NCBI GenBank assembly: GCA_016744855.1
Contig: JADGDO010000008.1
Location: 1-64,000, forward strand
Reading direction: 5' to 3'
Length of the DNA stretch: 64,000 nt
Source of the DNA: Candidatus Fermentibacteraceae bacterium
GTDB taxonomy: Bacteria; Fermentibacterota; Fermentibacteria; Fermentibacterales; JCC-6
Below the pieces are notes generated by a model that did not search any database, was not told the origin of the DNA, and saw only the letters and a list, made by a program, of their open reading frames with translations. The number at the start of each line of letters is the position of its first letter. Position 1 is the stretch's first letter. Position numbers and translations under genes: made by a program. Shown here one piece after another: positions 1 through 64,000 of the stretch.

Positions 1-249
1 GAGAGGGAGGGTAAAACCCTTCCTTTCGGTGCAGTTTGTGAGAAATGTGACTGCTGGCTGCATTCCTGCATACAGTGCGCTCTGTGGGATTCCATGGCAC
101 AAATGTGCAGAAGTATGACTACGGATTTAGTTGCAGACCGTCACGGAAAAAATTTCTGTGAAGAGTGGAAAGCGGCAGAGACAAAACCAGTTGGAACTGA
201 AACAACAGAGAACCCTGCAGATAAATTCTCATCACTTTTTGGGGACTGA
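1..249 (+). CDS. Cys-rich hypothetical protein, 3' end only
   Basis: The reading frame is open from the first base to a TGA at 247-249, so the window holds the last 82 codons of a gene that starts to the left. The first half has many cysteines (CEKCDCW, then SCIQC, MCRS and NFCEEW), spaced like a zinc ribbon or metal-binding cluster; the last 30 residues are polar and rich in Thr and Glu. The glycosyltransferase gene at 253 starts three bases after the stop, so the two are probably co-transcribed. I do not recognise the family. It is not a shadow ORF: it is the only long open frame here and it abuts the next start closely. Confidence 0.55.
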   Translation, partial: EREGKTLPFGAVCEKCDCWLHSCIQCALWDSMAQMCRSMTTDLVADRHGKNFCEEWKAAETKPVGTETTENPADKFSSLFGD

Positions 250-252
250 AAT

Positions 253-1272
253 ATGCGTATCCTCGTAGCATCAACCTATACCATTCCAGCTTACTCCGGA
301 GGGTGGACCACTCCGTTGGACCTGTTCGGAGACGAGCATCGGGTAATGTATGTCGTCCGCAACTTTGAACGGGGAACCCACACGATCGAGGGTGTGAAGT
401 GTGTTGGAACCGGTTCCTCCATGTCTCCATGGCCCAGGGCCGAGAGATTCAGAAGCGCTTACTTCCAGAATCAGTTCGAGAAAACACTGACAAAGCAGTT
501 CTCTCTCTTCAATGCTGATTTTGTTCTGTGTCTTGATCCCAATGCAGGATATGCTGCGGCAAATGCGGGATTACCCTACGCTATGCGTTTTCATTCACCT
601 GCAGAAGAAGATGTAACCACTGAAAAATTCAAAAAGCTGCTGGATGACTCCGTTTTCTGTATATCTGGTCCCACAACTTTTATACCCGGAGTTGAGGTTA
701 TCCCACACAATCAGGATCTGTCCAGATTTAACTACCGGGAAAACAATTCTGCACAGAAAGCCATTCTGCTGACCAGTATTAATCGTTTCCGAGAGCCTGA
801 TCTCTTCATAGAAGGGGTTATGCTCTCTAAAAAAATCAGCGGTGATATTGTTGGTACGGGTATAGATAGAAAAAGAATAGCCTCTCTCTGCCGTGCAACA
901 GGAAACAGAGTACGCTGCCTTCCCCCCGTGCCGAGACTGAAGGTTCCAGCTCTTCTAAACAACTACCAGATCGGTGTTGCTACCGTAAAGAAAGTCCCGG
1001 TTCACTACCAGATGAAAGTCAACGGATACATGGCTTCAGGGTTGTTCACTCTCTCAAAACCCTGGACTCATATAGCCATTGAAGCACCGGAGCTTGTAAG
1101 AACATTTACTACAGCAAGAGAGTTGGCAGATCAACTGGATTTCCTTAATGAGAACTGGCTTGAAACTCTGGAAACACGCAGACAGGCGAGAGACTGGATA
1201 AACAAACACTATTCAGTAGAAATACCAAGAAAGAGGTTCAGAGAAATTCTCAACGAGAAATTCTCTTCTTAA
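253..1272 (+). CDS. GT-B type glycosyltransferase
   Basis: A 339-residue soluble protein that looks like a divergent GT-B glycosyltransferase. The N-terminus (MRILVASTYTIPAYSGGW) has the beta-strand and glycine loop of GT4-like enzymes, and the second half has a Rossmann-like segment (ILLTSINRFREPDLFIEG) followed by a region resembling a nucleotide-sugar site near residues 250-280. The usual EX7E signature is not clear, so donor and acceptor cannot be named. It lies in a polysaccharide locus and converges on the MurJ gene, whose 3' end it overlaps by 23 bases. The start is ATG, directly after the upstream Cys-rich gene. The family call is by general similarity only. Confidence 0.6.
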   Translation: MRILVASTYTIPAYSGGWTTPLDLFGDEHRVMYVVRNFERGTHTIEGVKCVGTGSSMSPWPRAERFRSAYFQNQFEKTLTKQFSLFNADFVLCLDPNAGYAAANAGLPYAMRFHSPAEEDVTTEKFKKLLDDSVFCISGPTTFIPGVEVIPHNQDLSRFNYRENNSAQKAILLTSINRFREPDLFIEGVMLSKKISGDIVGTGIDRKRIASLCRATGNRVRCLPPVPRLKVPALLNNYQIGVATVKKVPVHYQMKVNGYMASGLFTLSKPWTHIAIEAPELVRTFTTARELADQLDFLNENWLETLETRRQARDWINKHYSVEIPRKRFREILNEKFSS

Positions 1273-2824
1273 TTCTTGCTGCAACCTGATACACCAGAGT
1301 GGTAAGTGTCGAACTCTTTGCCAGGTGAAGAGTCACGAACATGGCAGAAAGACCCGCTACCGAGTAAGCAAACAGCTGAAGGAACCTTGTAGCCACAGAT
1401 GCATCAACTGCAAAGGGCCATATTCCTACAAGTAACAGACTGGTTACAACTAGAACTGAATTGGCCATAAGAATTTTCACCTGCTCTTTTGCTATCAAAC
1501 TAAGATGAAGCCCGCCCATCTTCCTGGAGAGCGACCAGGTAAGATAAATTGTCTTGGATGTAGACATAAGCGTGGTAGCCAGAGCGAGTCCGCCGATACC
1601 GAGAGGGCCGACAAGAATCAAATTGAGCAGAATATTTACAATAACTCCAACTACTCCTATAACAACAGGTGTAGTCGAGTCTTTTTGTGCGTAGAAGGCT
1701 CTCGACACAAGTGACCCGATGCCGAACTGGGCAAGCCACGGAGCATAGAAGGCTAATGCATAACCGACATATCGGGAATCATCACCGGTAAAATTGCCTC
1801 TTTGAAAAAACACAGAAACTATCGGCACTGCTAAAACTGTAAGCAATGCGGCAGTGGGAAACATGACAAATGAAGAAATATTGATGTTGTTTCTCAGTGC
1901 GGATAAAAGCTCACCCGCTTTGCCCCTGGCAGCTTCTGCAGAAAAACTCAAATCGGCAAAAATAAGGAATGGCTGGAAAACTACCGCAAGAACAATGTTC
2001 TTTATCCTGTTCGCATAATCAATTGCAGTAACAGAACTCTCAGGAAGAAAAGAGGCTAGCATTTTGTCTGCGATCGGAGCAAAAAAGCCGATCATTGTTC
2101 CACCCACAACAGGGAAAGCCATTTTAGCAAGATCTCCCATATGGGAGTCTCCGGCGATAGACGGTTGTATTTTAAAACCGCTTCTGTAACTCTGGGCAAA
2201 GAGAAAAATCATCTCTGCTAAACTACCGATAAGCATTGAGATAGGAAGGATTTTTATTCCAATAGTGTCTTTAACAAGAAGGAGGCAAAGGAGGGATACA
2301 GATAGTCCTAGTACCCCAGCGAAAGCAAGAGTAGTGAATCGTTTCTCGTACTTGATAAAGTTCGCCATTATCCCGTTGACCGTCCCCAGAATGACAAGGG
2401 GTAAAAGTATTCGAAGCAGAGCGGAGGAAAGATCAAGTAGTTCGGGGGAACCGCTCGGGCTGATAATTTTCACCAGCATCCCGCTTGAAAACCACAAAAT
2501 GGCCATGAGAACAGAACTGATCAAAACCAACCAGGAAACTGTTTTGTTTACAAAATCTACTGCGCCCTGATGACCCCGTTCTTCCATTACTCTCGAGTAG
2601 ATCGGAATGAATGCTGATCCAAATGAATGGGCTACCACGTCTCTGACAAGAAAAGGAAAAACCATGGCAATAGCAACAGCATCGGTTCGCCAGTTCGCAC
2701 CGAAAATAGCGGTTATCTGTGCAAAACGGAAATAAGAGAGAAGGGCAGAAAAAACACTTGAGACAGAGAGAACAGATAGCCCCAGAAATTTGCTGTTTCC
2801 AGCAGGCTTTGTTTTCTTATCCAT
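1250..2824 (-). CDS. murJ: MurJ/MviN-family lipid II flippase
   Basis: A 524-residue polytopic membrane protein of the MOP flippase superfamily. The N-terminus (FLGLSVLSVSSVFSALLSYFR) and the segment IFGANWRTDAVAIAMVFPFLVRD match the MurJ/MviN pattern, and about fourteen hydrophobic helices follow. MurJ flips lipid-linked peptidoglycan precursor across the inner membrane. No separate Wzx is visible in this polysaccharide locus, so this protein could instead flip the lipid-linked glycan made by the neighbouring glycosyltransferases; sequence alone cannot decide. It overlaps the upstream GT2 gene (2817-3668) by 8 bases on the same strand, so the two form an operon. A basic tail (RIKKRISR) ends the protein. 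Confidence 0.88.
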   Translation of the reverse strand: MDKKTKPAGNSKFLGLSVLSVSSVFSALLSYFRFAQITAIFGANWRTDAVAIAMVFPFLVRDVVAHSFGSAFIPIYSRVMEERGHQGAVDFVNKTVSWLVLISSVLMAILWFSSGMLVKIISPSGSPELLDLSSALLRILLPLVILGTVNGIMANFIKYEKRFTTLAFAGVLGLSVSLLCLLLVKDTIGIKILPISMLIGSLAEMIFLFAQSYRSGFKIQPSIAGDSHMGDLAKMAFPVVGGTMIGFFAPIADKMLASFLPESSVTAIDYANRIKNIVLAVVFQPFLIFADLSFSAEAARGKAGELLSALRNNINISSFVMFPTAALLTVLAVPIVSVFFQRGNFTGDDSRYVGYALAFYAPWLAQFGIGSLVSRAFYAQKDSTTPVVIGVVGVIVNILLNLILVGPLGIGGLALATTLMSTSKTIYLTWSLSRKMGGLHLSLIAKEQVKILMANSVLVVTSLLLVGIWPFAVDASVATRFLQLFAYSVAGLSAMFVTLHLAKSSTLTTLVYQVAARIKKRISR

Positions 2825-3668
2825 TTACTGATCCGGGTAATTCTGGAGGAATACCGGTAAACAGAGATCGAAGTGCCAGAGAATAACCTTTGACCGCCTG
2901 AAAATCCCATAAAGAATATGAAAAAATACGAACAATACATTTTGCAATTAACATTCGCCTGACAGAGTTCAAGTTTTCAGGATCATGGTTTCTGAAAAAT
3001 TCGAGCAACCCCCAGTGAAAGCATGATAGCCTGGTCGCTGAAGCTCTCTCCGAACCGGATCCCTCGTCATGAATAAAACTGCTTTCACTGCAATAATTTA
3101 TGGCCATTCCCCGCTTCTTCGCACGAAAACAAAGATCCACATCCTCAAAGTAGAGAGGAAAATTATTGCTGAATCCTCCCAAATCAAGGAAAGAATCTCT
3201 GTCGGCCATTATCAGGGAGCCCTGAAGCCAATCCATCCGGTCTCTTCGCCAGAGAGATTTTGCAGGTCTGCAAATCTGGGTTCTGATCCAGTCTCTGGAA
3301 GGCCAGATTCCAGTGGAATGAATTAGTGACTGTTGAGAATTGAATGTAGCTCCGGTAGTCAGGTTTCCGTGGGAATGAGAGTTGTAAAGAATTTCCAAAG
3401 AATCAGCATTTCCGGGTAGTGTATCCGGATTCGTGATCAGTACAACTGGAGTGTCAGCCTCTTGGACTGCTCGATTGATACCCGCTCCAAAACCGCTGTT
3501 ACCGCTGAAGGGCAACACTTTAGCATAAGAAGAGACATCGGGAGAAATCAAATTTCCATTATCTGCAATCACACATGTAGCGCCTGCTTCTGACCATTTT
3601 ACGGCCCATTTTTTTACTACATCAGAACTGCCATAAGCGACAGTGACCACAGTTACCGGTAAAAACAA
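2817..3668 (-). CDS. Family 2 glycosyltransferase (rhamnosyltransferase-like)
   Basis: A 283-residue GT2 (GT-A fold) enzyme. It begins with the beta strand VTVVTVAYGSSD, has the nucleotide-binding Asp in VIADNG, the segment SGNSGFGAGINRAV typical of rhamnosyltransferase-like GT2 proteins, a DXD-like position in ITNPDT, and an acceptor-side motif YFEDVDLCFRAKKRG. It likely transfers a sugar onto a lipid-linked oligosaccharide. The frame opens with TTG at 3668-3666, preceded by GAGG. No ATG lies upstream in the frame, so a TTG start is assigned. It overlaps murJ downstream by 8 bases and is divergent from the GT2 gene at 3866 across a 197-bp gap that should hold both promoters. Confidence 0.82.
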   Translation of the reverse strand: MFLPVTVVTVAYGSSDVVKKWAVKWSEAGATCVIADNGNLISPDVSSYAKVLPFSGNSGFGAGINRAVQEADTPVVLITNPDTLPGNADSLEILYNSHSHGNLTTGATFNSQQSLIHSTGIWPSRDWIRTQICRPAKSLWRRDRMDWLQGSLIMADRDSFLDLGGFSNNFPLYFEDVDLCFRAKKRGMAINYCSESSFIHDEGSGSERASATRLSCFHWGLLEFFRNHDPENLNSVRRMLIAKCIVRIFSYSLWDFQAVKGYSLALRSLFTGIPPELPGSVNG

Positions 3669-3865
3669 AGAAACCTCACAGTATTTAATTTACTAAATTT
3701 ATCATGGCAATATAATTCTTTTCACGCCCAATCCCGATCCACTCCAGAATTTCCCGAGACTCTCCCTACGGAATGAACTACTCTTTCTTTTTAAGGGACA
3801 ACAAACTATTTTCCGCAAACAAGCAGAACAATTTCCCCGGCTGACAGAAAAGACTGGAATTTCTA

Positions 3866-4804
3866 TTGACTAAAAAAGTTACAACAGCGGACTTTTATAT
3901 CGGTGTCCTTCTCGTGAACTATAACCAGTGGGAACTGACGAAAAAGTGTGTTGATTCTCTACTTGCATCAAACAGAGTTCATCTTGCTATTGCACTGATA
4001 GATAACAACTCTTCTGAACCTACTCCGGACTGGGTCGGAGAAACTCCGCAACTCATATTTCATAAAAATCCCACCAATGAGGGGCTAACTGCCGGGAACA
4101 ACAAAGCATTTGAAATGATCTCAAATGAAAATGTTGATTATGTACTTATACTTAATAACGACACAGAAGTATATCCAGATGCTCTCCTGCGACTGGGGTC
4201 ATATCTGGAAACTCACCCCGGAACCGGAATTACTGCACCGGCAATTCCCTATGCAGAAAATCCAGATATCATCTGGAGTGCCGGAGGAACGTACTCAAAT
4301 TGGCGGATGTTTCTTCAACAGAATTACAAAACTGTTTCTGACCTGCCTAACCATCCGGTAGAGATGGATCAGGTTACAGGATGCGCTATTATGATGCGTC
4401 CAGATGACTACAAAAGGGCCGGTATGCAAAATCCGGAGCTGTTTGTTTATTTCGAAGACACTGATCTCTGCTTCAATGTAAAGAAACTTGGACTCGATAT
4501 TGTTCTTATTCCCGATGCTATCGTTCTACATCATGTTTCAATCAGCGTAGGGGGAGTCTACTCTCCATTTGCGATTTACTTCACGCACAGAAACAGATAT
4601 ATCGTTGCACGTAAACACCTTAATTTCTGTCAGTTTTCAATATTCACTCTGTACTACATTGCAGTTACTCTGTTGAAAACGATTATCTATCCACTTAGAA
4701 AAGCCAAAGACCTGGTATACTGGATGTGGCTGGGATTTAGCCATGCAATCAGGAATCGTGCGGACCTCAGACCCAAAGCCCTTTTCCCTTCTGAGGAATC
4801 ATAA
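3866..4804 (+). CDS. Family 2 glycosyltransferase
   Basis: A 312-residue GT2 enzyme with strand GVLLVNYNQWELTKKC, LIDNNSSEP, the segment NPTNEGLTAGNNKAFE, the metal-binding LILNNDTEV and the acceptor motif VYFEDTDLCFNVKKLG. A C-terminal hydrophobic stretch near residues 245-275 may anchor it to the membrane. The open frame begins with TTG at 3866; no in-frame ATG lies near, and a weak GGA precedes it. The stop overlaps the next gene's start (TAATG at 4802-4806), so the two GT2 genes are translationally coupled. It resembles the 2817-3668 protein in layout, suggesting two successive additions to the same glycan. Confidence 0.82.
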   Translation: MTKKVTTADFYIGVLLVNYNQWELTKKCVDSLLASNRVHLAIALIDNNSSEPTPDWVGETPQLIFHKNPTNEGLTAGNNKAFEMISNENVDYVLILNNDTEVYPDALLRLGSYLETHPGTGITAPAIPYAENPDIIWSAGGTYSNWRMFLQQNYKTVSDLPNHPVEMDQVTGCAIMMRPDDYKRAGMQNPELFVYFEDTDLCFNVKKLGLDIVLIPDAIVLHHVSISVGGVYSPFAIYFTHRNRYIVARKHLNFCQFSIFTLYYIAVTLLKTIIYPLRKAKDLVYWMWLGFSHAIRNRADLRPKALFPSEES

Positions 4805-5802
4805 TGAGCATTTCCGTCATTATTCCAAATTTTAACGGTAAAACCATTCTCAGAAATTGTCTCCATTCTCTAGCAGAGCAAGAGAGGCATCCTGATCAGA
4901 TAATAGTCGTTGACAATGGTTCGAGAGACGGCTCTGCTGAAATGATCTCCGAAGATTTTTCAAAAGTTACACTGGTAACCCTTAAAAATAACACAGGATT
5001 CACAGGGGCAAACAATGCCGGAATAAAGCAGGCAACTGGCAGTTTCCTTGTCTTGCTTAATAATGATTGCATTGTGGAACCAGGTTGGTTGGCCAATCTT
5101 GAGAAGAGAATGGAAGATCCGACTGTCGGAGCAGTAACCAGTTCTATGCGCAACATAAATGACACCAACATCATGGACTCAGCCGGTGGTAAAATTGACT
5201 GGATGGGTTTCTCAAGAGATATCGCTAAAGGCGAGGCTGCATCAAACTATGCAGAAGCGATGGAGATTCCCTTTCCAAGTGGTGGCGCTGCAATAATCAG
5301 ACGTATTGCCCTCCCCGACCAATCCAGGCTTTTCTGGGATGAGCTGTTTGCATACCAGGAAGATCTTGATCTTGGTCTGGAGTTAATCAGAACGGGATGG
5401 AAAGTTGTTTATGAGCCAACTGCAATTGTTAGACACATGCATTCTGCAACGAGCGGTAACGGAAGTTTTTTCAAAGAATTTCACTGCATCAGAAACAGAC
5501 TTCTTGTTATGCGGAAACACTTCACCCCGGAAACTTTCGGGGAATTGGCTCCTGTAATAAAAAAATGGCAGAACCTCTGGCTTCTGGCCAGCATATCAAG
5601 AGGGCATATGACAGCTGCCAGATCAATTCTGAAAGGAACTAAAGCAGGTCTTAGCTTACCTGTAAAGCACTTCAAAGCAGATATCACGGCAGAAGAAGTC
5701 TTTTCTCGTTTTGCCGAGCGAAACCTGACGGCCGGTTCTGTTAAGCAAAAACTCTATAAAAAGGCAGAGAAGATCATTTGTTCGAATTTGCATTCCCGTT
5801 AG
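4804..5802 (+). CDS. Family 2 glycosyltransferase
   Basis: A 332-residue GT2 enzyme. It shows the canonical order ISVIIPNFNGK, IIVVDNGSRDGS, NTGFTGANNAGI, LVLLNNDC (DXD-like position) and AYQEDLDLGLELIRTGW, all within the first 215 residues; the C-terminal third is alpha-helical and basic. The start ATG at 4804 overlaps the preceding stop by one base. Its 3' end overlaps by 29 bases the convergent gene ending at 5774. Its specificity is unknown; the position in a run of glycosyltransferases supports a role in building a surface glycan repeat unit. Confidence 0.83.
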   Translation: MSISVIIPNFNGKTILRNCLHSLAEQERHPDQIIVVDNGSRDGSAEMISEDFSKVTLVTLKNNTGFTGANNAGIKQATGSFLVLLNNDCIVEPGWLANLEKRMEDPTVGAVTSSMRNINDTNIMDSAGGKIDWMGFSRDIAKGEAASNYAEAMEIPFPSGGAAIIRRIALPDQSRLFWDELFAYQEDLDLGLELIRTGWKVVYEPTAIVRHMHSATSGNGSFFKEFHCIRNRLLVMRKHFTPETFGELAPVIKKWQNLWLLASISRGHMTAARSILKGTKAGLSLPVKHFKADITAEEVFSRFAERNLTAGSVKQKLYKKAEKIICSNLHSR

Positions 5803-7057
5803 GAATTCGAAAAATTCTTCTTAAAAATCGGTTAAACGCATACGAAAATCCTCTTGTGGATACCAGCTCAAGGAAAATTTTTCTCAGGTAAGAAGAACTG
5901 TTCATCAAAGGAACGGTAGGCTTCCCATATTGTTTCCCAACAACACGAAACGGTTGCTCGCACCAATTGAAAAGAGGCTCAAACAAATGAGAAGGGGCTC
6001 CAAGAGTCTGACTCCACTTAGCCTGATTCATTGATATTTTTTCCCTCAGTGAAGAACTTCCTGACAAGGTGAGAAATGCCTTTGCAAGGGCATCACTGTC
6101 TCCACTGGGTACAACCAGTCCCAAATTGTTATGCTCTATATCTTCAGAAATTTCAGCACCCCGGGTACAGACGATAGGAATTCTTCTGCTGATCCAGTCA
6201 AGAACTCTTGTTCTTGCCCCAAGAAGAGTTTCGGTGGAGAGAATGTCAGTATATGTGGCTATAGAAGCTTTCGAATAAACACTGTGAAGCTTTTCTACAG
6301 AGACCCAACCATGAAGCATAAATCTCTCTTTGAATCGGGAAGCAGCCACTCTAGCACAAAAATTATCATACTTCTCCGGTGAGAATGGAACTCTACCACC
6401 TGTTACTTCGAAGCGAATACTGCTGTCCTGCTCCATTGCAAGTTCAAGCGCATTGAATAAAACCTCATCATCAAACCATAAGTTAAATGAGCCGGTTGAA
6501 ATAATATGAAAGCAGTCATCACGACTACGACTGATGTCTGGCAAGTCTACTGAGCTGTGAGACATCGGGAAAACACCAAGTTGATTTTTCTCTGACGCCA
6601 TCGTTCTTCCCAGAATAAGTAATTCACCATACACACTGTAAGCCTGCCTCTGAGAGGGTGTGGAAAATGCGTCACCACGGCAGAGTAAAGTGTTTTCCAG
6701 GGAGAGCATTCTAAGCATTCTCTCTCCTGCTCTTCCATCCCGGTCGGTTTCCAGCTGAAGCTCGGCCGGGTGCATTCCATTCATATCTATCCATAGAGGC
6801 AGTTCAGAAGCCGCCCCAACGGCCGCTTCGGCAGGGAAAGGGCTTATGGCCACTATGCAGTCAAAGTTGCCCTCAGAAAGGGCTTTGGCTACTTGACGTT
6901 CACCGGCTCTCCCCTCAGAAGGGGAACAGACTGAAACACTAAAACCCTGGTCAACCAGCGCATTTCTGAAACGGATTGTTCTTGCAATACAAGCTCCGGT
7001 TCCCATACCGGCATTTGTCTGACATCCATCATCCCCAACTAAAAGAATAGATCTCAT
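5774..7057 (-). CDS. GT4-like glycosyltransferase
   Basis: A protein of about 427 residues resembling a GT-B glycosyltransferase. I place the start at the internal ATG at 7057 (MRSILLVGDDGCQTNAGMG), preceded by GAAAGG at suitable spacing. An upstream extension to 7174 is open but has no convincing ribosome site. The N-terminal half has a glycine-rich first strand and the C-terminal half carries a donor-domain pattern (FHIISTGSFNLWFDDEVLF; LHGWVSVEKLHSVYSKASIATY; LGARTRVLDWISRRIPIVCTRG). The family is a distant GT4 relative, and the classical EX7E is not clear. It is transcribed alone, against its neighbours on both sides. Confidence 0.6.
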   Translation of the reverse strand: MRSILLVGDDGCQTNAGMGTGACIARTIRFRNALVDQGFSVSVCSPSEGRAGERQVAKALSEGNFDCIVAISPFPAEAAVGAASELPLWIDMNGMHPAELQLETDRDGRAGERMLRMLSLENTLLCRGDAFSTPSQRQAYSVYGELLILGRTMASEKNQLGVFPMSHSSVDLPDISRSRDDCFHIISTGSFNLWFDDEVLFNALELAMEQDSSIRFEVTGGRVPFSPEKYDNFCARVAASRFKERFMLHGWVSVEKLHSVYSKASIATYTDILSTETLLGARTRVLDWISRRIPIVCTRGAEISEDIEHNNLGLVVPSGDSDALAKAFLTLSGSSSLREKISMNQAKWSQTLGAPSHLFEPLFNWCEQPFRVVGKQYGKPTVPLMNSSSYLRKIFLELVSTRGFSYAFNRFLRRIFRIPNGNANSNK

Positions 7058-7186
7058 CGCACAACCTTTCATTACCGTCAGTTCTTGTAGCTGGAAAATA
7101 TCAAAGAGCCGCGTAGTAGGAAAGACCTTTGAAATTCGGGCATCAGAAGATATCTTCGGGGAGTATAAATACAAACTGGGAGGGTT

Positions 7187-8362
7187 TTGCTGAGCTCAAG
7201 AAAAAAAGTAGCAGTTTTTCATATGCTTCCGTCCGGAGGCGGTATCAGAGTTCTTCGTCAGTTTGCTACGGGGCTGAAAGTTGATTTTGATTTGCATTTG
7301 CACCGTCCCGAGGGTGGTTCTCCCCAGGGAGAGGGCATTAATCTTCCTGAAACTGTTTACTCGTACCCACTCTGGAAAAAGCCATCCGGACCTCTGAGGC
7401 CAATCGCGCCACTCTTTCTCATTGCCAGACTCCTCAGTTTTAAAAAAGTATGTCGAGAGGTTGCGAATTCTATCAACTCCAGTTCAGATATCGCTCTGAT
7501 ACACAACACAATGCCAATAGCAGCGCCACCTGTTCTTGACTACCTGAACATCCCTTCACTCTATTTCTGTTATGAGCACCCCAGACACATATATGAAAAA
7601 GATATTATCCGAAGGACAAATTCAAGTCTGGCTGACTTTGCATTGAAACCGCTGGCAGCTGTAGAAAAGAGAATGGACAAGATCTCAGCCAGGAATTCAT
7701 CCAGTATTGTCACTTTTTCGGAATACATGAAAAGCAACATAAGTCATTATTATTCAAGGGAATCTTCTATTGTCAGGCCCGGAGTAGACACATTTTTCTT
7801 CAAGCCGGGAGAGAAGAATGCAAACAAATCAGACTACATACTTTCCGTAGGAGCTCTCTGGCCATTCAAGGGCCACGAGACGGCTGTCAGAATTATCGGA
7901 CAGATGCCTGAAAACCAAAGACCCCCTCTTCGTATTGTTGCAGACAGAGAATATCCGGGATATTCAAATCAGCTTATTCAACTTGCTGAAGATCTTTCAG
8001 TTAGGGTCACAATAGAAAAAGAGATAACAGATCTAAAACTGAGAACTCTATATCAGCAAGCACGCGCAGTTTTATGCTGCCAGCGAAGAGAGCCCTACGG
8101 ACTTGTTCCACTGGAAGCAATGGCTTGCGGAACTCCGGTTATTGCTCTGAAAGAAGGTGGCTTTGTCGACAATATTTCCCACGGAGAAACCGGTTTCTTC
8201 TTCTCAGGTAATCCTGAAGAGGGGGCAGAGCTTCTTTCGGGTTTGCTAAACAACCTTGAGCTTACTGCAAACATCATTTCAAAGGGTATGGAGTTTGTCA
8301 AAGAAAACAGATCTGTAAGCGGCGGGGTTGATCAACTAAAAAGAATACTTCAATCATTATGA
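7187..8362 (+). CDS. Family 4 glycosyltransferase
   Basis: A 391-residue GT4 enzyme. The N-terminal acceptor domain starts VAVFHMLPSGGGIRVLRQF. The C-terminal donor domain has SVGALWPFKGHETAVRII and the EX7E signature in REPYGLVPLEAMACGTPVIA. The start is TTG at 7187, placed four bases after a strong GGGAGGG. The 3' end overlaps the next glycosyltransferase gene by an ATGA junction at 8359-8362, so the pair is translationally coupled. It probably transfers a hexose or deoxyhexose during surface polysaccharide assembly on the cytoplasmic face. Confidence 0.85.
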   Translation: MLSSRKKVAVFHMLPSGGGIRVLRQFATGLKVDFDLHLHRPEGGSPQGEGINLPETVYSYPLWKKPSGPLRPIAPLFLIARLLSFKKVCREVANSINSSSDIALIHNTMPIAAPPVLDYLNIPSLYFCYEHPRHIYEKDIIRRTNSSLADFALKPLAAVEKRMDKISARNSSSIVTFSEYMKSNISHYYSRESSIVRPGVDTFFFKPGEKNANKSDYILSVGALWPFKGHETAVRIIGQMPENQRPPLRIVADREYPGYSNQLIQLAEDLSVRVTIEKEITDLKLRTLYQQARAVLCCQRREPYGLVPLEAMACGTPVIALKEGGFVDNISHGETGFFFSGNPEEGAELLSGLLNNLELTANIISKGMEFVKENRSVSGGVDQLKRILQSL

Positions 8363-9429
8363 AAACAGCATTCAATCTTGACTACGATCACACAAAAAAA
8401 ACAGGTATAGGCCGATACGGCATTGAATTAATGTCTGCATGGATAGAGTTGGGATCGGATTGCGAGTTGTGGATGCGGAGAAAGACAAAAAGCACCGCTC
8501 CACTGGAAGACTTTCCTGAAAGAACAATCAAGCACTTTCCATTCCCAAAGCGAATAACTGATTATTTCTGGCCTTCGGCCAGAGCCCTTTCTTCAGGAAT
8601 TACATGGGTGCACAGTGCAAACGGGGCTCTGCTGCCTCCAAGTCGTATTTTCAAGCAAGTAGCTATGATTCATGACCTCGGGCCATTCCTCTACGGTCAT
8701 ATGAAAGCCAAGGATGACACAGACGCATGGAAAATTCAGATCCGTTCAATTGCAGAAAAAGCAGACTGTATAACTGTAAACTCAAACTCGACAATGAACG
8801 ATCTTCTCAGCGTCTTTCCCTTTACCAGAGACAAAGTGTTTCTTACTCCACTGGGTATAGATCACTTCTCTGAATCTCATGAGACTTCCCGGAAACAGGA
8901 ACACATCCTTACCGTAGGCACAGTTGAGCCCAGAAAAAACATTGATGGCCTTCTGAAAGCATATTCGATTCTTTTACAGGATAAAGAAATCCCTCCACTG
9001 GTAATTGCTGGAATGGATGGATTTCGCGCAGGGGAATACAAAAAATTGACTCATGAGCTTGGACTTCAGAATAAAGTGACTTTTACAGGGTACATCACAG
9101 ACAGAGAGCTCGCTGATCTTTATGCAACTGCCTGCTGTCTTGTTCACCCTGCTCACCACGAGGGTTTTGGCTTTACCGTACCGGAGGCATTCACCTGGGG
9201 ATTACCTGTTGTAGCCTCAAACACAGGAGGGCTGGGAGAGTTCTTTTCAGAAACAGCATGGATGATAAATCCTTCAGAACCAGAGTCGATTGCGAATGGT
9301 ATTAAACTTGCCCTGGAATCAGGTGTAACTGCTGAACAGGAAATCCAGAGAGCAAAATTAAAAAAGCGACTCACCTGGCAAAATTGTGCTGAACAAACCC
9401 TTTTAGCAATGAAAGCAATAGACAGATAA
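8359..9429 (+). CDS. Family 4 glycosyltransferase
   Basis: A 356-residue GT4 enzyme with an N-terminus (FNLDYDHTKKTGIGRYGIEL) typical of mannosyl- and rhamnosyl-transferase-like GT4 proteins, the donor-domain strand LTVGTVEPRKNIDGLLKAY and the EX7E region HEGFGFTVPEAFTWGLPVVAS. The ATG at 8359 overlaps the stop of the previous gene. A gap of about 100 bases separates it from the epimerase gene at 9538. It is a cytoplasmic, nucleotide-sugar-dependent enzyme; its linkage is not predictable from sequence. Confidence 0.86.
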   Translation: MKTAFNLDYDHTKKTGIGRYGIELMSAWIELGSDCELWMRRKTKSTAPLEDFPERTIKHFPFPKRITDYFWPSARALSSGITWVHSANGALLPPSRIFKQVAMIHDLGPFLYGHMKAKDDTDAWKIQIRSIAEKADCITVNSNSTMNDLLSVFPFTRDKVFLTPLGIDHFSESHETSRKQEHILTVGTVEPRKNIDGLLKAYSILLQDKEIPPLVIAGMDGFRAGEYKKLTHELGLQNKVTFTGYITDRELADLYATACCLVHPAHHEGFGFTVPEAFTWGLPVVASNTGGLGEFFSETAWMINPSEPESIANGIKLALESGVTAEQEIQRAKLKKRLTWQNCAEQTLLAMKAIDR

Positions 9430-9537
9430 CGGACAGGTGTTCAAAAAAGACATCTTCTGTTATTTTAGGCCATTCCGTGTAGTATTAAATCAATGGGATA
9501 ATTTTCGGTTTGAATAGATTGTAATAGAAAGGAAGCA

Positions 9538-10665
9538 ATGGGTAAGAAAGTTTTGATCACTGGTGGTGCAGGTTTCATTGGCTCACATCTAGGAGATCTT
9601 TTCTTGTCCAAAGGGTACCAGGTTAAGGCCTATGACAATCTTGATCCTCAGGTTCACGGTGAAAATGCTTCCAGACCTGCTTATCTCAACAAAGATATTG
9701 AATTGATCATTGGAGATGTTAGAAATCCTGAAGCTTTTGCCAGTGCACTGAATTCTGTGGACATTCTTGTTCACCTTGCTGCAGCGGTCGGAGTTGGTCA
9801 GTCAATGTACGAGATTGTCAGGTATACATCCATCAATACAATGGGTGCTGCAACAGTGCTTGAAGAAGCAGTTAAACAGAGAGACCATATCGAGAAGATG
9901 CTTGTTGCCAGCTCTATGTCTATTTATGGAGAGGGTCTCTATCTGTGCCCTGATTGCGGAGAAATTTCTCCCCGCCTGAGGTCTACAGCTCAACTTGCAG
10001 AACGCAACTGGGATATGCTTTGCCCTATTTGCGGAAAGCCCTGTACTCCGATCCCCACTCCGGAGACAAAACCACTCTACCCAACCAGCATCTATGCCGT
10101 AAATAAAAGAGACCACGAAGAAATGTTCCTCTCTGTCGGGGATGCATATAATATTCCCGCAACTGCTATGCGATTCTTCAATGTCTACGGGGAAAGGCAG
10201 GCCCTCTCAAATCCTTACACAGGTGTTGGTGCGATTTTCGCATCCAGACTGCTCAATGGGAAACCCCCTGTAGTGTTTGAAGACGGTGGGCAAAGTCGCG
10301 ACTTCATACATGTGAGAGATATTGCCCGCGGCTGCCTTCTTGCATTGGAAAATGGCAACTCCAACGGTGAAGTGTTCAACCTTGGAACCGGGCGCAAACT
10401 ATCAATCATGGATGTAGGCAAGGCTATTGCCGGGGAGCTTGGAAGACCTGCTGACGATTTTATTGTAAACAATCAATACAGAGCGGGAGACATTCGCCAT
10501 TGCTACGCGGATGTTTCCAGAGCAAAAACAATTCTTGGTTTCAAACCTTCCACGGTTTTTGAAGAGGGTGTCAGCGAGCTTTGCAACTGGGTTAAAAGTC
10601 AGACATCGACAGACATGGTGGATAAAGCCACAGAAGAACTTAAAAAAAGAGGTCTTTCCCGATGA
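9538..10665 (+). CDS. NAD-dependent epimerase, dTDP-L-rhamnose 4-epimerase-like
   Basis: A 375-residue extended SDR enzyme. GGAGFIG at 9-15 binds NAD, and YAVNK (Tyr186, Lys190) gives the catalytic pair. Between the strand carrying the SSMSIYGEG motif and the catalytic Tyr there is an insert with CPDC (Cys137, Cys140) and CPICGKPC (Cys162, Cys165, Cys169), a likely zinc knuckle. From memory, dTDP-L-rhamnose 4-epimerases of the WbiB/Tll type carry such a CxxC insert, so this may make dTDP-6-deoxy-L-talose; a UDP-sugar epimerase is the alternative. The start ATG follows GAAAGGAAG. It leads an operon of overlapping genes running to 14601. Confidence 0.75.
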   Translation: MGKKVLITGGAGFIGSHLGDLFLSKGYQVKAYDNLDPQVHGENASRPAYLNKDIELIIGDVRNPEAFASALNSVDILVHLAAAVGVGQSMYEIVRYTSINTMGAATVLEEAVKQRDHIEKMLVASSMSIYGEGLYLCPDCGEISPRLRSTAQLAERNWDMLCPICGKPCTPIPTPETKPLYPTSIYAVNKRDHEEMFLSVGDAYNIPATAMRFFNVYGERQALSNPYTGVGAIFASRLLNGKPPVVFEDGGQSRDFIHVRDIARGCLLALENGNSNGEVFNLGTGRKLSIMDVGKAIAGELGRPADDFIVNNQYRAGDIRHCYADVSRAKTILGFKPSTVFEEGVSELCNWVKSQTSTDMVDKATEELKKRGLSR

Positions 10666-11759
10666 AATTTCATCTTCTTCTAGATGCCAGAGCTGTACAA
10701 AAAAATGTTGATGGGATAAGCAGATTTTCTCTGAATGTCACAAAATGCATTATTGAAAAGAGACCAGACTGGAAAATAACTGCAATAATCGGAAAAGAAG
10801 CAGCATTCCACTTGGAAAATACCGGTGCGGAAATCCTGATAGATGACACTTCAAGATTCCGGGAGAGAACCAATAAAAAACTCGCGGGGCGAATTAACAA
10901 AATTTCTCCAGATGTTTTTCTAAATTTCTCAATGGCCGGTCCACAGCCAGATGTTCCCACTATTGTCATGGTGCACGATCTGATGGTTCTGAATCTTCCC
11001 AGCTATTTCGGTGACAGCATTATCCGCAATGCAATAAGCCGCCAAATCTTCAGGAAAGCTTTGAAAGCATCAATAGGACATGCTTCTTCCGTGGGCGTTC
11101 TTTCAATGGCCACGAAACTTGATGTAATGAGGTATTCTAAGTCCTCTCAAGAAAAAATCTTCATTACCGGAGCAGGTCAGGCTCTTTTCTCTTCTCCTGT
11201 TTCCAAGGTGATGGAAAGAGAAAACTTCTTTCTTTACGTAGGCAATGCGAGGGGTTACAAAAACATACCTCGTTTCCTTACTGCCTATGGAAGACTCTGG
11301 GCACTGAATAAAAAGACGCCTCCTCTGACAATGGTTGTTCGTAAGGACAGAGCTTACAACTACTTCAAGAAACACTACGATTCAAACCCTGCAAGATCAA
11401 ACATAAAAGTTCTAACTCACATATCAGACGAGGAATTGCGAACTCTCTACCTCACCTGCAGGGCTCTGCTTACACCATCAGTTTATGAAGGTTTTGGCCT
11501 GCCAGCTCTTGAAGCAATGGCAACAGGAACACCGGTAATGGCTTCAAAAGCCACTGCCCTTGAAGAGGTAGTAGGAGAAACAGGAGTTCTCATAGACCCC
11601 TACTCCGTTATTGATATCATGCGGGGAATGGCTGAATTATCTGCAGCGACACCGGAGGAACTGGAAAAACTGGGAAAACTCGGCCAGGAAAGAGCAGCTA
11701 TTTTCTCATGGGAGAAGACAACCGACTGTTTCCTCGAAAAGATTGAAGCCCTTATATGA
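10662..11759 (+). CDS. Family 4 glycosyltransferase
   Basis: A 365-residue GT4 enzyme, with an N-terminus LLDARAVQKNVDGISRFSLN, an IVMVHDLM strand, a donor-domain start FFLYVGNARGYKNIPRFL and the EX7E region YEGFGLPALEAMATGTPVMAS. The start ATG overlaps the stop of the epimerase gene (ATGA at 10662-10665), and its own stop overlaps the radical SAM gene the same way, so the three are coupled. It likely adds a sugar supplied by the epimerase next to it; that link is inference from gene order. Confidence 0.85.
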   Translation: MKFHLLLDARAVQKNVDGISRFSLNVTKCIIEKRPDWKITAIIGKEAAFHLENTGAEILIDDTSRFRERTNKKLAGRINKISPDVFLNFSMAGPQPDVPTIVMVHDLMVLNLPSYFGDSIIRNAISRQIFRKALKASIGHASSVGVLSMATKLDVMRYSKSSQEKIFITGAGQALFSSPVSKVMERENFFLYVGNARGYKNIPRFLTAYGRLWALNKKTPPLTMVVRKDRAYNYFKKHYDSNPARSNIKVLTHISDEELRTLYLTCRALLTPSVYEGFGLPALEAMATGTPVMASKATALEEVVGETGVLIDPYSVIDIMRGMAELSAATPEELEKLGKLGQERAAIFSWEKTTDCFLEKIEALI

Positions 11760-13210
11760 AAATTTCGGTAGTCAACCCTCCCTACATGGACGGTAAATTC
11801 TCAAGAACCTCAAGATCTCCCGCCATTGTAAAAAGCGGAACAATGTACTGGCCATTCTGGTTGGCTTATGCCGTCGGCACACTTGAGGAAGCAGGACACG
11901 ATGTAGTGTTCCATGACTGCCCTGCCACTAATGTTACCAGGAAACAGCTAATGAATAAATTGAGGGAAGATTCTCCCTCGATGATTGTTCTGGACACCAG
12001 CACACCATCAATTCACAGTGATCTTGCAGTTTCTAAGGAAATTGCAGAAATCCTGCCTGATTCTTCCATTTTTCTTGTGGGAACTCATGTTAGCGCAAAA
12101 CCGGAAGAAGTGCTCTTATCATCGCCCCACATAACAGGAATAGCGGTTGGCGAATATGATCACACCCTGGTAGATGCTGCCAATACACTGGAGCAAAAAA
12201 CTGATCTTGAAAAGGTGGCCGGACTCTGGATAGCAACTTCAGGCAAACCTCTTTTCACAGGAACAAGAGAATTTATTCAAGACCTCGATTCTCTTCCCCT
12301 GCTGGCTGATGTATACAAGAAGCATCTAAAACCCGAGAACTACTTCTTCGCTGCAGCCAGGTACCCATCCGTCATGCTTATTACCAGTAGAGGCTGCCCT
12401 TTTAAGTGTTCATATTGCGTATGGCCACAGGTTCTTCACGGTGGTACTTACCGCGCCCGATCTGCAGAGAATGTAGCTTCCGAGTTTATGAAAATTCAGG
12501 AGTATTTTCCTCAAGTTCAGGAAATTGTCTTTGAGGATGATACCTTCAGTGTAGATTCCAACCGCGTAACAGAGGTTTCAAAAGCCTTGATAGCAAGAGG
12601 TAACAAGCTACCATGGACGGCTAATACGAGAGCAAATCTTTCATTAGAGGCCATGGAAATGATGCGCAGCGCCGGCTGTAGAATGATCATTGTCGGCTAT
12701 GAATCGGGTAGCCAGGCTGTTCTGAATGGAGTAAAAAAAGGAACCACTGTTGAACAAAATATTGGTTTTGCTCAAAGAGCGAAGAAAGCAGGATTACTTG
12801 TTCACGGTTGTTTCATGGCGGGAAATCCAGGTGAAACCCTTGAGTCGCTTGCTGAGACTCTTGCAATAGCAATAAAGCTTAAACCGGATACGGCGCAGTT
12901 TTTCCCTATAATGGCGTACCCTGGAACGAGGCTATACGAGCAGTATAGGAAATCCGGGAACCTGAAGACGGAGGATTACAACAATTGGCTGACCAAAGAT
13001 GGGCTGCACAACTGTGTAGTTGACCTTCCCGGTCTTACTTCACAGGATCTTGTTAACTGGTGTGCGTATGCAAGAAAAAAGTTCTACCTTCGCCCTAACT
13101 ATTTACTTTACAAAGCAATACAGACAATTCTTCACCCGACTACCGAAGGACGTCGCACCATAAGAGCATTCTCCACCTTCAGAAAACATCTTTTCAGGAG
13201 AAGTGAATGA
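11756..13210 (+). CDS. B12-binding-domain radical SAM enzyme
   Basis: A 484-residue protein with an N-terminal cobalamin-binding Rossmann domain (about residues 1-150, IVLDTSTPSIHSDL) and a radical SAM core. The cluster ligands are Cys214, Cys218 and Cys221 in GCPFKCSYC, followed by the EDDTFSVD and GYESGS motifs of the family. Class B radical SAM enzymes use methylcobalamin to methylate unreactive carbons or do other B12-linked chemistry. Lying between a glycosyltransferase and a glycosylphosphotransferase gene with ATGA overlaps on both sides, it probably modifies a sugar, lipid carrier or glycan. The substrate is unknown. It ends with TGA, showing that TGA is a normal stop here. Confidence 0.85.
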   Translation: MKISVVNPPYMDGKFSRTSRSPAIVKSGTMYWPFWLAYAVGTLEEAGHDVVFHDCPATNVTRKQLMNKLREDSPSMIVLDTSTPSIHSDLAVSKEIAEILPDSSIFLVGTHVSAKPEEVLLSSPHITGIAVGEYDHTLVDAANTLEQKTDLEKVAGLWIATSGKPLFTGTREFIQDLDSLPLLADVYKKHLKPENYFFAAARYPSVMLITSRGCPFKCSYCVWPQVLHGGTYRARSAENVASEFMKIQEYFPQVQEIVFEDDTFSVDSNRVTEVSKALIARGNKLPWTANTRANLSLEAMEMMRSAGCRMIIVGYESGSQAVLNGVKKGTTVEQNIGFAQRAKKAGLLVHGCFMAGNPGETLESLAETLAIAIKLKPDTAQFFPIMAYPGTRLYEQYRKSGNLKTEDYNNWLTKDGLHNCVVDLPGLTSQDLVNWCAYARKKFYLRPNYLLYKAIQTILHPTTEGRRTIRAFSTFRKHLFRRSE

Positions 13211-14601
13211 AAAAGCTAAGCATTTTAGCAGGTATGTTGTTTGATGCTGTCGCAGTGTTTTTCTCATTGTACATTTCTGCATATATGAAATTCAGGTGGG
13301 GAATTTTTCCGGGAGTATCCCCGATTTCATCTCAAATAATCGTCTATGGCAGCTTTGTTTCCATAATTTATTGGTGGGCAATCTTCGCGCTCACTGGTGC
13401 GTATAGACTGCACTGGGACATAAGCTGGGCAGATGAGATAAAAGCAGTTTTCAAACCCGTTGTCGCAGGATTTGTCATACTATCTCTCTTTGCATTCCTT
13501 GTTTCACCTCAAGCCTCTATCGGACGATGGATATTCTTTGTTTACTTCACACTTATCAATATTCTTGTGTTTGCAGGAAGGTGTTTTTCGAGGCTTCTGG
13601 AAAGAAGACTTGCAAAAAAGAAAGTTCTTCGAAGAAATGTTCTTGTTATAGGCCTGGGACAATCTGCAAAAGAGCTTAAGAACTACCTGGCAGTAAATCC
13701 ATCTCTCGGTTACAATGTTATCGGCTTTATTAGTCCACCCCATCCTGTAGATAACCCCGCGATCACGAAACCACCGCTTGGAGACGTATCAGACATCGCG
13801 CGACTTGTCAGGCAGCACAACATCACAGATCTTCTGGTAACAATTGCTTCAAATTTTCATGATGACATTCTTACCCTTCTTCTACCTGCAGTCCAATGCG
13901 GCGTGAAAGTTAAACTGGTCCCGGATCTCTTTGATGTCGTAGCGGGACATGTACACAACACACAGATTCTCGGGCAGCCTCTAATGGAACTTGTACCCGA
14001 CAGGCTCTCTTTCTGGGAAAAGCTTGTGAAAACAGTCGCTGACTACGCAATCAGCCTTTCTGTAATTATTCTCGGACTGCCTCTCTGGATTTTTGTCAGT
14101 CTAGTGATTGTTATAGACTCCAAGGGTGGTATTTTCTACAGGCAAAAACGAACTGGAGAAGGCGGAAAAGATTACAAAATTTTCAAATTCAGGTCCATGG
14201 TTTCAAACGCAGAGGAATCAACAGGTGCTGTGTGGGCAGGGAAGAATGATGCCAGAGTAACAAAAATCGGTAAGATTATCAGGAAAACCCGTATAGATGA
14301 AGTTCCACAGTTCCTCAATGTCTTAACCGGTGAAATGGCAATAGTCGGCCCCAGACCGGAACGCCCTGAGATTATTGAAGAACTGAGAACTGTTTACCCA
14401 TTCTACGATAAGCGTTTAACTGTTAAACCCGGAATAACAGGTTGGGCCCAGGTTAACCTGGAATATGACACAGATATTGAAGATGTTTCCAAGAAGCTCA
14501 CTCATGATTTTCAGTACATAGAGAACCAGTCACTTTTCCTTGACCTTGAGATTCTTGCAAGAACAGTTCTCGTTGTTCTCACAGGGAAAGGTGCACACTA
14601 A
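13207..14601 (+). CDS. Undecaprenyl-phosphate sugar phosphotransferase
   Basis: A 464-residue polyprenyl glycosylphosphotransferase (WbaP/PssY type). It has four to five N-terminal transmembrane helices (about residues 1-125), a cytoplasmic Rossmann-like domain (NVLVIGLGQSAKELKNYL), one more hydrophobic segment near 275-300, and the catalytic sugar-transferase domain with FYRQKRTGEGG, KIFKFRSM, IRKTRIDEVPQF and VGPRPERPE. It moves a sugar-1-phosphate onto undecaprenyl phosphate and so starts the repeat unit built by the neighbouring glycosyltransferases. It overlaps the radical SAM gene by ATGA and is followed 22 bases later by the aminotransferase gene. Confidence 0.92.
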   Translation: MKKLSILAGMLFDAVAVFFSLYISAYMKFRWGIFPGVSPISSQIIVYGSFVSIIYWWAIFALTGAYRLHWDISWADEIKAVFKPVVAGFVILSLFAFLVSPQASIGRWIFFVYFTLINILVFAGRCFSRLLERRLAKKKVLRRNVLVIGLGQSAKELKNYLAVNPSLGYNVIGFISPPHPVDNPAITKPPLGDVSDIARLVRQHNITDLLVTIASNFHDDILTLLLPAVQCGVKVKLVPDLFDVVAGHVHNTQILGQPLMELVPDRLSFWEKLVKTVADYAISLSVIILGLPLWIFVSLVIVIDSKGGIFYRQKRTGEGGKDYKIFKFRSMVSNAEESTGAVWAGKNDARVTKIGKIIRKTRIDEVPQFLNVLTGEMAIVGPRPERPEIIEELRTVYPFYDKRLTVKPGITGWAQVNLEYDTDIEDVSKKLTHDFQYIENQSLFLDLEILARTVLVVLTGKGAH

Positions 14602-14623
14602 TGCCCATCGAAAGGATTTTTAA

Positions 14624-15775
14624 ATGGCCGTACCTCTTCTAGATATAAACCGTCAGCATGCTGATATCAAAGATGCATTGACAAAAGTATTTACCGATGC
14701 TCTTTCGAGCTCAATGTTCATAAAAGGGCCGGAGATGGAAGCTCTTGAAAAGGAATTCGCAGATTACTCGGGTACAGCTGATGCAATTGGCTGTGCTTCT
14801 GGAACCGATGCTCTTATTCTTGCTTTACAAGCGATAGGTCTAAAGAGAGATGAGCTTGTAATCACTGTTCCTTTTACCTTTTTCGCAACTGCAGGTGCTA
14901 TTGTTAGGGCAGGAGGCACCCCTGTTTTCATAGATATTCTTCCAGATACATTCAACATGGATCCAGACCTCCTTGACGCTTGGCTTAACACCAACTGTGC
15001 AATTACCAACCGTGGTGTTGTTCATAGAGCTACCGGAAAAAGGGTTGCAGCAATCATGCCTGTACATATTTTCGGTCAAATTGGTAATATGGATTCTATT
15101 TCTGCTACTGCTTCTACGTGGGAGCTTCCTGTAATAGAGGATGCAGCACAGGCAGTCGGAGCGAAATGGAAAAACTCAAAAGCAGGCTCCCTTGGATCTA
15201 TCGGATGTTTCAGCTTCTTTCCTTCAAAAAACCTGGGTGCACTGGGTGATGGTGGAATGCTTACAACAAACGACCCTGCCCTAGCCGCTAGGCTTAGGAC
15301 TCTTCGCGAACATGGAGGCCAAGGCTACCTTCACGCCGAAGTCGGTACGAACAGCCGTCTTGATGCGCTACAGGCAGGCTTTTTGAGGGTTAAACTTGGC
15401 AAGCTTGAGGAATGGCACGCTGGACGCAGAGCAAATGCCGAAAAATACCGCGAAGCCTTCGCAGACCTTGATCAGGTGCAAACTCCTGTAATTGATCCCA
15501 GAGCTTGGTCAATCTATAACCAGTATTCAATCCTTGCAGAAAACAGAGATGAACTTCTCAGTTATCTCCGTGGCAAGAATATTGGCTGTGCGATCTACTA
15601 TCCTCTGCCACTCCACCTTCAGGAATGCTTCAAGGATCTTGCTTACTCGAAGGGCGATTTCCCTATTTCGGAGAAATGCAGTGACAAAGTTATTTCCCTC
15701 CCTGTTTTTGGAGAGTTGACAAAGGATGAACAGGATGAAGTTATTGCAGCAGTTAAGGACTTCTACAAGAAGTAG
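14624..15775 (+). CDS. DegT/DnrJ/EryC1/StrS sugar aminotransferase
   Basis: A 383-residue PLP enzyme of the sugar aminotransferase family. Visible family marks are ASGTDALILALQAIG near residues 50-65, VIEDAAQAVGA (PLP ring contact), and the Schiff-base Lys202 in FPSKNLGALGDGG. It would aminate a nucleotide 4-keto- or 3-keto-hexose for the polysaccharide. It starts at ATG 14624, 22 bases after the glycosylphosphotransferase gene, and its 3' end overlaps the PAP2 gene by 50 bases in another frame. Confidence 0.9.
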   Translation: MAVPLLDINRQHADIKDALTKVFTDALSSSMFIKGPEMEALEKEFADYSGTADAIGCASGTDALILALQAIGLKRDELVITVPFTFFATAGAIVRAGGTPVFIDILPDTFNMDPDLLDAWLNTNCAITNRGVVHRATGKRVAAIMPVHIFGQIGNMDSISATASTWELPVIEDAAQAVGAKWKNSKAGSLGSIGCFSFFPSKNLGALGDGGMLTTNDPALAARLRTLREHGGQGYLHAEVGTNSRLDALQAGFLRVKLGKLEEWHAGRRANAEKYREAFADLDQVQTPVIDPRAWSIYNQYSILAENRDELLSYLRGKNIGCAIYYPLPLHLQECFKDLAYSKGDFPISEKCSDKVISLPVFGELTKDEQDEVIAAVKDFYKK

Positions 15776-16484
15776 ATTGCTTATTGCAACGTTAACGTTA
15801 CTTGCAACGCTGTCCTCAGGGAATGAATTATTTGATAACACCCTGGAAACAGGTGAAAAGTTGTTTACCCCACTCCCGCTGTCTGTCTTGGCAGCGGGAG
15901 CCGGGTGTTCCTACCTCGCGTACAGAACAGAAAGCAGTACCGGGTACTCAGACTTTCTTCCCGAAACACCTTTCAGCACTTTTGACAAGGTAGATAATTT
16001 TCTCTTCGGAGAAGCGCTACCAATATCTGCAGCCACCCTGTGGATAGCGAGTAGCATCTCCAGTTCCGAAAGTTCCGAAAGTTCCGAAAGTTCCGAAAAC
16101 ACTGGAGAAACGCTTTGCCGTGGACTGCTTTACACTTATGGCTTTGTGCAGACCCTCAAGCTAACTACTCAGCGCACAAGACCCGACGGATCTAATTCGA
16201 GAAGTTTTCCATCCGCTCATGCTGCTGGTGCTTCCTGTACTGCTGTAGTTATGTGGGACAAATACGGAGCCGATATTGGAATACCATTTGCAGCTCTCGC
16301 CCTCTATACTTGTGTTTCCAGGCTCAACTTGAGAAAGCATTTCCCCTCTGATGTAATTTTCGGAGCAGCAATCGGGACAGCCTGTGGATTAGCAGCGGCA
16401 GCAGCAGGAAAGAATGACCAGTTAGGAAGTTTCTCTTTTTCCCTCTCTGTCGATAGCGAAGGAAGGATTACGGCAGGTTTATGA
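15726..16484 (+). CDS. PAP2-family membrane phosphatase
   Basis: A 252-residue membrane protein with the PAP2 signatures: RTRPDG, SFPSAHAAGA (catalytic His) and SRLNLRKHFPSDVIFG (second His, and the Asp of the third motif). It likely dephosphorylates undecaprenyl pyrophosphate or a related lipid, which fits the neighbouring lipid-carrier kinase gene. The start is uncertain: ATG at 15726 or at 15735, both inside the end of the aminotransferase gene. The loop near residues 113-124 is made of a perfect Ser-Ser-Glu repeat encoded by a 9-bp DNA repeat. Its stop overlaps the dgkA-like start by ATGA. Confidence 0.85.
   Translation: MNRMKLLQQLRTSTRSRLLIATLTLLATLSSGNELFDNTLETGEKLFTPLPLSVLAAGAGCSYLAYRTESSTGYSDFLPETPFSTFDKVDNFLFGEALPISAATLWIASSISSSESSESSESSENTGETLCRGLLYTYGFVQTLKLTTQRTRPDGSNSRSFPSAHAAGASCTAVVMWDKYGADIGIPFAALALYTCVSRLNLRKHFPSDVIFGAAIGTACGLAAAAAGKNDQLGSFSFSLSVDSEGRITAGL
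16062..16097 (+). repeat. Four perfect copies of a 9-bp tandem repeat
   Basis: The unit AGTTCCGAA occurs four times head to tail within the PAP2 gene and encodes SSE repeats. Because the unit is a multiple of three, slipped-strand changes would lengthen or shorten the loop without a frameshift. Confidence 0.9.
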
Positions 16485-16831
16485 TAAAAAAGGAAATTAG
16501 AAGCTTCGGCTTCGCATTCAAAGGAATTTACACACTAGTAAAAACACAGCCCCACGCAAGATTTCATCTTGCAGCTACACTTGCTGTTATTGCCATAGGT
16601 TTCCTCCTCGACGTTACAGGAAGCGATTGGGCGATTCTTGTTCTCGCGGTAGGGGCCGTATGGGCAGCGGAAGCCCTGAATACAGCTCTTGAGTTTCTGG
16701 CTGACAGAGTTGCCCCCGAGTGGCATGAGCTTGTTGGAAATGCAAAGGATGTCGCTGCCGGTGGAGTTCTGATAGTTTCAATATCTGCTGCGGTTGCGGG
16801 TCTTCTTATATTCCTTCCTCACATTATTTAA
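16481..16831 (+). CDS. DgkA-family diacylglycerol/undecaprenol kinase
   Basis: A 116-residue integral membrane kinase of the DgkA family with three predicted helices. The signature EALNTALEFLADRV and the following Gly-Asn-Ala-Lys-Asp stretch match the catalytic and metal-binding region of prokaryotic DGK/undecaprenol kinase. It would phosphorylate undecaprenol or diacylglycerol; next to PAP2 and the glycosylphosphotransferase, undecaprenol is the likelier substrate. It overlaps the PAP2 stop at 16481-16484. Confidence 0.9.
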   Translation: MIKKEIRSFGFAFKGIYTLVKTQPHARFHLAATLAVIAIGFLLDVTGSDWAILVLAVGAVWAAEALNTALEFLADRVAPEWHELVGNAKDVAAGGVLIVSISAAVAGLLIFLPHII

Positions 16832-16853
16832 AAATCTAATTCGGAGATGACAA

Positions 16854-18110
16854 ATGCTTGATAGAAAACTGTTGAGAAAAGATCCGCAGGCTGTTGCAGA
16901 TGGGGCAGCTGCTAAAAAGGAAAAGATTGACATAAACCTCTGGATCAATGCCGACTCAAAAAGAAGAGAGCTTATGCTCCAAATCGAAGAGTTGAGAAAA
17001 CACCGTAACAGTCTCTCTAAAGCTGTCTCCATGAAAAAACGCAATGGTGAGAATGCAGACAGTGAAATGGCTCTCAGCCGAGATACTGGCCTGCAACTTA
17101 GCAGCTTGGAAAAAGAGATATCTGCTATCGATGAAAGCCTGGCAGAGATGGAACACACCTTCCCGAACATTCCCGACGCTGATGTTCCACTTGGTGGGGA
17201 GGAAAACAATGTAGTTTTGAGATCCTGGGGACAAATTCCGGAATTCAATTTCACTCCAAAACCACACTGGGAATTGATGGAAGAGGTCTTTCAGCCTGAA
17301 GCAGCAGGTAGAATAGCCGGCTCAAATTTCATTCTCTTCCGAGGATGGGCGGCTCGCTTGCAACGTACCCTAATCAGTTGGATGCTGAATTATCACACTG
17401 AAGCCGGTATGGAAGAAATATGGGCTCCATTTGTAGCCAAAGCCGAATCTATGACTGCAACTGCACAGCTTCCCAAAATGGAAGACGACATGTATAAAAT
17501 CGGCCGTGATGGTTTGTTCCTCATCCCGACGGGCGAAGTACCAATTACAAATCTTTACAGAGATCAAATGCTTGAAGAAGCTGATTTGCCAGTAAGGCTT
17601 TGCGGTTACACCCCATGTTTCAGAAGAGAAGCAGGTAGCTATGGCAAAGACAACAGAGGGCTGAACAGGGTTCACCAGTTTGAGAAAGTTGAAATGGTCA
17701 GACTCGAACATCCAGACAGGTCTGAAGACGCTCATCAGGAACTTCTCAGTCACGCAGCCGGCATGCTTGAGCTACTGGGTATCCCATACCGTATTCTTCT
17801 TCTTGCTTCAGGAGATCTCAGTTTTGCCGCTGCCAAATGCTACGATATTGAAATTTGGTCTGCCGGTCAGGAAAAATGGCTTGAAGTCTCTTCAATATCC
17901 AACTTCCGGGATTTCCAAGCTCGTCGTGGTAACATGAAATTCAGACCAAACGGTGGCGGTAAAACACAGTTTCTCCATACACTGAATGGTTCAGGGCTTG
18001 CATTACCAAGATTGATTATCTCTATTGTTGAGAATGGACAACAAGCCGATGGAAGCATAATACTTCCACCGGCTCTGGTCGAACTAATGGGAACAGAAGT
18101 AATCCGTTAA
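16854..18110 (+). CDS. serS: Seryl-tRNA synthetase
   Basis: A 418-residue class II aminoacyl-tRNA synthetase of normal length. Residues about 25-105 form the antiparallel coiled-coil arm that grips the long variable arm of tRNA-Ser. The catalytic domain has motif 2 (CFRREAGSYGKDNRG) and motif 3 (LNGSGLALPRL). It charges tRNA-Ser with serine; in organisms that make selenocysteine the same enzyme charges tRNA-Sec, which matters for the selenoprotein candidates at 55-58 kb. It is the last gene of the plus-strand run and converges with the Wzz-like gene. Confidence 0.97.
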   Translation: MLDRKLLRKDPQAVADGAAAKKEKIDINLWINADSKRRELMLQIEELRKHRNSLSKAVSMKKRNGENADSEMALSRDTGLQLSSLEKEISAIDESLAEMEHTFPNIPDADVPLGGEENNVVLRSWGQIPEFNFTPKPHWELMEEVFQPEAAGRIAGSNFILFRGWAARLQRTLISWMLNYHTEAGMEEIWAPFVAKAESMTATAQLPKMEDDMYKIGRDGLFLIPTGEVPITNLYRDQMLEEADLPVRLCGYTPCFRREAGSYGKDNRGLNRVHQFEKVEMVRLEHPDRSEDAHQELLSHAAGMLELLGIPYRILLLASGDLSFAAAKCYDIEIWSAGQEKWLEVSSISNFRDFQARRGNMKFRPNGGGKTQFLHTLNGSGLALPRLIISIVENGQQADGSIILPPALVELMGTEVIR

Positions 18111-18117
18111 CAACGGG

Positions 18118-19350
18118 TTACTTCTTCTTTTTCCTTTTGAAATCGCCCTGAATCTCAAGTTTGAGATTGTTCCACTTTGCCCATTCTTCAGGTTTTTCTT
18201 TTTCCAGCTGATACCACTTTTCTCTGGTGAAAAGAAAGATAGCAATGAAGACAAGTGTTAAGGCAAAAACCTCAATCCATATAAACAATCTTTTCGGTTT
18301 ACTTTTCCATCCCGGATGTCTCGGCGGATCAAGTATCCGCAGAGAGCTCGCAATATCCTGCTCTTGTGCTAAAGACTGATCCACCTGAAGCTCGAGAGCA
18401 GTACTCATCCTGAGCTGCATTTCAAAATCAGTCTGAAGGCGTATGTACTGAATCATGGCAGGTGGCAGGTTGCTGAGCCCTATTCCCATATTAACATCAC
18501 CGGAAGAAGAACCATTCTCGATCATTTCAATAGACTGCTTCAGCGCTGAGGCAGTGGTTTCAAGCTCAAGAAGCTGGGTGTTTGTGCCATATCTCAAACC
18601 ACTTCTAAGAGCATTCGCCATAAGAGTCGCCTCAATATAGCGTCCCTTCATCTCGGCAAGAACGGTCATTACCTGAGTCAATTCTTCAGTTGGCATGACA
18701 GTTCCGTATTCTTCTTCAAACTGCAGCATTAAAACAGTAGTATTTTGAAGTGAAGACTGAGCCACTGCCAGCTGATTCTCTGTAACTTCTCGGCTTTCAC
18801 GAAGACGGGCAACTGTAATACCGGTATTAATGCTGTCCAGAAGAGAAATCACTCTATTTGATACTTCTATTGAGAAATATGGATCTGATGTTGTGACACT
18901 CATTTCAATAAAACCTGAAGAAGTAACTGCAGCAGAATAGTTCTTCTTAAACTGTTTTCTGGCCAAAAACATTGCAATTTCAGGATCTGAGGCATATTTC
19001 TCTGTGTAATCAAGAGAATCAAGATACCCGGTACTGAGGATGGTGTTATCAATGACACTTCTGCTGTTAAGAATTTCTACGTAAACATCTCCAAGAGTCG
19101 TCATAAGGGGCAATGAATAACCCATGCCGCCGCTGAAAATGCCAGCAAATTCTCCCATGGACAAACCGCCCAGACTAAGTCCATTGGATGGAGGATCTTC
19201 AGGTGGAAGAATAACAGTGGTAGATGTGTACTGCTTTGGAATAAGATATGTAATGATAACGGTGGTTACCATTACAAGCAGAAGGACTTTCACAATGAAA
19301 ATCCTGTTCCTTAAAAGAACATAAACAAAGTTGTTGGGTGTATCGCTCAT
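18118..19350 (-). CDS. Wzz-type polysaccharide chain-length/co-polymerase protein
   Basis: A 410-residue inner-membrane protein with the PCP layout: a TM helix near residues 17-40, the Wzz-type YTSTTVILPPE stretch just after it, a long periplasmic coiled-coil region, the proline-rich PPRHPGWKSKP before the second TM helix near 365-388, and a short Lys-rich tail. No Walker motifs or tyrosine-rich tail, so any kinase partner must be separate. It controls chain length or couples polymerisation to export. It is the last gene of the minus-strand operon behind the c-di-GMP riboswitches, 8 bases after the Wza-like gene. Confidence 0.88.
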   Translation of the reverse strand: MSDTPNNFVYVLLRNRIFIVKVLLLVMVTTVIITYLIPKQYTSTTVILPPEDPPSNGLSLGGLSMGEFAGIFSGGMGYSLPLMTTLGDVYVEILNSRSVIDNTILSTGYLDSLDYTEKYASDPEIAMFLARKQFKKNYSAAVTSSGFIEMSVTTSDPYFSIEVSNRVISLLDSINTGITVARLRESREVTENQLAVAQSSLQNTTVLMLQFEEEYGTVMPTEELTQVMTVLAEMKGRYIEATLMANALRSGLRYGTNTQLLELETTASALKQSIEMIENGSSSGDVNMGIGLSNLPPAMIQYIRLQTDFEMQLRMSTALELQVDQSLAQEQDIASSLRILDPPRHPGWKSKPKRLFIWIEVFALTLVFIAIFLFTREKWYQLEKEKPEEWAKWNNLKLEIQGDFKRKKKK

Positions 19351-19358
19351 TGCTCCCC

Positions 19359-20570
19359 TTAATTGGTACTGAATATGCTTTGGTAAGCGATTATTACAGT
19401 GGCAACTCCCGTGAGAATGACCAGATATTCTTCCCAGAACTTCACAGGTATTCTTGGGACTTCAATAGTTGATCCGATTGGCACTATTCCTGTTAACTCA
19501 ACATCTGTACTCGTTCCATTCGACTGAATCAATTTTAAATTATCTCTTCTTGCATAAGCGTTGAAACCACCGGCCATGCCCAAATAGTAACTGACTGTCA
19601 TTCCGGGCGAATAAGGAACTGGCATAGTTGACATAACTTCACCGGTAACGTTGATGTAAGCAGTCGCCGAGGGAACAACAATCTTGTCTCCGGTCTGTAG
19701 CAGAACAAAGGCAGCAGTATCATACATACTGAAGGGCAGCATAATCGTAACAGAATCAGCATTCAGTCTGCTGACATAACACTCATCTGCATTTGCACTT
19801 TCGGAAAGACCTCCAGCTCTGACAACTGCACCTTTCGCGGTTTCACCGGGAATAAACTCTAGCATTACTCTATTTGTAAGAGAGTAACCTGATGGAAGAG
19901 CCTCTGAAGTTTTTGAAAGAGCACCCTCAATAAGGATGGTGGCCGCTGCAGCATGAACATGAATTCTTGTAGTTCTCTGCATCAGAGGGTTGGAATTCAG
20001 ATCACCGTTTATTGTGAACTCAGTGATATTGTAGGAAGTAGAATCTCCATCGAGAGTTATTATCTGTATCTCTGAAGAAGACCCGGTTGTTGCAACCCCA
20101 CCGGCAAAAGCCAAAGCCTCCGAGAGGCGTGAGAGACCGTTAACGGTTACAAATCCCGGTTCTACGACCTGACCGGTAATCGGAATTTGAAAGTAGGCCG
20201 ACCTGGCAAGACCGGAATTGACAATCAGACCTCTGAATGCCCGGGCTGAAAGAGTTAAAATAGTTTCCTGAAGGGTGTATAATGACATGCCGTTTGTGTC
20301 AATCTGCGGAAGTCCCGGAATGGTCAAAATCCCACCAAGAGAAACAGGTAGAACTACTTCAGAAACAGGCTCTGAAACACCCGAAAAAGGAACTCCTCCC
20401 GGAAATGTCAGCCATATAGCATCACCGGGACCAACAAGATATTCCTTCGAATCAAAATAATCCATTGGCGTCAAGATGGTTTCGATATCTGCAGAATACT
20501 CTGCCCAATCTCCTGCTGGTAAAGAAGCAGTCACGGCAAAAATCAGGGAAACCAGACCTGTTAACAGCAT
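19359..20570 (-). CDS. Wza-like polysaccharide export protein (SLBB domains)
   Basis: A 403-residue exported protein. After a signal peptide (MLLTGLVSLIFAVTASLPAG) comes a poly-export domain (about 40-130, with YLVGPGDAIWLTFPGG), then two or more SLBB repeats (for example ITGQVVEPGFVTVNG and YINVTGEVMSTMPVPYSPG). A C-terminal hydrophobic helix ends the protein, matching the amphipathic helix that forms the outer-membrane pore in Wza. No lipobox cysteine is seen. It would form the outer-membrane polysaccharide channel with the Wzz-like partner encoded just downstream. Confidence 0.88.
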   Translation of the reverse strand: MLLTGLVSLIFAVTASLPAGDWAEYSADIETILTPMDYFDSKEYLVGPGDAIWLTFPGGVPFSGVSEPVSEVVLPVSLGGILTIPGLPQIDTNGMSLYTLQETILTLSARAFRGLIVNSGLARSAYFQIPITGQVVEPGFVTVNGLSRLSEALAFAGGVATTGSSSEIQIITLDGDSTSYNITEFTINGDLNSNPLMQRTTRIHVHAAAATILIEGALSKTSEALPSGYSLTNRVMLEFIPGETAKGAVVRAGGLSESANADECYVSRLNADSVTIMLPFSMYDTAAFVLLQTGDKIVVPSATAYINVTGEVMSTMPVPYSPGMTVSYYLGMAGGFNAYARRDNLKLIQSNGTSTDVELTGIVPIGSTIEVPRIPVKFWEEYLVILTGVATVIIAYQSIFSTN

Positions 20571-20598
20571 AAAAACTATCCTCCTTAAATGAGAAAAA

Positions 20599-21690
20599 CT
20601 ACCTTGCGCTGTGATCCCAAAAAGAAGCAGCCTGTGAAGAAATTGCTTTCACAACACCAGACAAGGAAGCTAGACTCATCAGCCAGAAAAAGTATGGCAA
20701 CCGTAATAAAGAGGGAAGGCGGTTGCCTGCGGTCCTCCCTATAAGAGCAGTCACGTTAAAAAGCATGATTAAAATGAATAACCAATTGGTAGGAGAATCA
20801 TAGTAGCCAAGAAGAAGGGCAGCTATACTGGCAATTATAGCGAAAATACCCATATTCCACCTCAGAATTTTATGAACAATCAGTTGAAGGGCAAGACCAA
20901 ATTTCCTATTTTTTAAAGCCTTACCAATCAATGAAAAGGCAGACCCTATCATCCAGCTTACAATACGAACTAAGCGATTGTATTGACTTGAATTGCTGGG
21001 AGTAGGCTCAGCAGCAATTGCCAGAGGATTGAAGAGACACTTATAGCCCTGCACCCTCGAAGAAACAGCAGTTTCAAAGTCATCTGCTCTGGCTGGATTC
21101 GGCGGGTGATAAAGGCTTTTTCGAACTGCAAAAACAGCACCAGTAGCTCCCAGAACAGCACCGATTTTGCTTCCAAGGGCCTTCAATTTCTGCTCATATC
21201 GCCAATAAATGGATTCGCACGTAACTGAATCCAAACTATTTTGTTTTGACCCATCTACACAACCCACAGAAGGATCAGCAAAAGGCTTAACCAGCTCCCG
21301 CACTGTATTGGTTTTGAATTGTGTGTTTGCATCTGTAAAAACAAGTATGGAGCCCTTAGCTATTTCGGATAATTTATAAACCAGAGCTGATTTGCCGAGA
21401 CGTATTTCAGACCTGAAAAAATATACCCCGTCTTTTCCATAAGATTTGATAATTTCATCAGTAGCATCGGTAGAGACATCAGAGGCAACAAGAATTTCAA
21501 TTTTGTCTTTCGGATAATCCTGAGATAGAAGATTCTGAATTCTCTGACTCATACATAATTCTTCGTTCCTGGCCGCTACCAACACGGAAACGAAAGGAAA
21601 CTCTTTAAAAGAGTGTGCTTTTTTCTGTGTTTTAGCCAGCCCTATAACAAGCATAACCAGAGGATAAATGCCCATCGGTAGAATAATCAT
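20599..21690 (-). CDS. Membrane-anchored family 2 glycosyltransferase
   Basis: A 363-residue (or longer) GT2 protein with an N-terminal TM helix, a catalytic domain (VSVLVAARNEE, ILVASDVSTDATD, LVFTDANTQF, and the RADDFETAVSSRVQGYK region standing in for QXXRW), and three or four C-terminal TM helices. This resembles processive or priming hexosyltransferases of exopolysaccharide systems. The ATG at 21690 has no ribosome site, but the frame stays open upstream and a GGGGGGAGG at about 21740-21748 precedes an in-frame CTG at 21732, which would complete the first TM helix; the true start may be that one. It sits in the riboswitch-controlled export operon. Confidence 0.8.
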   Translation of the reverse strand: MIILPMGIYPLVMLVIGLAKTQKKAHSFKEFPFVSVLVAARNEELCMSQRIQNLLSQDYPKDKIEILVASDVSTDATDEIIKSYGKDGVYFFRSEIRLGKSALVYKLSEIAKGSILVFTDANTQFKTNTVRELVKPFADPSVGCVDGSKQNSLDSVTCESIYWRYEQKLKALGSKIGAVLGATGAVFAVRKSLYHPPNPARADDFETAVSSRVQGYKCLFNPLAIAAEPTPSNSSQYNRLVRIVSWMIGSAFSLIGKALKNRKFGLALQLIVHKILRWNMGIFAIIASIAALLLGYYDSPTNWLFILIMLFNVTALIGRTAGNRLPSLLRLPYFFWLMSLASLSGVVKAISSQAASFWDHSAR

Positions 21691-21783
21691 GATAACACAT
21701 GTAAAAATAATGCTATAAAGAATTGAAGCCAGGACGCACCTCCCCCCTCTTGAAGAATATCAGGAATTTATAGTAAATACATC

Positions 21784-23244
21784 TCATTGTTGCAACTCGA
21801 CAGGTTGTTTCGGATATGTCACTGAAATCAACAGAGCAAACACGAGCCAGAAGTAAGCTCCAACCTGTGGCCAGGGGATCAGATTATCAAAAATCTGATG
21901 GGCGCCGAAAGCAGCAAGACCGCATATAAGCCCGACTCCGAGGTTCTTATCTGATCCTGTTTTCAGAGCTTTCACTGAAGTTACAACCGCGGCGACAAGA
22001 ATCAGAAGAAGCGATATACTGGAGAGAATTCCACCCTTAAGCTGCATCTCTATGACAAGACTGTTCAACCCGCCAAAATACTCGATTTTTTCTATACTAT
22101 CCTCATGGCGCACTTCCCAGAAAGAATACAGTGCAGACCGGCTGTGAAAGTATTCCCTTCCACCCCAGCCGACGCCATTAACAGGATCCTTCACGATTTC
22201 ATTCCAGTAACCTTTGTAAGAGATGTATCGGTGCAAAATGCTGGAATCCATAACGAAAGAATTGACATCACCAAAAACAGTGAGCTGCCTTTTGAATTCA
22301 TCTGCATTGGCCACAATTACACCAATAAATATGGTCAGTGAAAGGATAGGAATCCATACTTTGTGGCGATATCTGTGAAGCAGAAAAACAAATAATGTTA
22401 GTGTAACTGTAAGAAAGCCGCCCCGAGAGAAAGTGAGAAGAACATTCTGTATCCCGAGAATAACTCCAGCCATCGCAATGATCTTCCATTTTTTCTCTTT
22501 GAATGTAAAAAACAATGCAAGGGCTGCAGGAACAAGAAGCTCTAGAACACCGGAATAAGGATTAGGTCCTCCTTCAATGGAAGAGTAAACTCTACCGGAG
22601 AGATTATACCCAGAAGCATCGTCTCCGAGGGCAGAAAGCTGCCCCGAGTTGTACTGCACAATACCATAGATTGTCATACAAAGAAGCGCAAAAGAAATAG
22701 TCTTCAACACTCTCATACGCCACTTACCATCATTGTACCAATCGTACACCACCGGAAGAAGAAGAGCGCAGATAAAAATCTTATTTGCTTCTCGAATAGT
22801 GTTACCAACAAGATTTCCGTGCTGATACAATGATAAAAACAGGGAAGCTAACTGAAATACGTAAGCAGCACAGATCAGGTATATAGGGAGTGGAAAGCGA
22901 GGAAAGGTACTGAAGGATGAGACCTTAACTGTTAAATAGAGCAGGAACAACCCAACAACAATAACTGTAGCAACAGAAAGCTGTAGCGGACCAAAACTGA
23001 ATGATTTGCTGGAAAAGGCTACAAGCCCCAGCAACAGGACACCCCAAGCTCTTGGGTCTGAAATGTAAAAGAGGGAAACTATAAGCACTGGTGCGGCAAT
23101 TACTGCAGGTAAAAGCTGTGCAGGCAGAAAAAGATAAGCAGCAAAAAAGGCAATTGTAGCAAGGAAAACCAGTACCCAAGTCCTTGTGGAAGGCCTGAAT
23201 ATTGCCTGCTCTTTGTAGTTACAGTGATCAGCAACAGAATTCAA
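21784..23244 (-). CDS. O-antigen polymerase/ligase family membrane protein (Wzy/WaaL-like)
   Basis: A 486-residue membrane protein with about eleven hydrophobic helices and a large periplasmic loop near residues 330-405. This layout, with the YNLSGRVYSSIEGGPNPYSG stretch and GVGWGGREYFH before the last helices, matches the O-antigen ligase/polymerase superfamily. It would polymerise or ligate lipid-linked repeat units in the periplasm. Its place between a small TPR gene and the Wza/Wzz genes in one operon favours a Wzy-type polymerase for a secreted polysaccharide, but WaaL-type ligase activity cannot be excluded. Confidence 0.8.
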   Translation of the reverse strand: MNSVADHCNYKEQAIFRPSTRTWVLVFLATIAFFAAYLFLPAQLLPAVIAAPVLIVSLFYISDPRAWGVLLLGLVAFSSKSFSFGPLQLSVATVIVVGLFLLYLTVKVSSFSTFPRFPLPIYLICAAYVFQLASLFLSLYQHGNLVGNTIREANKIFICALLLPVVYDWYNDGKWRMRVLKTISFALLCMTIYGIVQYNSGQLSALGDDASGYNLSGRVYSSIEGGPNPYSGVLELLVPAALALFFTFKEKKWKIIAMAGVILGIQNVLLTFSRGGFLTVTLTLFVFLLHRYRHKVWIPILSLTIFIGVIVANADEFKRQLTVFGDVNSFVMDSSILHRYISYKGYWNEIVKDPVNGVGWGGREYFHSRSALYSFWEVRHEDSIEKIEYFGGLNSLVIEMQLKGGILSSISLLLILVAAVVTSVKALKTGSDKNLGVGLICGLAAFGAHQIFDNLIPWPQVGAYFWLVFALLISVTYPKQPVELQQ

Positions 23245-23270
23245 TACTCACGCATCCCAACTTATTGTCT

Positions 23271-23316
23271 TTAAAAACGATTCCGGCTGAAAGGCTTTGA
23301 GGTCCCTCAGCCGGAA
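23271..23316 (-). terminator. Hairpin with U-tract between first and second gene of the export operon
   Basis: On the minus strand a perfect 10-bp stem (TTCCGGCTGA pairing with TCAGCCGGAA, loop of 16 bases) is followed after three bases by TTTTT. It lies between the small TPR gene and the Wzy-like gene, so it may act as an internal attenuator lowering expression of the distal export genes, or as an mRNA-end stabiliser. Confidence 0.5.
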
Positions 23317-23324
23317 CCTCCAGC

Positions 23325-23597
23325 TCAGTTCGAACCGGCCACTTCGATGGTTGTCAACCCGAAACTGCGACTCTCCGTGAAAGCAACAAGTCTTCCAGCA
23401 AGAGCAATCTGAGAGTGGGGATCTCTCTCTACTGCTTCTTCATAAAGCAGAAGCGCGGCGTCAAAGTCTCCATCTTCCATTGCATTTCCGGCTACTGCCA
23501 GGTATGCATCGGAAGTGGACGGTATAACTGTCTCCGTTACAGAAGCCAGCAGAACCGTCGGAAGAAGTAGTGCTATAAGCACCATTATCTTCTTCAT
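23325..23597 (-). CDS. Small exported TPR-like protein, first gene behind tandem c-di-GMP riboswitches
   Basis: A 90-residue protein with a signal peptide (MKKIMVLIALLLPTVLLAS) and about one and a half TPR-like helices (AYLAVAGNAMEDGDFDAALL, then YEEAVERDPHSQIALAGR). The ATG at 23597 follows a strong GGAGGTG. It is the first gene downstream of two c-di-GMP-I riboswitches and is separated from the rest of the operon by an 80-base gap with a hairpin. A role as a periplasmic adaptor for the polysaccharide machinery is possible but is inference only; alone it is too short for a full TPR superhelix. Confidence 0.75.
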   Translation of the reverse strand: MKKIMVLIALLLPTVLLASVTETVIPSTSDAYLAVAGNAMEDGDFDAALLLYEEAVERDPHSQIALAGRLVAFTESRSFGLTTIEVAGSN

Positions 23598-23631
23598 AGA
23601 GCACCTCCAATTTCCTCTGCTTTTAGCAGAG

Positions 23632-23716
23632 CGTCAGGTAACCCGGCCAACCTTCCTCGGAAGAGGGTAGGTCCCGTGGGCTTTGCGTCCCGGGATTACT
23701 CCCGGTTTGCGTTTAC
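23632..23716 (-). promoter_or_regulatory. c-di-GMP-I (GEMM) riboswitch, gene-proximal copy
   Basis: On the minus strand the conserved core reads GCAAACC, a stem closed by a GUAA tetraloop, then GGGACGCAAAGCC, CACGGGACCUA, and GGCCGGGUUACC at the 3' end. These are the conserved parts of the GEMM class I aptamer, including the GNRA loop and its receptor. A small hairpin (CTCTGC/GCAGAG) and the ribosome site of the 23325-23597 gene follow at once, suggesting control of translation or of a nearby terminator. Confidence 0.93.
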
Positions 23717-23721
23717 AACGG

Positions 23722-23808
23722 TAACCCGGCTATCCTTCCCGTTTCCCCACAACAGGTTAGGACCCATGGGCTTTGCGTCCCGGGATTACTCCCGGTTTGC
23801 CAGACGGT
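23722..23808 (-). promoter_or_regulatory. c-di-GMP-I (GEMM) riboswitch, promoter-proximal copy
   Basis: A second complete copy on the minus strand: GGCAAACC, the same GUAA-capped stem, GGGACGCAAAGCC, CAUGGGUCCUAACC, and AGCCGGGUUACC. The core halves are almost identical to the gene-proximal copy, but the second stem-loop (around 23735-23760) differs completely, so both aptamers look maintained by selection rather than by a very recent duplication. Tandem GEMM elements can give sharper or two-input responses. Confidence 0.93.
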
Positions 23809-23825
23809 GCTCAACCGTCTAACTA

Positions 23826-23854
23826 AGTATGCTTTAAATTAAATACGGAGTAAA
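23826..23854 (-). promoter_or_regulatory. Candidate sigma-70-like promoter for the riboswitch transcript
   Basis: On the minus strand TTTACT (23854-23849) and CATACT (23831-23826) are spaced by exactly 17 bases, and the predicted start falls just before the first riboswitch. Each hexamer matches the E. coli consensus at four of six positions. It overlaps the 3' end of the upstream PHP gene. Confidence 0.4.
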
Positions 23855-24645
23855 GGGGTATTCACATATCTGCCCTTTAAAAAATAACCGTAATCGTTGA
23901 ATCCACAGGACTTAAGAATAGACTGTCCTGAAGAAAGACCGAAGAAGGCATGTTCTGATCTGTGTGTGTCCGAGCCAACAGTTACCATTCTCCCACCAAG
24001 CTCAAAATACAACCGAAGAACAGAAGAAGAAGGATATGCTGTTTTCTCGGGACGACGCAATCCGGAAGTGTTTAGTTCAAGGGCGATATTCTTCCTGATC
24101 ATTGTTTGCAGAATTTCCTGCATCAGAGAGGGAAACAGTAGTGTCTCGTCAAAATCAAGAGCAAGACCCGCCCGGGCCATTCCTCTTCTGAAAATTCCCA
24201 TGTGAGCAAGAATACTTATCGGGGATTGATCAACTATTTTTAAGGTATCTTCGTAGTATCTCTCTACAATTTCAAGAGCATTCCCATTTAGAAAAGGCTT
24301 CTCACCAAGAATCAAACCGTCCTCCGTCCAGTGCAGAGCGCCGGTGATAAAGTCGTACCTCTCCTCTGTAAAAATAGCTTCAGCCTTCTCCATGTACAGA
24401 TGAGGTTCTCCTATTTCGAGACCCCTAAGAACACGTACTCCTGATACCTCAGCAAGGTCAAGCTCTTTCATGTAATCACTCTCCGAAAAACCGTTGTAAC
24501 AGTAATCGGAAGGATGAAGATCAAGATGAGCGACAAAGCCGATAGTTCCAACACAGAACTCAGATGCCAGGTCGACAAGCTCAGAAGCTGGCATTTCAGC
24601 ATCCGGCGATGATGCTGTATGAACATGCATGTCACAAAATTTCAC
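23839..24645 (-). CDS. PHP-domain phosphatase, histidinol-phosphatase-like
   Basis: A 268-residue PHP superfamily enzyme of HisK/HolPase type. Metal-binding motifs are visible in order: DMHVHTASSPDAEM (N-terminal HXH), FVAHLDLHPSD, LRGLEIGE, TGALHW, ILAHMGIF, and the C-terminal GSDTHRSEH. The family hydrolyses phosphomonoesters such as histidinol phosphate at a trinuclear metal site. No other histidine-pathway gene is nearby, so the substrate is open. It reads from ATG 24645 after GAGGAG and ends just before the riboswitch leader of the export operon. Confidence 0.85.
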   Translation of the reverse strand: MKFCDMHVHTASSPDAEMPASELVDLASEFCVGTIGFVAHLDLHPSDYCYNGFSESDYMKELDLAEVSGVRVLRGLEIGEPHLYMEKAEAIFTEERYDFITGALHWTEDGLILGEKPFLNGNALEIVERYYEDTLKIVDQSPISILAHMGIFRRGMARAGLALDFDETLLFPSLMQEILQTMIRKNIALELNTSGLRRPEKTAYPSSSVLRLYFELGGRMVTVGSDTHRSEHAFFGLSSGQSILKSCGFNDYGYFLKGRYVNTPLLRI

Positions 24646-24749
24646 GATTTGCTCCTCTATACAAAAGTCTTAATTTCTATTATGATACACTGTTAGACTT
24701 CGAAAGACGAGGTCCGGCAAAAACTATCCTGATTCCCCGGGAGAATACT

Positions 24750-25361
24750 ATGAAATTCATGCTTTTTCTTTCAACTCTGCTTCTAGCCCTTCCCCTTACT
24801 GCACTTGCCAGCCAGACAATTGGATACGACTGGGATGGAACTTCAGATACCGTATTGTACGTTTACGGAAACGGTATCGCAACCATTGCTTCTGATTTTG
24901 TCCACAGTGGAACACAGTCTCTTAATTTTGAAGAAGATCCACTTAGCGGTACCCCACAGGCATGCGTTGCCTGGATACGTGATCTTGTAGATGGAGACGA
25001 AGTTACTGCTTCTATCTGGGTTTATGATTCCACTCCCGTAGGAGACAACCCCAAGGGCAGAATCTGGGCACACTGGAATGACCATGTAGACCCCGATAGT
25101 GTTGAAAATTACAATGGTTCTGCTAGCGGTAATGGCGATTACAGTATAGAGGGCTGGAGTCAGCTTGAATACACATGGACAGTTGCTGACGGCCACACAG
25201 GTCTTGTAATTGAAGCCAGAATCTACTCCGGAGCAGATGCAAACATTCTCTGGTTCGATGATCTCAGCATTACAGCTCCTGATGGTGCTTCCTTCGTTCT
25301 TCCGAGCACCGAAACATCACTTCAGAGAAACACCTGGGGCTCAATCAAATCTTCATTCTAA
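24750..25361 (+). CDS. Secreted protein with carbohydrate-binding-like fold and TWGSIK tail
   Basis: A 203-residue exported protein. The start is taken as ATG 24750 because it opens a clear signal peptide (MKFMLFLSTLLLALPLTALA); the frame is open further upstream but has no ribosome site there. The body looks like a CBM-type beta-sandwich (SFDFVHSGTQSL-like pattern, QACVAWIRDL, GWSQLEYTWTV, ILWFDDLSI). The extreme C-terminus NTWGSIKSSF is a short conserved-looking tail and not a T9SS domain. It is followed directly by a strong terminator. Substrate unknown. Confidence 0.75.
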   Translation: MKFMLFLSTLLLALPLTALASQTIGYDWDGTSDTVLYVYGNGIATIASDFVHSGTQSLNFEEDPLSGTPQACVAWIRDLVDGDEVTASIWVYDSTPVGDNPKGRIWAHWNDHVDPDSVENYNGSASGNGDYSIEGWSQLEYTWTVADGHTGLVIEARIYSGADANILWFDDLSITAPDGASFVLPSTETSLQRNTWGSIKSSF

Positions 25362-25386
25362 AACTATAGAATATTGTAATCTTATT

Positions 25387-25417
25387 ACCCGGCTGCTTAG
25401 GCAGTCGGGTTTTTTAT
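25387..25417 (+). terminator. Rho-independent terminator
   Basis: ACCCGGCTGC, a four-base loop TTAG, then GCAGTCGGGT followed by TTTTT. It ends the 24750-25361 gene on the plus strand and abuts the end of the convergent gene. Confidence 0.9.
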
Positions 25418-26076
25418 CAGTAGGTAACTGCCAATCCGAACATCACAAGATTTCTAGTGAGGTCCATAGGAATTGCAAAGCCGAAGCCTATAGATTCCGG
25501 AATCCATTCAGCCTCTCCAGTGGGCAGACCATACATTATGCCGGTGTTGATACTGTGGTGGAAAGTATTTTCAACCTCATCCCAGTCGTTGTTACCATCT
25601 GAATCATCGGGAATGTTAATTACATCAGGCCCGTAACCGGCATCCCAACCAGCATACACTTCAAGTGAAGTGCCGAGCAGGTATCCAGCCGACACGCCAA
25701 ACTGAGTAGCAAGAAGCTTGGCTGGAATAATGTAACTTGCACCCGCAACAAGAGAAAGTGCTGCCTTCTCCTCGGGGGTAAACAGGCCAACTCGAACCAG
25801 TGGTCCCAGTCCCCAGGCTCTTCCGGAAACACCAATATCAATCCTGTTCGTTGCTCCAGAGAGGAATATCAGACTTGGAGATACTGGTACATCATCGACA
25901 TTATCTTCTCCGGCTTCCCGGCGATCATCCGCATTCATGTAAGCGGGTAGGGCAACAGCTCCCGTAACTGTCATGTGATTTTCACCCAGTGTTCTAGCAC
26001 CGATCATAGATCCATAGTAACAGCCCTGGCCGGCAGCAAGAAATACTGTCAGGCTAACTACTTTGACTAATTTCAT
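25417..26076 (-). CDS. Outer-membrane beta-barrel-like protein
   Basis: A 219-residue exported protein. The ATG at 26076 is chosen because GGAGGG precedes it and it opens the signal sequence MKLVKVVSLTVFLAAGQGC; the Cys at position 19 is not in a standard lipobox. The rest alternates polar and hydrophobic residues in short strands ending with FGLAVTY, an aromatic C-terminus typical of outer-membrane barrels. The text includes Gly-Tyr-Leu-Leu-Gly and DAGYGPDVI strands. No specific family recognised. It converges with the preceding terminator. Confidence 0.65.
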   Translation of the reverse strand: MKLVKVVSLTVFLAAGQGCYYGSMIGARTLGENHMTVTGAVALPAYMNADDRREAGEDNVDDVPVSPSLIFLSGATNRIDIGVSGRAWGLGPLVRVGLFTPEEKAALSLVAGASYIIPAKLLATQFGVSAGYLLGTSLEVYAGWDAGYGPDVINIPDDSDGNNDWDEVENTFHHSINTGIMYGLPTGEAEWIPESIGFGFAIPMDLTRNLVMFGLAVTY

Positions 26077-26167
26077 TGAGTTCCCTCCATTCAACCGGTT
26101 GTATATGATACCCATTAGATAACCTTTAAACTGTTTTTTTTCAATACTCTGTAGTCAGGAGGAAAAC

Positions 26168-26821
26168 ATGCCAAGAATAGCAATGCTACTCTCGGGGTGT
26201 GGAAACATGGACGGCTCGGAGATACACGAGAGCGTATCTGCAATTATTGCAATCGATCAAAAGGGTTGGGAATCAGTTTTCACTGCTCCGGACATACAAC
26301 AGGTGAGGACTGTTTCTTTTATAAACGAAATCACTATTCCTCCACGCAATGCTCTCCAGGAAAGTGCGAGAATAGCAAGAGGTGAAATTCAAGAGTTAAG
26401 TCTGGAGCTGCTTAATGATATTGATGCAATTCTGATTCCCGGAGGATTGGGAGCGGCAACAACCCTTTGTGATTTTGCTCTAAAAGGTTCATCCTGCATT
26501 GCGCTTCCTGAAGTAGAACTCTTCTTGAGAAGTGCCCACAAAAGGAAGATACCGATTGCTGCTATGTGTATTGCTCCCGTGCTTGTTGCGAGATGTATTC
26601 CCGGGATTACAGTAACAATCGGAACCGATCCTGAAACAGCCGGGAAGATCATTGAAATGGGTTGCAGCCATGTTGATTGCCTACCGGAAAAGGCTGTCAA
26701 AGATGTCAAAAACAAGATAGTTACAACACCGGGATACATGAATGCAAAAGGACCGGCACAAGTACTTAAGGGTGCAATAAGTCTGGTTGATTTACTGGAA
26801 GAGTTAATCCCAGTGGAATAG
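26168..26821 (+). CDS. elbB: ElbB-like glyoxalase, DJ-1/PfpI superfamily
   Basis: A 217-residue protein of ElbB type. It begins IAMLLSGCGNMDGSEIHES, the ElbB hallmark, has DIDAILIPGGLGAATTLCDFA with the usual nucleophile-elbow neighbourhood, and AAMCIAPVLVAR with the family's Cys. ElbB proteins were linked to isoprenoid biosynthesis and have weak glyoxalase activity; the physiological role is unsettled. The ATG follows AGGAGGAAAAC. The 3' end overlaps the convergent propeller gene by 18 bases. Confidence 0.88.
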   Translation: MPRIAMLLSGCGNMDGSEIHESVSAIIAIDQKGWESVFTAPDIQQVRTVSFINEITIPPRNALQESARIARGEIQELSLELLNDIDAILIPGGLGAATTLCDFALKGSSCIALPEVELFLRSAHKRKIPIAAMCIAPVLVARCIPGITVTIGTDPETAGKIIEMGCSHVDCLPEKAVKDVKNKIVTTPGYMNAKGPAQVLKGAISLVDLLEELIPVE

Positions 26822-27958
26822 ATCTTCCGCAGATAGCTTTACCAGGCATGAGGAATAATCTGAGCTGCCTTCTGTTGTCATACACTTTCCGCTAACAACA
26901 AATCCACCATCGGGAGTCTGCAAAAGGGAGTAACAGAGAGCATCTCTCTCCAGAACTTTCACTGACCAGATTACAGACAGCCATGGGTCAAATCTAATTA
27001 TATGGCTACGGTAACCATCTCCTGTACCGGTGTTCGAATTAAGAAGAACAACAAATCCAGCAGGGAGAACATCCTGAACGCAATAAGCATTATCCGGTCC
27101 ATCAGTTCCCCATACGTAATCGCTTAAAACTTCTCCGTCTCTGTCGTAAAACACAAGAAGAACATCAGAGAATCCATCTCTTTCTCTGGTACTGCCGGCA
27201 ACAATGTACCCGCCCTCAGCTGATGCAGTAACACTTCGTCCGGACTGAACGCCTTCAAGAATATGAGTTGTTCTCCAGAGCCAGTTTCCCTCAGCACCTA
27301 TTTTCATGAGAAAAACATCACCGTTATCTGCACCGGTAATGATGTACTCTGAGGTGGAATCTGAAGATAGCATCACACAGTATGCCGTCTGGTAACCGGG
27401 TGCGACATATCTCTTACGCCAGAGAAGTGTCCCGGTGCTTGAAATACAAACTGCAAGAATATCATTGTCTGATGTCTCACTGTTAAAAGAGTAGCCTGTT
27501 GCAATAATATTGCCCTCGGGAGTCAGACATAGATCAAGAAGGGCATCATCTGTTTCATAGCCGACATCGATACTCCAAATTGTATTACCGCTGGAATCTA
27601 TTTTGAAAACCAGACCGTGCTTACCCAGAGAGTCAGAGGACTGGCCGCAAATAACGAAATATCCTGACAGGGCTTCTATTGAAAAAGCGGAAGCATTACC
27701 CAGTGACAAAAAGTTATTCTCCCAAAGAACAAGCCCGTCACTATCTATCCGGGAAATGCTTAAAACACTCTCCGAAGATGATCCATTGGAAACCTCACCG
27801 ACGCCTATATATCCGCCTGAAGGCATTTCAACAGTGTCCCACACAACTGAGCCTCCGGAATCAGGAAACCTGGCACACCAGAGGACTTCCGGCTCCGAAG
27901 CGTAAACTCCTGCAACAATGGTATTAAGCAATATTAACCACAAAAATACAGTTTTCAT
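26804..27958 (-). CDS. Secreted beta-propeller-like repeat protein
   Basis: A 384-residue exported protein with a signal peptide (MKTVFLWLILLNTIVAGVYAS). Repeats of about 45-50 residues follow the pattern GGYIVAGSTRERDGFSDVLLV or GNIIATGYSFNSETSDNDIL, the layout of YD/Kelch-like bladed proteins often annotated as delta-60 or PQQ-like repeats. There is no T9SS-type C-terminal domain: it ends KLSAEDLFHWD. It may be a surface or periplasmic binding protein; no catalytic residues can be named. It is transcribed alone. Confidence 0.7.
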   Translation of the reverse strand: MKTVFLWLILLNTIVAGVYASEPEVLWCARFPDSGGSVVWDTVEMPSGGYIGVGEVSNGSSSESVLSISRIDSDGLVLWENNFLSLGNASAFSIEALSGYFVICGQSSDSLGKHGLVFKIDSSGNTIWSIDVGYETDDALLDLCLTPEGNIIATGYSFNSETSDNDILAVCISSTGTLLWRKRYVAPGYQTAYCVMLSSDSTSEYIITGADNGDVFLMKIGAEGNWLWRTTHILEGVQSGRSVTASAEGGYIVAGSTRERDGFSDVLLVFYDRDGEVLSDYVWGTDGPDNAYCVQDVLPAGFVVLLNSNTGTGDGYRSHIIRFDPWLSVIWSVKVLERDALCYSLLQTPDGGFVVSGKCMTTEGSSDYSSCLVKLSAEDLFHWD

Positions 27959-28071
27959 ATAACTCCCTACACTGCCACTAAATAGATAAATTTATATAGT
28001 AAAAGTCAATGCCCTGTGAGCTTTTTTCTTTTTGTTGTAGAATACTTCGTAACGTAACTATACATTGTATG

Positions 28072-28126
28072 GAATTCGCATGGACCGGGCAATCCCATGC
28101 AAACCATGGCAGGTTAACGCGAATTT
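28072..28126 (+). promoter_or_regulatory. Structured 5' leader upstream of the C-S lyase gene
   Basis: GAATTCGC at 28072-28079 pairs with GCGAATTT at 28119-28126 (one G-U pair). The enclosed 39 bases include CATGG and CCATG segments able to form an inner stem. The element ends 25 bases before the start codon at 28151. It fits a compact cis-regulatory RNA, but I do not recognise a known riboswitch class. Confidence 0.35.
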
Positions 28127-28150
28127 GTCGAACTATGATTCGGAGCATTC

Positions 28151-29368
28151 ATGAAGTACAATTTCAACAAAACTATCGATAGAACCGGCACAGATTGTAT
28201 TAAATGGGATTATCTCGAGGCTTTCTTCGGGAAGAAAGATCTTCATCCTATGTGGGTAGCAGACATGGATTTTGAAGTTCCACCCGAGATTCTTAACCCA
28301 ATAAAAGAACGAGCATCCCATAGCGTTTTCGGCTATACCGCTAAACCAATGGACTTTTACACCGCTGTGATTCACTGGTTTAAAACCCGGTACGACTGGG
28401 AGATAGAAAAAGACTGGATTGTTGCAACCCCGGGTGTTGTGCCCGCTCTGAATCTAGCTCTTCAGGAGTTCACAAAAACTGGTGATTCTATAGTTATCCA
28501 ATCTCCTGTTTATTTTCCATTCAAGGACTCAATAGAGATAAATGAGCGCATACTTCTTGATAATGAGCTGGTATTAAGAAATGGGCATTACGAAATAAAC
28601 TGGGAAGATCTTGAGCAAAAAGCTAAATCTGCGGAAATGTTTTTATTCTGCTCTCCGCACAACCCTGTTTCAAGAGTCTGGACCGCTCAAGAGCTAGAAA
28701 AGCTCGAAGATATCTGTGAGAGAAACGATCTTCTTATTTTTTCAGATGAGATACATGCAGACATCATTTTTAAGCCCAATACCCATATACCCACAGCAAG
28801 ACTTAGCAAAAAGCTGGCCGACAGAACGATCTCGGCATTTGCAACAAGCAAAACCTTTAATCTTGCCGGGTTACAGCTTTCCATAAATATCATCCCAAAC
28901 GATGAAGTTAGAAGGCGGTTCAAGCTTACCCTTGAGCGGTTACACCTGAACATGTCAAACATTTTTGGGATTACCGCCACGACAGCTGCATATCAAAATG
29001 GAGCGGAATGGTTGGACGAGCTTCTTCCCTATCTCTGGAACAACTACCTTACAGTTGATGCATATCTGAAGAAAAACATCCCTGAAATTACCGTGATTAA
29101 ACCCGAGGGTACATTCTTACTCTGGCTGGACTGTGGAAAGCTGGGTTTAACCGACGAAGAGCTAGCGTCCTTTTTCCTTCAGAAGGCCGGTCTGGCTCTT
29201 TCCAATGGAGCATTGTTTGGTCCCGGGGGTAGTGGCTTCATGAGAATGAATATTGGATGTCCGGAGGAAACTGTCATTCATGGGTTGGAAAAACTGAAGA
29301 GTGCCATGTCAGATAGCTCACAGCTTCTCCCAGGTGTCGAAGCAGAAGATGCACCAGCTGATTGTTGA
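28151..29368 (+). CDS. PatB/MalY-family PLP-dependent C-S lyase
   Basis: A 405-residue fold-type I aminotransferase-like enzyme of the MalY/PatB family. Family features are WDYLEAFFG, HPMWVADMDFEVPPEI, the SPHNPVSRVW loop, SDEIHADIIF and ATSKTFNLAGLQ with the PLP lysine (SKTFNLAG). Members cleave cystathionine or cysteine C-S bonds. A cystathionine beta-lyase would make homocysteine, which fits the methionine genes 4-9 kb downstream, but a general cysteine desulfhydrase role is equally possible. GGAG precedes the ATG. Confidence 0.88.
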   Translation: MKYNFNKTIDRTGTDCIKWDYLEAFFGKKDLHPMWVADMDFEVPPEILNPIKERASHSVFGYTAKPMDFYTAVIHWFKTRYDWEIEKDWIVATPGVVPALNLALQEFTKTGDSIVIQSPVYFPFKDSIEINERILLDNELVLRNGHYEINWEDLEQKAKSAEMFLFCSPHNPVSRVWTAQELEKLEDICERNDLLIFSDEIHADIIFKPNTHIPTARLSKKLADRTISAFATSKTFNLAGLQLSINIIPNDEVRRRFKLTLERLHLNMSNIFGITATTAAYQNGAEWLDELLPYLWNNYLTVDAYLKKNIPEITVIKPEGTFLLWLDCGKLGLTDEELASFFLQKAGLALSNGALFGPGGSGFMRMNIGCPEETVIHGLEKLKSAMSDSSQLLPGVEAEDAPADC

Positions 29369-29378
29369 TAGCAGAAAA

Positions 29379-29714
29379 CTAGGGAGCTGGATGCTCCAAA
29401 AAACGAACACGGTATTTTTTCAGATCAATTCTGCCGGACTCGCTGAAAACAACACCTTCGCTCTCGAGTAATACCCGCTGAAGGATTCTATCATCGTCTC
29501 CACTGAATGATCTACGCATGCTGACCTCTCCCTTTGAGTTAACAACTCTATGCCAGGGAAGCTCAACTCCTTCAGGAGTTGCACGAAGTGCGTAACCTAC
29601 CGCTCTTGAGGCTCTCGGATTTCCTGCAATCCCTGCTATCTGGCCGTAGGTCATTACAGCACCAAACGGAATTCCACAGACAATTGAATGCACTTTCTTA
29701 AAAAAATCTCCCAT
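29379..29714 (-). CDS. Alkyltransferase-like (ATL) DNA-damage protein
   Basis: A 111-residue protein with the MGMT/Ada C-terminal fold (FGAVMTYGQIAGIAGNPRASRAVGYAL). The active-site PCHR of methyltransferases is PWHR here, with Trp54 in place of the acceptor Cys. That replacement defines the ATL group, which binds O6-alkylguanine and flips it out without transferring the alkyl group, then recruits nucleotide excision repair. The start ATG at 29714 is followed upstream by a divergent intergenic region shared with the cobalamin riboswitch. Confidence 0.92.
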   Translation of the reverse strand: MGDFFKKVHSIVCGIPFGAVMTYGQIAGIAGNPRASRAVGYALRATPEGVELPWHRVVNSKGEVSMRRSFSGDDDRILQRVLLESEGVVFSESGRIDLKKYRVRFLEHPAP

Positions 29715-29750
29715 GTACTTCTCCTTTTTCTCAACATAAATATATTACTC

Positions 29751-29894
29751 CTGTCGGCAGCGTCAGGGAAGCAGGTTAAAATCCTGCGCGGCCCCGCCGC
29801 TGTAACCGGGAACGAAACCGCGAATAACCATTGCAGTAATGCGAGAAGGTGCGGAAGTAGGTAGTCCGGAAGCCAGAAGACCTTCTGCCGACAG
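29751..29894 (+). promoter_or_regulatory. Cobalamin riboswitch
   Basis: The outer stem is CTGTCGGCAG pairing with CTGCCGACAG. Inside are GAAGCAGG, GCGCGGCCCCGCCGCUGUAACCGGG and the B12 box AGCCAGAAGACC (29871-29882). These are the conserved parts of cobalamin aptamers. It lies 75 bases before the ATG of the secreted propeller gene; no terminator is evident between them, so control may be by hiding the ribosome site AGGAG. Confidence 0.96.
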
Positions 29895-29969
29895 TTTTAT
29901 CTTCACCTTCGCGGGATGGGTGGGGGGATATTCCCTGCATTTTTCACGCGGCCGAAAACAGGAGTCCAT

Positions 29970-31160
29970 ATGAGCTCTTTATCAATCGGCCTGATTCTTT
30001 TGTCACTGATCTCAGGAGATGCTCTGATTATCAGCGGAGGGAATCTGGCACACATCAACTTGGAAACACAAGTTGTTACCCCATCAGTCGGTATTCTTCA
30101 TACATACCCAAATGATGTAATCATCAATGACGGCTGTGCATTTGTTGTCAACTCAGGAGTAGATACCGGAACTCTACAAAAGTTTGAATTGAATACCTGG
30201 ACCCTGACTGAGCTGGGTATAGGTACCAGCTGGAATTGTTGGGCACCCCTAGCCCTTGAAAACGGGAAAATCGCTGTTTCCGCAACCCTCAATAACTCAA
30301 TCGAAATAGTTGATCCCACTTCAATGCAAATAACGTCTTCAATTGGTGAAGTCGGCCCCAACCCCGAGTGGATGGCAGCAAACAGCGACTTCATCTACAC
30401 AGCATGTGGCGGTTGGGGAACTGGTGAATCGGTGGTGGTCTCTGACATTCAAACCGGCTCAGCTACAGACACACTGACGGCTGGGACAAACTGCCAGTCT
30501 CTTGTTCTCTCTGATACGAACATGCTTTTCGCTACTTGCAGCGGTGCCTACGGTACTGATGAAGGTTCTGTTGCAGTAATTGATCTTGAAACTGGAAATC
30601 TAGTATCAGAGCTGGATGTGGGTGGATTTCCTGCCTTCAGCGTCGCAGCCAATGGTATCCTTTATGTATCAGATCCCTGGGGCGCCGGTGTATACTCGGT
30701 TAACATGACTACCCTTGAAATTCTTCATGATTCCAGCAATCCATTCTGCTCAGGTGGCAATGGAATGGCTGTAGATGAAAATGGTAATCTGTGGATAACA
30801 GACGGAATGAACGGGGAAGTCAGAGTATATGACACAACTGAAACTCTCGTTCAAACTTTCACAGTAGCCTCTCCCGGAGCCATAGCAGTTAGCGGATCAT
30901 TGCTCGGTATCAACGGGGGAATAATTGAAACCGGAGTATCTATTTCTGTTTCTCCTAATCCTGCCATGAGTGTTATCACAGTAACCGGGGCAACCTCGGA
31001 AGCACACGTAACAGTCTATGACATTTCAGGAAGAACATCAGCAACATCGGTAACCGATAACTATGGGACCAGCATCATGGATGTTTCGAATCTTTCAACA
31101 GGACTCTATTCTGTCGTAAGCGGCAACTCCTGCACCAGGTTCGCGGTAACAGCACGATGA
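29970..31160 (+). CDS. B12-riboswitch-controlled secreted beta-propeller with sorting domain
   Basis: A 396-residue exported protein; the ATG at 29970 follows AGGAGTCC. After a short signal sequence come YncE-like propeller blades (ALIISGGNLAHINLETQ, CAFVVNSG, FIYTACGGWGTGESVVVSD, ILYVSDPWGAGVYSVN, NLWITDGMNGEVRVYD). The last 80 residues (ISVSPNPAMSVITVTG, VYDISGRT, NLSTGLYSVVS) are a T9SS/Por-type C-terminal domain. In Bacteroides BtuG is a surface propeller that binds B12 very tightly; regulation and fold suggest a similar role here, though direct homology is unproven. It overlaps the next gene by ATGA. Confidence 0.82.
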   Translation: MSSLSIGLILLSLISGDALIISGGNLAHINLETQVVTPSVGILHTYPNDVIINDGCAFVVNSGVDTGTLQKFELNTWTLTELGIGTSWNCWAPLALENGKIAVSATLNNSIEIVDPTSMQITSSIGEVGPNPEWMAANSDFIYTACGGWGTGESVVVSDIQTGSATDTLTAGTNCQSLVLSDTNMLFATCSGAYGTDEGSVAVIDLETGNLVSELDVGGFPAFSVAANGILYVSDPWGAGVYSVNMTTLEILHDSSNPFCSGGNGMAVDENGNLWITDGMNGEVRVYDTTETLVQTFTVASPGAIAVSGSLLGINGGIIETGVSISVSPNPAMSVITVTGATSEAHVTVYDISGRTSATSVTDNYGTSIMDVSNLSTGLYSVVSGNSCTRFAVTAR

Positions 31161-31960
31161 TAGCACTAGTACTTCTATGCATGATGGCAGATCCGTGGGC
31201 TGATAATTCTCCTGCTGTGGAATATGGACCTGGAGCAGGTTACGGACAGTCCTTCTATCCAGATAACATCCTTGGTCCTCCTGATCCCGCAGCGACTCCG
31301 ACTTCACCTTCTTTCGGTGAGAACAATCTGCTGACACTCGGCTCAGACGGGTGGGTAGTGCTGGAGTTTACAGACAACAGTATCATTAATGAGCCGGGTC
31401 CTGATTTTACGGTATTTGAAAATGTAATGGATTCGGGATCGGGATACTTTCAGGAGTGCGCTTTTGTAGATGTAAGCCAGGATGGCCAATACTGGATCAG
31501 GTTCCCGTGGGATGAAACAACTCTCGAAGGGCTTGCGGGGCTTCTGCCTACCACTGGACAAGATCCTTTGAATCCTGAAATATCAGGAGGAGACCAGTTT
31601 GATCTGGAAGAGCTGGGGCTGGAGTGGGTTCGTTTCGTCAGACTTACGGACTGCGGAGACTCGGTTTCCGACGGTGGTCTTTTCGATCTGGATGCAGTGG
31701 CTGCAGTAAACTCATCCACCGGTATAGAAGAAAATACCTTACCGGCAACTTTGTCAATAACCTCGCCCTTTACCTCAAGTTTTACCATTGCAAGCAAAGA
31801 AACTGGAACTCTTTCATGCTACACCGTAGATGGAAGAAAGGCTGGGCAGTGGCAGCATTCAGGCCTGCCTGAAACACATGATACATCCCAACTTCCCTGT
31901 GGTGTTTTCTACTTTGTTATTAATCAGTCAACAATTTCCGCTGTCAAGCTGATTAACTGA
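31157..31960 (+). CDS. B12-riboswitch-controlled secreted beta-sandwich protein
   Basis: A 267-residue exported protein, translationally coupled to the propeller gene by ATGA. After a weak hydrophobic start (MIALVLLCMMA) the protein has QSFYPDNILGPPDPAATP, LTLGSDGWVVLEFTDN, GPDFTVFENVM and VRLTDCGDSVSDGGLFDLDAV, a pattern I associate with surface proteins encoded near B12-uptake genes. The C-terminal 80 residues resemble a sorting domain (GTLSCYTVDGRKAGQW, CGVFYFVINQ). Binding of cobalamin or partnership with the propeller is inference from regulation and coupling. A terminator follows. Confidence 0.78.
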   Translation: MIALVLLCMMADPWADNSPAVEYGPGAGYGQSFYPDNILGPPDPAATPTSPSFGENNLLTLGSDGWVVLEFTDNSIINEPGPDFTVFENVMDSGSGYFQECAFVDVSQDGQYWIRFPWDETTLEGLAGLLPTTGQDPLNPEISGGDQFDLEELGLEWVRFVRLTDCGDSVSDGGLFDLDAVAAVNSSTGIEENTLPATLSITSPFTSSFTIASKETGTLSCYTVDGRKAGQWQHSGLPETHDTSQLPCGVFYFVINQSTISAVKLIN

Positions 31961-31970
31961 AAAAAAAGAA

Positions 31971-32007
31971 GGAGCAGAGAGAAGTTCCCCTCTCTGCTCC
32001 TCTTTAT
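31971..32007 (+). terminator. Rho-independent terminator
   Basis: GGAGCAGAGA, ten-base loop, TCTCTGCTCC followed by TCTTTAT; it closes the cobalamin-controlled two-gene operon. Confidence 0.8.
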
Positions 32008-32125
32008 CTCACACACAAGTCTCTCGGACAGGTCGAAAGAGCAAATATCAAGGTTCATTTCGGCAACCAGAAGTTATTTAAAAAAGCTGCCGTAATCAGT
32101 GATTTACTGCTGCTGAATATTGAGC

Positions 32126-33250
32126 TTAAACTGCCTTCAAAGTTTCTGCAGGTGATGTAAGGAAGAAGCTTTTTCTTTCAATCCAGTTTTTCAGCTCAGA
32201 AGCAACTTTCTCTCCCTGCTTCCTGTTTGATAGGCTGAATGATTTTACCTTTCTTCCCTGTACTTCAATTTCACCTGAGTAAAGATCTCTGTAGGAAACA
32301 TGGCCGAGGATTCTTCCGTTCTGTTCGGGATAATCAGACGAGTAATCAACCACAGGGGCGAGTATGTCTTTGTCTGCTACTCCTGTGAATCTGGCCATAT
32401 CTTCATTCAGTATTGGTATTGGGATGCCCACGCCCACGCTCAGCGAAACTCCATAGCCTTTTATCCATACACCGCGTAGGAAGCGTGGGTTCATTCCTTT
32501 AAGATCACCTCTTACAGAAATTGTCCCTGCCCCTTCGATGGGAACTCCATTCGGTCCTCTTTTGGGGTTCGAGCAGTGTTGGGTACCCGGTCCAGTTATC
32601 CACCCCTCGCCTCCTCCCAGAAAAATTTTGGTACCGGTACCAATTGTTCTAAAGTATGGATCATTGATTAGCGGACTGAATTCTCCGGAACCGCTGAACC
32701 CAGCGTTCTTCAGGTTTGGCTGAAGAACTCCCAGGTAAGTTTGAATTTCTCTTCCAGAACCGTTAACTGCAACATTGTAGTTCTGATATGAGTTTCTGAA
32801 GTTTGTTAACTCAGCACTCGTTAGTGTTGCAATATTTATTGATGAACTGAGTTGGCGCCGAGGATAGCAGTCTGTTGAGTGACCTGCAGCATCCAGATAT
32901 ACATTCCTTCCACTTACGAGGTCTTCTATAACATGTGCACCTCCATAACTGGGGGTGTCACTCTGCGCCGTTGCTCCGAGAAAAATGTCAACTGCTGCAA
33001 TGCCGCAATACGCCGGAACTCCGTTTAGAGTTGCTTCTTTGAAATTGATTCTGGGCGAGGAATGACCGGTGTTTATCAGCAACCCGCTTGAGCACATTGG
33101 ACCGAAAGTACCAGTAGTAACTACATCGACAAGCTCCGCTGCCTTTGCTGGCCCTTGCTCTGCTACAAGATCGGTCATCTCTCCTGCTGTAAGAACAATT
33201 GCTGTACCTTTTGCTATCTTCGAGTTTATCTCTTCTATCGACTTATACAT
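32126..33250 (-). CDS. DUF39 homocysteine biosynthesis protein
   Basis: A 374-residue protein of the DUF39/HcyS family. The N-terminal MYKSIEEINSKIAKGTAIVLTAGEM, VTTGTFGPMCSSGLLINTGHSSP with its Cys, CGIAAVDIFLGATA, and the glycine-rich FLGGGEGWITGPGTQHC with a second Cys are family features. In methanogens a DUF39 protein with a ferredoxin-like partner converts aspartate semialdehyde and sulfide to homocysteine. No fused ferredoxin/NIL domain is present and none is encoded next to it. It overlaps the UPF0280 gene by 8 bases and faces the metF-metH genes, which would use its product. Confidence 0.9.
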   Translation of the reverse strand: MYKSIEEINSKIAKGTAIVLTAGEMTDLVAEQGPAKAAELVDVVTTGTFGPMCSSGLLINTGHSSPRINFKEATLNGVPAYCGIAAVDIFLGATAQSDTPSYGGAHVIEDLVSGRNVYLDAAGHSTDCYPRRQLSSSINIATLTSAELTNFRNSYQNYNVAVNGSGREIQTYLGVLQPNLKNAGFSGSGEFSPLINDPYFRTIGTGTKIFLGGGEGWITGPGTQHCSNPKRGPNGVPIEGAGTISVRGDLKGMNPRFLRGVWIKGYGVSLSVGVGIPIPILNEDMARFTGVADKDILAPVVDYSSDYPEQNGRILGHVSYRDLYSGEIEVQGRKVKSFSLSNRKQGEKVASELKNWIERKSFFLTSPAETLKAV

Positions 33251-33974
33251 TTCTACTGCCTCTCCCTGTCAGGTGTATATCTCCCCAGATTCCAATTGAT
33301 TCTCCACAGGTTGCTATGATGCCTTTTAGTTTGCGCTTACATGCTATCTCTTCAACAATTCTCCCAACATCGGTTTCTTCTCTGATTCTGTTAGCCAGAG
33401 AAGTTGCGGCTGCATCAGCTCTGGCTGCGCAGGAATGGATTGCTGTTACAGCATCTGCCTTCCCAAGAGAGAAGGAAGGCCCCACCTTTCCACTTGAAGT
33501 ACAAACTGATATTCCATTAGAAGCATCGAGCGAAAAGCTGATGCCCCTGGAAAAAGCAGACTCTTCTCCCGGATAAACAAGGAATTCCAGTGGCTCAGGT
33601 GATGTTGCCCATACATCACCACCATTCTCCACCACAACAGTTTTGGAATGCTTCAACAGAGATCGCCCGACTTCCTGTGCTATTGCTCCTGCAACAGATG
33701 CCATCGGTCCTGTATTCCACTCCCGCCCAGCCTCCTCCATAGTGCTTATCAATCCCTTAACTGTAGAGGATGTGAAAGGAGTAAGCGATCGCTGGAAAAC
33801 AGGGTTAACCGCTATGTGCTCGTGTAGGGTTCTTCGCGTGATATTGAGAATTTCGAGAGCTTCATTCCTGAGACTTTTCTCAGCATAAATCTGAAGATCA
33901 CTTTCTCCAACTGCGACTCGGAAAGTTTCTAGACCCGAAGAGGTCCATTTTCTGTAAAATCGTTCCGTATACAT
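33243..33974 (-). CDS. UPF0280 family protein
   Basis: A 243-residue UPF0280 protein, related to ApbE. Typical stretches are MYTERFYRKWTSSGLETFRV, ETDLQIYAEK-like SDLQIYAEKSLRNEAL, GPMASVAGAIAQEVGRSLL, VVVENGGDVWA and GIIATCGESIG. Its biochemical role is not established; it often occurs with the DUF39 protein, as here, with overlapping genes, so a part in homocysteine/sulfur assimilation is likely. The ATG at 33974 lies 200 bases downstream of a terminator in a structured leader region. Confidence 0.88.
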   Translation of the reverse strand: MYTERFYRKWTSSGLETFRVAVGESDLQIYAEKSLRNEALEILNITRRTLHEHIAVNPVFQRSLTPFTSSTVKGLISTMEEAGREWNTGPMASVAGAIAQEVGRSLLKHSKTVVVENGGDVWATSPEPLEFLVYPGEESAFSRGISFSLDASNGISVCTSSGKVGPSFSLGKADAVTAIHSCAARADAAATSLANRIREETDVGRIVEEIACKRKLKGIIATCGESIGIWGDIHLTGRGSRNV

Positions 33975-34052
33975 GATTCTCCGCCCTGGCTTAATTATTC
34001 GACAAAATCTGCTGCTGTCGGATAAGGCCCTGCTGAAGCGAAGGTTGAGAGT

Positions 34053-34172
34053 TTAGCTGCTCTCTTTGCCCCCGGCCCCGCAGGGCCTGGACATGGTCAT
34101 GTGTTCGGAAGAATGGAATAGGAGATGCTTAGAATGATCTCTTGTATTAAGAAATTCATTTCTCTGTTTCAA
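34053..34172 (-). other. Possible 39-codon leader ORF and GC-rich hairpin region
   Basis: A TTG codon at 34172-34170 preceded by AAGGAG at five-base spacing opens a 39-codon frame ending TAA at 34053. It runs into a strong stem (CAGGCCCTGC near 34079-34090 with GCAGGGCCTT near 34025-34034). This may be a leader peptide linked to folding of the mRNA ahead of the UPF0280-DUF39 genes, or chance. Evidence is limited to the ribosome site and position. Confidence 0.2.
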
Positions 34173-34191
34173 AGCTTCTCCTTAATAAACT

Positions 34192-34218
34192 AAAAAACCG
34201 TCCTGCAAAGCAGAACGG
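34192..34218 (-). terminator. Rho-independent terminator in the methionine-locus leader
   Basis: On the minus strand CCGTTCTGC, loop TTT, GCAGGACGG, then TTTTTT. It lies between a structured RNA (34219-34335) and the UPF0280 gene, so it either attenuates that operon or ends a free-standing small RNA. Confidence 0.85.
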
Positions 34219-34335
34219 CGCGAAAACAAGTTTTCGGGCAATCCCGCACATCGGCTTTCGCCTGCCACCGTGGAAATTTTCTCGGTTGGCGCCCCCGGAT
34301 GGAGGTATCTCTTGATGCTGGCTGGAATATACAAT
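34219..34335 (-). promoter_or_regulatory. Unassigned structured RNA upstream of a terminator
   Basis: On the minus strand about 115 bases before the terminator contain several short stems: CCTCC with GGGGG, GGCxxxxGCC around GGCGAAAGCC (a GNRA-type loop), CGGGATTGCCCG, and CGAAAACTTGTTTTCG. The density of stems, the terminator and the position between divergent methionine-synthesis operons suggest a riboswitch or small RNA. I compared it mentally with SAM-I, SAM-II, SAM-IV, SAH, THF and cobalamin classes and found no match. Confidence 0.45.
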
Positions 34336-34432
34336 TTCTATTAGAAAGGTCAAACAGCCTTTCCCAAAAGCCCTTTTTCTGTTATTTTTGATTGTTCGTA
34401 TGGTGGATTAGTGAAACTGAAAGGTTGTTGGT

Positions 34433-35299
34433 TTGAGGATTGCAGATATATACAAAAGAGAAAAGCCGGTTCTTTCGCTGGAAGTATTTCCTCCGAAACC
34501 GGGTTACAGTTTGAAAACTGTATTTCGTACACTGGATGGCCTAAAAGATCTAAATCCATCATTTGTTAGCGTAACCTACGCCTCACAGGGCGAGTCCACA
34601 GACAGAACAGTTCAGATTGCCTCAAGGGTAAGAGATGAATACAGCTGTGAATCCCTAGCACACTTGACCTGTATCGGCCACTCAAAGGATGAGGTAACCC
34701 AAGTACTCGACAATTTAGAGACTCAGGGAATCGTGAACATTCTCGCCCTGCGAGGAGATATTCCAGAGGAATTTGTCCACAGGAAAAGAGACTATCACTT
34801 CGCGAGTGAACTGATAAAGGAAATTGCAGCCAGGGAGAATTTCTGTGTAGGTGCCGCGGCATATCCAGAAGGGCACATAGAGTCAAAGCGAATAAGCCAC
34901 GACCTGGACAACCTAAAAAGCAAGGTGGACGCCGGAGCTGAGTTTCTGATTACACAGCTGTTCTTTGACAATAGAATATTCTATGACTTCATGGAAAGAG
35001 CACACCTAAGAAATATTAAAGTACCTCTTGTTCCAGGAATTATGCCAATTCTGAATTACAAACAGATTAAGCGAATACTGATGATGTGCGAAGTTTCTAT
35101 TCCTGCAAAACTGTTAAGCATGTTCGACAAGTATTCTCATGATCCGGGAGACCTCGCCAAAGCAGGGGTTGAGTATGCAATTGAGCAGATTCAGGATCTT
35201 GTAGAAGAGGGTGTAGAGGGCATTCACCTCTATACTATGAACAGAGTCAATCAAGTACGGGAGATAGTTTTTCGCTCCAATCTCAGGGAACAGCAGTGA
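34433..35299 (+). CDS. metF: Methylenetetrahydrofolate reductase
   Basis: A 288-residue TIM-barrel flavoprotein. The N-terminal LSLEVFPPKPG, FVSVTYASQG, HLTCIGHSKDEV, ALRGDIPEE, GAAAYPEGHIES, ITQLFFDNRIFYDF and VPGIMPILN motifs are those of MetF. It reduces 5,10-methylene-THF to 5-methyl-THF, the methyl donor for MetH encoded downstream. The start is a TTG at 34433 after AAAGG; no in-frame ATG gives the conserved N-terminus. Its stop overlaps the next gene's ATG, so metF, the activation-domain gene and metH form one operon. Confidence 0.95.
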   Translation: MRIADIYKREKPVLSLEVFPPKPGYSLKTVFRTLDGLKDLNPSFVSVTYASQGESTDRTVQIASRVRDEYSCESLAHLTCIGHSKDEVTQVLDNLETQGIVNILALRGDIPEEFVHRKRDYHFASELIKEIAARENFCVGAAAYPEGHIESKRISHDLDNLKSKVDAGAEFLITQLFFDNRIFYDFMERAHLRNIKVPLVPGIMPILNYKQIKRILMMCEVSIPAKLLSMFDKYSHDPGDLAKAGVEYAIEQIQDLVEEGVEGIHLYTMNRVNQVREIVFRSNLREQQ

Positions 35300-35844
35300 A
35301 GAGATTAATTCTGCCTGTTACCATCGTACAGCCGACTATGAAGCAGGTTCTGTGGCGATCCGGGTGTCCTCCCCACGAAGCTGGGGATGAAGTAAACCAA
35401 AGTGCTGCAAAAGCTCTTCTTCTTCTTGATGAACTTTCGTCCGGAGCAGTATACTCTGCAGTTCTTTTCGAGGCAGGTGAGCACCCTGATTATCTCAAAA
35501 ACCTCTGGCCGGATAAACCCGTTTCGGTCTCTGTAACTTCCCTGGGAAATAAGGTAGACAGTTTGCTTGAGGGTCCACCAGGGCTTGATCACTTCATGCT
35601 AAATTCTGCAGCTTCTGTTGCTGTTGAGTCCCTTATGAAAGCTCTTCAGTGGGCAATAGCGGAAGAACTGAACATGATTCCAACAAAGAGAGTTGCTCCG
35701 GGGTATGGTGACTTTGCCATAAGTACCCAGAAAAACATAATTGAGTTGTTCCCCGATTCAGGGGTAACATGCAACGAAAGCTATATGCTGACACCCGTAA
35801 AAAGTATGACTGGAGTAACCGGATGGATTCCGCAAAACAACTGA
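35296..35844 (+). CDS. Stand-alone methionine synthase activation domain
   Basis: A 182-residue protein resembling the C-terminal reactivation domain of MetH, which binds AdoMet and remethylates oxidised cobalamin. It has GCPPHEAGDEVNQ, ALQWAIAEELNMI, and the RVAPGYGDFAISTQKNI stretch (the family's RxxPGYxxxP-type AdoMet-binding motif). The MetH encoded next lacks this domain, so the two proteins probably work in trans. It overlaps metF by ATGA-type coupling and metH by 22 bases. Confidence 0.88.
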   Translation: MKRLILPVTIVQPTMKQVLWRSGCPPHEAGDEVNQSAAKALLLLDELSSGAVYSAVLFEAGEHPDYLKNLWPDKPVSVSVTSLGNKVDSLLEGPPGLDHFMLNSAASVAVESLMKALQWAIAEELNMIPTKRVAPGYGDFAISTQKNIIELFPDSGVTCNESYMLTPVKSMTGVTGWIPQNN

Positions 35845-38147
35845 GAAGCCTGCTTGCCGAAAGAATAGTTTTCCTCGATGGTGCCATGGGTACAATGCTT
35901 ATGAACCGGGGAATGCCAGCCGGTGTATCTACTGAAATCTGGGCTTCTGAACATCCCGAAGACCTTGCCTCTGTTCACCGATCATACATAGAAGCGGGAA
36001 GCGATATCATACTCGCCTGCACCTTTGGTGGAAGTCAAATAAAACTTGGCTCAAGAACTGCCGAAGTAAACCGTTCTCTTGCCCAAACTGCAATTGCGGC
36101 AGCAAACGAGAATGCTATTGTTTCAGCAAGCATAGGGCCATGCGGCGAGTTAATCCGACCGGTTGGAGACGCTGATTGGATGGACGTTTACAACAGTTTT
36201 CTAGTTCAGACAAAAGCACTTGCCGAAGCTGGAATCAATGTATTCTTTCTTGAAACATTCACAGATCCCCGAGAGTTGAAAGCTGCAATTCTTGCAACAA
36301 GAGACGCAAGTCCTGACGGATTTATCAGTGCTCATTTAACATTTGCTGATAATGGTCGAAGTGGAGCAGGAACATCACCCACAGCCCTCGCTCTTCTGGG
36401 TAATCAACTTGCAGTTGATGCTGTTGGTGCAAATTGCTCAACAGGACCGGAAGGTTTACTACCAGTAATAAGTGAAATGGCAAGATTTTCAGAGAGATTT
36501 ATTACGGTCGAGCCCAATGCGGGTCTACCGGATGCTTCGGGCAATTACAACATGTTCTCTGATCAGTTTGCAGCGGCGACAGAGGAAATGGCATGGGCAG
36601 GGGCTTCCATTATCGGAGGTTGCTGTGGAACCACTCCGGAGCATATTACCGCTCTGAGACGAACAATCGGCATGAGATCACCGGAGAAACCCACAAGAGA
36701 AAAACTTTCAGCGTTCACCTCAGTAGATTCAATTGCGCCTATAGGGGGAGCCATGCTGATGGTTGGTGAGTCTGTTAACCCAACCGGAAGAAAAGAACTG
36801 AAGAAAGCGATTCGCAAAGGTGATTCAGACTATGTGATTTCAATGGCCAGACAACAGGAGAAAGCAGATCTTCTTGATATAAACCTGGGCCTGGAAAGAC
36901 TGGTCCCAGACGGTCTTCTATCGCGATCATTCTCCGGTCTCTGTACAGGCGCTCCTCTCTCTGTTGATCTTTCATCTCCGGAGAATATCGAAGCAGCTTT
37001 TTGCCAGATTGGCGGTATCGCTCTTCTAAATTCCCTCATGGCAACCGAAAGCCACATATCCGAGCGAATCGGCACCCTACTTCGTCATGGAGGTTACACA
37101 GTTCTGCTTCCAATAGATGAAAATGGTCTCGCTGAAACACCAGAAGAGAGACTTGCTGTTGTTAAAAAAGGAATTGCTATTCTGGAAAGACATGGATTTC
37201 CTGCCAATCGTGTTTTTGCAGACCCCATTGTAAAGGCTTTAGCAACCGGTGCAGACCCAAAGACGACCCTGGAAACACTGAAATTGTTTAAAAGAGAGGG
37301 AATCCTGACAATTGCGGGAGTCTCCAATGTTTCTCACGGCCTTCCTCACAGAGGAGGAATTAATGCAGCCTTTCTCGCAAACTTATCGGTGGACGGACTT
37401 GATGCCGGCATAGTAAATGTCCTTGATCCAGTAACATCCACTATAACAGGGGGAGCTGCTGCTCTTTGCGGTAGAGTAGATCCAGCGGACATTGAGATTC
37501 CGGATTATGAGCAGACAGAGACTCCCGGTAATGAAGTACTTCTTAGGAAAACCCTTCTTAAGGGTGATGCCGCAGGCGCAAAGCTGGCAGCTATCAACCT
37601 TCTCGACTCCGGATTTGAGGCCTCATATATAGTTAATGAATGTCTAGCACCCGCCATGGATAAACTTGGAAATCTTTATTCAAGAAAAAAACTGTTCCTG
37701 CCCCACTTGATAGCTGGAGCCGAGGCAGCAAAATCCCTGATGGAAATTCTTAAGCCGCACATGAAATCAACAGAAGAAGAGACGAAGGGAACCATCGTTC
37801 TAGCTACAGTAAGAGGAGACATTCACGATATCGGGAAAAACCTTGTTTCCCTCTTCCTCTCAAATGCAGGTTTCAAGGTTATTGATCTTGGTAAAGACAT
37901 CTCTTCAGAAGACATAGTAAAAGCTGTGAAAACAAACAAAGCTGATGCTGTTGCTCTCTCAGCACTAATGAGCACGACCGCTTCAAGAATGGAAGAGGTT
38001 ATTCGTCTTTTGAAAGAAGATGAAATTGAAATTCCTGTACTTATTGGTGGCGCAGTAGTAACCGGAGAATTCGCTACTCAGATCGGGGCATTCTATGCAA
38101 AAGACGCCTATTCCGCTGTTGAATCTGCAGGAGAAATGTTGAAGTAG
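35823..38147 (+). CDS. metH: Cobalamin-dependent methionine synthase lacking the activation domain
   Basis: The protein is 774 residues if started at ATG 35823, chosen because GGAG precedes it at good spacing; an in-frame ATG at 35769 would add 18 residues unlike the family. Domain order: homocysteine-binding barrel (FLDGAMGTMLMNRG, with zinc cysteines in GANCSTGP and GGCCGTTP), pterin-binding barrel (MLMVGESVNPTGRKEL; LDINLGLE), cobalamin cap, and cobalamin-binding domain with DIHDIGKN carrying the axial His. It ends after the B12 domain, so the reactivation domain is supplied by the upstream gene. It methylates homocysteine to methionine. Confidence 0.95.
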   Translation: MDSAKQLRSLLAERIVFLDGAMGTMLMNRGMPAGVSTEIWASEHPEDLASVHRSYIEAGSDIILACTFGGSQIKLGSRTAEVNRSLAQTAIAAANENAIVSASIGPCGELIRPVGDADWMDVYNSFLVQTKALAEAGINVFFLETFTDPRELKAAILATRDASPDGFISAHLTFADNGRSGAGTSPTALALLGNQLAVDAVGANCSTGPEGLLPVISEMARFSERFITVEPNAGLPDASGNYNMFSDQFAAATEEMAWAGASIIGGCCGTTPEHITALRRTIGMRSPEKPTREKLSAFTSVDSIAPIGGAMLMVGESVNPTGRKELKKAIRKGDSDYVISMARQQEKADLLDINLGLERLVPDGLLSRSFSGLCTGAPLSVDLSSPENIEAAFCQIGGIALLNSLMATESHISERIGTLLRHGGYTVLLPIDENGLAETPEERLAVVKKGIAILERHGFPANRVFADPIVKALATGADPKTTLETLKLFKREGILTIAGVSNVSHGLPHRGGINAAFLANLSVDGLDAGIVNVLDPVTSTITGGAAALCGRVDPADIEIPDYEQTETPGNEVLLRKTLLKGDAAGAKLAAINLLDSGFEASYIVNECLAPAMDKLGNLYSRKKLFLPHLIAGAEAAKSLMEILKPHMKSTEEETKGTIVLATVRGDIHDIGKNLVSLFLSNAGFKVIDLGKDISSEDIVKAVKTNKADAVALSALMSTTASRMEEVIRLLKEDEIEIPVLIGGAVVTGEFATQIGAFYAKDAYSAVESAGEMLK

Positions 38148-38464
38148 TAATCTCACAGGGTTTTGCACAGTTTCCCGAAAATTCTTTATTCCATCCATGT
38201 CCAATAAAAGGCCATTACTCTTTATCTAAATTTCCAACTATCCATGTTGGCAAATCTATTAAGCTGCTGTGCAACACTTTAGAAATATTTGTATACGGAT
38301 TAAAATTGACTTGTTAAGAGCAGAACAGGGCCCAAAGACTAGTGTGCATAATTATGTGCAAAACTTCTATTTCACTGTCAGACATTAATAAGCATTTGAC
38401 AAAGACCTTCCGTTTTTTACAGAATCCACTATGAAAGCATTTCCTCAACAGAAAGGAAGAACTT
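38148..38464 (+). other. Intergenic region, 317 bases
   Basis: AT-rich spacer between metH and the esterase gene. I see no coding frame, no strong terminator and no known RNA. A TTGACA at 38396-38401 could be a -35 box for the downstream gene, but the -10 (TACAGA) is poor. Confidence 0.5.
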
Positions 38465-39523
38465 ATGATATTTCTAGCAATGATTGCCCTGCTCGGGGCT
38501 CCGGATCCAATGGACATTCACGCAGGAGATTTTCTTGACCTGAGCCCCAGAGAATTTCTGGTTTCAGCAGCAGAGGCATACGGAAATGGAGAATGGTACC
38601 AGGCTGCAACTGAATATCTGAATGCACTTGAAATTGACCCTTCAAATTCAAATTCGATGTTCAATCTTGCTTGCTGTTATGGTCTCATGGGTGAAGATGA
38701 GCTGGCATCCAGATACCTGAGAAGAGCCTACGCTGCCGGTTTCACCGATCTAGAGCACATTAACTGGGATCCGGACTTTGATTCAGTCCGAGATATGCCT
38801 GTTTTTTCAGCTCTTCTTGACAGTCTGAATACTGCTGCAACAGAAGAAAACCACAGACTGGGTGAGCTTCACTGGTTTGATGCAGTAGAGTCCTTCTACT
38901 ACCGTGTTCGATTTCCCGAAGGGTTCAATCCACCGACTGAAGTACCGCTGGTCATCGGCTTGCACGGTCTTGGCAGTTCACCTGACAACTTCATGAGAAT
39001 CTGGGAATCGATAGACGAACCAAATTTCATCTTTGTAGTACCACAAGCACCATACCCTATCGGTGAAGATGCCTTCTCATGGTACAGGGGTAACGGTGGT
39101 ACTGAAGAGTGGGGACACAGTCTTCTTCTCGCAGGAAATTATGTGCTCAAATTGACAGAACACCTGCAGAATGAATATCCTGTGAGCGACATTTACCTGT
39201 TCGGTTTCTCGCAGGGTGCATGCCTTTCTCTTTACACTGGAATCAAAAACCCAGAAATCTTTAACAGTATTATTGCAGCCTCCGGTTGGTTGGAAGAAGA
39301 TCTCATCTCCGCAAATCAACTGCACAGTCCAACCGATATGAGAATTGAGTTGATACATTCACCTGAGGACCGCGGTGTACCTTTTGAAGATGCCCAAAGA
39401 GCAGTTTCAGTTCTCTCTCTTGCCGGATGGAATGCAAATCTTCATGTGATTACAGGTGGTCACCTTGTCGACATGGAAGCACTGAATCTGATTCTAACCG
39501 ATCTTGGCATTGCAGGAAACTAG
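38465..39523 (+). CDS. TPR domain fused to alpha/beta-hydrolase esterase
   Basis: A 352-residue protein with a short N-terminal hydrophobic stretch (MIFLAMIALLGA), two TPR-like repeats at about residues 25-110 (YGNGEWYQAATEYLNALEID, FNLACCYGLMGEDELASRYL) and a phospholipase/carboxylesterase-type hydrolase domain. The nucleophile lies in GFSQGACLS, the oxyanion region in VIGLHGLGSSPDN, and the likely catalytic His in TGGHLVD with Asp in SPEDRGVP. Substrate unknown; likely exported. It is monocistronic and followed by a strong terminator. Confidence 0.82.
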   Translation: MIFLAMIALLGAPDPMDIHAGDFLDLSPREFLVSAAEAYGNGEWYQAATEYLNALEIDPSNSNSMFNLACCYGLMGEDELASRYLRRAYAAGFTDLEHINWDPDFDSVRDMPVFSALLDSLNTAATEENHRLGELHWFDAVESFYYRVRFPEGFNPPTEVPLVIGLHGLGSSPDNFMRIWESIDEPNFIFVVPQAPYPIGEDAFSWYRGNGGTEEWGHSLLLAGNYVLKLTEHLQNEYPVSDIYLFGFSQGACLSLYTGIKNPEIFNSIIAASGWLEEDLISANQLHSPTDMRIELIHSPEDRGVPFEDAQRAVSVLSLAGWNANLHVITGGHLVDMEALNLILTDLGIAGN

Positions 39524-39534
39524 AAAAGAATACA

Positions 39535-39576
39535 AGAAAGCCCCGGAGAGAAGAAACTCTCCGGGGCTTTCTTTAT
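39535..39576. terminator. Bidirectional rho-independent terminator
   Basis: AAGAAAGCCCCGGAGAG, loop AAGAAA, CTCTCCGGGGCTTTCTT: a 17-bp stem with A and T flanks, placed between convergent genes. Confidence 0.93.
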
Positions 39577-39585
39577 AAAATCCTG

Positions 39586-39858
39586 CTACTTAACTATATA
39601 CTGGTTGTTCACGTTCTCCAACCAAACTCCGATTCCACCAGCAGCAATAGCTCCGATAACTCCAACAATCAAAGCTATTCCAAGACCGATAAGAGCCCAG
39701 ATAAGTATAGCCTTACTGTAATTCTGAAGGTTTACATTCATTGACCCTGAAAATGCAAATACAAGAAGAAGTATAAGATTAACGAAAGGGATCATAAGAG
39801 CAAGTTGAACCAGGAAAAATCCTCCGGTTGAAAAGGGAGCGTTTCTGTCTTCGGCCAT
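39586..39858 (-). CDS. Small two-helix membrane protein
   Basis: A 90-residue protein with two hydrophobic helices (FFLVQLALMIPFVNLILLLV and ILIWALIGLGIALIVGVIGA) and a polar N-terminus MAEDRNAPFS. The family is not recognised. It is the last gene of a three-gene operon after the NfeD-like and SPFH genes and may be a partner of that membrane-microdomain complex; this is inference from position. Confidence 0.7.
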   Translation of the reverse strand: MAEDRNAPFSTGGFFLVQLALMIPFVNLILLLVFAFSGSMNVNLQNYSKAILIWALIGLGIALIVGVIGAIAAGGIGVWLENVNNQYIVK

Positions 39859-39878
39859 TTGTAAATCCTCCGTTTGCT

Positions 39879-40787
39879 TTAACTGTTTTTCATAACTTTT
39901 GTAAGACTGGCAACTGTTCCGCTGATGTCAGCGATATCTGTCGGAATAATCATTGTGTTGTTTACTTTGGCAAGTTTACCAAATTCCCCTATCCACTGTT
40001 CAGCAACACGAAGAGAAACAGCATCTTCTCCGCCGGGCTGTTGGATGGCTGAGGCTATTTCACGGATACCCAGAGCAGTTGCCTTAGCTACGCGTTCAAT
40101 TTCCAGGGCTCGGCCCTCAGCTTCATTGATCCGCTTCATCTTTTCACCCTCAGACATGGAAATCATCTCCTGGCGTCCACCCTCTGCACGGTTAATTTTT
40201 GACTGGCGCTCTCCTTCAGAGTGAGCAATCTCAGCGCGCTTCTCGCGCTCGGCACGCATCTGCTTCTCCATAGCTTCCTGAACCGATTGGGGAGGAGTAA
40301 TGTTTTTGATCTCGTAGCGAGTTACTTTTATTCCCCAGGGGTCGGATGCCATGTCTACAGCATCCACAACATTGGCATTAACAGATTCACGCTCAATAAA
40401 GGTCTTATCCAGCTCCAGTTTACCTATCTCACTTCTCATTGTTGTCATCGCAAGCTGGGTAGTTGCAAACTGAAAATTGCGGATTCCATACGCAGCTTTT
40501 ACCGGGTCCATTACTTTCAGATAGAGAATTCCATCTACTTCAACCGATACATTGTCTGCTGTTATACAAACCTGAGGTGGAACATCGATAGCAATTTCCT
40601 TTAAGCTGAGTTTGTACCTCACCTTGTCTATAAAAGGAACAAGAATGTGAAACCCGGCTTCAAGGGTATTAGAATACTTACCAAGACGTTCAACAATGAA
40701 AGCAGATTTCTGTGGAACTATCTTTGCGGTTTTAAACAGTGTGATAATAATCATCACAATAATTACAAATGGCACAAAAAACTCCAT
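39879..40787 (-). CDS. SPFH/stomatin-like protein (QmcA type)
   Basis: A 302-residue paraslipin with an N-terminal membrane helix (FFVPFVIIVMIIITLF), the SPFH domain (AFIVERLGKYSNTLEAGFH, VPFIDKVRYKLSLKE, ADNVSVEVDGILYLKV) and a Glu/Ala/Arg-rich coiled coil near residues 190-250 (AEREKRAEIAHSEGERQ). These proteins oligomerise in the membrane and form microdomains, often with an NfeD partner, which is encoded just upstream. Good spacing and a GGAGGATT ribosome site nearby support one operon. Confidence 0.93.
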   Translation of the reverse strand: MEFFVPFVIIVMIIITLFKTAKIVPQKSAFIVERLGKYSNTLEAGFHILVPFIDKVRYKLSLKEIAIDVPPQVCITADNVSVEVDGILYLKVMDPVKAAYGIRNFQFATTQLAMTTMRSEIGKLELDKTFIERESVNANVVDAVDMASDPWGIKVTRYEIKNITPPQSVQEAMEKQMRAEREKRAEIAHSEGERQSKINRAEGGRQEMISMSEGEKMKRINEAEGRALEIERVAKATALGIREIASAIQQPGGEDAVSLRVAEQWIGEFGKLAKVNNTMIIPTDIADISGTVASLTKVMKNS

Positions 40788-40801
40788 CTCAACCCTTCCC
40801 T

Positions 40802-41263
40802 TCAGTTAACAGGTTCTACAATAAGTGTAATGTTTCGTTTTCCAGTGATTCGAACTGAACTTCCCGCAGGAATAGTCACAGAACTGTCTGCTCTCCAATC
40901 CGTTCCCTCAAAAAAAACTTTACCTTCAATAGAACCGGGATAAATCTCTCTGGTAACTCTTGCAAGTTTCCCGGCATATTCATCATCCTTTTCCTCTGTG
41001 CTGTCCCCTTTAAAAAACCGACTCGCGTATTTTCTAAGACCGAAGAGTAGAACAAGAGAGGAAACGCCGAAAACAGTTACCTGACCTACCATTCCTGGAA
41101 GAATACCTGCCCATGTTAGAAGAGAAGTCAGGATCGCTCCAGCCCCGAAGAAAACAAGAATGACTCCGGGAACTGCAAATTCAAGAAAAATTAACACCAC
41201 TCCACAACTGAACCACAGCAATTCCGGGCTTAGCCAGTCGAACATAGTCCCCCCTATTTTCAC
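40802..41263 (-). CDS. NfeD-like membrane protein
   Basis: A 153-residue protein of the short NfeD1b type: three TM helices in the first 90 residues (LLWFSCGVVLIFLEFAVPGV and following) and a C-terminal OB-fold (GKLARVTREIYPGSIEGKV, GTDWRADSSVTIPAGSSVRI). NfeD proteins pair with SPFH proteins, encoded 14 bases downstream here. The ATG at 41263 is preceded by GGGGGG. Confidence 0.92.
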   Translation of the reverse strand: MKIGGTMFDWLSPELLWFSCGVVLIFLEFAVPGVILVFFGAGAILTSLLTWAGILPGMVGQVTVFGVSSLVLLFGLRKYASRFFKGDSTEEKDDEYAGKLARVTREIYPGSIEGKVFFEGTDWRADSSVTIPAGSSVRITGKRNITLIVEPVN

Positions 41264-41375
41264 GTGAATAGTTCAGGAATACAATAACAACATTGAAAAC
41301 AGAACACAATTTGCAGCCTTTCTTTTGAAGCCCGCTCCTTGAATACTAGGAACTTCGAAAGAAAGAGGGGGGATT

Positions 41376-43436
41376 ATGCTGTTATTATGTATTCTGGCAG
41401 CTTTGCGCGTTTCCGCAGGATTGCATGGCGACCAGCAGGTTAATACTGATTTATCCGGATCTGTTCTGCTCCTTGAAAACAGAATTGTTTCAAACGAACC
41501 GGGCTCTGGCCGGAATGTTCTATCCATGGGTGAGTATCTCTTCTGGAAGGAATGTTCCCAGGGTTTACCTCAGCGAATAATGTCGCAGACAGAAGGTGAA
41601 ATTTATTCCCGTGAATTCTTCAGCGGACCGTTTTCCATTGGAAATAATCTCATGGTTTCAATTCCTGAAGAAATATTGATTCTAGACAAGAGCGGAACCT
41701 CTTTGTGCTCTTACTTCACGGGAGAATACCCGGGAAGTCTCTGCTCTGATGGAGAAATTATATGGTTTGTCTCTTCCAGAGATGGCGTTCTGAAATTCCT
41801 AGCCACAGACAGTGGCCTTATTCAATCTCTTCCTCTTCCTTTCTGCCCTTCTACAGTTCAGTTCAGAAATGATCTTCTTCTGATAGGAAATGCAGATGGT
41901 GGATACTCTGTCTGCTCCAGAACGGGCACAGAAATCTGGCAGATCCCAGACGGAACCTCCGGCCATTTTATAGATGATTCAACCATTATTTTCATAAGAA
42001 ACATAGAGACTGAAGGGTGTGAAATCCTTTCAAGAGAAACTGTTTCCTTTGATGTAAGAACCGGCAAAGAAACTATTAGCCAGATATCTGAATCACCAAG
42101 TGAACCAGTGAACAGGGCTGTGACAGATGATCCGGCAGCTCATTTCGACGTACCCTACATGCATCAGAAGTGGGACACACCAGACTGGTTCAACGGCAGT
42201 TGGAGCTGTGGGCCGACATCCTGCATGATGGCTGTACAGTACTACAATCGTCTTACTCCTGATTCAATCTGGTGCAGCTATCCTGATGGTCACTGGAGCG
42301 AATGGGGAAACTACATTCCTTCCGAATACACATTTCTTGGAGAGACCTATGATATCCTGGGCATATCACCTAGCAGTGTCTGGGTACCCGGTGCTCACGG
42401 ATATATTTGCAGAGATGCAGGAGGAGCATACTGGTCCTATATGGCAATATGGATGCAGCAGCATGGCCTTGATTCATCATGGCTAGGCACAACATGGGGT
42501 GCATGCACCAGTGAACTCAACAACTCATGGCCTGTAGTGGCATCAACACAAAGTATCTATACAGGTGGGCATATTCTTCTTTTCAACGGCTACTACGATA
42601 ACCACTCTGTGGTAAGCAACGACTCCTACGGCAATCAGAACGTGTCAGGCTGGGGTACACTTCCCAATGGGAAAGATGTTGTTTACGACTGGCCGGGATA
42701 CAACAATGGCAATGTTCAGCTGGTGATCTCTCAGTTGTTTTCAGCCCGTTCTGAAGTTCTGTCAGAAGCGGGAACCCTGATAGACGACCGTTCTCTGGGC
42801 TACAGAAAACTTGGGCCATGCCAGTTCTGGCACGAGCAGGAAACCGGTTACGACGGTTATTCCTGGTGGACCTATTCCACAGCTGCATCGCCAGACACTT
42901 GCCTTGTGGAATGGATTCCTGATCTTCCTTCTCAGAACCTGTATCAGATAGAGACATACATTCCATCGTCACACTCAACTGCAACCGGTATTTACCACGT
43001 CTATACAACTTCGGGGTGGGAAACCGCCACAGTAAATCAGAGCAACTACAGCAACCAGTGGGCTTCTGTCGGGACTTTCTCTCTTGCCCCCTCCACGGCT
43101 TATGTAAGAATGGGTGACTACACAGGAACACAGGGTCAGTACATCTCCTTCGACGCTGTCAGGTTCACTCTGCAGACTTCTGTAGATAATAGCAATTCCT
43201 CATGCACTTCCAGTGGGTTTGGAGTTCTGTTGAACCCGGTTTCCAGCAGTTCGACACTGACTTTCACCCTACCGGACAGTTTTAACGGTGCGGTACAGAT
43301 CTTTGATCTTTCAGGAAGACTTACTCTTGCCTGTCAGGCTTCAATACCAGCCGGATCTCTTTCTCCAGGCATATATCACGCTGTAATAAATATCGGCAAT
43401 GGAAACGAGTCAATTAGATTCACTGTAACCAGATAG
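41376..43436 (+). CDS. Secreted C39-like cysteine peptidase with binding and sorting domains
   Basis: A 686-residue exported protein. Residues 1-230 are a poorly conserved beta-rich part. At about 255-430 is a peptidase C39-like domain with Cys278 in SCGPTSCMM and His399 in GGHILLFNGYY. At 465-605 is a golvesin/XLY-like binding module (QFWHEQETGYDGYSWWTY, TATGIYHVYTTSGW, ISFDAVRFTL). The last 75 residues are a T9SS-type sorting domain (FGVLLNPVSSSSTLTF, IFDLSGRLT, LSPGIYHAVI). It likely cleaves peptides or crosslinks outside the cell. The ATG follows AGAGGGGGG. Confidence 0.85.
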   Translation: MLLLCILAALRVSAGLHGDQQVNTDLSGSVLLLENRIVSNEPGSGRNVLSMGEYLFWKECSQGLPQRIMSQTEGEIYSREFFSGPFSIGNNLMVSIPEEILILDKSGTSLCSYFTGEYPGSLCSDGEIIWFVSSRDGVLKFLATDSGLIQSLPLPFCPSTVQFRNDLLLIGNADGGYSVCSRTGTEIWQIPDGTSGHFIDDSTIIFIRNIETEGCEILSRETVSFDVRTGKETISQISESPSEPVNRAVTDDPAAHFDVPYMHQKWDTPDWFNGSWSCGPTSCMMAVQYYNRLTPDSIWCSYPDGHWSEWGNYIPSEYTFLGETYDILGISPSSVWVPGAHGYICRDAGGAYWSYMAIWMQQHGLDSSWLGTTWGACTSELNNSWPVVASTQSIYTGGHILLFNGYYDNHSVVSNDSYGNQNVSGWGTLPNGKDVVYDWPGYNNGNVQLVISQLFSARSEVLSEAGTLIDDRSLGYRKLGPCQFWHEQETGYDGYSWWTYSTAASPDTCLVEWIPDLPSQNLYQIETYIPSSHSTATGIYHVYTTSGWETATVNQSNYSNQWASVGTFSLAPSTAYVRMGDYTGTQGQYISFDAVRFTLQTSVDNSNSSCTSSGFGVLLNPVSSSSTLTFTLPDSFNGAVQIFDLSGRLTLACQASIPAGSLSPGIYHAVINIGNGNESIRFTVTR

Positions 43437-43447
43437 AAAGGTAGAAC

Positions 43448-45100
43448 ATGAAGGCAATAGTACTCTTGCTTATCTGCGTACTCTCTGCAATGGGATTCTC
43501 TTCATCACGAACTGTTTCAGAAGTCTCTGTTGATGGAGAGTTTTCAACAACTGAATTCTCAGGGATTCTTGAGCAGGCAATAACACCACCCCTTCCAGAT
43601 CCTCCAGAAGTTCTTTGGCACTATACGGAGGCAGAAGGATTGACCCAGAAGCTCGTACAGATTGGAATGAATTCCAGTCATCTGTTCACCGGCGGATGGT
43701 ATGGTGGCGGCATAATGTTTACAGGCATCAATGGCGATGGATCAGCTCTTTGGGTTACAGAGCCGGGACTCGGAGCTAATGAATACTGGACCTCACTTGG
43801 AACAGCAACTGCTGCTGCCCAAACTGCGGATCTTTTCTATACAACACAGATCTGGGATGTATACAACGACAATGGTACTCCGGGAGATACATCAGATGAT
43901 TTTATGGTTTCAGAAGGAAACAGTGCTGTCAGCCTCTTTCAATCCAGTTCAGCCGCTCCTATATGGGTCAGTGTCAACAGTGCCCCATTCGTCTGTGCTT
44001 CCATGGACGAGCCCGGGAAAACTGACTGTTCAGTTGATGGATCAGTTTTTGCCTCATCCGGAGCCATCAGCGGGCATCTTGCAGTAAAATTCTACTCGAA
44101 CACAAGTGCAACACCAATGTCTATCTATGAAGATGCTTCACTTGCCTACTATCCCAGACAACTCCGACTCACTGCTGACGGTTCAAAATGCATCTTCAGA
44201 GTTGCAGCCACTCTCTACCGGGTTGATACGGCCACTGGAACCCTGGAAGCCAGTTTCGCTCTGGATGCGTCCAACGACTGTTTCGCTATTTCTCCGGATG
44301 GCTCAGTTGTTGCCTACGGTTTCACTGCAGCAAGAATTGCCACCTGGGACGGTTCTGCATACAGCTTAACAGCAGGAGCTGCGGTCAGTGGCTACTACGG
44401 TGGAGCAGCGACAATTGCAGCAGATAATGAAACAGTCTACTTTGGCTTCTATAAGAATACATACAAATCAAACAGAATCCTCCGATTTGACCTAGCCAGC
44501 TCATCAGTGATCTGGACTTATGACTATCCAGCCGGATCCGGTAGTAACCAGGATGTTGTTGAATGGATGGACTGCTCGGATGATGGCAGATGGATGGTTG
44601 TTGGATCATGGGGATGCGATAATGGAGGACCAGAGGTTCAGGTATTTGATGACAATTATCCAACAGCTCCCGTCTTATCCATCGACACACCCGGATCAAT
44701 GTTCCATGTAGATATGAGCCCGGACGGTCAGTACATATCGGCTGCTGGAAAACATGTTCACGCCAATACTATGGGTAGCGGCACCGATGTTTACTTCGGA
44801 GAAGTCGATATACTCGGTATTGAGGATACAGAATCATTAACTACTCTGAGCTTATCACCCCTCTCTCCAAACCCTGCCACCAATCAGTTCAATGTATCCT
44901 TTTCTCTTCCATCAGCAGGCAGTGTACAGCTGGGCATCTTTGATTTGTCAGGTCGTCTTGTTCAGGAATTAGTTGAAACTCAGATGGCAGCCGGTTCTCA
45001 CAGCATGGCATTTGAAACAGATTTAACTACTGGTGTTTATCTCTGTCGACTCTTTGCAGATGGAGAAACTGCTACAGGCAAACTGCTCATCACAAGATAA
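43448..45100 (+). CDS. Secreted beta-propeller-like protein with T9SS-type sorting domain
   Basis: A 550-residue exported protein, 12 bases after the C39-like gene and probably in its operon. The signal peptide is MKAIVLLLICVLSAMGFS. The body has WD/YVTN-like blades (LRLTADGSKCIFRVA, CFAISPDGSVVAYG, DDGRWMVVGSWG, MSPDGQYISAAGK). The last 80 residues (LSPLSPNPATNQFNVSF, GIFDLSGRLVQELVE, DLTTGVYLCRLF) form a clear Por/T9SS C-terminal domain. Ligand unknown. Confidence 0.85.
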   Translation: MKAIVLLLICVLSAMGFSSSRTVSEVSVDGEFSTTEFSGILEQAITPPLPDPPEVLWHYTEAEGLTQKLVQIGMNSSHLFTGGWYGGGIMFTGINGDGSALWVTEPGLGANEYWTSLGTATAAAQTADLFYTTQIWDVYNDNGTPGDTSDDFMVSEGNSAVSLFQSSSAAPIWVSVNSAPFVCASMDEPGKTDCSVDGSVFASSGAISGHLAVKFYSNTSATPMSIYEDASLAYYPRQLRLTADGSKCIFRVAATLYRVDTATGTLEASFALDASNDCFAISPDGSVVAYGFTAARIATWDGSAYSLTAGAAVSGYYGGAATIAADNETVYFGFYKNTYKSNRILRFDLASSSVIWTYDYPAGSGSNQDVVEWMDCSDDGRWMVVGSWGCDNGGPEVQVFDDNYPTAPVLSIDTPGSMFHVDMSPDGQYISAAGKHVHANTMGSGTDVYFGEVDILGIEDTESLTTLSLSPLSPNPATNQFNVSFSLPSAGSVQLGIFDLSGRLVQELVETQMAAGSHSMAFETDLTTGVYLCRLFADGETATGKLLITR

Positions 45101-45112
45101 CACTCTATCTAC

Positions 45113-45146
45113 CTACCCGCATCTTCACTGGTGAAGATGCGGGTAG
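45113..45146 (+). terminator. Perfect 16-bp inverted repeat after the secreted-protein gene
   Basis: CTACCCGCATCTTCAC and GTGAAGATGCGGGTAG separated by TG. A hairpin this strong 12 bases after the stop is probably an mRNA 3' end or processing site; there is no U-tract, so it is not a classical terminator. Confidence 0.55.
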
Positions 45147-45161
45147 GGCTGGTTGATCTTA

Positions 45162-46196
45162 ATGAAAATTTTATGGAATATCTCTTCACATGGCTGGGGG
45201 CACGCTGCGAGGCAGCGTGAGCTCATAAGGGTTTACAAACTAAGCCATCCGGATACACACATAACCATTGCTTCAGATGTGCCCAAGTGGTTCTGGGAGG
45301 GTTCTGATATAAGGACAGTGATGAAGGGGTCTTCTTCTCCAATCGTTATAGAAAAAGATGGAGACATTGATCTTTCCAGAACTCGAGAACATTTCCTTAA
45401 TTTCATCAGTAACAGGTCAGAATATCTCAAATCAGAAAAGATCAGGCAGTTGCTTATCAAGCCTGATCTGGTAATTTCAGACATTGATCCTCTACCAATC
45501 AAGGCTGCAGAGACTAACAGTATACCTGCTTTTGCTATTGGTAACTTCACCTGGGACTGGATAATGAGAGAGTTATTCCCGGACCTAAAAACAGAAGCTG
45601 CACTAGTCAGCCGTATGTATTTACACGGCAGATATTTGAAGCTGCCAATGAGCCCGAATGACTCTCCTTTTCATTCAACAACCGAAGTTCCTCTTCTGAG
45701 AGGAGGGCCCTCTGGTAACCCTGAGGCAGTAAAACACCTGCTTCCGGGCGGTAAAACATGTCTCCTTGCACTACGTGAACTGCCCGGAGAAAGAACCCTG
45801 GCAATACCAGAAGGATATACTGCGGTTTCCTGCCTTCCTGTTCCGATTCACCCGACATGTTGTAACATTACCCCGAAGCAGCTGATCTCGGTGGGAGCAA
45901 CATTTGCGGACATAGTCAGTGCCTGCGATGTTGTTATCTCCAAACCTGGTTACGGAATCATCTCACAGATACTAACGATGGGGAAAAAGGCAGTACTTCT
46001 TACAGGAAGAAACTTCCCCGAAGAAAAATACCTTCTGACTCCGCTACTGGAAGAACGGGGGATCAAACTAGTGCCCATTAATTCCAAGACTTCTCTTGAT
46101 ACCGCTGTTTCAACCCTTGCCGAACTTTCAATGCCTGTCTCAATTCAATCTTACGGTGCAGAAACAATAACGAGTCTGATCAGTACAATCTGTTAA
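45162..46196 (+). CDS. MurG/UGT-like glycosyltransferase
   Basis: A protein of 344 residues (347 if started at the in-frame TTG at 45153, which has AGGG just upstream). It starts MKILWNISSHGWGHAARQREL, a pattern of MurG/UDP-glycosyltransferase-like proteins that read a glycine-rich acceptor loop. The C-terminal donor domain has VSACDVVISKPGYGIISQIL and LLTGRNFPEEKYL, equivalent to the sugar-nucleotide site of MurG. Acceptor unknown. It lies alone between secreted-protein genes. Confidence 0.75.
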   Translation: MKILWNISSHGWGHAARQRELIRVYKLSHPDTHITIASDVPKWFWEGSDIRTVMKGSSSPIVIEKDGDIDLSRTREHFLNFISNRSEYLKSEKIRQLLIKPDLVISDIDPLPIKAAETNSIPAFAIGNFTWDWIMRELFPDLKTEAALVSRMYLHGRYLKLPMSPNDSPFHSTTEVPLLRGGPSGNPEAVKHLLPGGKTCLLALRELPGERTLAIPEGYTAVSCLPVPIHPTCCNITPKQLISVGATFADIVSACDVVISKPGYGIISQILTMGKKAVLLTGRNFPEEKYLLTPLLEERGIKLVPINSKTSLDTAVSTLAELSMPVSIQSYGAETITSLISTIC

Positions 46197-46267
46197 CCTT
46201 TCTGATACTTCAACTTTGCCTTATAATCATGATGAAATTTTTCGTACGCCAAACTAACGGAGGAAAG

Positions 46268-47809
46268 ATGCTTAAATTGCTTTTGCTTGTTGTTGTGTCG
46301 GCTTTTGCGTTCGGTGCTCTTGTTAACAGCCCGACTGATGCTGCCAATCTCGTAATGGAGACGATGGTTACCGATTTTTCTAACAAAGAAGTTAGAAGTT
46401 TTGAAGGTACCGTAACAGAAGGTCAACTTCTTGGTGCCTGGACTCTTCCCGAAGTAATCGTACCTTTCGATGGTTACTTTGTGCTTGTTGATGACTGTGT
46501 TCTTGCAAACTGGGCTCATCCATGCAGATGGGTTTTTGTTTCTCCAGAGGGAGCAATGGAAACCGTCGCAATGAGCATTCCTCCAGATGTACTCCCAAGA
46601 ATGACTGTTGAATACACAAGTCTTCCAGTAACTGATGACGGTAAAGGTCAGTACGAAGACTTCCTTGCATGGTTCACACCGAACGTACAGTCAACATCAG
46701 GTAATGCAGATAACATGTATGCATGGATCATCTCCGGTGGAGCCAACCAGAGTAACAACCACACCAGATACTATGGCGATGTTCAGTTTATCTACAATGT
46801 TCTCGCTCACGATTACCTCATCCCGGATGATCATATCATTGTCTGCTTTGCAGATGGACTCAATCCAGCTCCCGATCTTTCCAATGGTCTGAATTCAAAC
46901 CCGGATTTTGATGATGATGGCGACAGTGATATTATTTACGACGCCACAGAAGCTGGTGTAACAAGCGGTTACAATGCCATTAATGCAATGGTTGGCGCTG
47001 ACGATCATCTCTTCATTTACACCACTGATCACGGCAACACAGGCAAGGGTGGTTTTGATAACCCACCAGAGGTAATTCTTAACCTCTGGAACGCTTCTCT
47101 TGATGATGATGTATTTATGGGATACATGGACACCTTCTCTGCTATGTCTATCCATGTTGTAATGGAACAGTGCTTCTCTGGCGGCTTCTATGAAGAGGTC
47201 ATCAATGCTGGAGCCGGACAGCCAAGAACATTCGCAAGCGCAGCAAATGCTTCCGAATCAAGCTGGGCTGGTCAGCCATATCCCGAGTACAATGAGTATG
47301 TCTACTTCTGGACAGGTGCCGTTCACGGTTCACTTCCTCCTACGACAAGTCTTCCTGGAGGAGCCCTCGCCGGAAATCCCGACATGAACAGTGATGGAGC
47401 AATATCCATGTACGAAGCGGCTTACAAGGCTGAGGAGTGGGATATTGCCAACGAGCACCCAATGTGGGGAGACACTCCTGACAGTTGTGGTGACACATAC
47501 TACCTGGGTGGACCAATTGTAACATCAATTGAAGACTCAAACTTCTTCATTCCGACAATGGGTCTTTCTATCTCACAGAACCCTGTTGTTGCGACTGCTA
47601 TGGTAACCTTCACACTTCCAGCTGCTGCTCATGCAACTGTAGAGGTTCTTGATCTTAGCGGAAGAATTGTAAGCACTCCTGTAAACGGTTCAGTTGCCTC
47701 CGGCAGCCACTCCGTTGCTTCAGGACTAGAAAGTGCTCCTGCAGGTATCTACGTTGTAAGACTTACTACAGGTGGAAATACAGAAACACTCAGAGCAGTG
47801 CGTCTGTAA
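46268..47809 (+). CDS. Secreted clan CD (C13 legumain-like) cysteine peptidase with sorting domain
   Basis: A 513-residue exported protein. I start at ATG 46268, preceded by GGAGGAAAG, which opens the signal peptide MLKLLLLVVVSAFAFGA. The catalytic domain (about residues 125-390) has AWIISGGANQSNNHTRYYGD, the catalytic His255 in TTDHGN and Cys302 in EQCFSGGF, the clan CD dyad in legumain/C13 order. The last 85 residues (LSISQNPVVATAMVTF, VLDLSGRIVS, APAGIYVVRL) are a T9SS sorting domain. Secreted legumain-like enzymes cleave after Asn or Asp. A terminator follows. Confidence 0.88.
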   Translation: MLKLLLLVVVSAFAFGALVNSPTDAANLVMETMVTDFSNKEVRSFEGTVTEGQLLGAWTLPEVIVPFDGYFVLVDDCVLANWAHPCRWVFVSPEGAMETVAMSIPPDVLPRMTVEYTSLPVTDDGKGQYEDFLAWFTPNVQSTSGNADNMYAWIISGGANQSNNHTRYYGDVQFIYNVLAHDYLIPDDHIIVCFADGLNPAPDLSNGLNSNPDFDDDGDSDIIYDATEAGVTSGYNAINAMVGADDHLFIYTTDHGNTGKGGFDNPPEVILNLWNASLDDDVFMGYMDTFSAMSIHVVMEQCFSGGFYEEVINAGAGQPRTFASAANASESSWAGQPYPEYNEYVYFWTGAVHGSLPPTTSLPGGALAGNPDMNSDGAISMYEAAYKAEEWDIANEHPMWGDTPDSCGDTYYLGGPIVTSIEDSNFFIPTMGLSISQNPVVATAMVTFTLPAAAHATVEVLDLSGRIVSTPVNGSVASGSHSVASGLESAPAGIYVVRLTTGGNTETLRAVRL

Positions 47810-47826
47810 CTCTGACATAAACAGAC

Positions 47827-47859
47827 AAAGGGAGGGGCAACAGCTCCTCCCTTTTTTTT
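47827..47859 (+). terminator. Rho-independent terminator
   Basis: AAGGGAGG, AGCTCCTCCCTT with a short loop, then a run of eight T; it ends the C13-like peptidase gene. Confidence 0.9.
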
Positions 47860-48091
47860 CACTTGATATCAACAAAAGAAACTCTACAGAGCCTCCGCCG
47901 GTTTCATGAAATTTTTGCACTTTAAATAACATTAACAATTCTTAAATAGCACCTTTCGGTGCGGGAATTTTGTTGATAGCTTCACCGGGTAATCTACTGG
48001 CATTTCTTCGCATTAATATATCTTAAGCTGTTGCATCACAAACTATCTCTTTGCATCTTCTTCATTCAAGAAACAAATCTTAAGGGGTAAC

Positions 48092-51001
48092 ATGAGGGAA
48101 AAAGATCTACTCAGAGTTTTTAACACAATGGTCGATTCCTACTGCCGGATTGATATCAGTGGAGCTATCACTGCTGTAAATAACAGGTTTGTCGAGTTGT
48201 TCGGTTACAATTCCCGTGAGGAAGTACTCGGAAAAAATCTTGAAAATGACTTTCTGCTGGATCTGATGCAATTGAATTCACTCTTCAGAGACCCCGCAAG
48301 CGATAACAAAACACATGAGCTCAGCGGAGAACTTAGAAAAAAAGACAGCTCTCTTATTTTTACAGAGACCAAAGCCAGACTGCTGACAAATGATAGCGGT
48401 GCTGTAACAGGGTTTGAGGGTTACATTCGTGACATCTCCGAGATTGTCTCCCAGAGGAAAGTTTCTGAACATCTTACCAGTGCTCTCGTGGCCATCAGGC
48501 AGGTGGGTCATCTCATGACCAAAGAGAAAGACCTAACTAAAATGATTCAGGGCATCTGCGATGCATTGATCTCAACAAGAGGTTATTCCTCTGCCTGGAT
48601 ATCTCTCTATGACCATGAAAAGGAATCCTTTTACGAAACTGCTTCAGCTGGAATCCCAGAAAGCAACATGCGTGTCCTCTCTGAGATGCTTGCATCCGGC
48701 GAAATTTGTATCTGTGCTTCAATAGCGATGAAACAATCTGCTGTTGCTACGGTAGATGATGTTCAAAATCGTTGTGGGGACTGTCCCCTTATAGGCCTCG
48801 AACCCAACAGCAGACCATTTACTACAGCACTCAGGGTAGACGGTGAGATTTACGGTGTTCTTTCAGCAGAACTGCCAATTCAACTCAGTAATCAGAAAGA
48901 TGAGCAATCTCTCTTCCAGGATGTCGCTGACGATGTTGCTTACTCTGTTCACAACATCCACCTGGAATCAGAAAAAATAGAATCTCTGAAAGCTATTGAA
49001 ACAGCAAACAAGCAACTTGAGGAAGCTCTGAAAATTGCTGAAGACGCTGCAAAACAGGCAGCAGAGGCCAGCCGGGCAAAGAGTGAGTTCCTGGCAAATA
49101 TGAGCCACGAAATTCGCACTCCTCTAAACGGTGTGATTGGAATGACCGGTTTGCTGACGGAGACCAGTCTCACTCCTGAACAGAGAGAATTTGCAGTAAC
49201 CATAAAAACCAGTGGGGACGCTCTACTTACTCTGATAAATGACATTCTTGATTTCAGTAAAATTGAAGCTGGCAAACTGGAGATAGAAAAAACCAATTTT
49301 GATCTTAGATTGCTGATTGAGGAAATCGGCGATTTGATGGCCCTCAGAGCCCAGCAAAAAGGACTAGAGTTCATCTCTTTAATTGGTCCCGACATTCCTG
49401 CTCCAGTTAATGGTGACCCCGGCAGAATCCGTCAGATACTCCTCAACTTAACTGGGAATGCAATCAAGTTTACCAGCAAAGGAGAAATCAGCGTATCTGC
49501 TCTAACAGTACATGAAACAGAAGAGACTGTTCTAGTAAGATTCTCCGTCACAGACACCGGTATAGGTATTCCCTCGGAAAAAGCTGTATCCATTTTTGAT
49601 TCCTTTACACAGGTCGATGCATCTACAACTCGGAAATACGGTGGAACAGGCCTCGGTTTATCCATCTGCAAACAACTTGTAAATCTCATGGGTGGCAAAA
49701 TAGGAGTAATAAGTAAAGAGGGTTCAGGCTCAGAATTCTGGTTCACCCTTGCCCTGGAAAAACAGTTAACTCTCTCAGCAAAACCTGTTAAAAAATCGAT
49801 AGAAAACACAAGAATACTCGCGGTAGACGACAACTCAACAAACAGAAGACTTATTACACTTCTTCTTGAGTCATGGCACTGCAGATATTCTGTAGAGCCT
49901 GATGGTCCTGCTGCTTTGGAAGTTCTAAAAAAGGCCACCCTTGAGAAAGATCCCTTCCGCATAGCAATACTTGATATGCAAATGCCTATTATGGATGGAG
50001 AGGAGCTTGGACGCAGAATAGTTCAGGACCCCGAAATTCAGACTCCCAAAATGATAGTAATGTCTTCTGTTGGAGCAAGAGGCGATGCCGCCAGGTTACA
50101 CGAACTCGGTTTTTCGGCATACCTCACTAAACCGGTAAAACAATCTCACCTTTTTAATTGCCTTACCACGGTTAACAGCATTCAGGGTAAAACAACAGAT
50201 GTGCCGCTTGTAACAAGACACTCTCTCAGCGAATCAAGAAAAACCGGTTTAAAAATCCTGGTTGTTGAAGACAACCCGGTTAATCAGCTGGTGGCTGTCA
50301 AAATTCTTGAAAAACTTGGTTACAGAGCAGAGGTAGCAGCCAATGGAAGAGAAGCTCTTGATTCTCTTGCAAAGATACCTTTCGACCTGGTTTTCATGGA
50401 TTGCCAGATGCCTGTAATGGATGGATATGAAGCCTCAAATGCAATTCGTTCAGGAGACGTAAAAATTCTGAACAGAAAAGTCGTGATTATCGCAATGACG
50501 GCAAATGCATTGAAAGGTGATCGAGAGAAGTGCATAAACGCTGGAATGGATGACTACATATCAAAACCGGTTACTCCCAAAACTGTTGCAACACTCCTGG
50601 ATCAATGGCATTCCAGAATATCAGACTCCAGCGGATCAATAAGAGATGACAATCAGGATGATCTGCTTCTCTTCGATGAAAGCAAACTCAAAGAGGACTT
50701 CGAAGATGACACTGATACAATTCAGGAACTGATAAGGTTATTCATGGTAACGGGCAGAGAAAACCTGAATAATCTTGGTCTGGCTTTATCAGAAAACAGA
50801 GCAGATACAGTGGAGCTACTTGCCCACACCCTTAAAGGCTCTTCTCTTAATTTAGGGGCAAGTTCTCTGGCAAAAGCCTGTGGGAGACTTGAAAAACTGT
50901 CATCAAGCGGTGACCTAGCGAATGCCGAAGTTCTTCTGAAAGTGATTGATGTTGAGTTTGTTAGACTCTCCGATCATCTTTCAGAAATGGGCTATAGATA
51001 G
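48092..51001 (+). CDS. Hybrid sensor histidine kinase (PAS-GAF-HisKA-HATPase-REC-REC-HPt), copy 1
   Basis: A 969-residue soluble phosphorelay protein without TM segments. Order: PAS at about 10-120; GAF at about 145-290 with a Cys-rich loop (CGDCPL); coiled coil to 335; HisKA with His339 in [10 protein letters not shown]; HATPase to about 560 ([16 protein letters not shown]); receiver 1 with Asp628 in ILDMQMP; receiver 2 with Asp770 in FMDCQMP; HPt with His912 in AHTLKGSS. It would sense a cytoplasmic signal and relay phosphate to an unlinked regulator. A closely related paralogue follows 139 bases downstream. Confidence 0.95.
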
Positions 51002-51140
51002 CGAAGAAATTTTTCTTCCGGGTATTGTTCCGAGAGTGCTTTGTTCTCTGTCAATGGAAGCTGTTTACAATCACTCTGTTTCGTAACATCTTTCGTGACA
51101 TCTTTCGCGATATAATATTCTACATCTCGATTGGGGAGTA

Positions 51141-54044
51141 ATGAACGCTCAGTTTCAACACAAAGTTTCTTGCAATACGACCGAGGCCTATTTCAGAGTA
51201 AACGATACCGGAGTAATCACCTCCGTAAACACGAAAGCTGTTCAAGTTTTCGGGTACAGCTTACCGGAGCAGATGATAGGCAAGAGATTCACTAGCGAGT
51301 TCTTTCCGAGCAAAGAGGCAAAACGCGCTTTTCTTCACTTTCTTAAAAGTGACGGGTCCATACAATTCCTGACAGCCTTCTTTGTTAAGCTAGACGGATC
51401 TCAGTTTGAAGCAGAAACACATGTGAGACGGCTGTCAAACTCAACTGGAGGATTTGGGGGATTCGAGGGATTCTTACGGGACCTTTCTGGCATAAGAAAT
51501 GACACCGGTCATGCTGAACACCTCACCAGTGCTCTTAAGGCAATTAGACAGGTCAATCGACTCATTACAAAGGAAAAAAATCTTGATACCATGATCCAGG
51601 GAATATGCGATGCTCTTATTTCTACAAGAGGGTATTCTTCAGCCTGGATAGCTCTTTTCAGCGACAAGAACTACACATCCTGCAAAACGGCCTTTGCTGG
51701 AATCCCAGCAGAAAACATGAGTCGGCTCAAAGCAAGAATAGAAGCCGGTAACCTTGTTATCTGTGCAAGGCTTGCTCTGGAGAGTGAAGAACTTGTTACC
51801 GTTGATAATGTAAGAAATCAGTGCGGTGGGTGCCCATTGCTAAACCTCGATCCCGGAAGCAGGCCTCTTACTACTACTCTTGTTGCAAACGGAAAATTGT
51901 ACGGAATAATCTCCGCTGAGATACCTCAGGAAATCTCAACAGCCCTGGACGAACAATCTCTGTTCCAGGAGGTTGCTGATGATGTAGCTTACTCAGTTAG
52001 AAACATAGGAATGGAAGTCCTGAGATTAGAGCACAAAAAGGCTATAGAGAAGGCAAAGAAGGGTCTCGAAGAGGCTCTCAAAATAGCGGAAAAATCAGCT
52101 GATTACGCCAAGGAAGCAAACCGTGCCAAGAGTGAATTCCTCGCAAATATGAGTCATGAGATCCGAACACCTCTGAACGGTGTAATCGGCATGACAAGTC
52201 TTCTTATCAAAACAGAACTGTCACCCGAGCAGAGAGAATATGCGGAAACAATTCACACAAGCGGCGATGCTCTTCTCTCTCTGATTAACGACATTCTTGA
52301 TCTGAGCAAAATAGAGGCTGGCAAACTGGAGGTTGAAAACACAGAATTTAACCTCAGGTTGCTGATTGAGGAAATTGGGGACCTTATGGCGATGAGAGCC
52401 CACCAGAAAGGGCTTGAATTCATATCTATGATTGGTCCGGACATTCCAATAGGAGTTATCGGTGATCCCGTTAGAATCAGACAAATTCTCCTGAATCTTA
52501 CAAGTAATGCTCTCAAGTTCACGGAGAATGGTGAAATCAGTGTCTCTATCACCGTTGAGCAGGAGACAGATAAGAGAGCAAAACTGAGATTTTCCGTACG
52601 AGATACAGGTATCGGTATTCCGGCCAGAAAAGCAAAACTGATTTTTGATTCATTCACCCAGGCTGATGCCTCCACGACAAGAAAATACGGCGGAACAGGG
52701 CTTGGTCTTTCGATATGTAAAAGGCTTGTAGAGCTCATGGGTGGACGAATCGGTGTACTCAGTCGCGAGGGTTCGGGGTCAGAATTCTGGTTCTCTCTTT
52801 CTCTGGATAAACCTCTTTCCTCCTCTTCCCTGGGAAGAGAAAAGACATTAGAAAATATCAGAATCATTGCCGTCGATGACAATTCTACGAACAGAAGACT
52901 CATCGCACTCCTTTTAGAGTCATGGAATAGCCGGTTTGAAGTTGTTTCGGGTGGTCAAGAAGCCCTGGAAACACTTAGAAAAGCCTCAAGAGAAAAAGAT
53001 CCGTTCAGAATCGCTATTCTTGATATGCAAATGCCGGAAATGGATGGAGAAGAACTGGGCAAAAGGATTATTTCAGACAGCTCTATTGTAAATCCCAAGA
53101 TGATTGTTATGTCTTCAGTCGGAGCAAGAGGAGACGAAGCACGTCTGAAGGAGCTTGGGTTCTGCGCTTACCTGACAAAACCGGTTAAGCAATCCCACCT
53201 TTTTGACTGCCTTACAAATATCTGTGCCCCCGGAATGATTCCCACAAAACAACTAAAGGTGGCGGAACCCAAACGACGGAAGCTCACGAAAGCTGATCTC
53301 AAAATTCTAATTGCGGAAGACAATCAGGTAAACAGACTGGTTGCAGTTAGAATACTTGAAAGCCTCGGCTACAAAGCTGAAACCGCAGCTAATGGTGAAG
53401 AAGCTATTCTCCGAATGAAGGATGAATCATTCGACATTGTTCTGATGGACTGCCAAATGCCTGTATTGGACGGCTATGATGCTTCAAGGTTAATCCGTTC
53501 CAGGGAACGCGAAACTTTAAACCCGAATGTCGTCTTAATTGCCATGACAGCCAACGCCTTAGAGGGTGACAAGGAAAAATGTCTACAGGCAGGAATGAAT
53601 GATTACCTACCAAAACCAATTACACCGGAAACTGTCTCAAAGATTTTGTCATCTTGGACGACAGTAATCCTGAGTGAGAAAAACAGCAAAAACACCCAGA
53701 CTGTGGATTTCTTCGACAGAACTGTACTGGAAACAGATTTCGATAACGACATTGAGGCAATTCGAGAGATGATTGATCTCTTCATTTCAACTGCACGGGG
53801 TAATGTTAATAACCTATCTGCCGCAATTATTTCCAACAGTCCGCTAAGGGTAAAAATAATTGCTCATACTCTGAAAGGCACTTCTATCAACATCGGAGCA
53901 AACAACCTTGCTGATGCATGTGCAAGACTTGAGCAGCTCTGTTTGAAGGGAGATCTCGGAAACGGAGATATCCTTCTAAAAGTTCTTGAGACTGAGTATG
54001 ACAGATTGGTAGAACACCTGGTGGATATAGGCTGGGGAGACTGA
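51141..54044 (+). CDS. Hybrid sensor histidine kinase (PAS-GAF-HisKA-HATPase-REC-REC-HPt), copy 2
   Basis: A 967-residue paralogue of the preceding kinase with the same domain order, the phospho-acceptor His339 in [10 protein letters not shown] at the same residue number, both receiver aspartates (ILDMQMP, LMDCQMP) and the HPt His in AHTLKGTS. The two are most alike from the end of GAF to receiver 1 and most different in the PAS domain, so their input signals may differ while the relay is shared. Arisen by tandem duplication. Neither has a DNA-binding output domain, and no separate regulator is encoded nearby. Confidence 0.95.
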
Positions 54045-54068
54045 CCCCCCAGCCCAGCTGATTAGAGC

Positions 54069-54518
54069 TTACAAACCCTGATCTATGAAAGCGGATATTA
54101 TCGGAAGGAAATCTTCAGGTGAGCCTCCGACTCCGGTGATGCGGTCAAGTTCATTTCCCTCAGCATCAGCAAGGATCAGTGTCGGGATACTCTGAGCACT
54201 GTATCTCTGAGCCAGGTCAGGGTAATTATCTACATTTACTTTCAGGAGAATACACTGCGACAGTACTTCCTGGTAGTCTGCTCTTGAGAAATAATCATCC
54301 GAGAGCATTCTGCAGGGGCCGCACCAGTCTGCATAGAGGTCTATAAAAACTGGCTTTCCAGTTTCAGCAGAAAGAGCAAGAGCGGAGTCAAGATCATCAT
54401 GAATCCAATCCGATCCCTCTGCAGATTCGGCAGTGGTAGCTTCTTCGGCCTGATTCTCCCCGGGCTCACCACAGGCAACCAAAGCAAGCACCAGTGTCAG
54501 GGCTAGTAAATATTTCAT
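54069..54518 (-). CDS. Thioredoxin-like lipoprotein
   Basis: A 149-residue protein. The ATG at 54518 is chosen because AAGGAGAACC lies just before it. MKYLLALTLVLALVAC is a lipoprotein signal with lipid-modified Cys16, followed by a Glu/Ala-rich linker. The thioredoxin domain has the active site WCGPC (Cys66, Cys69) and cis-Pro in SIPTLIL. It resembles the DsbD C-terminal domain or DUF255-type thioredoxins and would act on periplasmic disulfides. Any link to the Sec-Cys proteins encoded 0.6 kb away is speculation. Confidence 0.9.
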   Translation of the reverse strand: MKYLLALTLVLALVACGEPGENQAEEATTAESAEGSDWIHDDLDSALALSAETGKPVFIDLYADWCGPCRMLSDDYFSRADYQEVLSQCILLKVNVDNYPDLAQRYSAQSIPTLILADAEGNELDRITGVGGSPEDFLPIISAFIDQGL

Positions 54519-54597
54519 AGGTTCTCCTTTCATGAGTTAAGTTTTCGATTGTTACGAAATATACAAACTTTATGGGGTTTAGTTCCAGGGAGGAATC

Positions 54598-55020
54598 ATG
54601 AGACCGGAAACACCACAAATTACAGTAGACGCAATTATTGAAATCAGTGGGGGAATTGTCCTGGTAGAGAGGAAATACCCTCCTCTGGGATGGGCTATTC
54701 CAGGCGGATTTGTTGATCCGGGAGAAAGCCTTCTAGAAGCAGTAAAAAGAGAAGCCCTCGAGGAAACCAATCTTGAAATAGATGTAATCGACCTTTTTCA
54801 CATCTACTCCAAACCATGGAGAGACCCTAGAGGAGATACTGTCAGCGCGGTTTACTGGAGCTCTGCAACAGGTGAACCGATTGGAGGAGATGACGCTGCA
54901 AAGGCTGTTGTATTCTGTGAAAATGAGCTCCCGGAGAATATTGCTTTTGACCACAGAGAGATTCTGAGGCAATTCTTTCTCTGGAGAAAAACAGGAACCC
55001 GACCGGATCTGAGCCTGTAA
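54598..55020 (+). CDS. Nudix hydrolase
   Basis: A 140-residue Nudix protein. The Nudix box runs from GGFVDPGESLLEAVKREALE into EETNLEI at about residues 38-62. WAIPGGFVDPGE and the RDPRGDTVSAVYW segment are typical of ADP-ribose pyrophosphatase-like members. It hydrolyses a nucleoside diphosphate linked to another group; the substrate is not predictable. The ATG follows GGGAGGAATC. Confidence 0.92.
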   Translation: MRPETPQITVDAIIEISGGIVLVERKYPPLGWAIPGGFVDPGESLLEAVKREALEETNLEIDVIDLFHIYSKPWRDPRGDTVSAVYWSSATGEPIGGDDAAKAVVFCENELPENIAFDHREILRQFFLWRKTGTRPDLSL

Positions 55021-55121
55021 ACACTTGGATTATTGACTTCACAAGAAAGCTGTGCAATACTTCTCTACTTACCCCAGCGCCTTTTCAGTAATCGTTTCTC
55101 AAAACCTCTGATTGGAGTAAA

Positions 55122-56363
55122 ATGAAGTACTTTGGCTTGCTTTTATTGCTTATGCCTGTACTTGCACTTGCAAGTGTCCCATCGTTCCATGAACCGGTAA
55201 AGATTCAGGCCGATGGAGTTGATATTGATGTGGGTCTTATTGCCGAACCATTTATGGTAGACTGGGATTCAGACGGTGTTACTGACCTTCTTGTCGGGCA
55301 GTTCTCGCCAGGCAAAGTCAGTTTCTATAAGAATATCGGAACAAATCAGGCTCCGGAATTCACTTTCTCGAACTACCTTCAAGCTGACGGGTCCGATATC
55401 TCCGTCAGCGCTGGTTGATGCACCGGCGCTACAAATCCACAGGCTGTGGATTTCAATAACGACGGAATTCTTGACCTTCTTATCGGTGAAAGAGATGGTT
55501 ATTACAATTTCTATACAGGTAATGGCGATGGAACTCTTCATGCTTTAGACTATCCTGAAGACAATATGGGTAATCCCATCAACCGTAATTACAACTCAGC
55601 GGGATATCTTGATGACTGGAATGAAGATGGCTATATCGATTTCATAGCAGGAGGCTATGACAGTGAGTCATTAACCGGCGGATTGCTTCAGGTCTACTTG
55701 AACACCGGTGATGATATCACTTCCCCAGTTTGGGATGCAACTGTAATTGATCTTACATCAACAGTATGCAACAAGTGGAGAATTACTCACCAGACATATG
55801 ACCTTGATGGTGACGGTGACAAGGATCTCGTACTTGGTTACGAAATGGGCAATATCTGGTTCGCAGAAAACACCGGCACCAACAGCAATCCCTCATTCAA
55901 CGGCTATGTTCAACTGGTCTGTGATGGAGGAGACATAAACGTTTACACCACCTACAGTGAAGGTGGCGGTAGAGCCCGTGAAAACGTTGCCGACTACAAC
56001 GGCGACTACGTTCCGGACCTGCTTGTTGGATGTAACAGTGGATGGATTTACATGTTTGAAGGATATGGTACTGGAATAGAAGAGGAGTCATCCGCTGCAG
56101 TAGTAAGCGAATTCGGCATGACCCTCTCTGAGGTTCCAACAACAGGTCTCTTCTCGGTAAACCTAACTCTTCCATTTGCTTCACAGGCAAAGATAAGCAT
56201 CTTTGATGCGACAGGAAGATTGATAAACTCGAGCAACTCATCTTGCCAGAGCGGTTTCGGCTCCCTGCAGATGAATATTACTGACAGCCCCGCTGGAATG
56301 TATATTGTTTCTGCTACCGTTGACGGAATAACAGAAACGGCAAGATTGATTAAGATCAATTAG
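55122..56363 (+). CDS. Candidate selenoprotein: secreted FG-GAP/VCBS repeat protein with in-frame UGA (copy 1)
   Basis: A 413-residue exported protein if the TGA at 55416-55418 is read through as residue 99. The signal peptide is MKYFGLLLLLMPVLALAS. FG-GAP/VCBS calcium-type motifs lie on both sides of the TGA in one frame (DWDSDGVTDLLVG before; DFNNDGILDLLIG, DWNEDGYIDF, DLDGDGDKDLVLG after), and a T9SS-type domain ends the protein (FGMTLSEVPTTGLFSVNL, IFDATGRL). TGC (Cys) follows the TGA, giving a Sec-Cys pair in SAG-U-C-TGATNP. The downstream part has no ribosome site of its own, only a GTG inside a hairpin. A homologue 146 bases downstream keeps the TGA. Confidence 0.8.
55407..55453 (+). 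promoter_or_regulatory. Candidate bacterial SECIS element (copy 1)
   Basis: Two adjacent hairpins. (a) AGCGCTGGT (55407-55415) pairs with ACCGGCGCT (55422-55430), nine pairs with one G-U, with TGATGC, including the UGA, as the loop. (b) AAATCCAC (55433-55440), loop AGGCT (55441-55445), GTGGATTT (55446-55453), eight perfect pairs. Hairpin b starts 14 bases after the UGA and its loop has GG at positions 2-3; the E. coli fdhF element has loop AGGUCU starting 17 bases after its UGA. Bacterial SECIS elements place a loop G in the first two positions about 16-37 bases after UGA. Confidence 0.75.
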
Positions 56364-56377
56364 TTACACTGTTCTAA

Positions 56378-56413
56378 AGGGGCATTCCGGTTTTCCGGAG
56401 TGCCCCTATTTTT
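56378..56413 (+). terminator. Rho-independent terminator
   Basis: GGGGCATTCCGG, loop TTTT, CCGGAGTGCCCC (one G-U pair), then TATTTTTC; it separates the two candidate selenoprotein genes into distinct transcripts. Confidence 0.88.
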
Positions 56414-56508
56414 CTGAAGGTATTGACCATTCAAATCGCAAGCAGAATACTACTTGTATGCGCTAAGAATTATTCTGCAATAGTTTCTCGAAACACACAA
56501 GGAGAAAA

Positions 56509-57747
56509 ATGAAAAACTTTGTATTGTTACTGTGCTTACCTCTGCTTGCTCTTGCCTCTGTACCTTCATTTCATGAAGGAGTGAAGATTCAGGCAGATGG
56601 AACAGATATTGATGTTGGCCTTATTGCCGAACCGTTCATGGTAGACTGGGACGGAGACGGAGTAACTGATCTTCTTGTAGGACAGTTTGCACCGGGTAAA
56701 ATTAGTTTTTATAAGAATATCGGGACAAATCAAGTTCCGGAATTCACTTTCTCAAACTACCTTCAAGCTGATGGATCCGATATCTCCCTCAGCGCTGGTT
56801 GATGCACCGGTGCAACAAATCCACAGGCTGTGGATTTCAATAACGATGGTATACTTGATCTTCTTGTCGGTGAAAGAGATGGCTATTACAATTTCTATAC
56901 CGGTAACGGCGACGGAACTCTTCATGCGCTTGCCTTGCCTGAAGACAATATGGGAAATCCCATCAACCGTAATTACAACTCAGCGGGATATCTTGATGAC
57001 TGGAATGAAGATGGCTATATCGATTTCATCGCTGGGGGCTACAACACCGAGACAAGTTCCGGTGGACTTCTTCAGGTATACCTGAATACCGGTGATGATA
57101 TTACTTCCCCTGTATGGGACGCAAATGTAATTGATCTCACTTCCACTGTATGCAACAAGTGGAGAATTACCCACCAGACATACGATTTTGATGGTGATGG
57201 AGATAAGGATATTGTAATGGGCTACGAAATGGGAGATGTCTGGTTCGCTGAAAACATCGGCACCAACAGCAACCCTGAGTTTGACGGGTATGTGCCAATT
57301 GTATGCGATAATGGCGTTATAGACATGTCATCAACTGCATATGAAGGCGGCGGCAGAGCACGTGAGAATGTTGCTGACTACAATGGCGATTACGTTCCTG
57401 ATCTGCTTGTTGGATGCAACAGCGGCTGGATCTATTACTTTGAAGGCTACGGAACAGCTATAGAGGGTGAAACATCCGCTACAGTTGTAAGCGATTTCGG
57501 CATGACCCTTTCTGAAGTTCCAACCACCGGTCTATTCTCGGTAAACCTAACACTTCCATATGCTTCACAGGCAGAGATAAATATCTTTGATGCAACAGGA
57601 AGATTGATTGACTCGAGCAACTCATATTGCCAGAGTGGCTTCGGCTCTCTGCAGATGAACATTACCAGCAGCCCTGCTGGAATGTATATGGTTACTGCTT
57701 CTGTAGAGGGAATTACTGAAACAGCTAGATTGATTAAGATCAATTAG
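56509..57747 (+). CDS. Candidate selenoprotein: secreted FG-GAP/VCBS repeat protein with in-frame UGA (copy 2)
   Basis: A 412-residue paralogue of the 55122-56363 protein with residue 98 encoded by TGA at 56800-56802. Signal peptide, FG-GAP motifs and T9SS-type C-terminus match copy 1. The TGA, the following TGC and the next eight residues (TGATNPQA) are identical in position, while many other codons differ silently (GGC/GGT, GCT/GCA, GGA/GGT) and some residues differ. A decaying pseudogene would not keep the frame and the stop in the same place in both copies. The gene has its own ribosome site (AAGGAG before ATG 56509) and a terminator on each side. Confidence 0.8.
56791..56837 (+). promoter_or_regulatory. 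Candidate bacterial SECIS element (copy 2)
   Basis: Same arrangement as copy 1. Hairpin a: AGCGCTGGT (56791-56799) with ACCGGTGCA (56806-56814), eight pairs including G-U pairs, the terminal pair lost, with UGAUGC in the loop. Hairpin b: AAATCCAC (56817-56824), loop AGGCT (56825-56829), GTGGATTT (56830-56837), eight perfect pairs and unchanged. The stretch from ACA before the hairpin to AATAAC after it is identical in both genes although flanking codons carry silent changes. Confidence 0.75.
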
Positions 57748-57759
57748 TTTCTCAACGCA

Positions 57760-57796
57760 AAAAGGGGCAAACCTATTTTTCGGTTTGCCCCTTTTT
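57760..57796. terminator. Bidirectional rho-independent terminator
   Basis: AAAAAGGGGCAAACC and GGTTTGCCCCTTTTT around an eight-base loop, between convergent genes. Confidence 0.93.
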
Positions 57797-57805
57797 ACGG
57801 GTATT

Positions 57806-58840
57806 CTAAAGATACAGGGAACTGAGACTACGTCCTTCGTTAATTCTCTTTATAGCTTCAGCAAACACATGCGCAACCGAAAGAACCTCAATCTTATCGA
57901 CAGGGCCACCATTAACTCTTTCGGCTTCCTTCCTGTCAAATTCTACAGTGTCCGTGATATAAAGCTTCGTTATAGGGCTATCCTGAATGCGTTTCACACC
58001 TTCTCCGCTGAGAATTGGATGTGTTATAAAAGCATAAATGTCAGTAGCTCCCCTTGCTGCAACGGTTTCCGCACAAAGAATCAGGCTTTTCCCGCTAAGA
58101 ATTTCATCATCTGCCATCAGAACAGTTCTGTCCGAGAGATCGTCGAGCCCTTCAACTGTTCTTACCAGGGGGGTCTCGGAGTCATCAACACGCATTTTCT
58201 TTACATAACCGGTGGTGACGTCAGGAATGCCCCCTGCGTCCTTGATTCCCTTTGCAGTGTGAAGTGCCAGGAAGTCGTTATCAAGAATACTTCCGGAATC
58301 AGGTGCAACAAATGCCAGCTTCTTCAACCCCATTCCTAGAATCTTTTGAATGAAAACAGTGTTTGCATGAAGTTGGTCTACCGGGATGTTGCTAAAACCC
58401 TGGCATTGTGGAGAATGCAATGTCATTGCCAGAACTCTGTCAGCTTTTACTGCTTCGAGGAGCTCAAAGATCATTTTTGAAGTAATGGCAATTCTCGGCT
58501 TATCCTTTTTGTCACTTCTGGCGTAGGGGAAGTAAGGGGTAACGGCTGTAATTCTGCCAGCACTGTCTTTAAGAGCGCTAATCATCTGAAGAAGTTCCAG
58601 AATATCCCCGGAAACCGTTCTGTAGGCGTCAGTTTTGTTCTGAAATACGGATCTCTCTCCCGATTGGATAACGAACAGGTCCTTCTCCCTGACTGTTCCT
58701 CCGGGAAAATTAACCATCATGTTACCGTTGGAGAAGTCATGGAATTCCACAGGTTCAGGTTCAATACCCAAAATCGTGCATATATCTTCTGTAAGTTTAG
58801 AACTGGCTCTTCCGGAACATATTGCTATGCTTCCATACAT
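57806..58840 (-). CDS. Ribose-phosphate pyrophosphokinase-family protein
   Basis: A 344-residue PRPP synthetase homologue, about 25 residues longer than typical Prs. Family stretches are visible in altered form: PYFPYARSDKKDKPRIAITSK (usually PYYGYARQDRK), FVAPDSGS (usually SPDxGG), and the PRPP-binding loop MADDEILSGKS, where most enzymes have DDIIDTGGT. It probably makes PRPP from ribose 5-phosphate and ATP. The changed PRPP loop makes a divergent subclass or another phosphoribosyl role possible. The ATG follows GAGGGGAACTCAGG. Confidence 0.82.
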   Translation of the reverse strand: MYGSIAICSGRASSKLTEDICTILGIEPEPVEFHDFSNGNMMVNFPGGTVREKDLFVIQSGERSVFQNKTDAYRTVSGDILELLQMISALKDSAGRITAVTPYFPYARSDKKDKPRIAITSKMIFELLEAVKADRVLAMTLHSPQCQGFSNIPVDQLHANTVFIQKILGMGLKKLAFVAPDSGSILDNDFLALHTAKGIKDAGGIPDVTTGYVKKMRVDDSETPLVRTVEGLDDLSDRTVLMADDEILSGKSLILCAETVAARGATDIYAFITHPILSGEGVKRIQDSPITKLYITDTVEFDRKEAERVNGGPVDKIEVLSVAHVFAEAIKRINEGRSLSSLYL

Positions 58841-58861
58841 CCTGAGTTCCCCTCGTTTAAT

Positions 58862-59326
58862 CTACTGGCTAAGAGCTGCCAGTTCTGCGGCCGTCTCATC
58901 AATTGTGCCGAATATAACCTGAAGCATAGCTGAAAAAGCCTCGAGACCAACACCATTCTCGGTGGAGAATGTGTAGGTGCAGATGATTTCACCTGTTGTT
59001 ATATCATGCTCGAATTTTACAAAGGGATAGGTTGAGTTTAGTTCAGCAAGTTTAGCAAAGGCTGCTGCTCTGCCGGCACCTGATGCAGGAACAAGACCTG
59101 GAGTAGGTCCGGCCATGAAGCAGGCTTCCATTGAAGCATTAACTTCAATGTAGAAAATAGGGAAAGCTTCACCACTGGTGGAATCTTCAGCAAGAAGCCA
59201 GAAAACACCCTCTTCTTCCTCATAGGCAGCACCAAGCTGGTCGAGATATCCGGCTACAGTAGCCGTTGACAAAGCGGCAAAGGAAACTGTTGCTAAAACC
59301 AGAACTGATAAAATTGTGATTTTCAT
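58862..59326 (-). CDS. Small exported protein, YbjN-like
   Basis: A 154-residue protein with a signal peptide (MKITILSVLVLATVSFAALS). The rest (VAGYLDQLGAAYEEEEGVFW, IFYIEVNASMEACFM, AAAFAKLAELNSTYPFVKFE, GEIICTYTF, GVGLEAFSAMLQVIFGTIDE) resembles the YbjN/type III chaperone-like fold. Function unknown. It precedes the Prs homologue on the same strand, 22 bases upstream, so the two may be co-transcribed. It is divergent from the methylmalonyl-CoA operon. Confidence 0.7.
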   Translation of the reverse strand: MKITILSVLVLATVSFAALSTATVAGYLDQLGAAYEEEEGVFWLLAEDSTSGEAFPIFYIEVNASMEACFMAGPTPGLVPASGAGRAAAFAKLAELNSTYPFVKFEHDITTGEIICTYTFSTENGVGLEAFSAMLQVIFGTIDETAAELAALSQ

Positions 59327-59504
59327 GAAATCCTCCGGTTGTTAAATAGATTGTTATTTGAGCGAATCCTGCGTACCCCTTAATATGCTTACCTTTCCTG
59401 ATTTTGGCGAGTGCCGTGATGAATCTTTACAAAAGCGTCTCATTGTTCTAGATTCGGGTATTCTTTTGTTATGTAAATATATACTGGCTTCTTTAGGAGG
59501 CATA

Positions 59505-59906
59505 ATGAATCGTAAAATTAGAGTATTAATAGGTAAGCCCGGTCTGGATGGACACGATAGAGGTGCGAAGTACATTGCTCGCGCCCTAAGAGATGCGGGT
59601 ATGGAAGTGGTATACACAGGAATCAGACAGACTCCGGCAGCTATTGCAGACGCAGCAATACAAGAGGATGTTGATTTCGTGGGTATCTCCCTTCTCTCCG
59701 GTGCCCATAACCATCTATTCCCGGAAGTTGCTCGCATTCTTCGTGAAAAAGATGCATCAGACATCATCCTTTTCGGCGGTGGCGTCATTCCCGAGGAAGA
59801 CATTCCAGGCCTCAAAGAAGCAGGTTACTCTGCTATTTTCACCCCTGGAACTCCCGCAAGCGAAGTTGTTGATTTCATCAACCTTCAGATGGAGAAAAGG
59901 CAGTAA
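59505..59906 (+). CDS. Methylmalonyl-CoA mutase B12-binding (small) subunit
   Basis: A 133-residue protein consisting only of the cobalamin-binding domain. The ATG at 59505 follows AGGAGG. It has [12 protein letters not shown] with the axial His17, [26 protein letters not shown] and [11 protein letters not shown], the family pattern. It must pair with a separate catalytic large subunit, which is not encoded in this window. It starts the methylmalonyl-CoA operon; mutase interconverts succinyl-CoA and methylmalonyl-CoA. Confidence 0.93.
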
Positions 59907-59912
59907 CTTCCA

Positions 59913-60869
59913 ATGACCTCAACAGCCGGTATTATCCGGAGTGTCTGTGAAGGTTCCATACGGGCGATAGCTCGTACATTAACCCGGGTAGAAAACGGTA
60001 GCCCTGATTCCGTTGATATTCTTGATGGTCTCTTCGGAAAACAGCAAGGGTTTACCCTCGGCGTTACCGGCCCTCCGGGAGCTGGCAAGAGTACTCTTGT
60101 GAACAGAATGATTACCCGTTACCGCTCAACAGACAACTCCGTTGGTGTAATTGCAGTAGACCCTTCCTCGCCGTACACAGGCGGTGCTCTACTGGGAGAT
60201 CGCATCCGAATGCAATCTCACGCCACCGATCCAAAAGTTTTCATTAGGAGTATGGGAAGCAGAGGGCATCTTGGAGGTCTCTCTGGAGCAACCAGAGATG
60301 CATCTTGTGTTTTCTCTGCAGCAGGATACAGTCCTGTTATCATCGAAACAGTGGGAGTTGGACAAGCTGAAGTCGAAGTCGCCGATCTGGCCGACATAAC
60401 CCTTCTTGTTCTTGTTCCGGGCCTCGGAGATGATGTCCAGTCAATGAAAGCCGGCATAATGGAAATCGGTGATATTATTGTTCTGAATAAGGCAGACAGG
60501 AATGGTATAGATCAGCTCGAAAGTTATGTGAAAGCAAGCCTCGAGTTGATGCCTTCAACCATGGAAAGACCCGAAGTGGTCAGAATATCTGCAGCAAACG
60601 GTGAAGGTTTGGATGAACTCTGGGAGGCTATAGACAGACTTCTTCTGAAAATCACCAGGGAAGAAAGAAAGAACAGATCCGCAATACAAACTCTTAATGG
60701 AATTCTTGAAGAAACTGGAAGAAATTTCTCTGAAAAACTGCTTGATGTAGAATACAATGGCAGAGATGCCGCCGAAAGGCTTATCTTATCCGGAAAGGCA
60801 TCACCGTATGCCGTAGGAAAAAAACTGCTGGCAGCGGCAGAAAGGATGTTCCAACACGATGAATGCTAA
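59913..60869 (+). CDS. meaB: MeaB/ArgK-family GTPase, mutase chaperone
   Basis: A 318-residue G3E GTPase. The P-loop is GPPGAGKS at 53-60; VDPSSPYTGGALLGDR, IETVGVGQAEVEVADL and LNKAD follow. MeaB protects and reloads cobalamin on methylmalonyl-CoA mutase. The ATG lies seven bases after the mutase subunit stop, and its 3' end overlaps the epimerase gene by 11 bases, so all are coupled in one operon. Confidence 0.96.
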   Translation: MTSTAGIIRSVCEGSIRAIARTLTRVENGSPDSVDILDGLFGKQQGFTLGVTGPPGAGKSTLVNRMITRYRSTDNSVGVIAVDPSSPYTGGALLGDRIRMQSHATDPKVFIRSMGSRGHLGGLSGATRDASCVFSAAGYSPVIIETVGVGQAEVEVADLADITLLVLVPGLGDDVQSMKAGIMEIGDIIVLNKADRNGIDQLESYVKASLELMPSTMERPEVVRISAANGEGLDELWEAIDRLLLKITREERKNRSAIQTLNGILEETGRNFSEKLLDVEYNGRDAAERLILSGKASPYAVGKKLLAAAERMFQHDEC

Positions 60870-61260
60870 CAAGATAGACCATATTGGAATCGCAGTAAAC
60901 AGTGTTGAAGAATCTTCAATCTTCTATCGGGATGTGCTCGGACTCGAGTTTCTCGGTGTTGAGGAAGTTCCCTCACAAAAAGTTAAAGTTGCAATGTTTA
61001 AAATTGGAGAGAGCAAAATAGAGCTCCTGGAACCGACTTCCCCAGACAGTTCCATCGCCGTTTTCCTCGAGAAAAAGGGTGAGGGAATGCACCACATTGC
61101 CTACAGTGTTACTGATGCGTCCGGAGCTGTAACTGAACTAATTGAAAAAGAAGTAAGAATGATCGATAAAGAGCCCAGGCCGGGAGCCGGTGGATCCAAA
61201 ATTGCTTTCATCCATCCTAAGGCAAGTGGCAGAGTACTTACTGAACTCTGCGAACACTGA
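60859..61260 (+). CDS. mce: Methylmalonyl-CoA epimerase
   Basis: A 133-residue vicinal-oxygen-chelate protein of typical length. KIDHIGIAVNSVEESSIFY provides the first metal His, KIELLEPTSPDS and GMHHIAYSV the next ligands, and RVLTELCEH ends the second module. It interconverts R- and S-methylmalonyl-CoA between mutase and decarboxylase. It overlaps meaB by 11 bases. Confidence 0.96.
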   Translation: MNANKIDHIGIAVNSVEESSIFYRDVLGLEFLGVEEVPSQKVKVAMFKIGESKIELLEPTSPDSSIAVFLEKKGEGMHHIAYSVTDASGAVTELIEKEVRMIDKEPRPGAGGSKIAFIHPKASGRVLTELCEH

Positions 61261-61279
61261 GGGGAAAGGGTAAACAAGA

Positions 61280-62830
61280 ATGAGCTCAATTGAAAAAGCC
61301 GAACAACTCAGGAAGCTTAGAGAAGAAGCACTTCTGGGAGGCGGCGAAAAAAGAATAGAAAAGCAGCATGCTAAAGGGAAACTAACTGCCAGAGAGAGAG
61401 TTGATCTTCTTCTGGATGAAGGAAGTTTTGAAGAATTTGACATGCTGAAAAAGCACCGCTGCACAAATTTCGGGCTTGAGAAGCAGCAGTTCCCGGGTGA
61501 TGGTGTAGTTACAGGATACGGCACAATCGACGGCAGACTCGTTTATGTATTCAGCCAGGACTTCACAGTGATGGGTGGATCTCTCTCAGAGACATTCGCT
61601 GAAAAAATTCTGAAGGTAATGGAAATGGCTGCAATGAATGGAGCTCCTCTGATCGGACTCAACGATTCGGGTGGAGCAAGAATCCAAGAGGGCATTGAAA
61701 GCCTCGCAGGATACGGGGACATCTTCCTCAAAAATGTCATGTTCTCCGGTGTTATTCCTCAGATATCTGCCATCCTCGGACCCTGTGCCGGTGGTGCTGT
61801 ATACAGCCCTGCCATTACAGACTTCACGATCATGGTAGAAAACACAAGTTATATGTTTGTAACAGGTCCGGAAGTTGTTAAGTCTGTTACCGGAGAAGAT
61901 GTAACAAAGGACGAACTTGGCGGAGCCCATATTCACGGAGGAAGAAGCGGTGTTGCTCATCTTATCAGCAAAACAGAGCAGGAAGCCCTTCAACTTATCC
62001 GAAAGCTCGTGAGCTACATTCCTCAGAACAACATGGAAGATCCCATATCCTTACCGGCGACAGACCCTGTAGACAGAATAGAAAGCTGGCTTGATGAGTT
62101 CATACCGGAAAATCCCAACAAGCCATACGATATGAGGAAAGTAATCGGTGGAATTCTTGATCACGGCGAATTTCTTGAAGTTCAAAGAATGTATGCCCAG
62201 AACATCATAATAGGTTTTGGAAGAATGAACGGTAAATCTGTCGGACTTGTTGCAAATCAGCCGGCCTACCTTGCAGGAGTTCTGGACAATGATGCATCAA
62301 TAAAGGCTGCAAGATTTATTAGATTTTGCGACGCCTTTAATATTCCTGTAGTAACTCTTGTAGATGTTCCTGGATTCATGCCTGGAACAAAGCAGGAGTA
62401 CGGTGGAATCATCAAGAATGGTGCCAAACTTCTCTATGCATACGCCGAAGCAACTGTTCCTAAGATCACTGTAATCACCAGGAAAGCCTATGGTGGTGCA
62501 TACGATGTGATGTCTTCCAAGCATTTGGGTGCAGATGTTAACTTTGCCTGGCCCACAGCAGAAATTGCTGTCATGGGGCCGGATGGCGCGGTCAACATAA
62601 TTTTCCGAAAAGAACTTGCTAATGCAGAGGATCCTGTTGCAAAGAAAGCTGAACTTGTTAAAGAGTACCGTGACAAGTTTGCAAATCCATACAATGCAGC
62701 TGGAAGAGGATACATTGATGATGTTATTCTTCCCTCTAACACCAGATTCCGCATCATCAAGAGCCTGGAGATGCTTGACTCCAAAAGACAGATTGTTCCC
62801 GCTAAAAAACACGGAAACATTCCTCTATAA
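61280..62830 (+). CDS. mmdA: Methylmalonyl-CoA decarboxylase alpha / propionyl-CoA carboxylase beta subunit
   Basis: A 516-residue carboxyltransferase. Family stretches include [87 protein letters not shown] and [17 protein letters not shown]. Here it is followed by OadG-like, biotin-carrier and OadB-like genes, which points to a Na+-pumping methylmalonyl-CoA decarboxylase rather than an ATP-using carboxylase. Its stop overlaps the next ATG (TAATG at 62828-62832). Confidence 0.95.
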
Positions 62831-63228
62831 TGGTAGCAGCAACACTACTTCAGACGCTGTTGTCAGCAGTTGAGCCTGATCTTCTTGCGATTGGTGTCAG
62901 AATATCTGTTATCGGTATGACAATAGTCTTTTCCGGTCTTGTTATTCTGTCGCTTTCTCTGCCGCTTATCAAAAGACTAGCAGAAGGCAAAAAAAAGAAA
63001 TCAGAGCACAATGAAGCCACAACACTTGGTACCGGAGAACTGACAGAAGAGGAAATTGTTGCAATAACAGTTGCAATACACGCTCACTTCGCAAAGATCA
63101 GCCGGATTGAAGATATGCAACTAACCTGGGAGATGTATGACAGACCTTATTCTCCCTGGAGACTTGCGGGAAGATCAAGAATTCTGATGGATCGAACCGC
63201 ATTCAGCCAAAGGAACAGGAGCCGGTAA
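62830..63228 (+). CDS. OadG-family gamma subunit of sodium-pump decarboxylase
   Basis: A 132-residue protein with one N-terminal TM helix (LAIGVRISVIGMTIVFSGLVILSLSL) and a charged, Lys-rich linker (EGKKKKSEHNE), matching the OadG/MmdD type. The C-terminal part (EEEIVAITVAIHAHFAKI, YSPWRLAGRSRILMDR) is typical of longer family members. It assembles the decarboxylase complex on the membrane and may bind metal. Both ends overlap neighbours by one base. Confidence 0.88.
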   Translation: MVAATLLQTLLSAVEPDLLAIGVRISVIGMTIVFSGLVILSLSLPLIKRLAEGKKKKSEHNEATTLGTGELTEEEIVAITVAIHAHFAKISRIEDMQLTWEMYDRPYSPWRLAGRSRILMDRTAFSQRNRSR

Positions 63229-63665
63229 TGCCTGAATACAGGATAACTATAAACGACAAAACCCACACGGTTAAAATCGGCCGGATAGAGAGTGACAGCG
63301 TAGATGTTACAATAGGAGATCGTTCATACACAGTGGGAATCGAGTCTCCAGGAGGCAGATCTAACAAAACACCGACAATAACAAGAAGCACTGCCGTACC
63401 AAACGCTGCTGCCTCACCGGATAGAACCTCTCCACCAGGTGGAGTTTCCGGCAAGGGTGAAATTCATGCTCCTCTGCCCGGCGCAATACTGAAAATACTT
63501 GTAGCCGTTGGAGACTCTGTGACCGAAGGACAAGCAGTCGCAGTCATGGAAGCCATGAAAATGGAAAATGAAATTGAAGCTCCTGTAGCAGGTAAGATTT
63601 CTATAATTTCTGTCAAAGAGGGCGACACTATTCTGGAAAACGCACTCATAATGAGTATAGGTTAG
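63228..63665 (+). CDS. Biotin carrier subunit of methylmalonyl-CoA decarboxylase
   Basis: A 145-residue protein: an N-terminal segment (YRITINDKTHTVKIGRI), a Pro/Ser/Thr-rich flexible linker at about 42-75, and a biotinyl domain with biotin-accepting Lys111 in EAMKMEN. It carries carboxyl groups from the carboxyltransferase to the membrane beta subunit. It lies between the OadG-like and OadB-like genes. Confidence 0.95.
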   Translation: MPEYRITINDKTHTVKIGRIESDSVDVTIGDRSYTVGIESPGGRSNKTPTITRSTAVPNAAASPDRTSPPGGVSGKGEIHAPLPGAILKILVAVGDSVTEGQAVAVMEAMKMENEIEAPVAGKISIISVKEGDTILENALIMSIG

Positions 63666-63674
63666 GGGGGCTGA

Positions 63675-64000
63675 ATGACATTTGCAGCCCGTCTGCTAAC
63701 TTCTCTTACTGCCAGCACTGGCGAACTCAGGCTCAGCGATATAAGTATTGCGAGTTATCTGGGTGATTCCGGTTTCGGTCAGTTGGAGTTTGGCAACCTG
63801 ATCATGATCGCACTGGGTGCAATCATGATTTACCTTGCTATAAAGAAAGATTATGAGCCTCTTCTTCTGATCCCCATTGGCTTTGGAATCATTGCCGGTA
63901 ACATGCCATACAATCCGGATCTTATCCCTATTGGCTACATGGATGTACTTGGAAATCAGCAGTCTGTCTTTAAAATGTTCTATTTCGGTGTTTCCAGCGG
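63675..64000 (+). CDS. Sodium-pump decarboxylase beta subunit (OadB/MmdB), 5' part
   Basis: The first 108 codons of a gene cut by the window end; the ATG at 63675 follows AGGGGGG. IMIALGAIMIYLAIKKDYEP, LLLIPIGFGIIAGNMPY and the following Pro-Ile-Gly-Tyr stretch match the N-terminal part of OadB/MmdB, the membrane subunit that decarboxylates carboxybiotin and exports sodium. It completes the decarboxylase set with the three genes upstream. Confidence 0.92.
   Translation, partial: MTFAARLLTSLTASTGELRLSDISIASYLGDSGFGQLEFGNLIMIALGAIMIYLAIKKDYEPLLLIPIGFGIIAGNMPYNPDLIPIGYMDVLGNQQSVFKMFYFGVSS

Follow-up and report, generated by a model that had tools for sequence, protein, structure and literature searches.

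A predicted family of exported FG-GAP beta-propeller selenoproteins in Fermentibacterota, Planctomycetota and other bacteria

Background

Selenocysteine (Sec) beside cysteine is known from the GCUG motif of mammalian thioredoxin reductase, and among propeller proteins SELENBP1/SBP56 is known as a selenium-binding protein without genetically encoded Sec. A review of May 2026 lists 119 prokaryotic selenoprotein families (PMC13188914 Table 1), and to these we compare a gene from a Candidatus Fermentibacteraceae bacterium found in a 64,000-nucleotide stretch of contig JADGDO010000008.1, hereafter the window. In common with the known prokaryotic families, including outer-membrane or exported members like the FCYXU TonB-dependent receptor and the GSU2204/MtrB-PioB barrel, the gene combines an in-frame UGA, a bSECIS hairpin within the coding region, a host with SelA/B/C/D and the existence of Cys homologues. 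With the CU-motif selenoproteins (e.g. KCU-star/DUF466, SaoL, HgcA, CopZ-like) it shares the placement of Sec beside Cys and the possibility of a vicinal selenenyl-sulfide, but both these proteins and thioredoxin reductase have unrelated folds, and members of the present family mostly have U before C, on a loop between blades, next to C-U and U-only subtypes. The sequence-only reading had held Sec next to Cys to be rare; the U-C pair is indeed present, but adjacency by itself is not unique, CU motifs being already listed for several families. FG-GAP repeats with DxDxDG motifs ally the protein with FG-GAP/VCBS propellers such as integrin alpha, CRTAC1 and the PVL lectin, from which it differs in having five blades rather than seven and a Sec-Cys loop before blade 2. 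Like SELENBP1/SBP56 (PMC10362175) it is a propeller linked with selenium or thiol chemistry, but its Sec would be genetically encoded; no SBP56/SELENBP1 entry came up in the listed matches by fold or by sequence.

Among the 119 families there is no FG-GAP, VCBS or propeller entry, and for none of them is a T9SS-exported propeller or a G-U-C-x-G loop motif listed (PMC13188914), in keeping with the sequence-only reading, which knew of no FG-GAP/T9SS selenoprotein. The deep-Sep paper likewise holds no FG-GAP/VCBS/propeller selenoprotein. A search of the full-text literature, mostly openly accessible journal papers, returned nothing relevant on FG-GAP/VCBS selenoproteins or on selenocysteine in Fermentibacter. 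For the nine paralogues of this genome described below, NCBIfam (June 2026) gives matches to T9SS tail and unrelated domain models only, and none to a curated selenoprotein model. The family is thus undescribed in the sources searched, though it may have been mentioned earlier in preprints, in subscription papers or among the planctomycete selenoprotein candidates of PMC4807772 (S9 Table).

A reading frame with a single TGA and its paralogues

Copy 1 of the gene occupies positions 55122-56363 of the forward strand, starting with ATG at 55122 and open throughout except for one in-frame TGA at 55416-55418, just as had been claimed; only the final codon (56361-56363) departs from the earlier description, being TAG instead of TAA. 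Read with Sec as residue 99, the product has 413 amino acids. The codon directly after the TGA is TGC (55419-55421), again as previously noted, and supplies Cys100, the vicinal partner of Sec99. The protein begins with a signal peptide recognized from its sequence (residues 1-17, MKYFGLLLLLMPVLALA, 55122-55172, the end being a predicted cleavage site), continues as a five-bladed FG-GAP beta-propeller supported by Pfam and a structural model (residues 23-319, 55188-56078), and ends in a T9SS type A sorting domain supported by profile matches and the model (residues 332-411, 56115-56354). The FG-GAP repeats score above the Pfam cut-off (PF13517, 69.6 bits; PF01839, 31.2 bits), as does the sorting domain above its own (TIGR04183, 31.2 bits with a cut-off of 23; PF18962, 29.3 bits). 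As the Pfam domains (FG-GAP_3 repeats, FG-GAP and Por_Secre_tail) are spread across both sides of the TGA, the contention that propeller and sorting domain fit only if the codon is read through is upheld. Directly upstream lie two tandem, alike-built hybrid histidine kinases with PAS, HisKA, two receiver and Hpt domains (48092-51001 and 51141-54044).

A tandem paralogue, copy 2, follows at 56509-57747 (+), encoding 412 amino acids with Sec98 and sharing 86-87% identity with copy 1; its UGA is at 56800-56802, followed by TGC, and its bSECIS hairpin, identical in sequence to that of copy 1, at 56817-56837. Between the copies, at about 56378-56412, is a terminator-like hairpin with a T run (GGGGCATTCCGG...CCGGAGTGCCCC), which suggests that they are transcribed separately. 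Both copies are real, as had been claimed, but the family is far larger than the pair: when the 3.24 Mb genome, which is 95% complete, was queried with the read-through product, nine full-length members were recovered at 32-86% identity, each with exactly one in-frame TGA, and all nine TGAs fall in one alignment column. The motif is G-U-C-T-G in seven of the nine, C-U (HCUPKTG) in one and U without a neighboring Cys (STUGHAATP) in another. TIGR04183 is matched by all nine, and no internal stop was found in the other proteins of the genome that share just the sorting tail.

A single in-frame TGA is, by itself, how a nonsense mutation would look. However, nine paralogues diverged down to about 32% identity, each with exactly one TGA, argue that the codon is no chance event. 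Furthermore, comparison of copies 1 and 2 gives a dN/dS of 0.093 for the part preceding the UGA and 0.12 for the part following it; in the C19 pair, in which dS is high or saturated, the corresponding values are 0.106 and 0.079. Values of about 0.1 on either side indicate that both flanking parts are under purifying selection as protein. With the TGA kept also in about 150 genes of several phyla and accompanied by a conserved hairpin, a nonsense mutation, a pseudogene or a sequencing error is a vanishingly improbable explanation of copy 1, already refuted by a TGA that persists from paralogue to paralogue and from phylum to phylum; the dN/dS values, too, speak against a pseudogene or a sequencing error.

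Distribution of the family and of the selenocysteine machinery

Profile searches recovered homologues in 36 of the 42 genomes of the order; by organism name, homologues come from Candidatus Aegiribacteria, Sabulitectum and Fermentibacteria, and from WOR-3, Planctomycetota, Chitinivibrionales (Fibrobacterota), Bacteroidales, Nitrospiraceae, Lentisphaerae and other groups. Of 392 sampled genomes of the planctomycete phylum, 114 hold a strong match, in most cases with a single TGA. Mapping of the residue in the Sec column covered 189 distinct homologous stretches plus another 31, several of the latter being the same genes; approximately 150 distinct genes, drawn from independently assembled genomes of Fermentibacterota, WOR-3, Planctomycetota, Fibrobacterota, Bacteroidota and other groups, have TGA in that position. 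The Sec label shows strong clustering in a tree built from 136 members, with at least four changes forced. Some records sit oddly with their labels: L058, labelled Desulfuromonas sp. SDB, groups with Fermentibacterota, and L084, labelled Bacillota, groups with Planctomycetota and is nearly identical to L089. As these groupings contradict the record labels, both are probably mislabelled or mis-binned contigs. One 3.5 Mb genome (G165, locus L076) has 45 matches to the family profile, with TGA in the four strongest.

The column is not invariably TGA. Homologues with Cys aligned to residue 99, named in the sequence-only reading as a check, number nine: L097 (TCCV), L102 (WCCIG), L204 (GCCIGFTPQ) and L223-L228 (YCCVG), the last being six close homologues from planctomycetes. 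In another branch Gly occupies the column and the Cys that follows is kept; in an Akkermansia sp. MAG (L083) a non-Sec propeller of this Gly-Cys type lies inside a frame of more than 4000 residues. The reversed C-U order (HCUPKTG) is seen in L008, L048, L148 and L150, and the U-only form without an adjacent Cys (STUGHAATPNPQ) in L009 and in copies in L028 and L029.

The host genome encodes tRNA-Sec (anticodon tca, 68 bits), SelA (437 bits), SelB (317 bits) and SelD, thereby answering the question raised earlier of whether the Sec machinery is present; selD lies beside selA, and its own frame carries the UGA of a Sec-type enzyme (CAGUAGK). Near selD is a YedF-like gene (TusA plus DsrE-type; L019, about 10557-11369, minus strand), a known companion of selenium metabolism. 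Across genomes, SelA accompanies the TGA form. It was found in 33 of the 36 Fermentibacterota genomes holding a member, the three without it being 61-77% complete. Of two sets of TGA-form genomes, the first has it in 26 of 27 (G151, counted among these, gives a partial match only) and the second in 16 of 16. Full SelA is missing from eight of the nine Cys-form genomes, two of which give no match and six only partial ones of 34-41 bits; the exception, G367, has full SelA.

The conservation of the TGA alone would be compatible with the codon specifying some other amino acid through code reassignment or suppression. Yet TGA is an ordinary stop here, the family members L003, L007 and L009 themselves ending in TGA, and the Sec machinery is in place, the hairpin accompanies TGA only, and replacement of the codon by Cys or Gly occurs in genomes mostly without full SelA. 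Such a reading is extremely improbable, and reassignment is ruled out by the TGA codons that close other family genes together with the machinery. Selenocysteine at this codon therefore stays the preferred reading, TGA by itself being no proof of it in every case: L068 (context GGGTGAGGG), the single TGA-form homologue whose genome has no SelA, also lacks the hairpin. Its sequence suggests that the TGA is probably a mutated Gly codon, and it may represent, elsewhere in the family, the nonsense mutation dismissed for copy 1.

A conserved hairpin downstream of the TGA

In copy 1 a bSECIS-type hairpin spans 17-38 nt downstream of the TGA (55433-55453, +), formed by AAAUCCACA, a GGC loop (55442-55444) and UGUGGAUUU, with the loop starting 23 nt past the UGA. 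Every paralogue has the same form, AAUCCACA-GGY-UGUGGAUU, the loop starting 23 (to 26) nt past the UGA with G in its first position. A search of 55000-57800 against Rfam gave no match to a SECIS family and only chance matches below cut-off; to our knowledge, Rfam holds no general bSECIS model. The published bSECIS model specifies an apical loop of 3-9 nt, an upper stem of 4-16 bp, G in the first two loop positions, a UGA-to-loop distance of 16-37 nt and an MFE of at most -7.5 (PMC13188914). The window copies agree with it, with a 9-bp stem, the loop GGC, a spacing of 23 nt and a core of -8.6 kcal/mol; family-wide, the loop and spacing rules are mostly followed, while some hairpin cores taken alone are weaker than -7.5 (e.g. 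-5.7).

With the geometry held fixed, at least six of the eight pairs form in 120 of 127 TGA genes as against two of 32 sense-codon homologues, and the mean number of pairs in TGA genes is 7.28, compared with 4.61 (maximum 4.83) in 200 synonymous-codon shuffles. On 81 distinct hairpins 573 of 648 cells pair, versus 527 (maximum 538) when the 3' letters are shuffled 1000 times, and compensatory changes on both sides are seen at the third pair (A-U to G-C, C-G and U-A) and the seventh (A-U to G-C). Some changes in the hairpin come at the cost of an amino acid, Val becoming Ala in L003 and Met in L085, which is what selection on the RNA itself would lead one to expect. In the genome G024 the second copy of L053 (L053:4404-5606, the same as L131) forms a tandem with a Sec copy; its own Sec-Cys is replaced by Glu-Thr (TGATGY to GAAACC), yet its hairpin is still perfect. 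Judged by its sequence, it is a recent loss of Sec, in a Fermentibacterota genome that still has SelA.

Based on the conserved TGA column, the machinery, the covarying hairpin and the Cys homologues, we propose that the in-frame TGA of copy 1 almost certainly encodes selenocysteine, in support of the earlier preference for Sec insertion over a nonsense mutation.

Structure of the propeller

An AlphaFold2 model built from the window protein and 45 homologues (pLDDT 90.2) shows a five-bladed propeller followed by a C-terminal beta domain, and the model of a planctomycete member (pLDDT 89.9) is also five-bladed. The best structural neighbors of the two models (VIA) are five-bladed GH43/GH62 enzymes, with a Z score of 19.0 over 235 aligned residues (rmsd 2.8 A) in one case and of 19.7 over 264 (rmsd 3.5 A) in the other. 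This overall likeness to five-bladed GH43/GH62/GH32 propellers, at Z of about 19-20, could be taken to mean that the protein is a glycoside hydrolase of that fold in which the Sec loop is incidental. However, identity in the top matches is just 8-13%, so the likeness is one of fold only; a sequence relation to these enzymes was not found, no glycoside hydrolase family is matched in Pfam or NCBIfam, and the sequence relatives, with significant profile similarity, are the FG-GAP propellers integrin alpha, CRTAC1 and PVL lectin. Moreover, Sec-Cys is among the most strongly conserved columns outside the calcium motifs. We accordingly regard a hydrolase of this kind as very improbable.

In the model, Sec99-Cys100 is placed on a long loop between the last strand of blade 1 (residues 80-85) and the inner strand of blade 2 (residues 104-109). 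In FG-GAP propellers such an inter-blade loop faces away from the calcium loops (DxDxDG) and lies close to the opening of the central channel, the place at which substrates are bound in propeller enzymes. By strand order and analogy with these propellers, the Sec would lie near the channel mouth, on the face opposite the calcium loops.

Proposed function

We consider it highly probable that copy 1 encodes a true selenoprotein, an exported propeller of a family undescribed in the sources searched. Most likely its vicinal Sec-Cys pair would serve as the active site of an oxidoreductase that works outside the cytoplasm. The SelA, SelB, SelD and tRNA-Sec of the host would read the UGA at residue 99 as selenocysteine, directed by the bSECIS hairpin whose loop starts 23 nt downstream, and the product would be exported to the cell surface or the medium, as its signal peptide and T9SS sorting tail (the tail being present in Fermentibacterota) suggest. 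There the Sec-Cys pair would cycle between selenol/thiol and selenenyl-sulfide, and periplasmic or surface thioredoxin-like proteins may re-reduce it. A thioredoxin-like lipoprotein with a CGPC motif is encoded close upstream of copy 1 (54069-54533, -) and is a possible reductant, as a candidate only, since it does not recur as a neighbor at other loci.

Redox chemistry outside the cytoplasm is the most likely function, the evidence for it being the Sec-Cys pair itself. In alignment A2, Cys100 is kept in 37 of 38 Sec forms and in all seven non-Sec forms; as it is better conserved than Sec, and Gly-Cys forms exist, it may be the essential residue. The U-only subtype, with no adjacent Cys, counts against a redox pair.

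The main rival to a redox role retains the selenoprotein but gives the Sec-Cys pair a binding function on the propeller face, for a ligand or for a metal or metalloid (e.g. species of Hg, Cu, As or Se), with no redox turnover. It would accord with the extent to which secreted paralogues have multiplied (as many as nine in a genome), the subtypes with U-C, C-U or U alone, the presence of binding proteins (integrin alpha, PVL lectin) among the FG-GAP relatives, and the metal-related nature of several known CU-motif families (PMC13188914 Table 1); a neighborhood analysis across the family loci, moreover, found no recurrent partner gene pointing to a pathway beyond orthologous loci. On the other hand, characterized selenoproteins are mostly redox enzymes (PMC13188914), and extra conserved Cys or His ligands are not prominent in the conserved columns. 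We hold binding without turnover to be possible but rather unlikely, and retain the oxidoreductase as the preferred reading.

Implications

The selenoproteome would thereby gain a family with a fold, the FG-GAP five-bladed propeller, that is missing from the current list. It is a common family, with members in 114 of the 392 sampled planctomycete-phylum genomes, most with UGA, and nine in one Fermentibacterota genome, and wherever the UGA is taken as a stop all such genes would be mis-annotated as truncated fragments. The family would provide a rationale for the Sec machinery of these lineages and imply that selenium is needed for proteins they export; it would also make Sec chemistry on a fold other than the thioredoxin-like ones accessible to experiment. 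We see the chances as evenly balanced for a still wider proposition, namely that these proteins form a large unrecognized class of secreted selenoenzymes, five-bladed propellers with the vicinal Sec-Cys pair on the face that binds the substrate. The class would be either ancient or widely transferred (Planctomycetota, Fermentibacterota, WOR-3, Fibrobacterota, Bacteroidota and others), and its members may rank with the principal selenium-dependent proteins of these uncultured groups, performing a novel extracellular redox chemistry.
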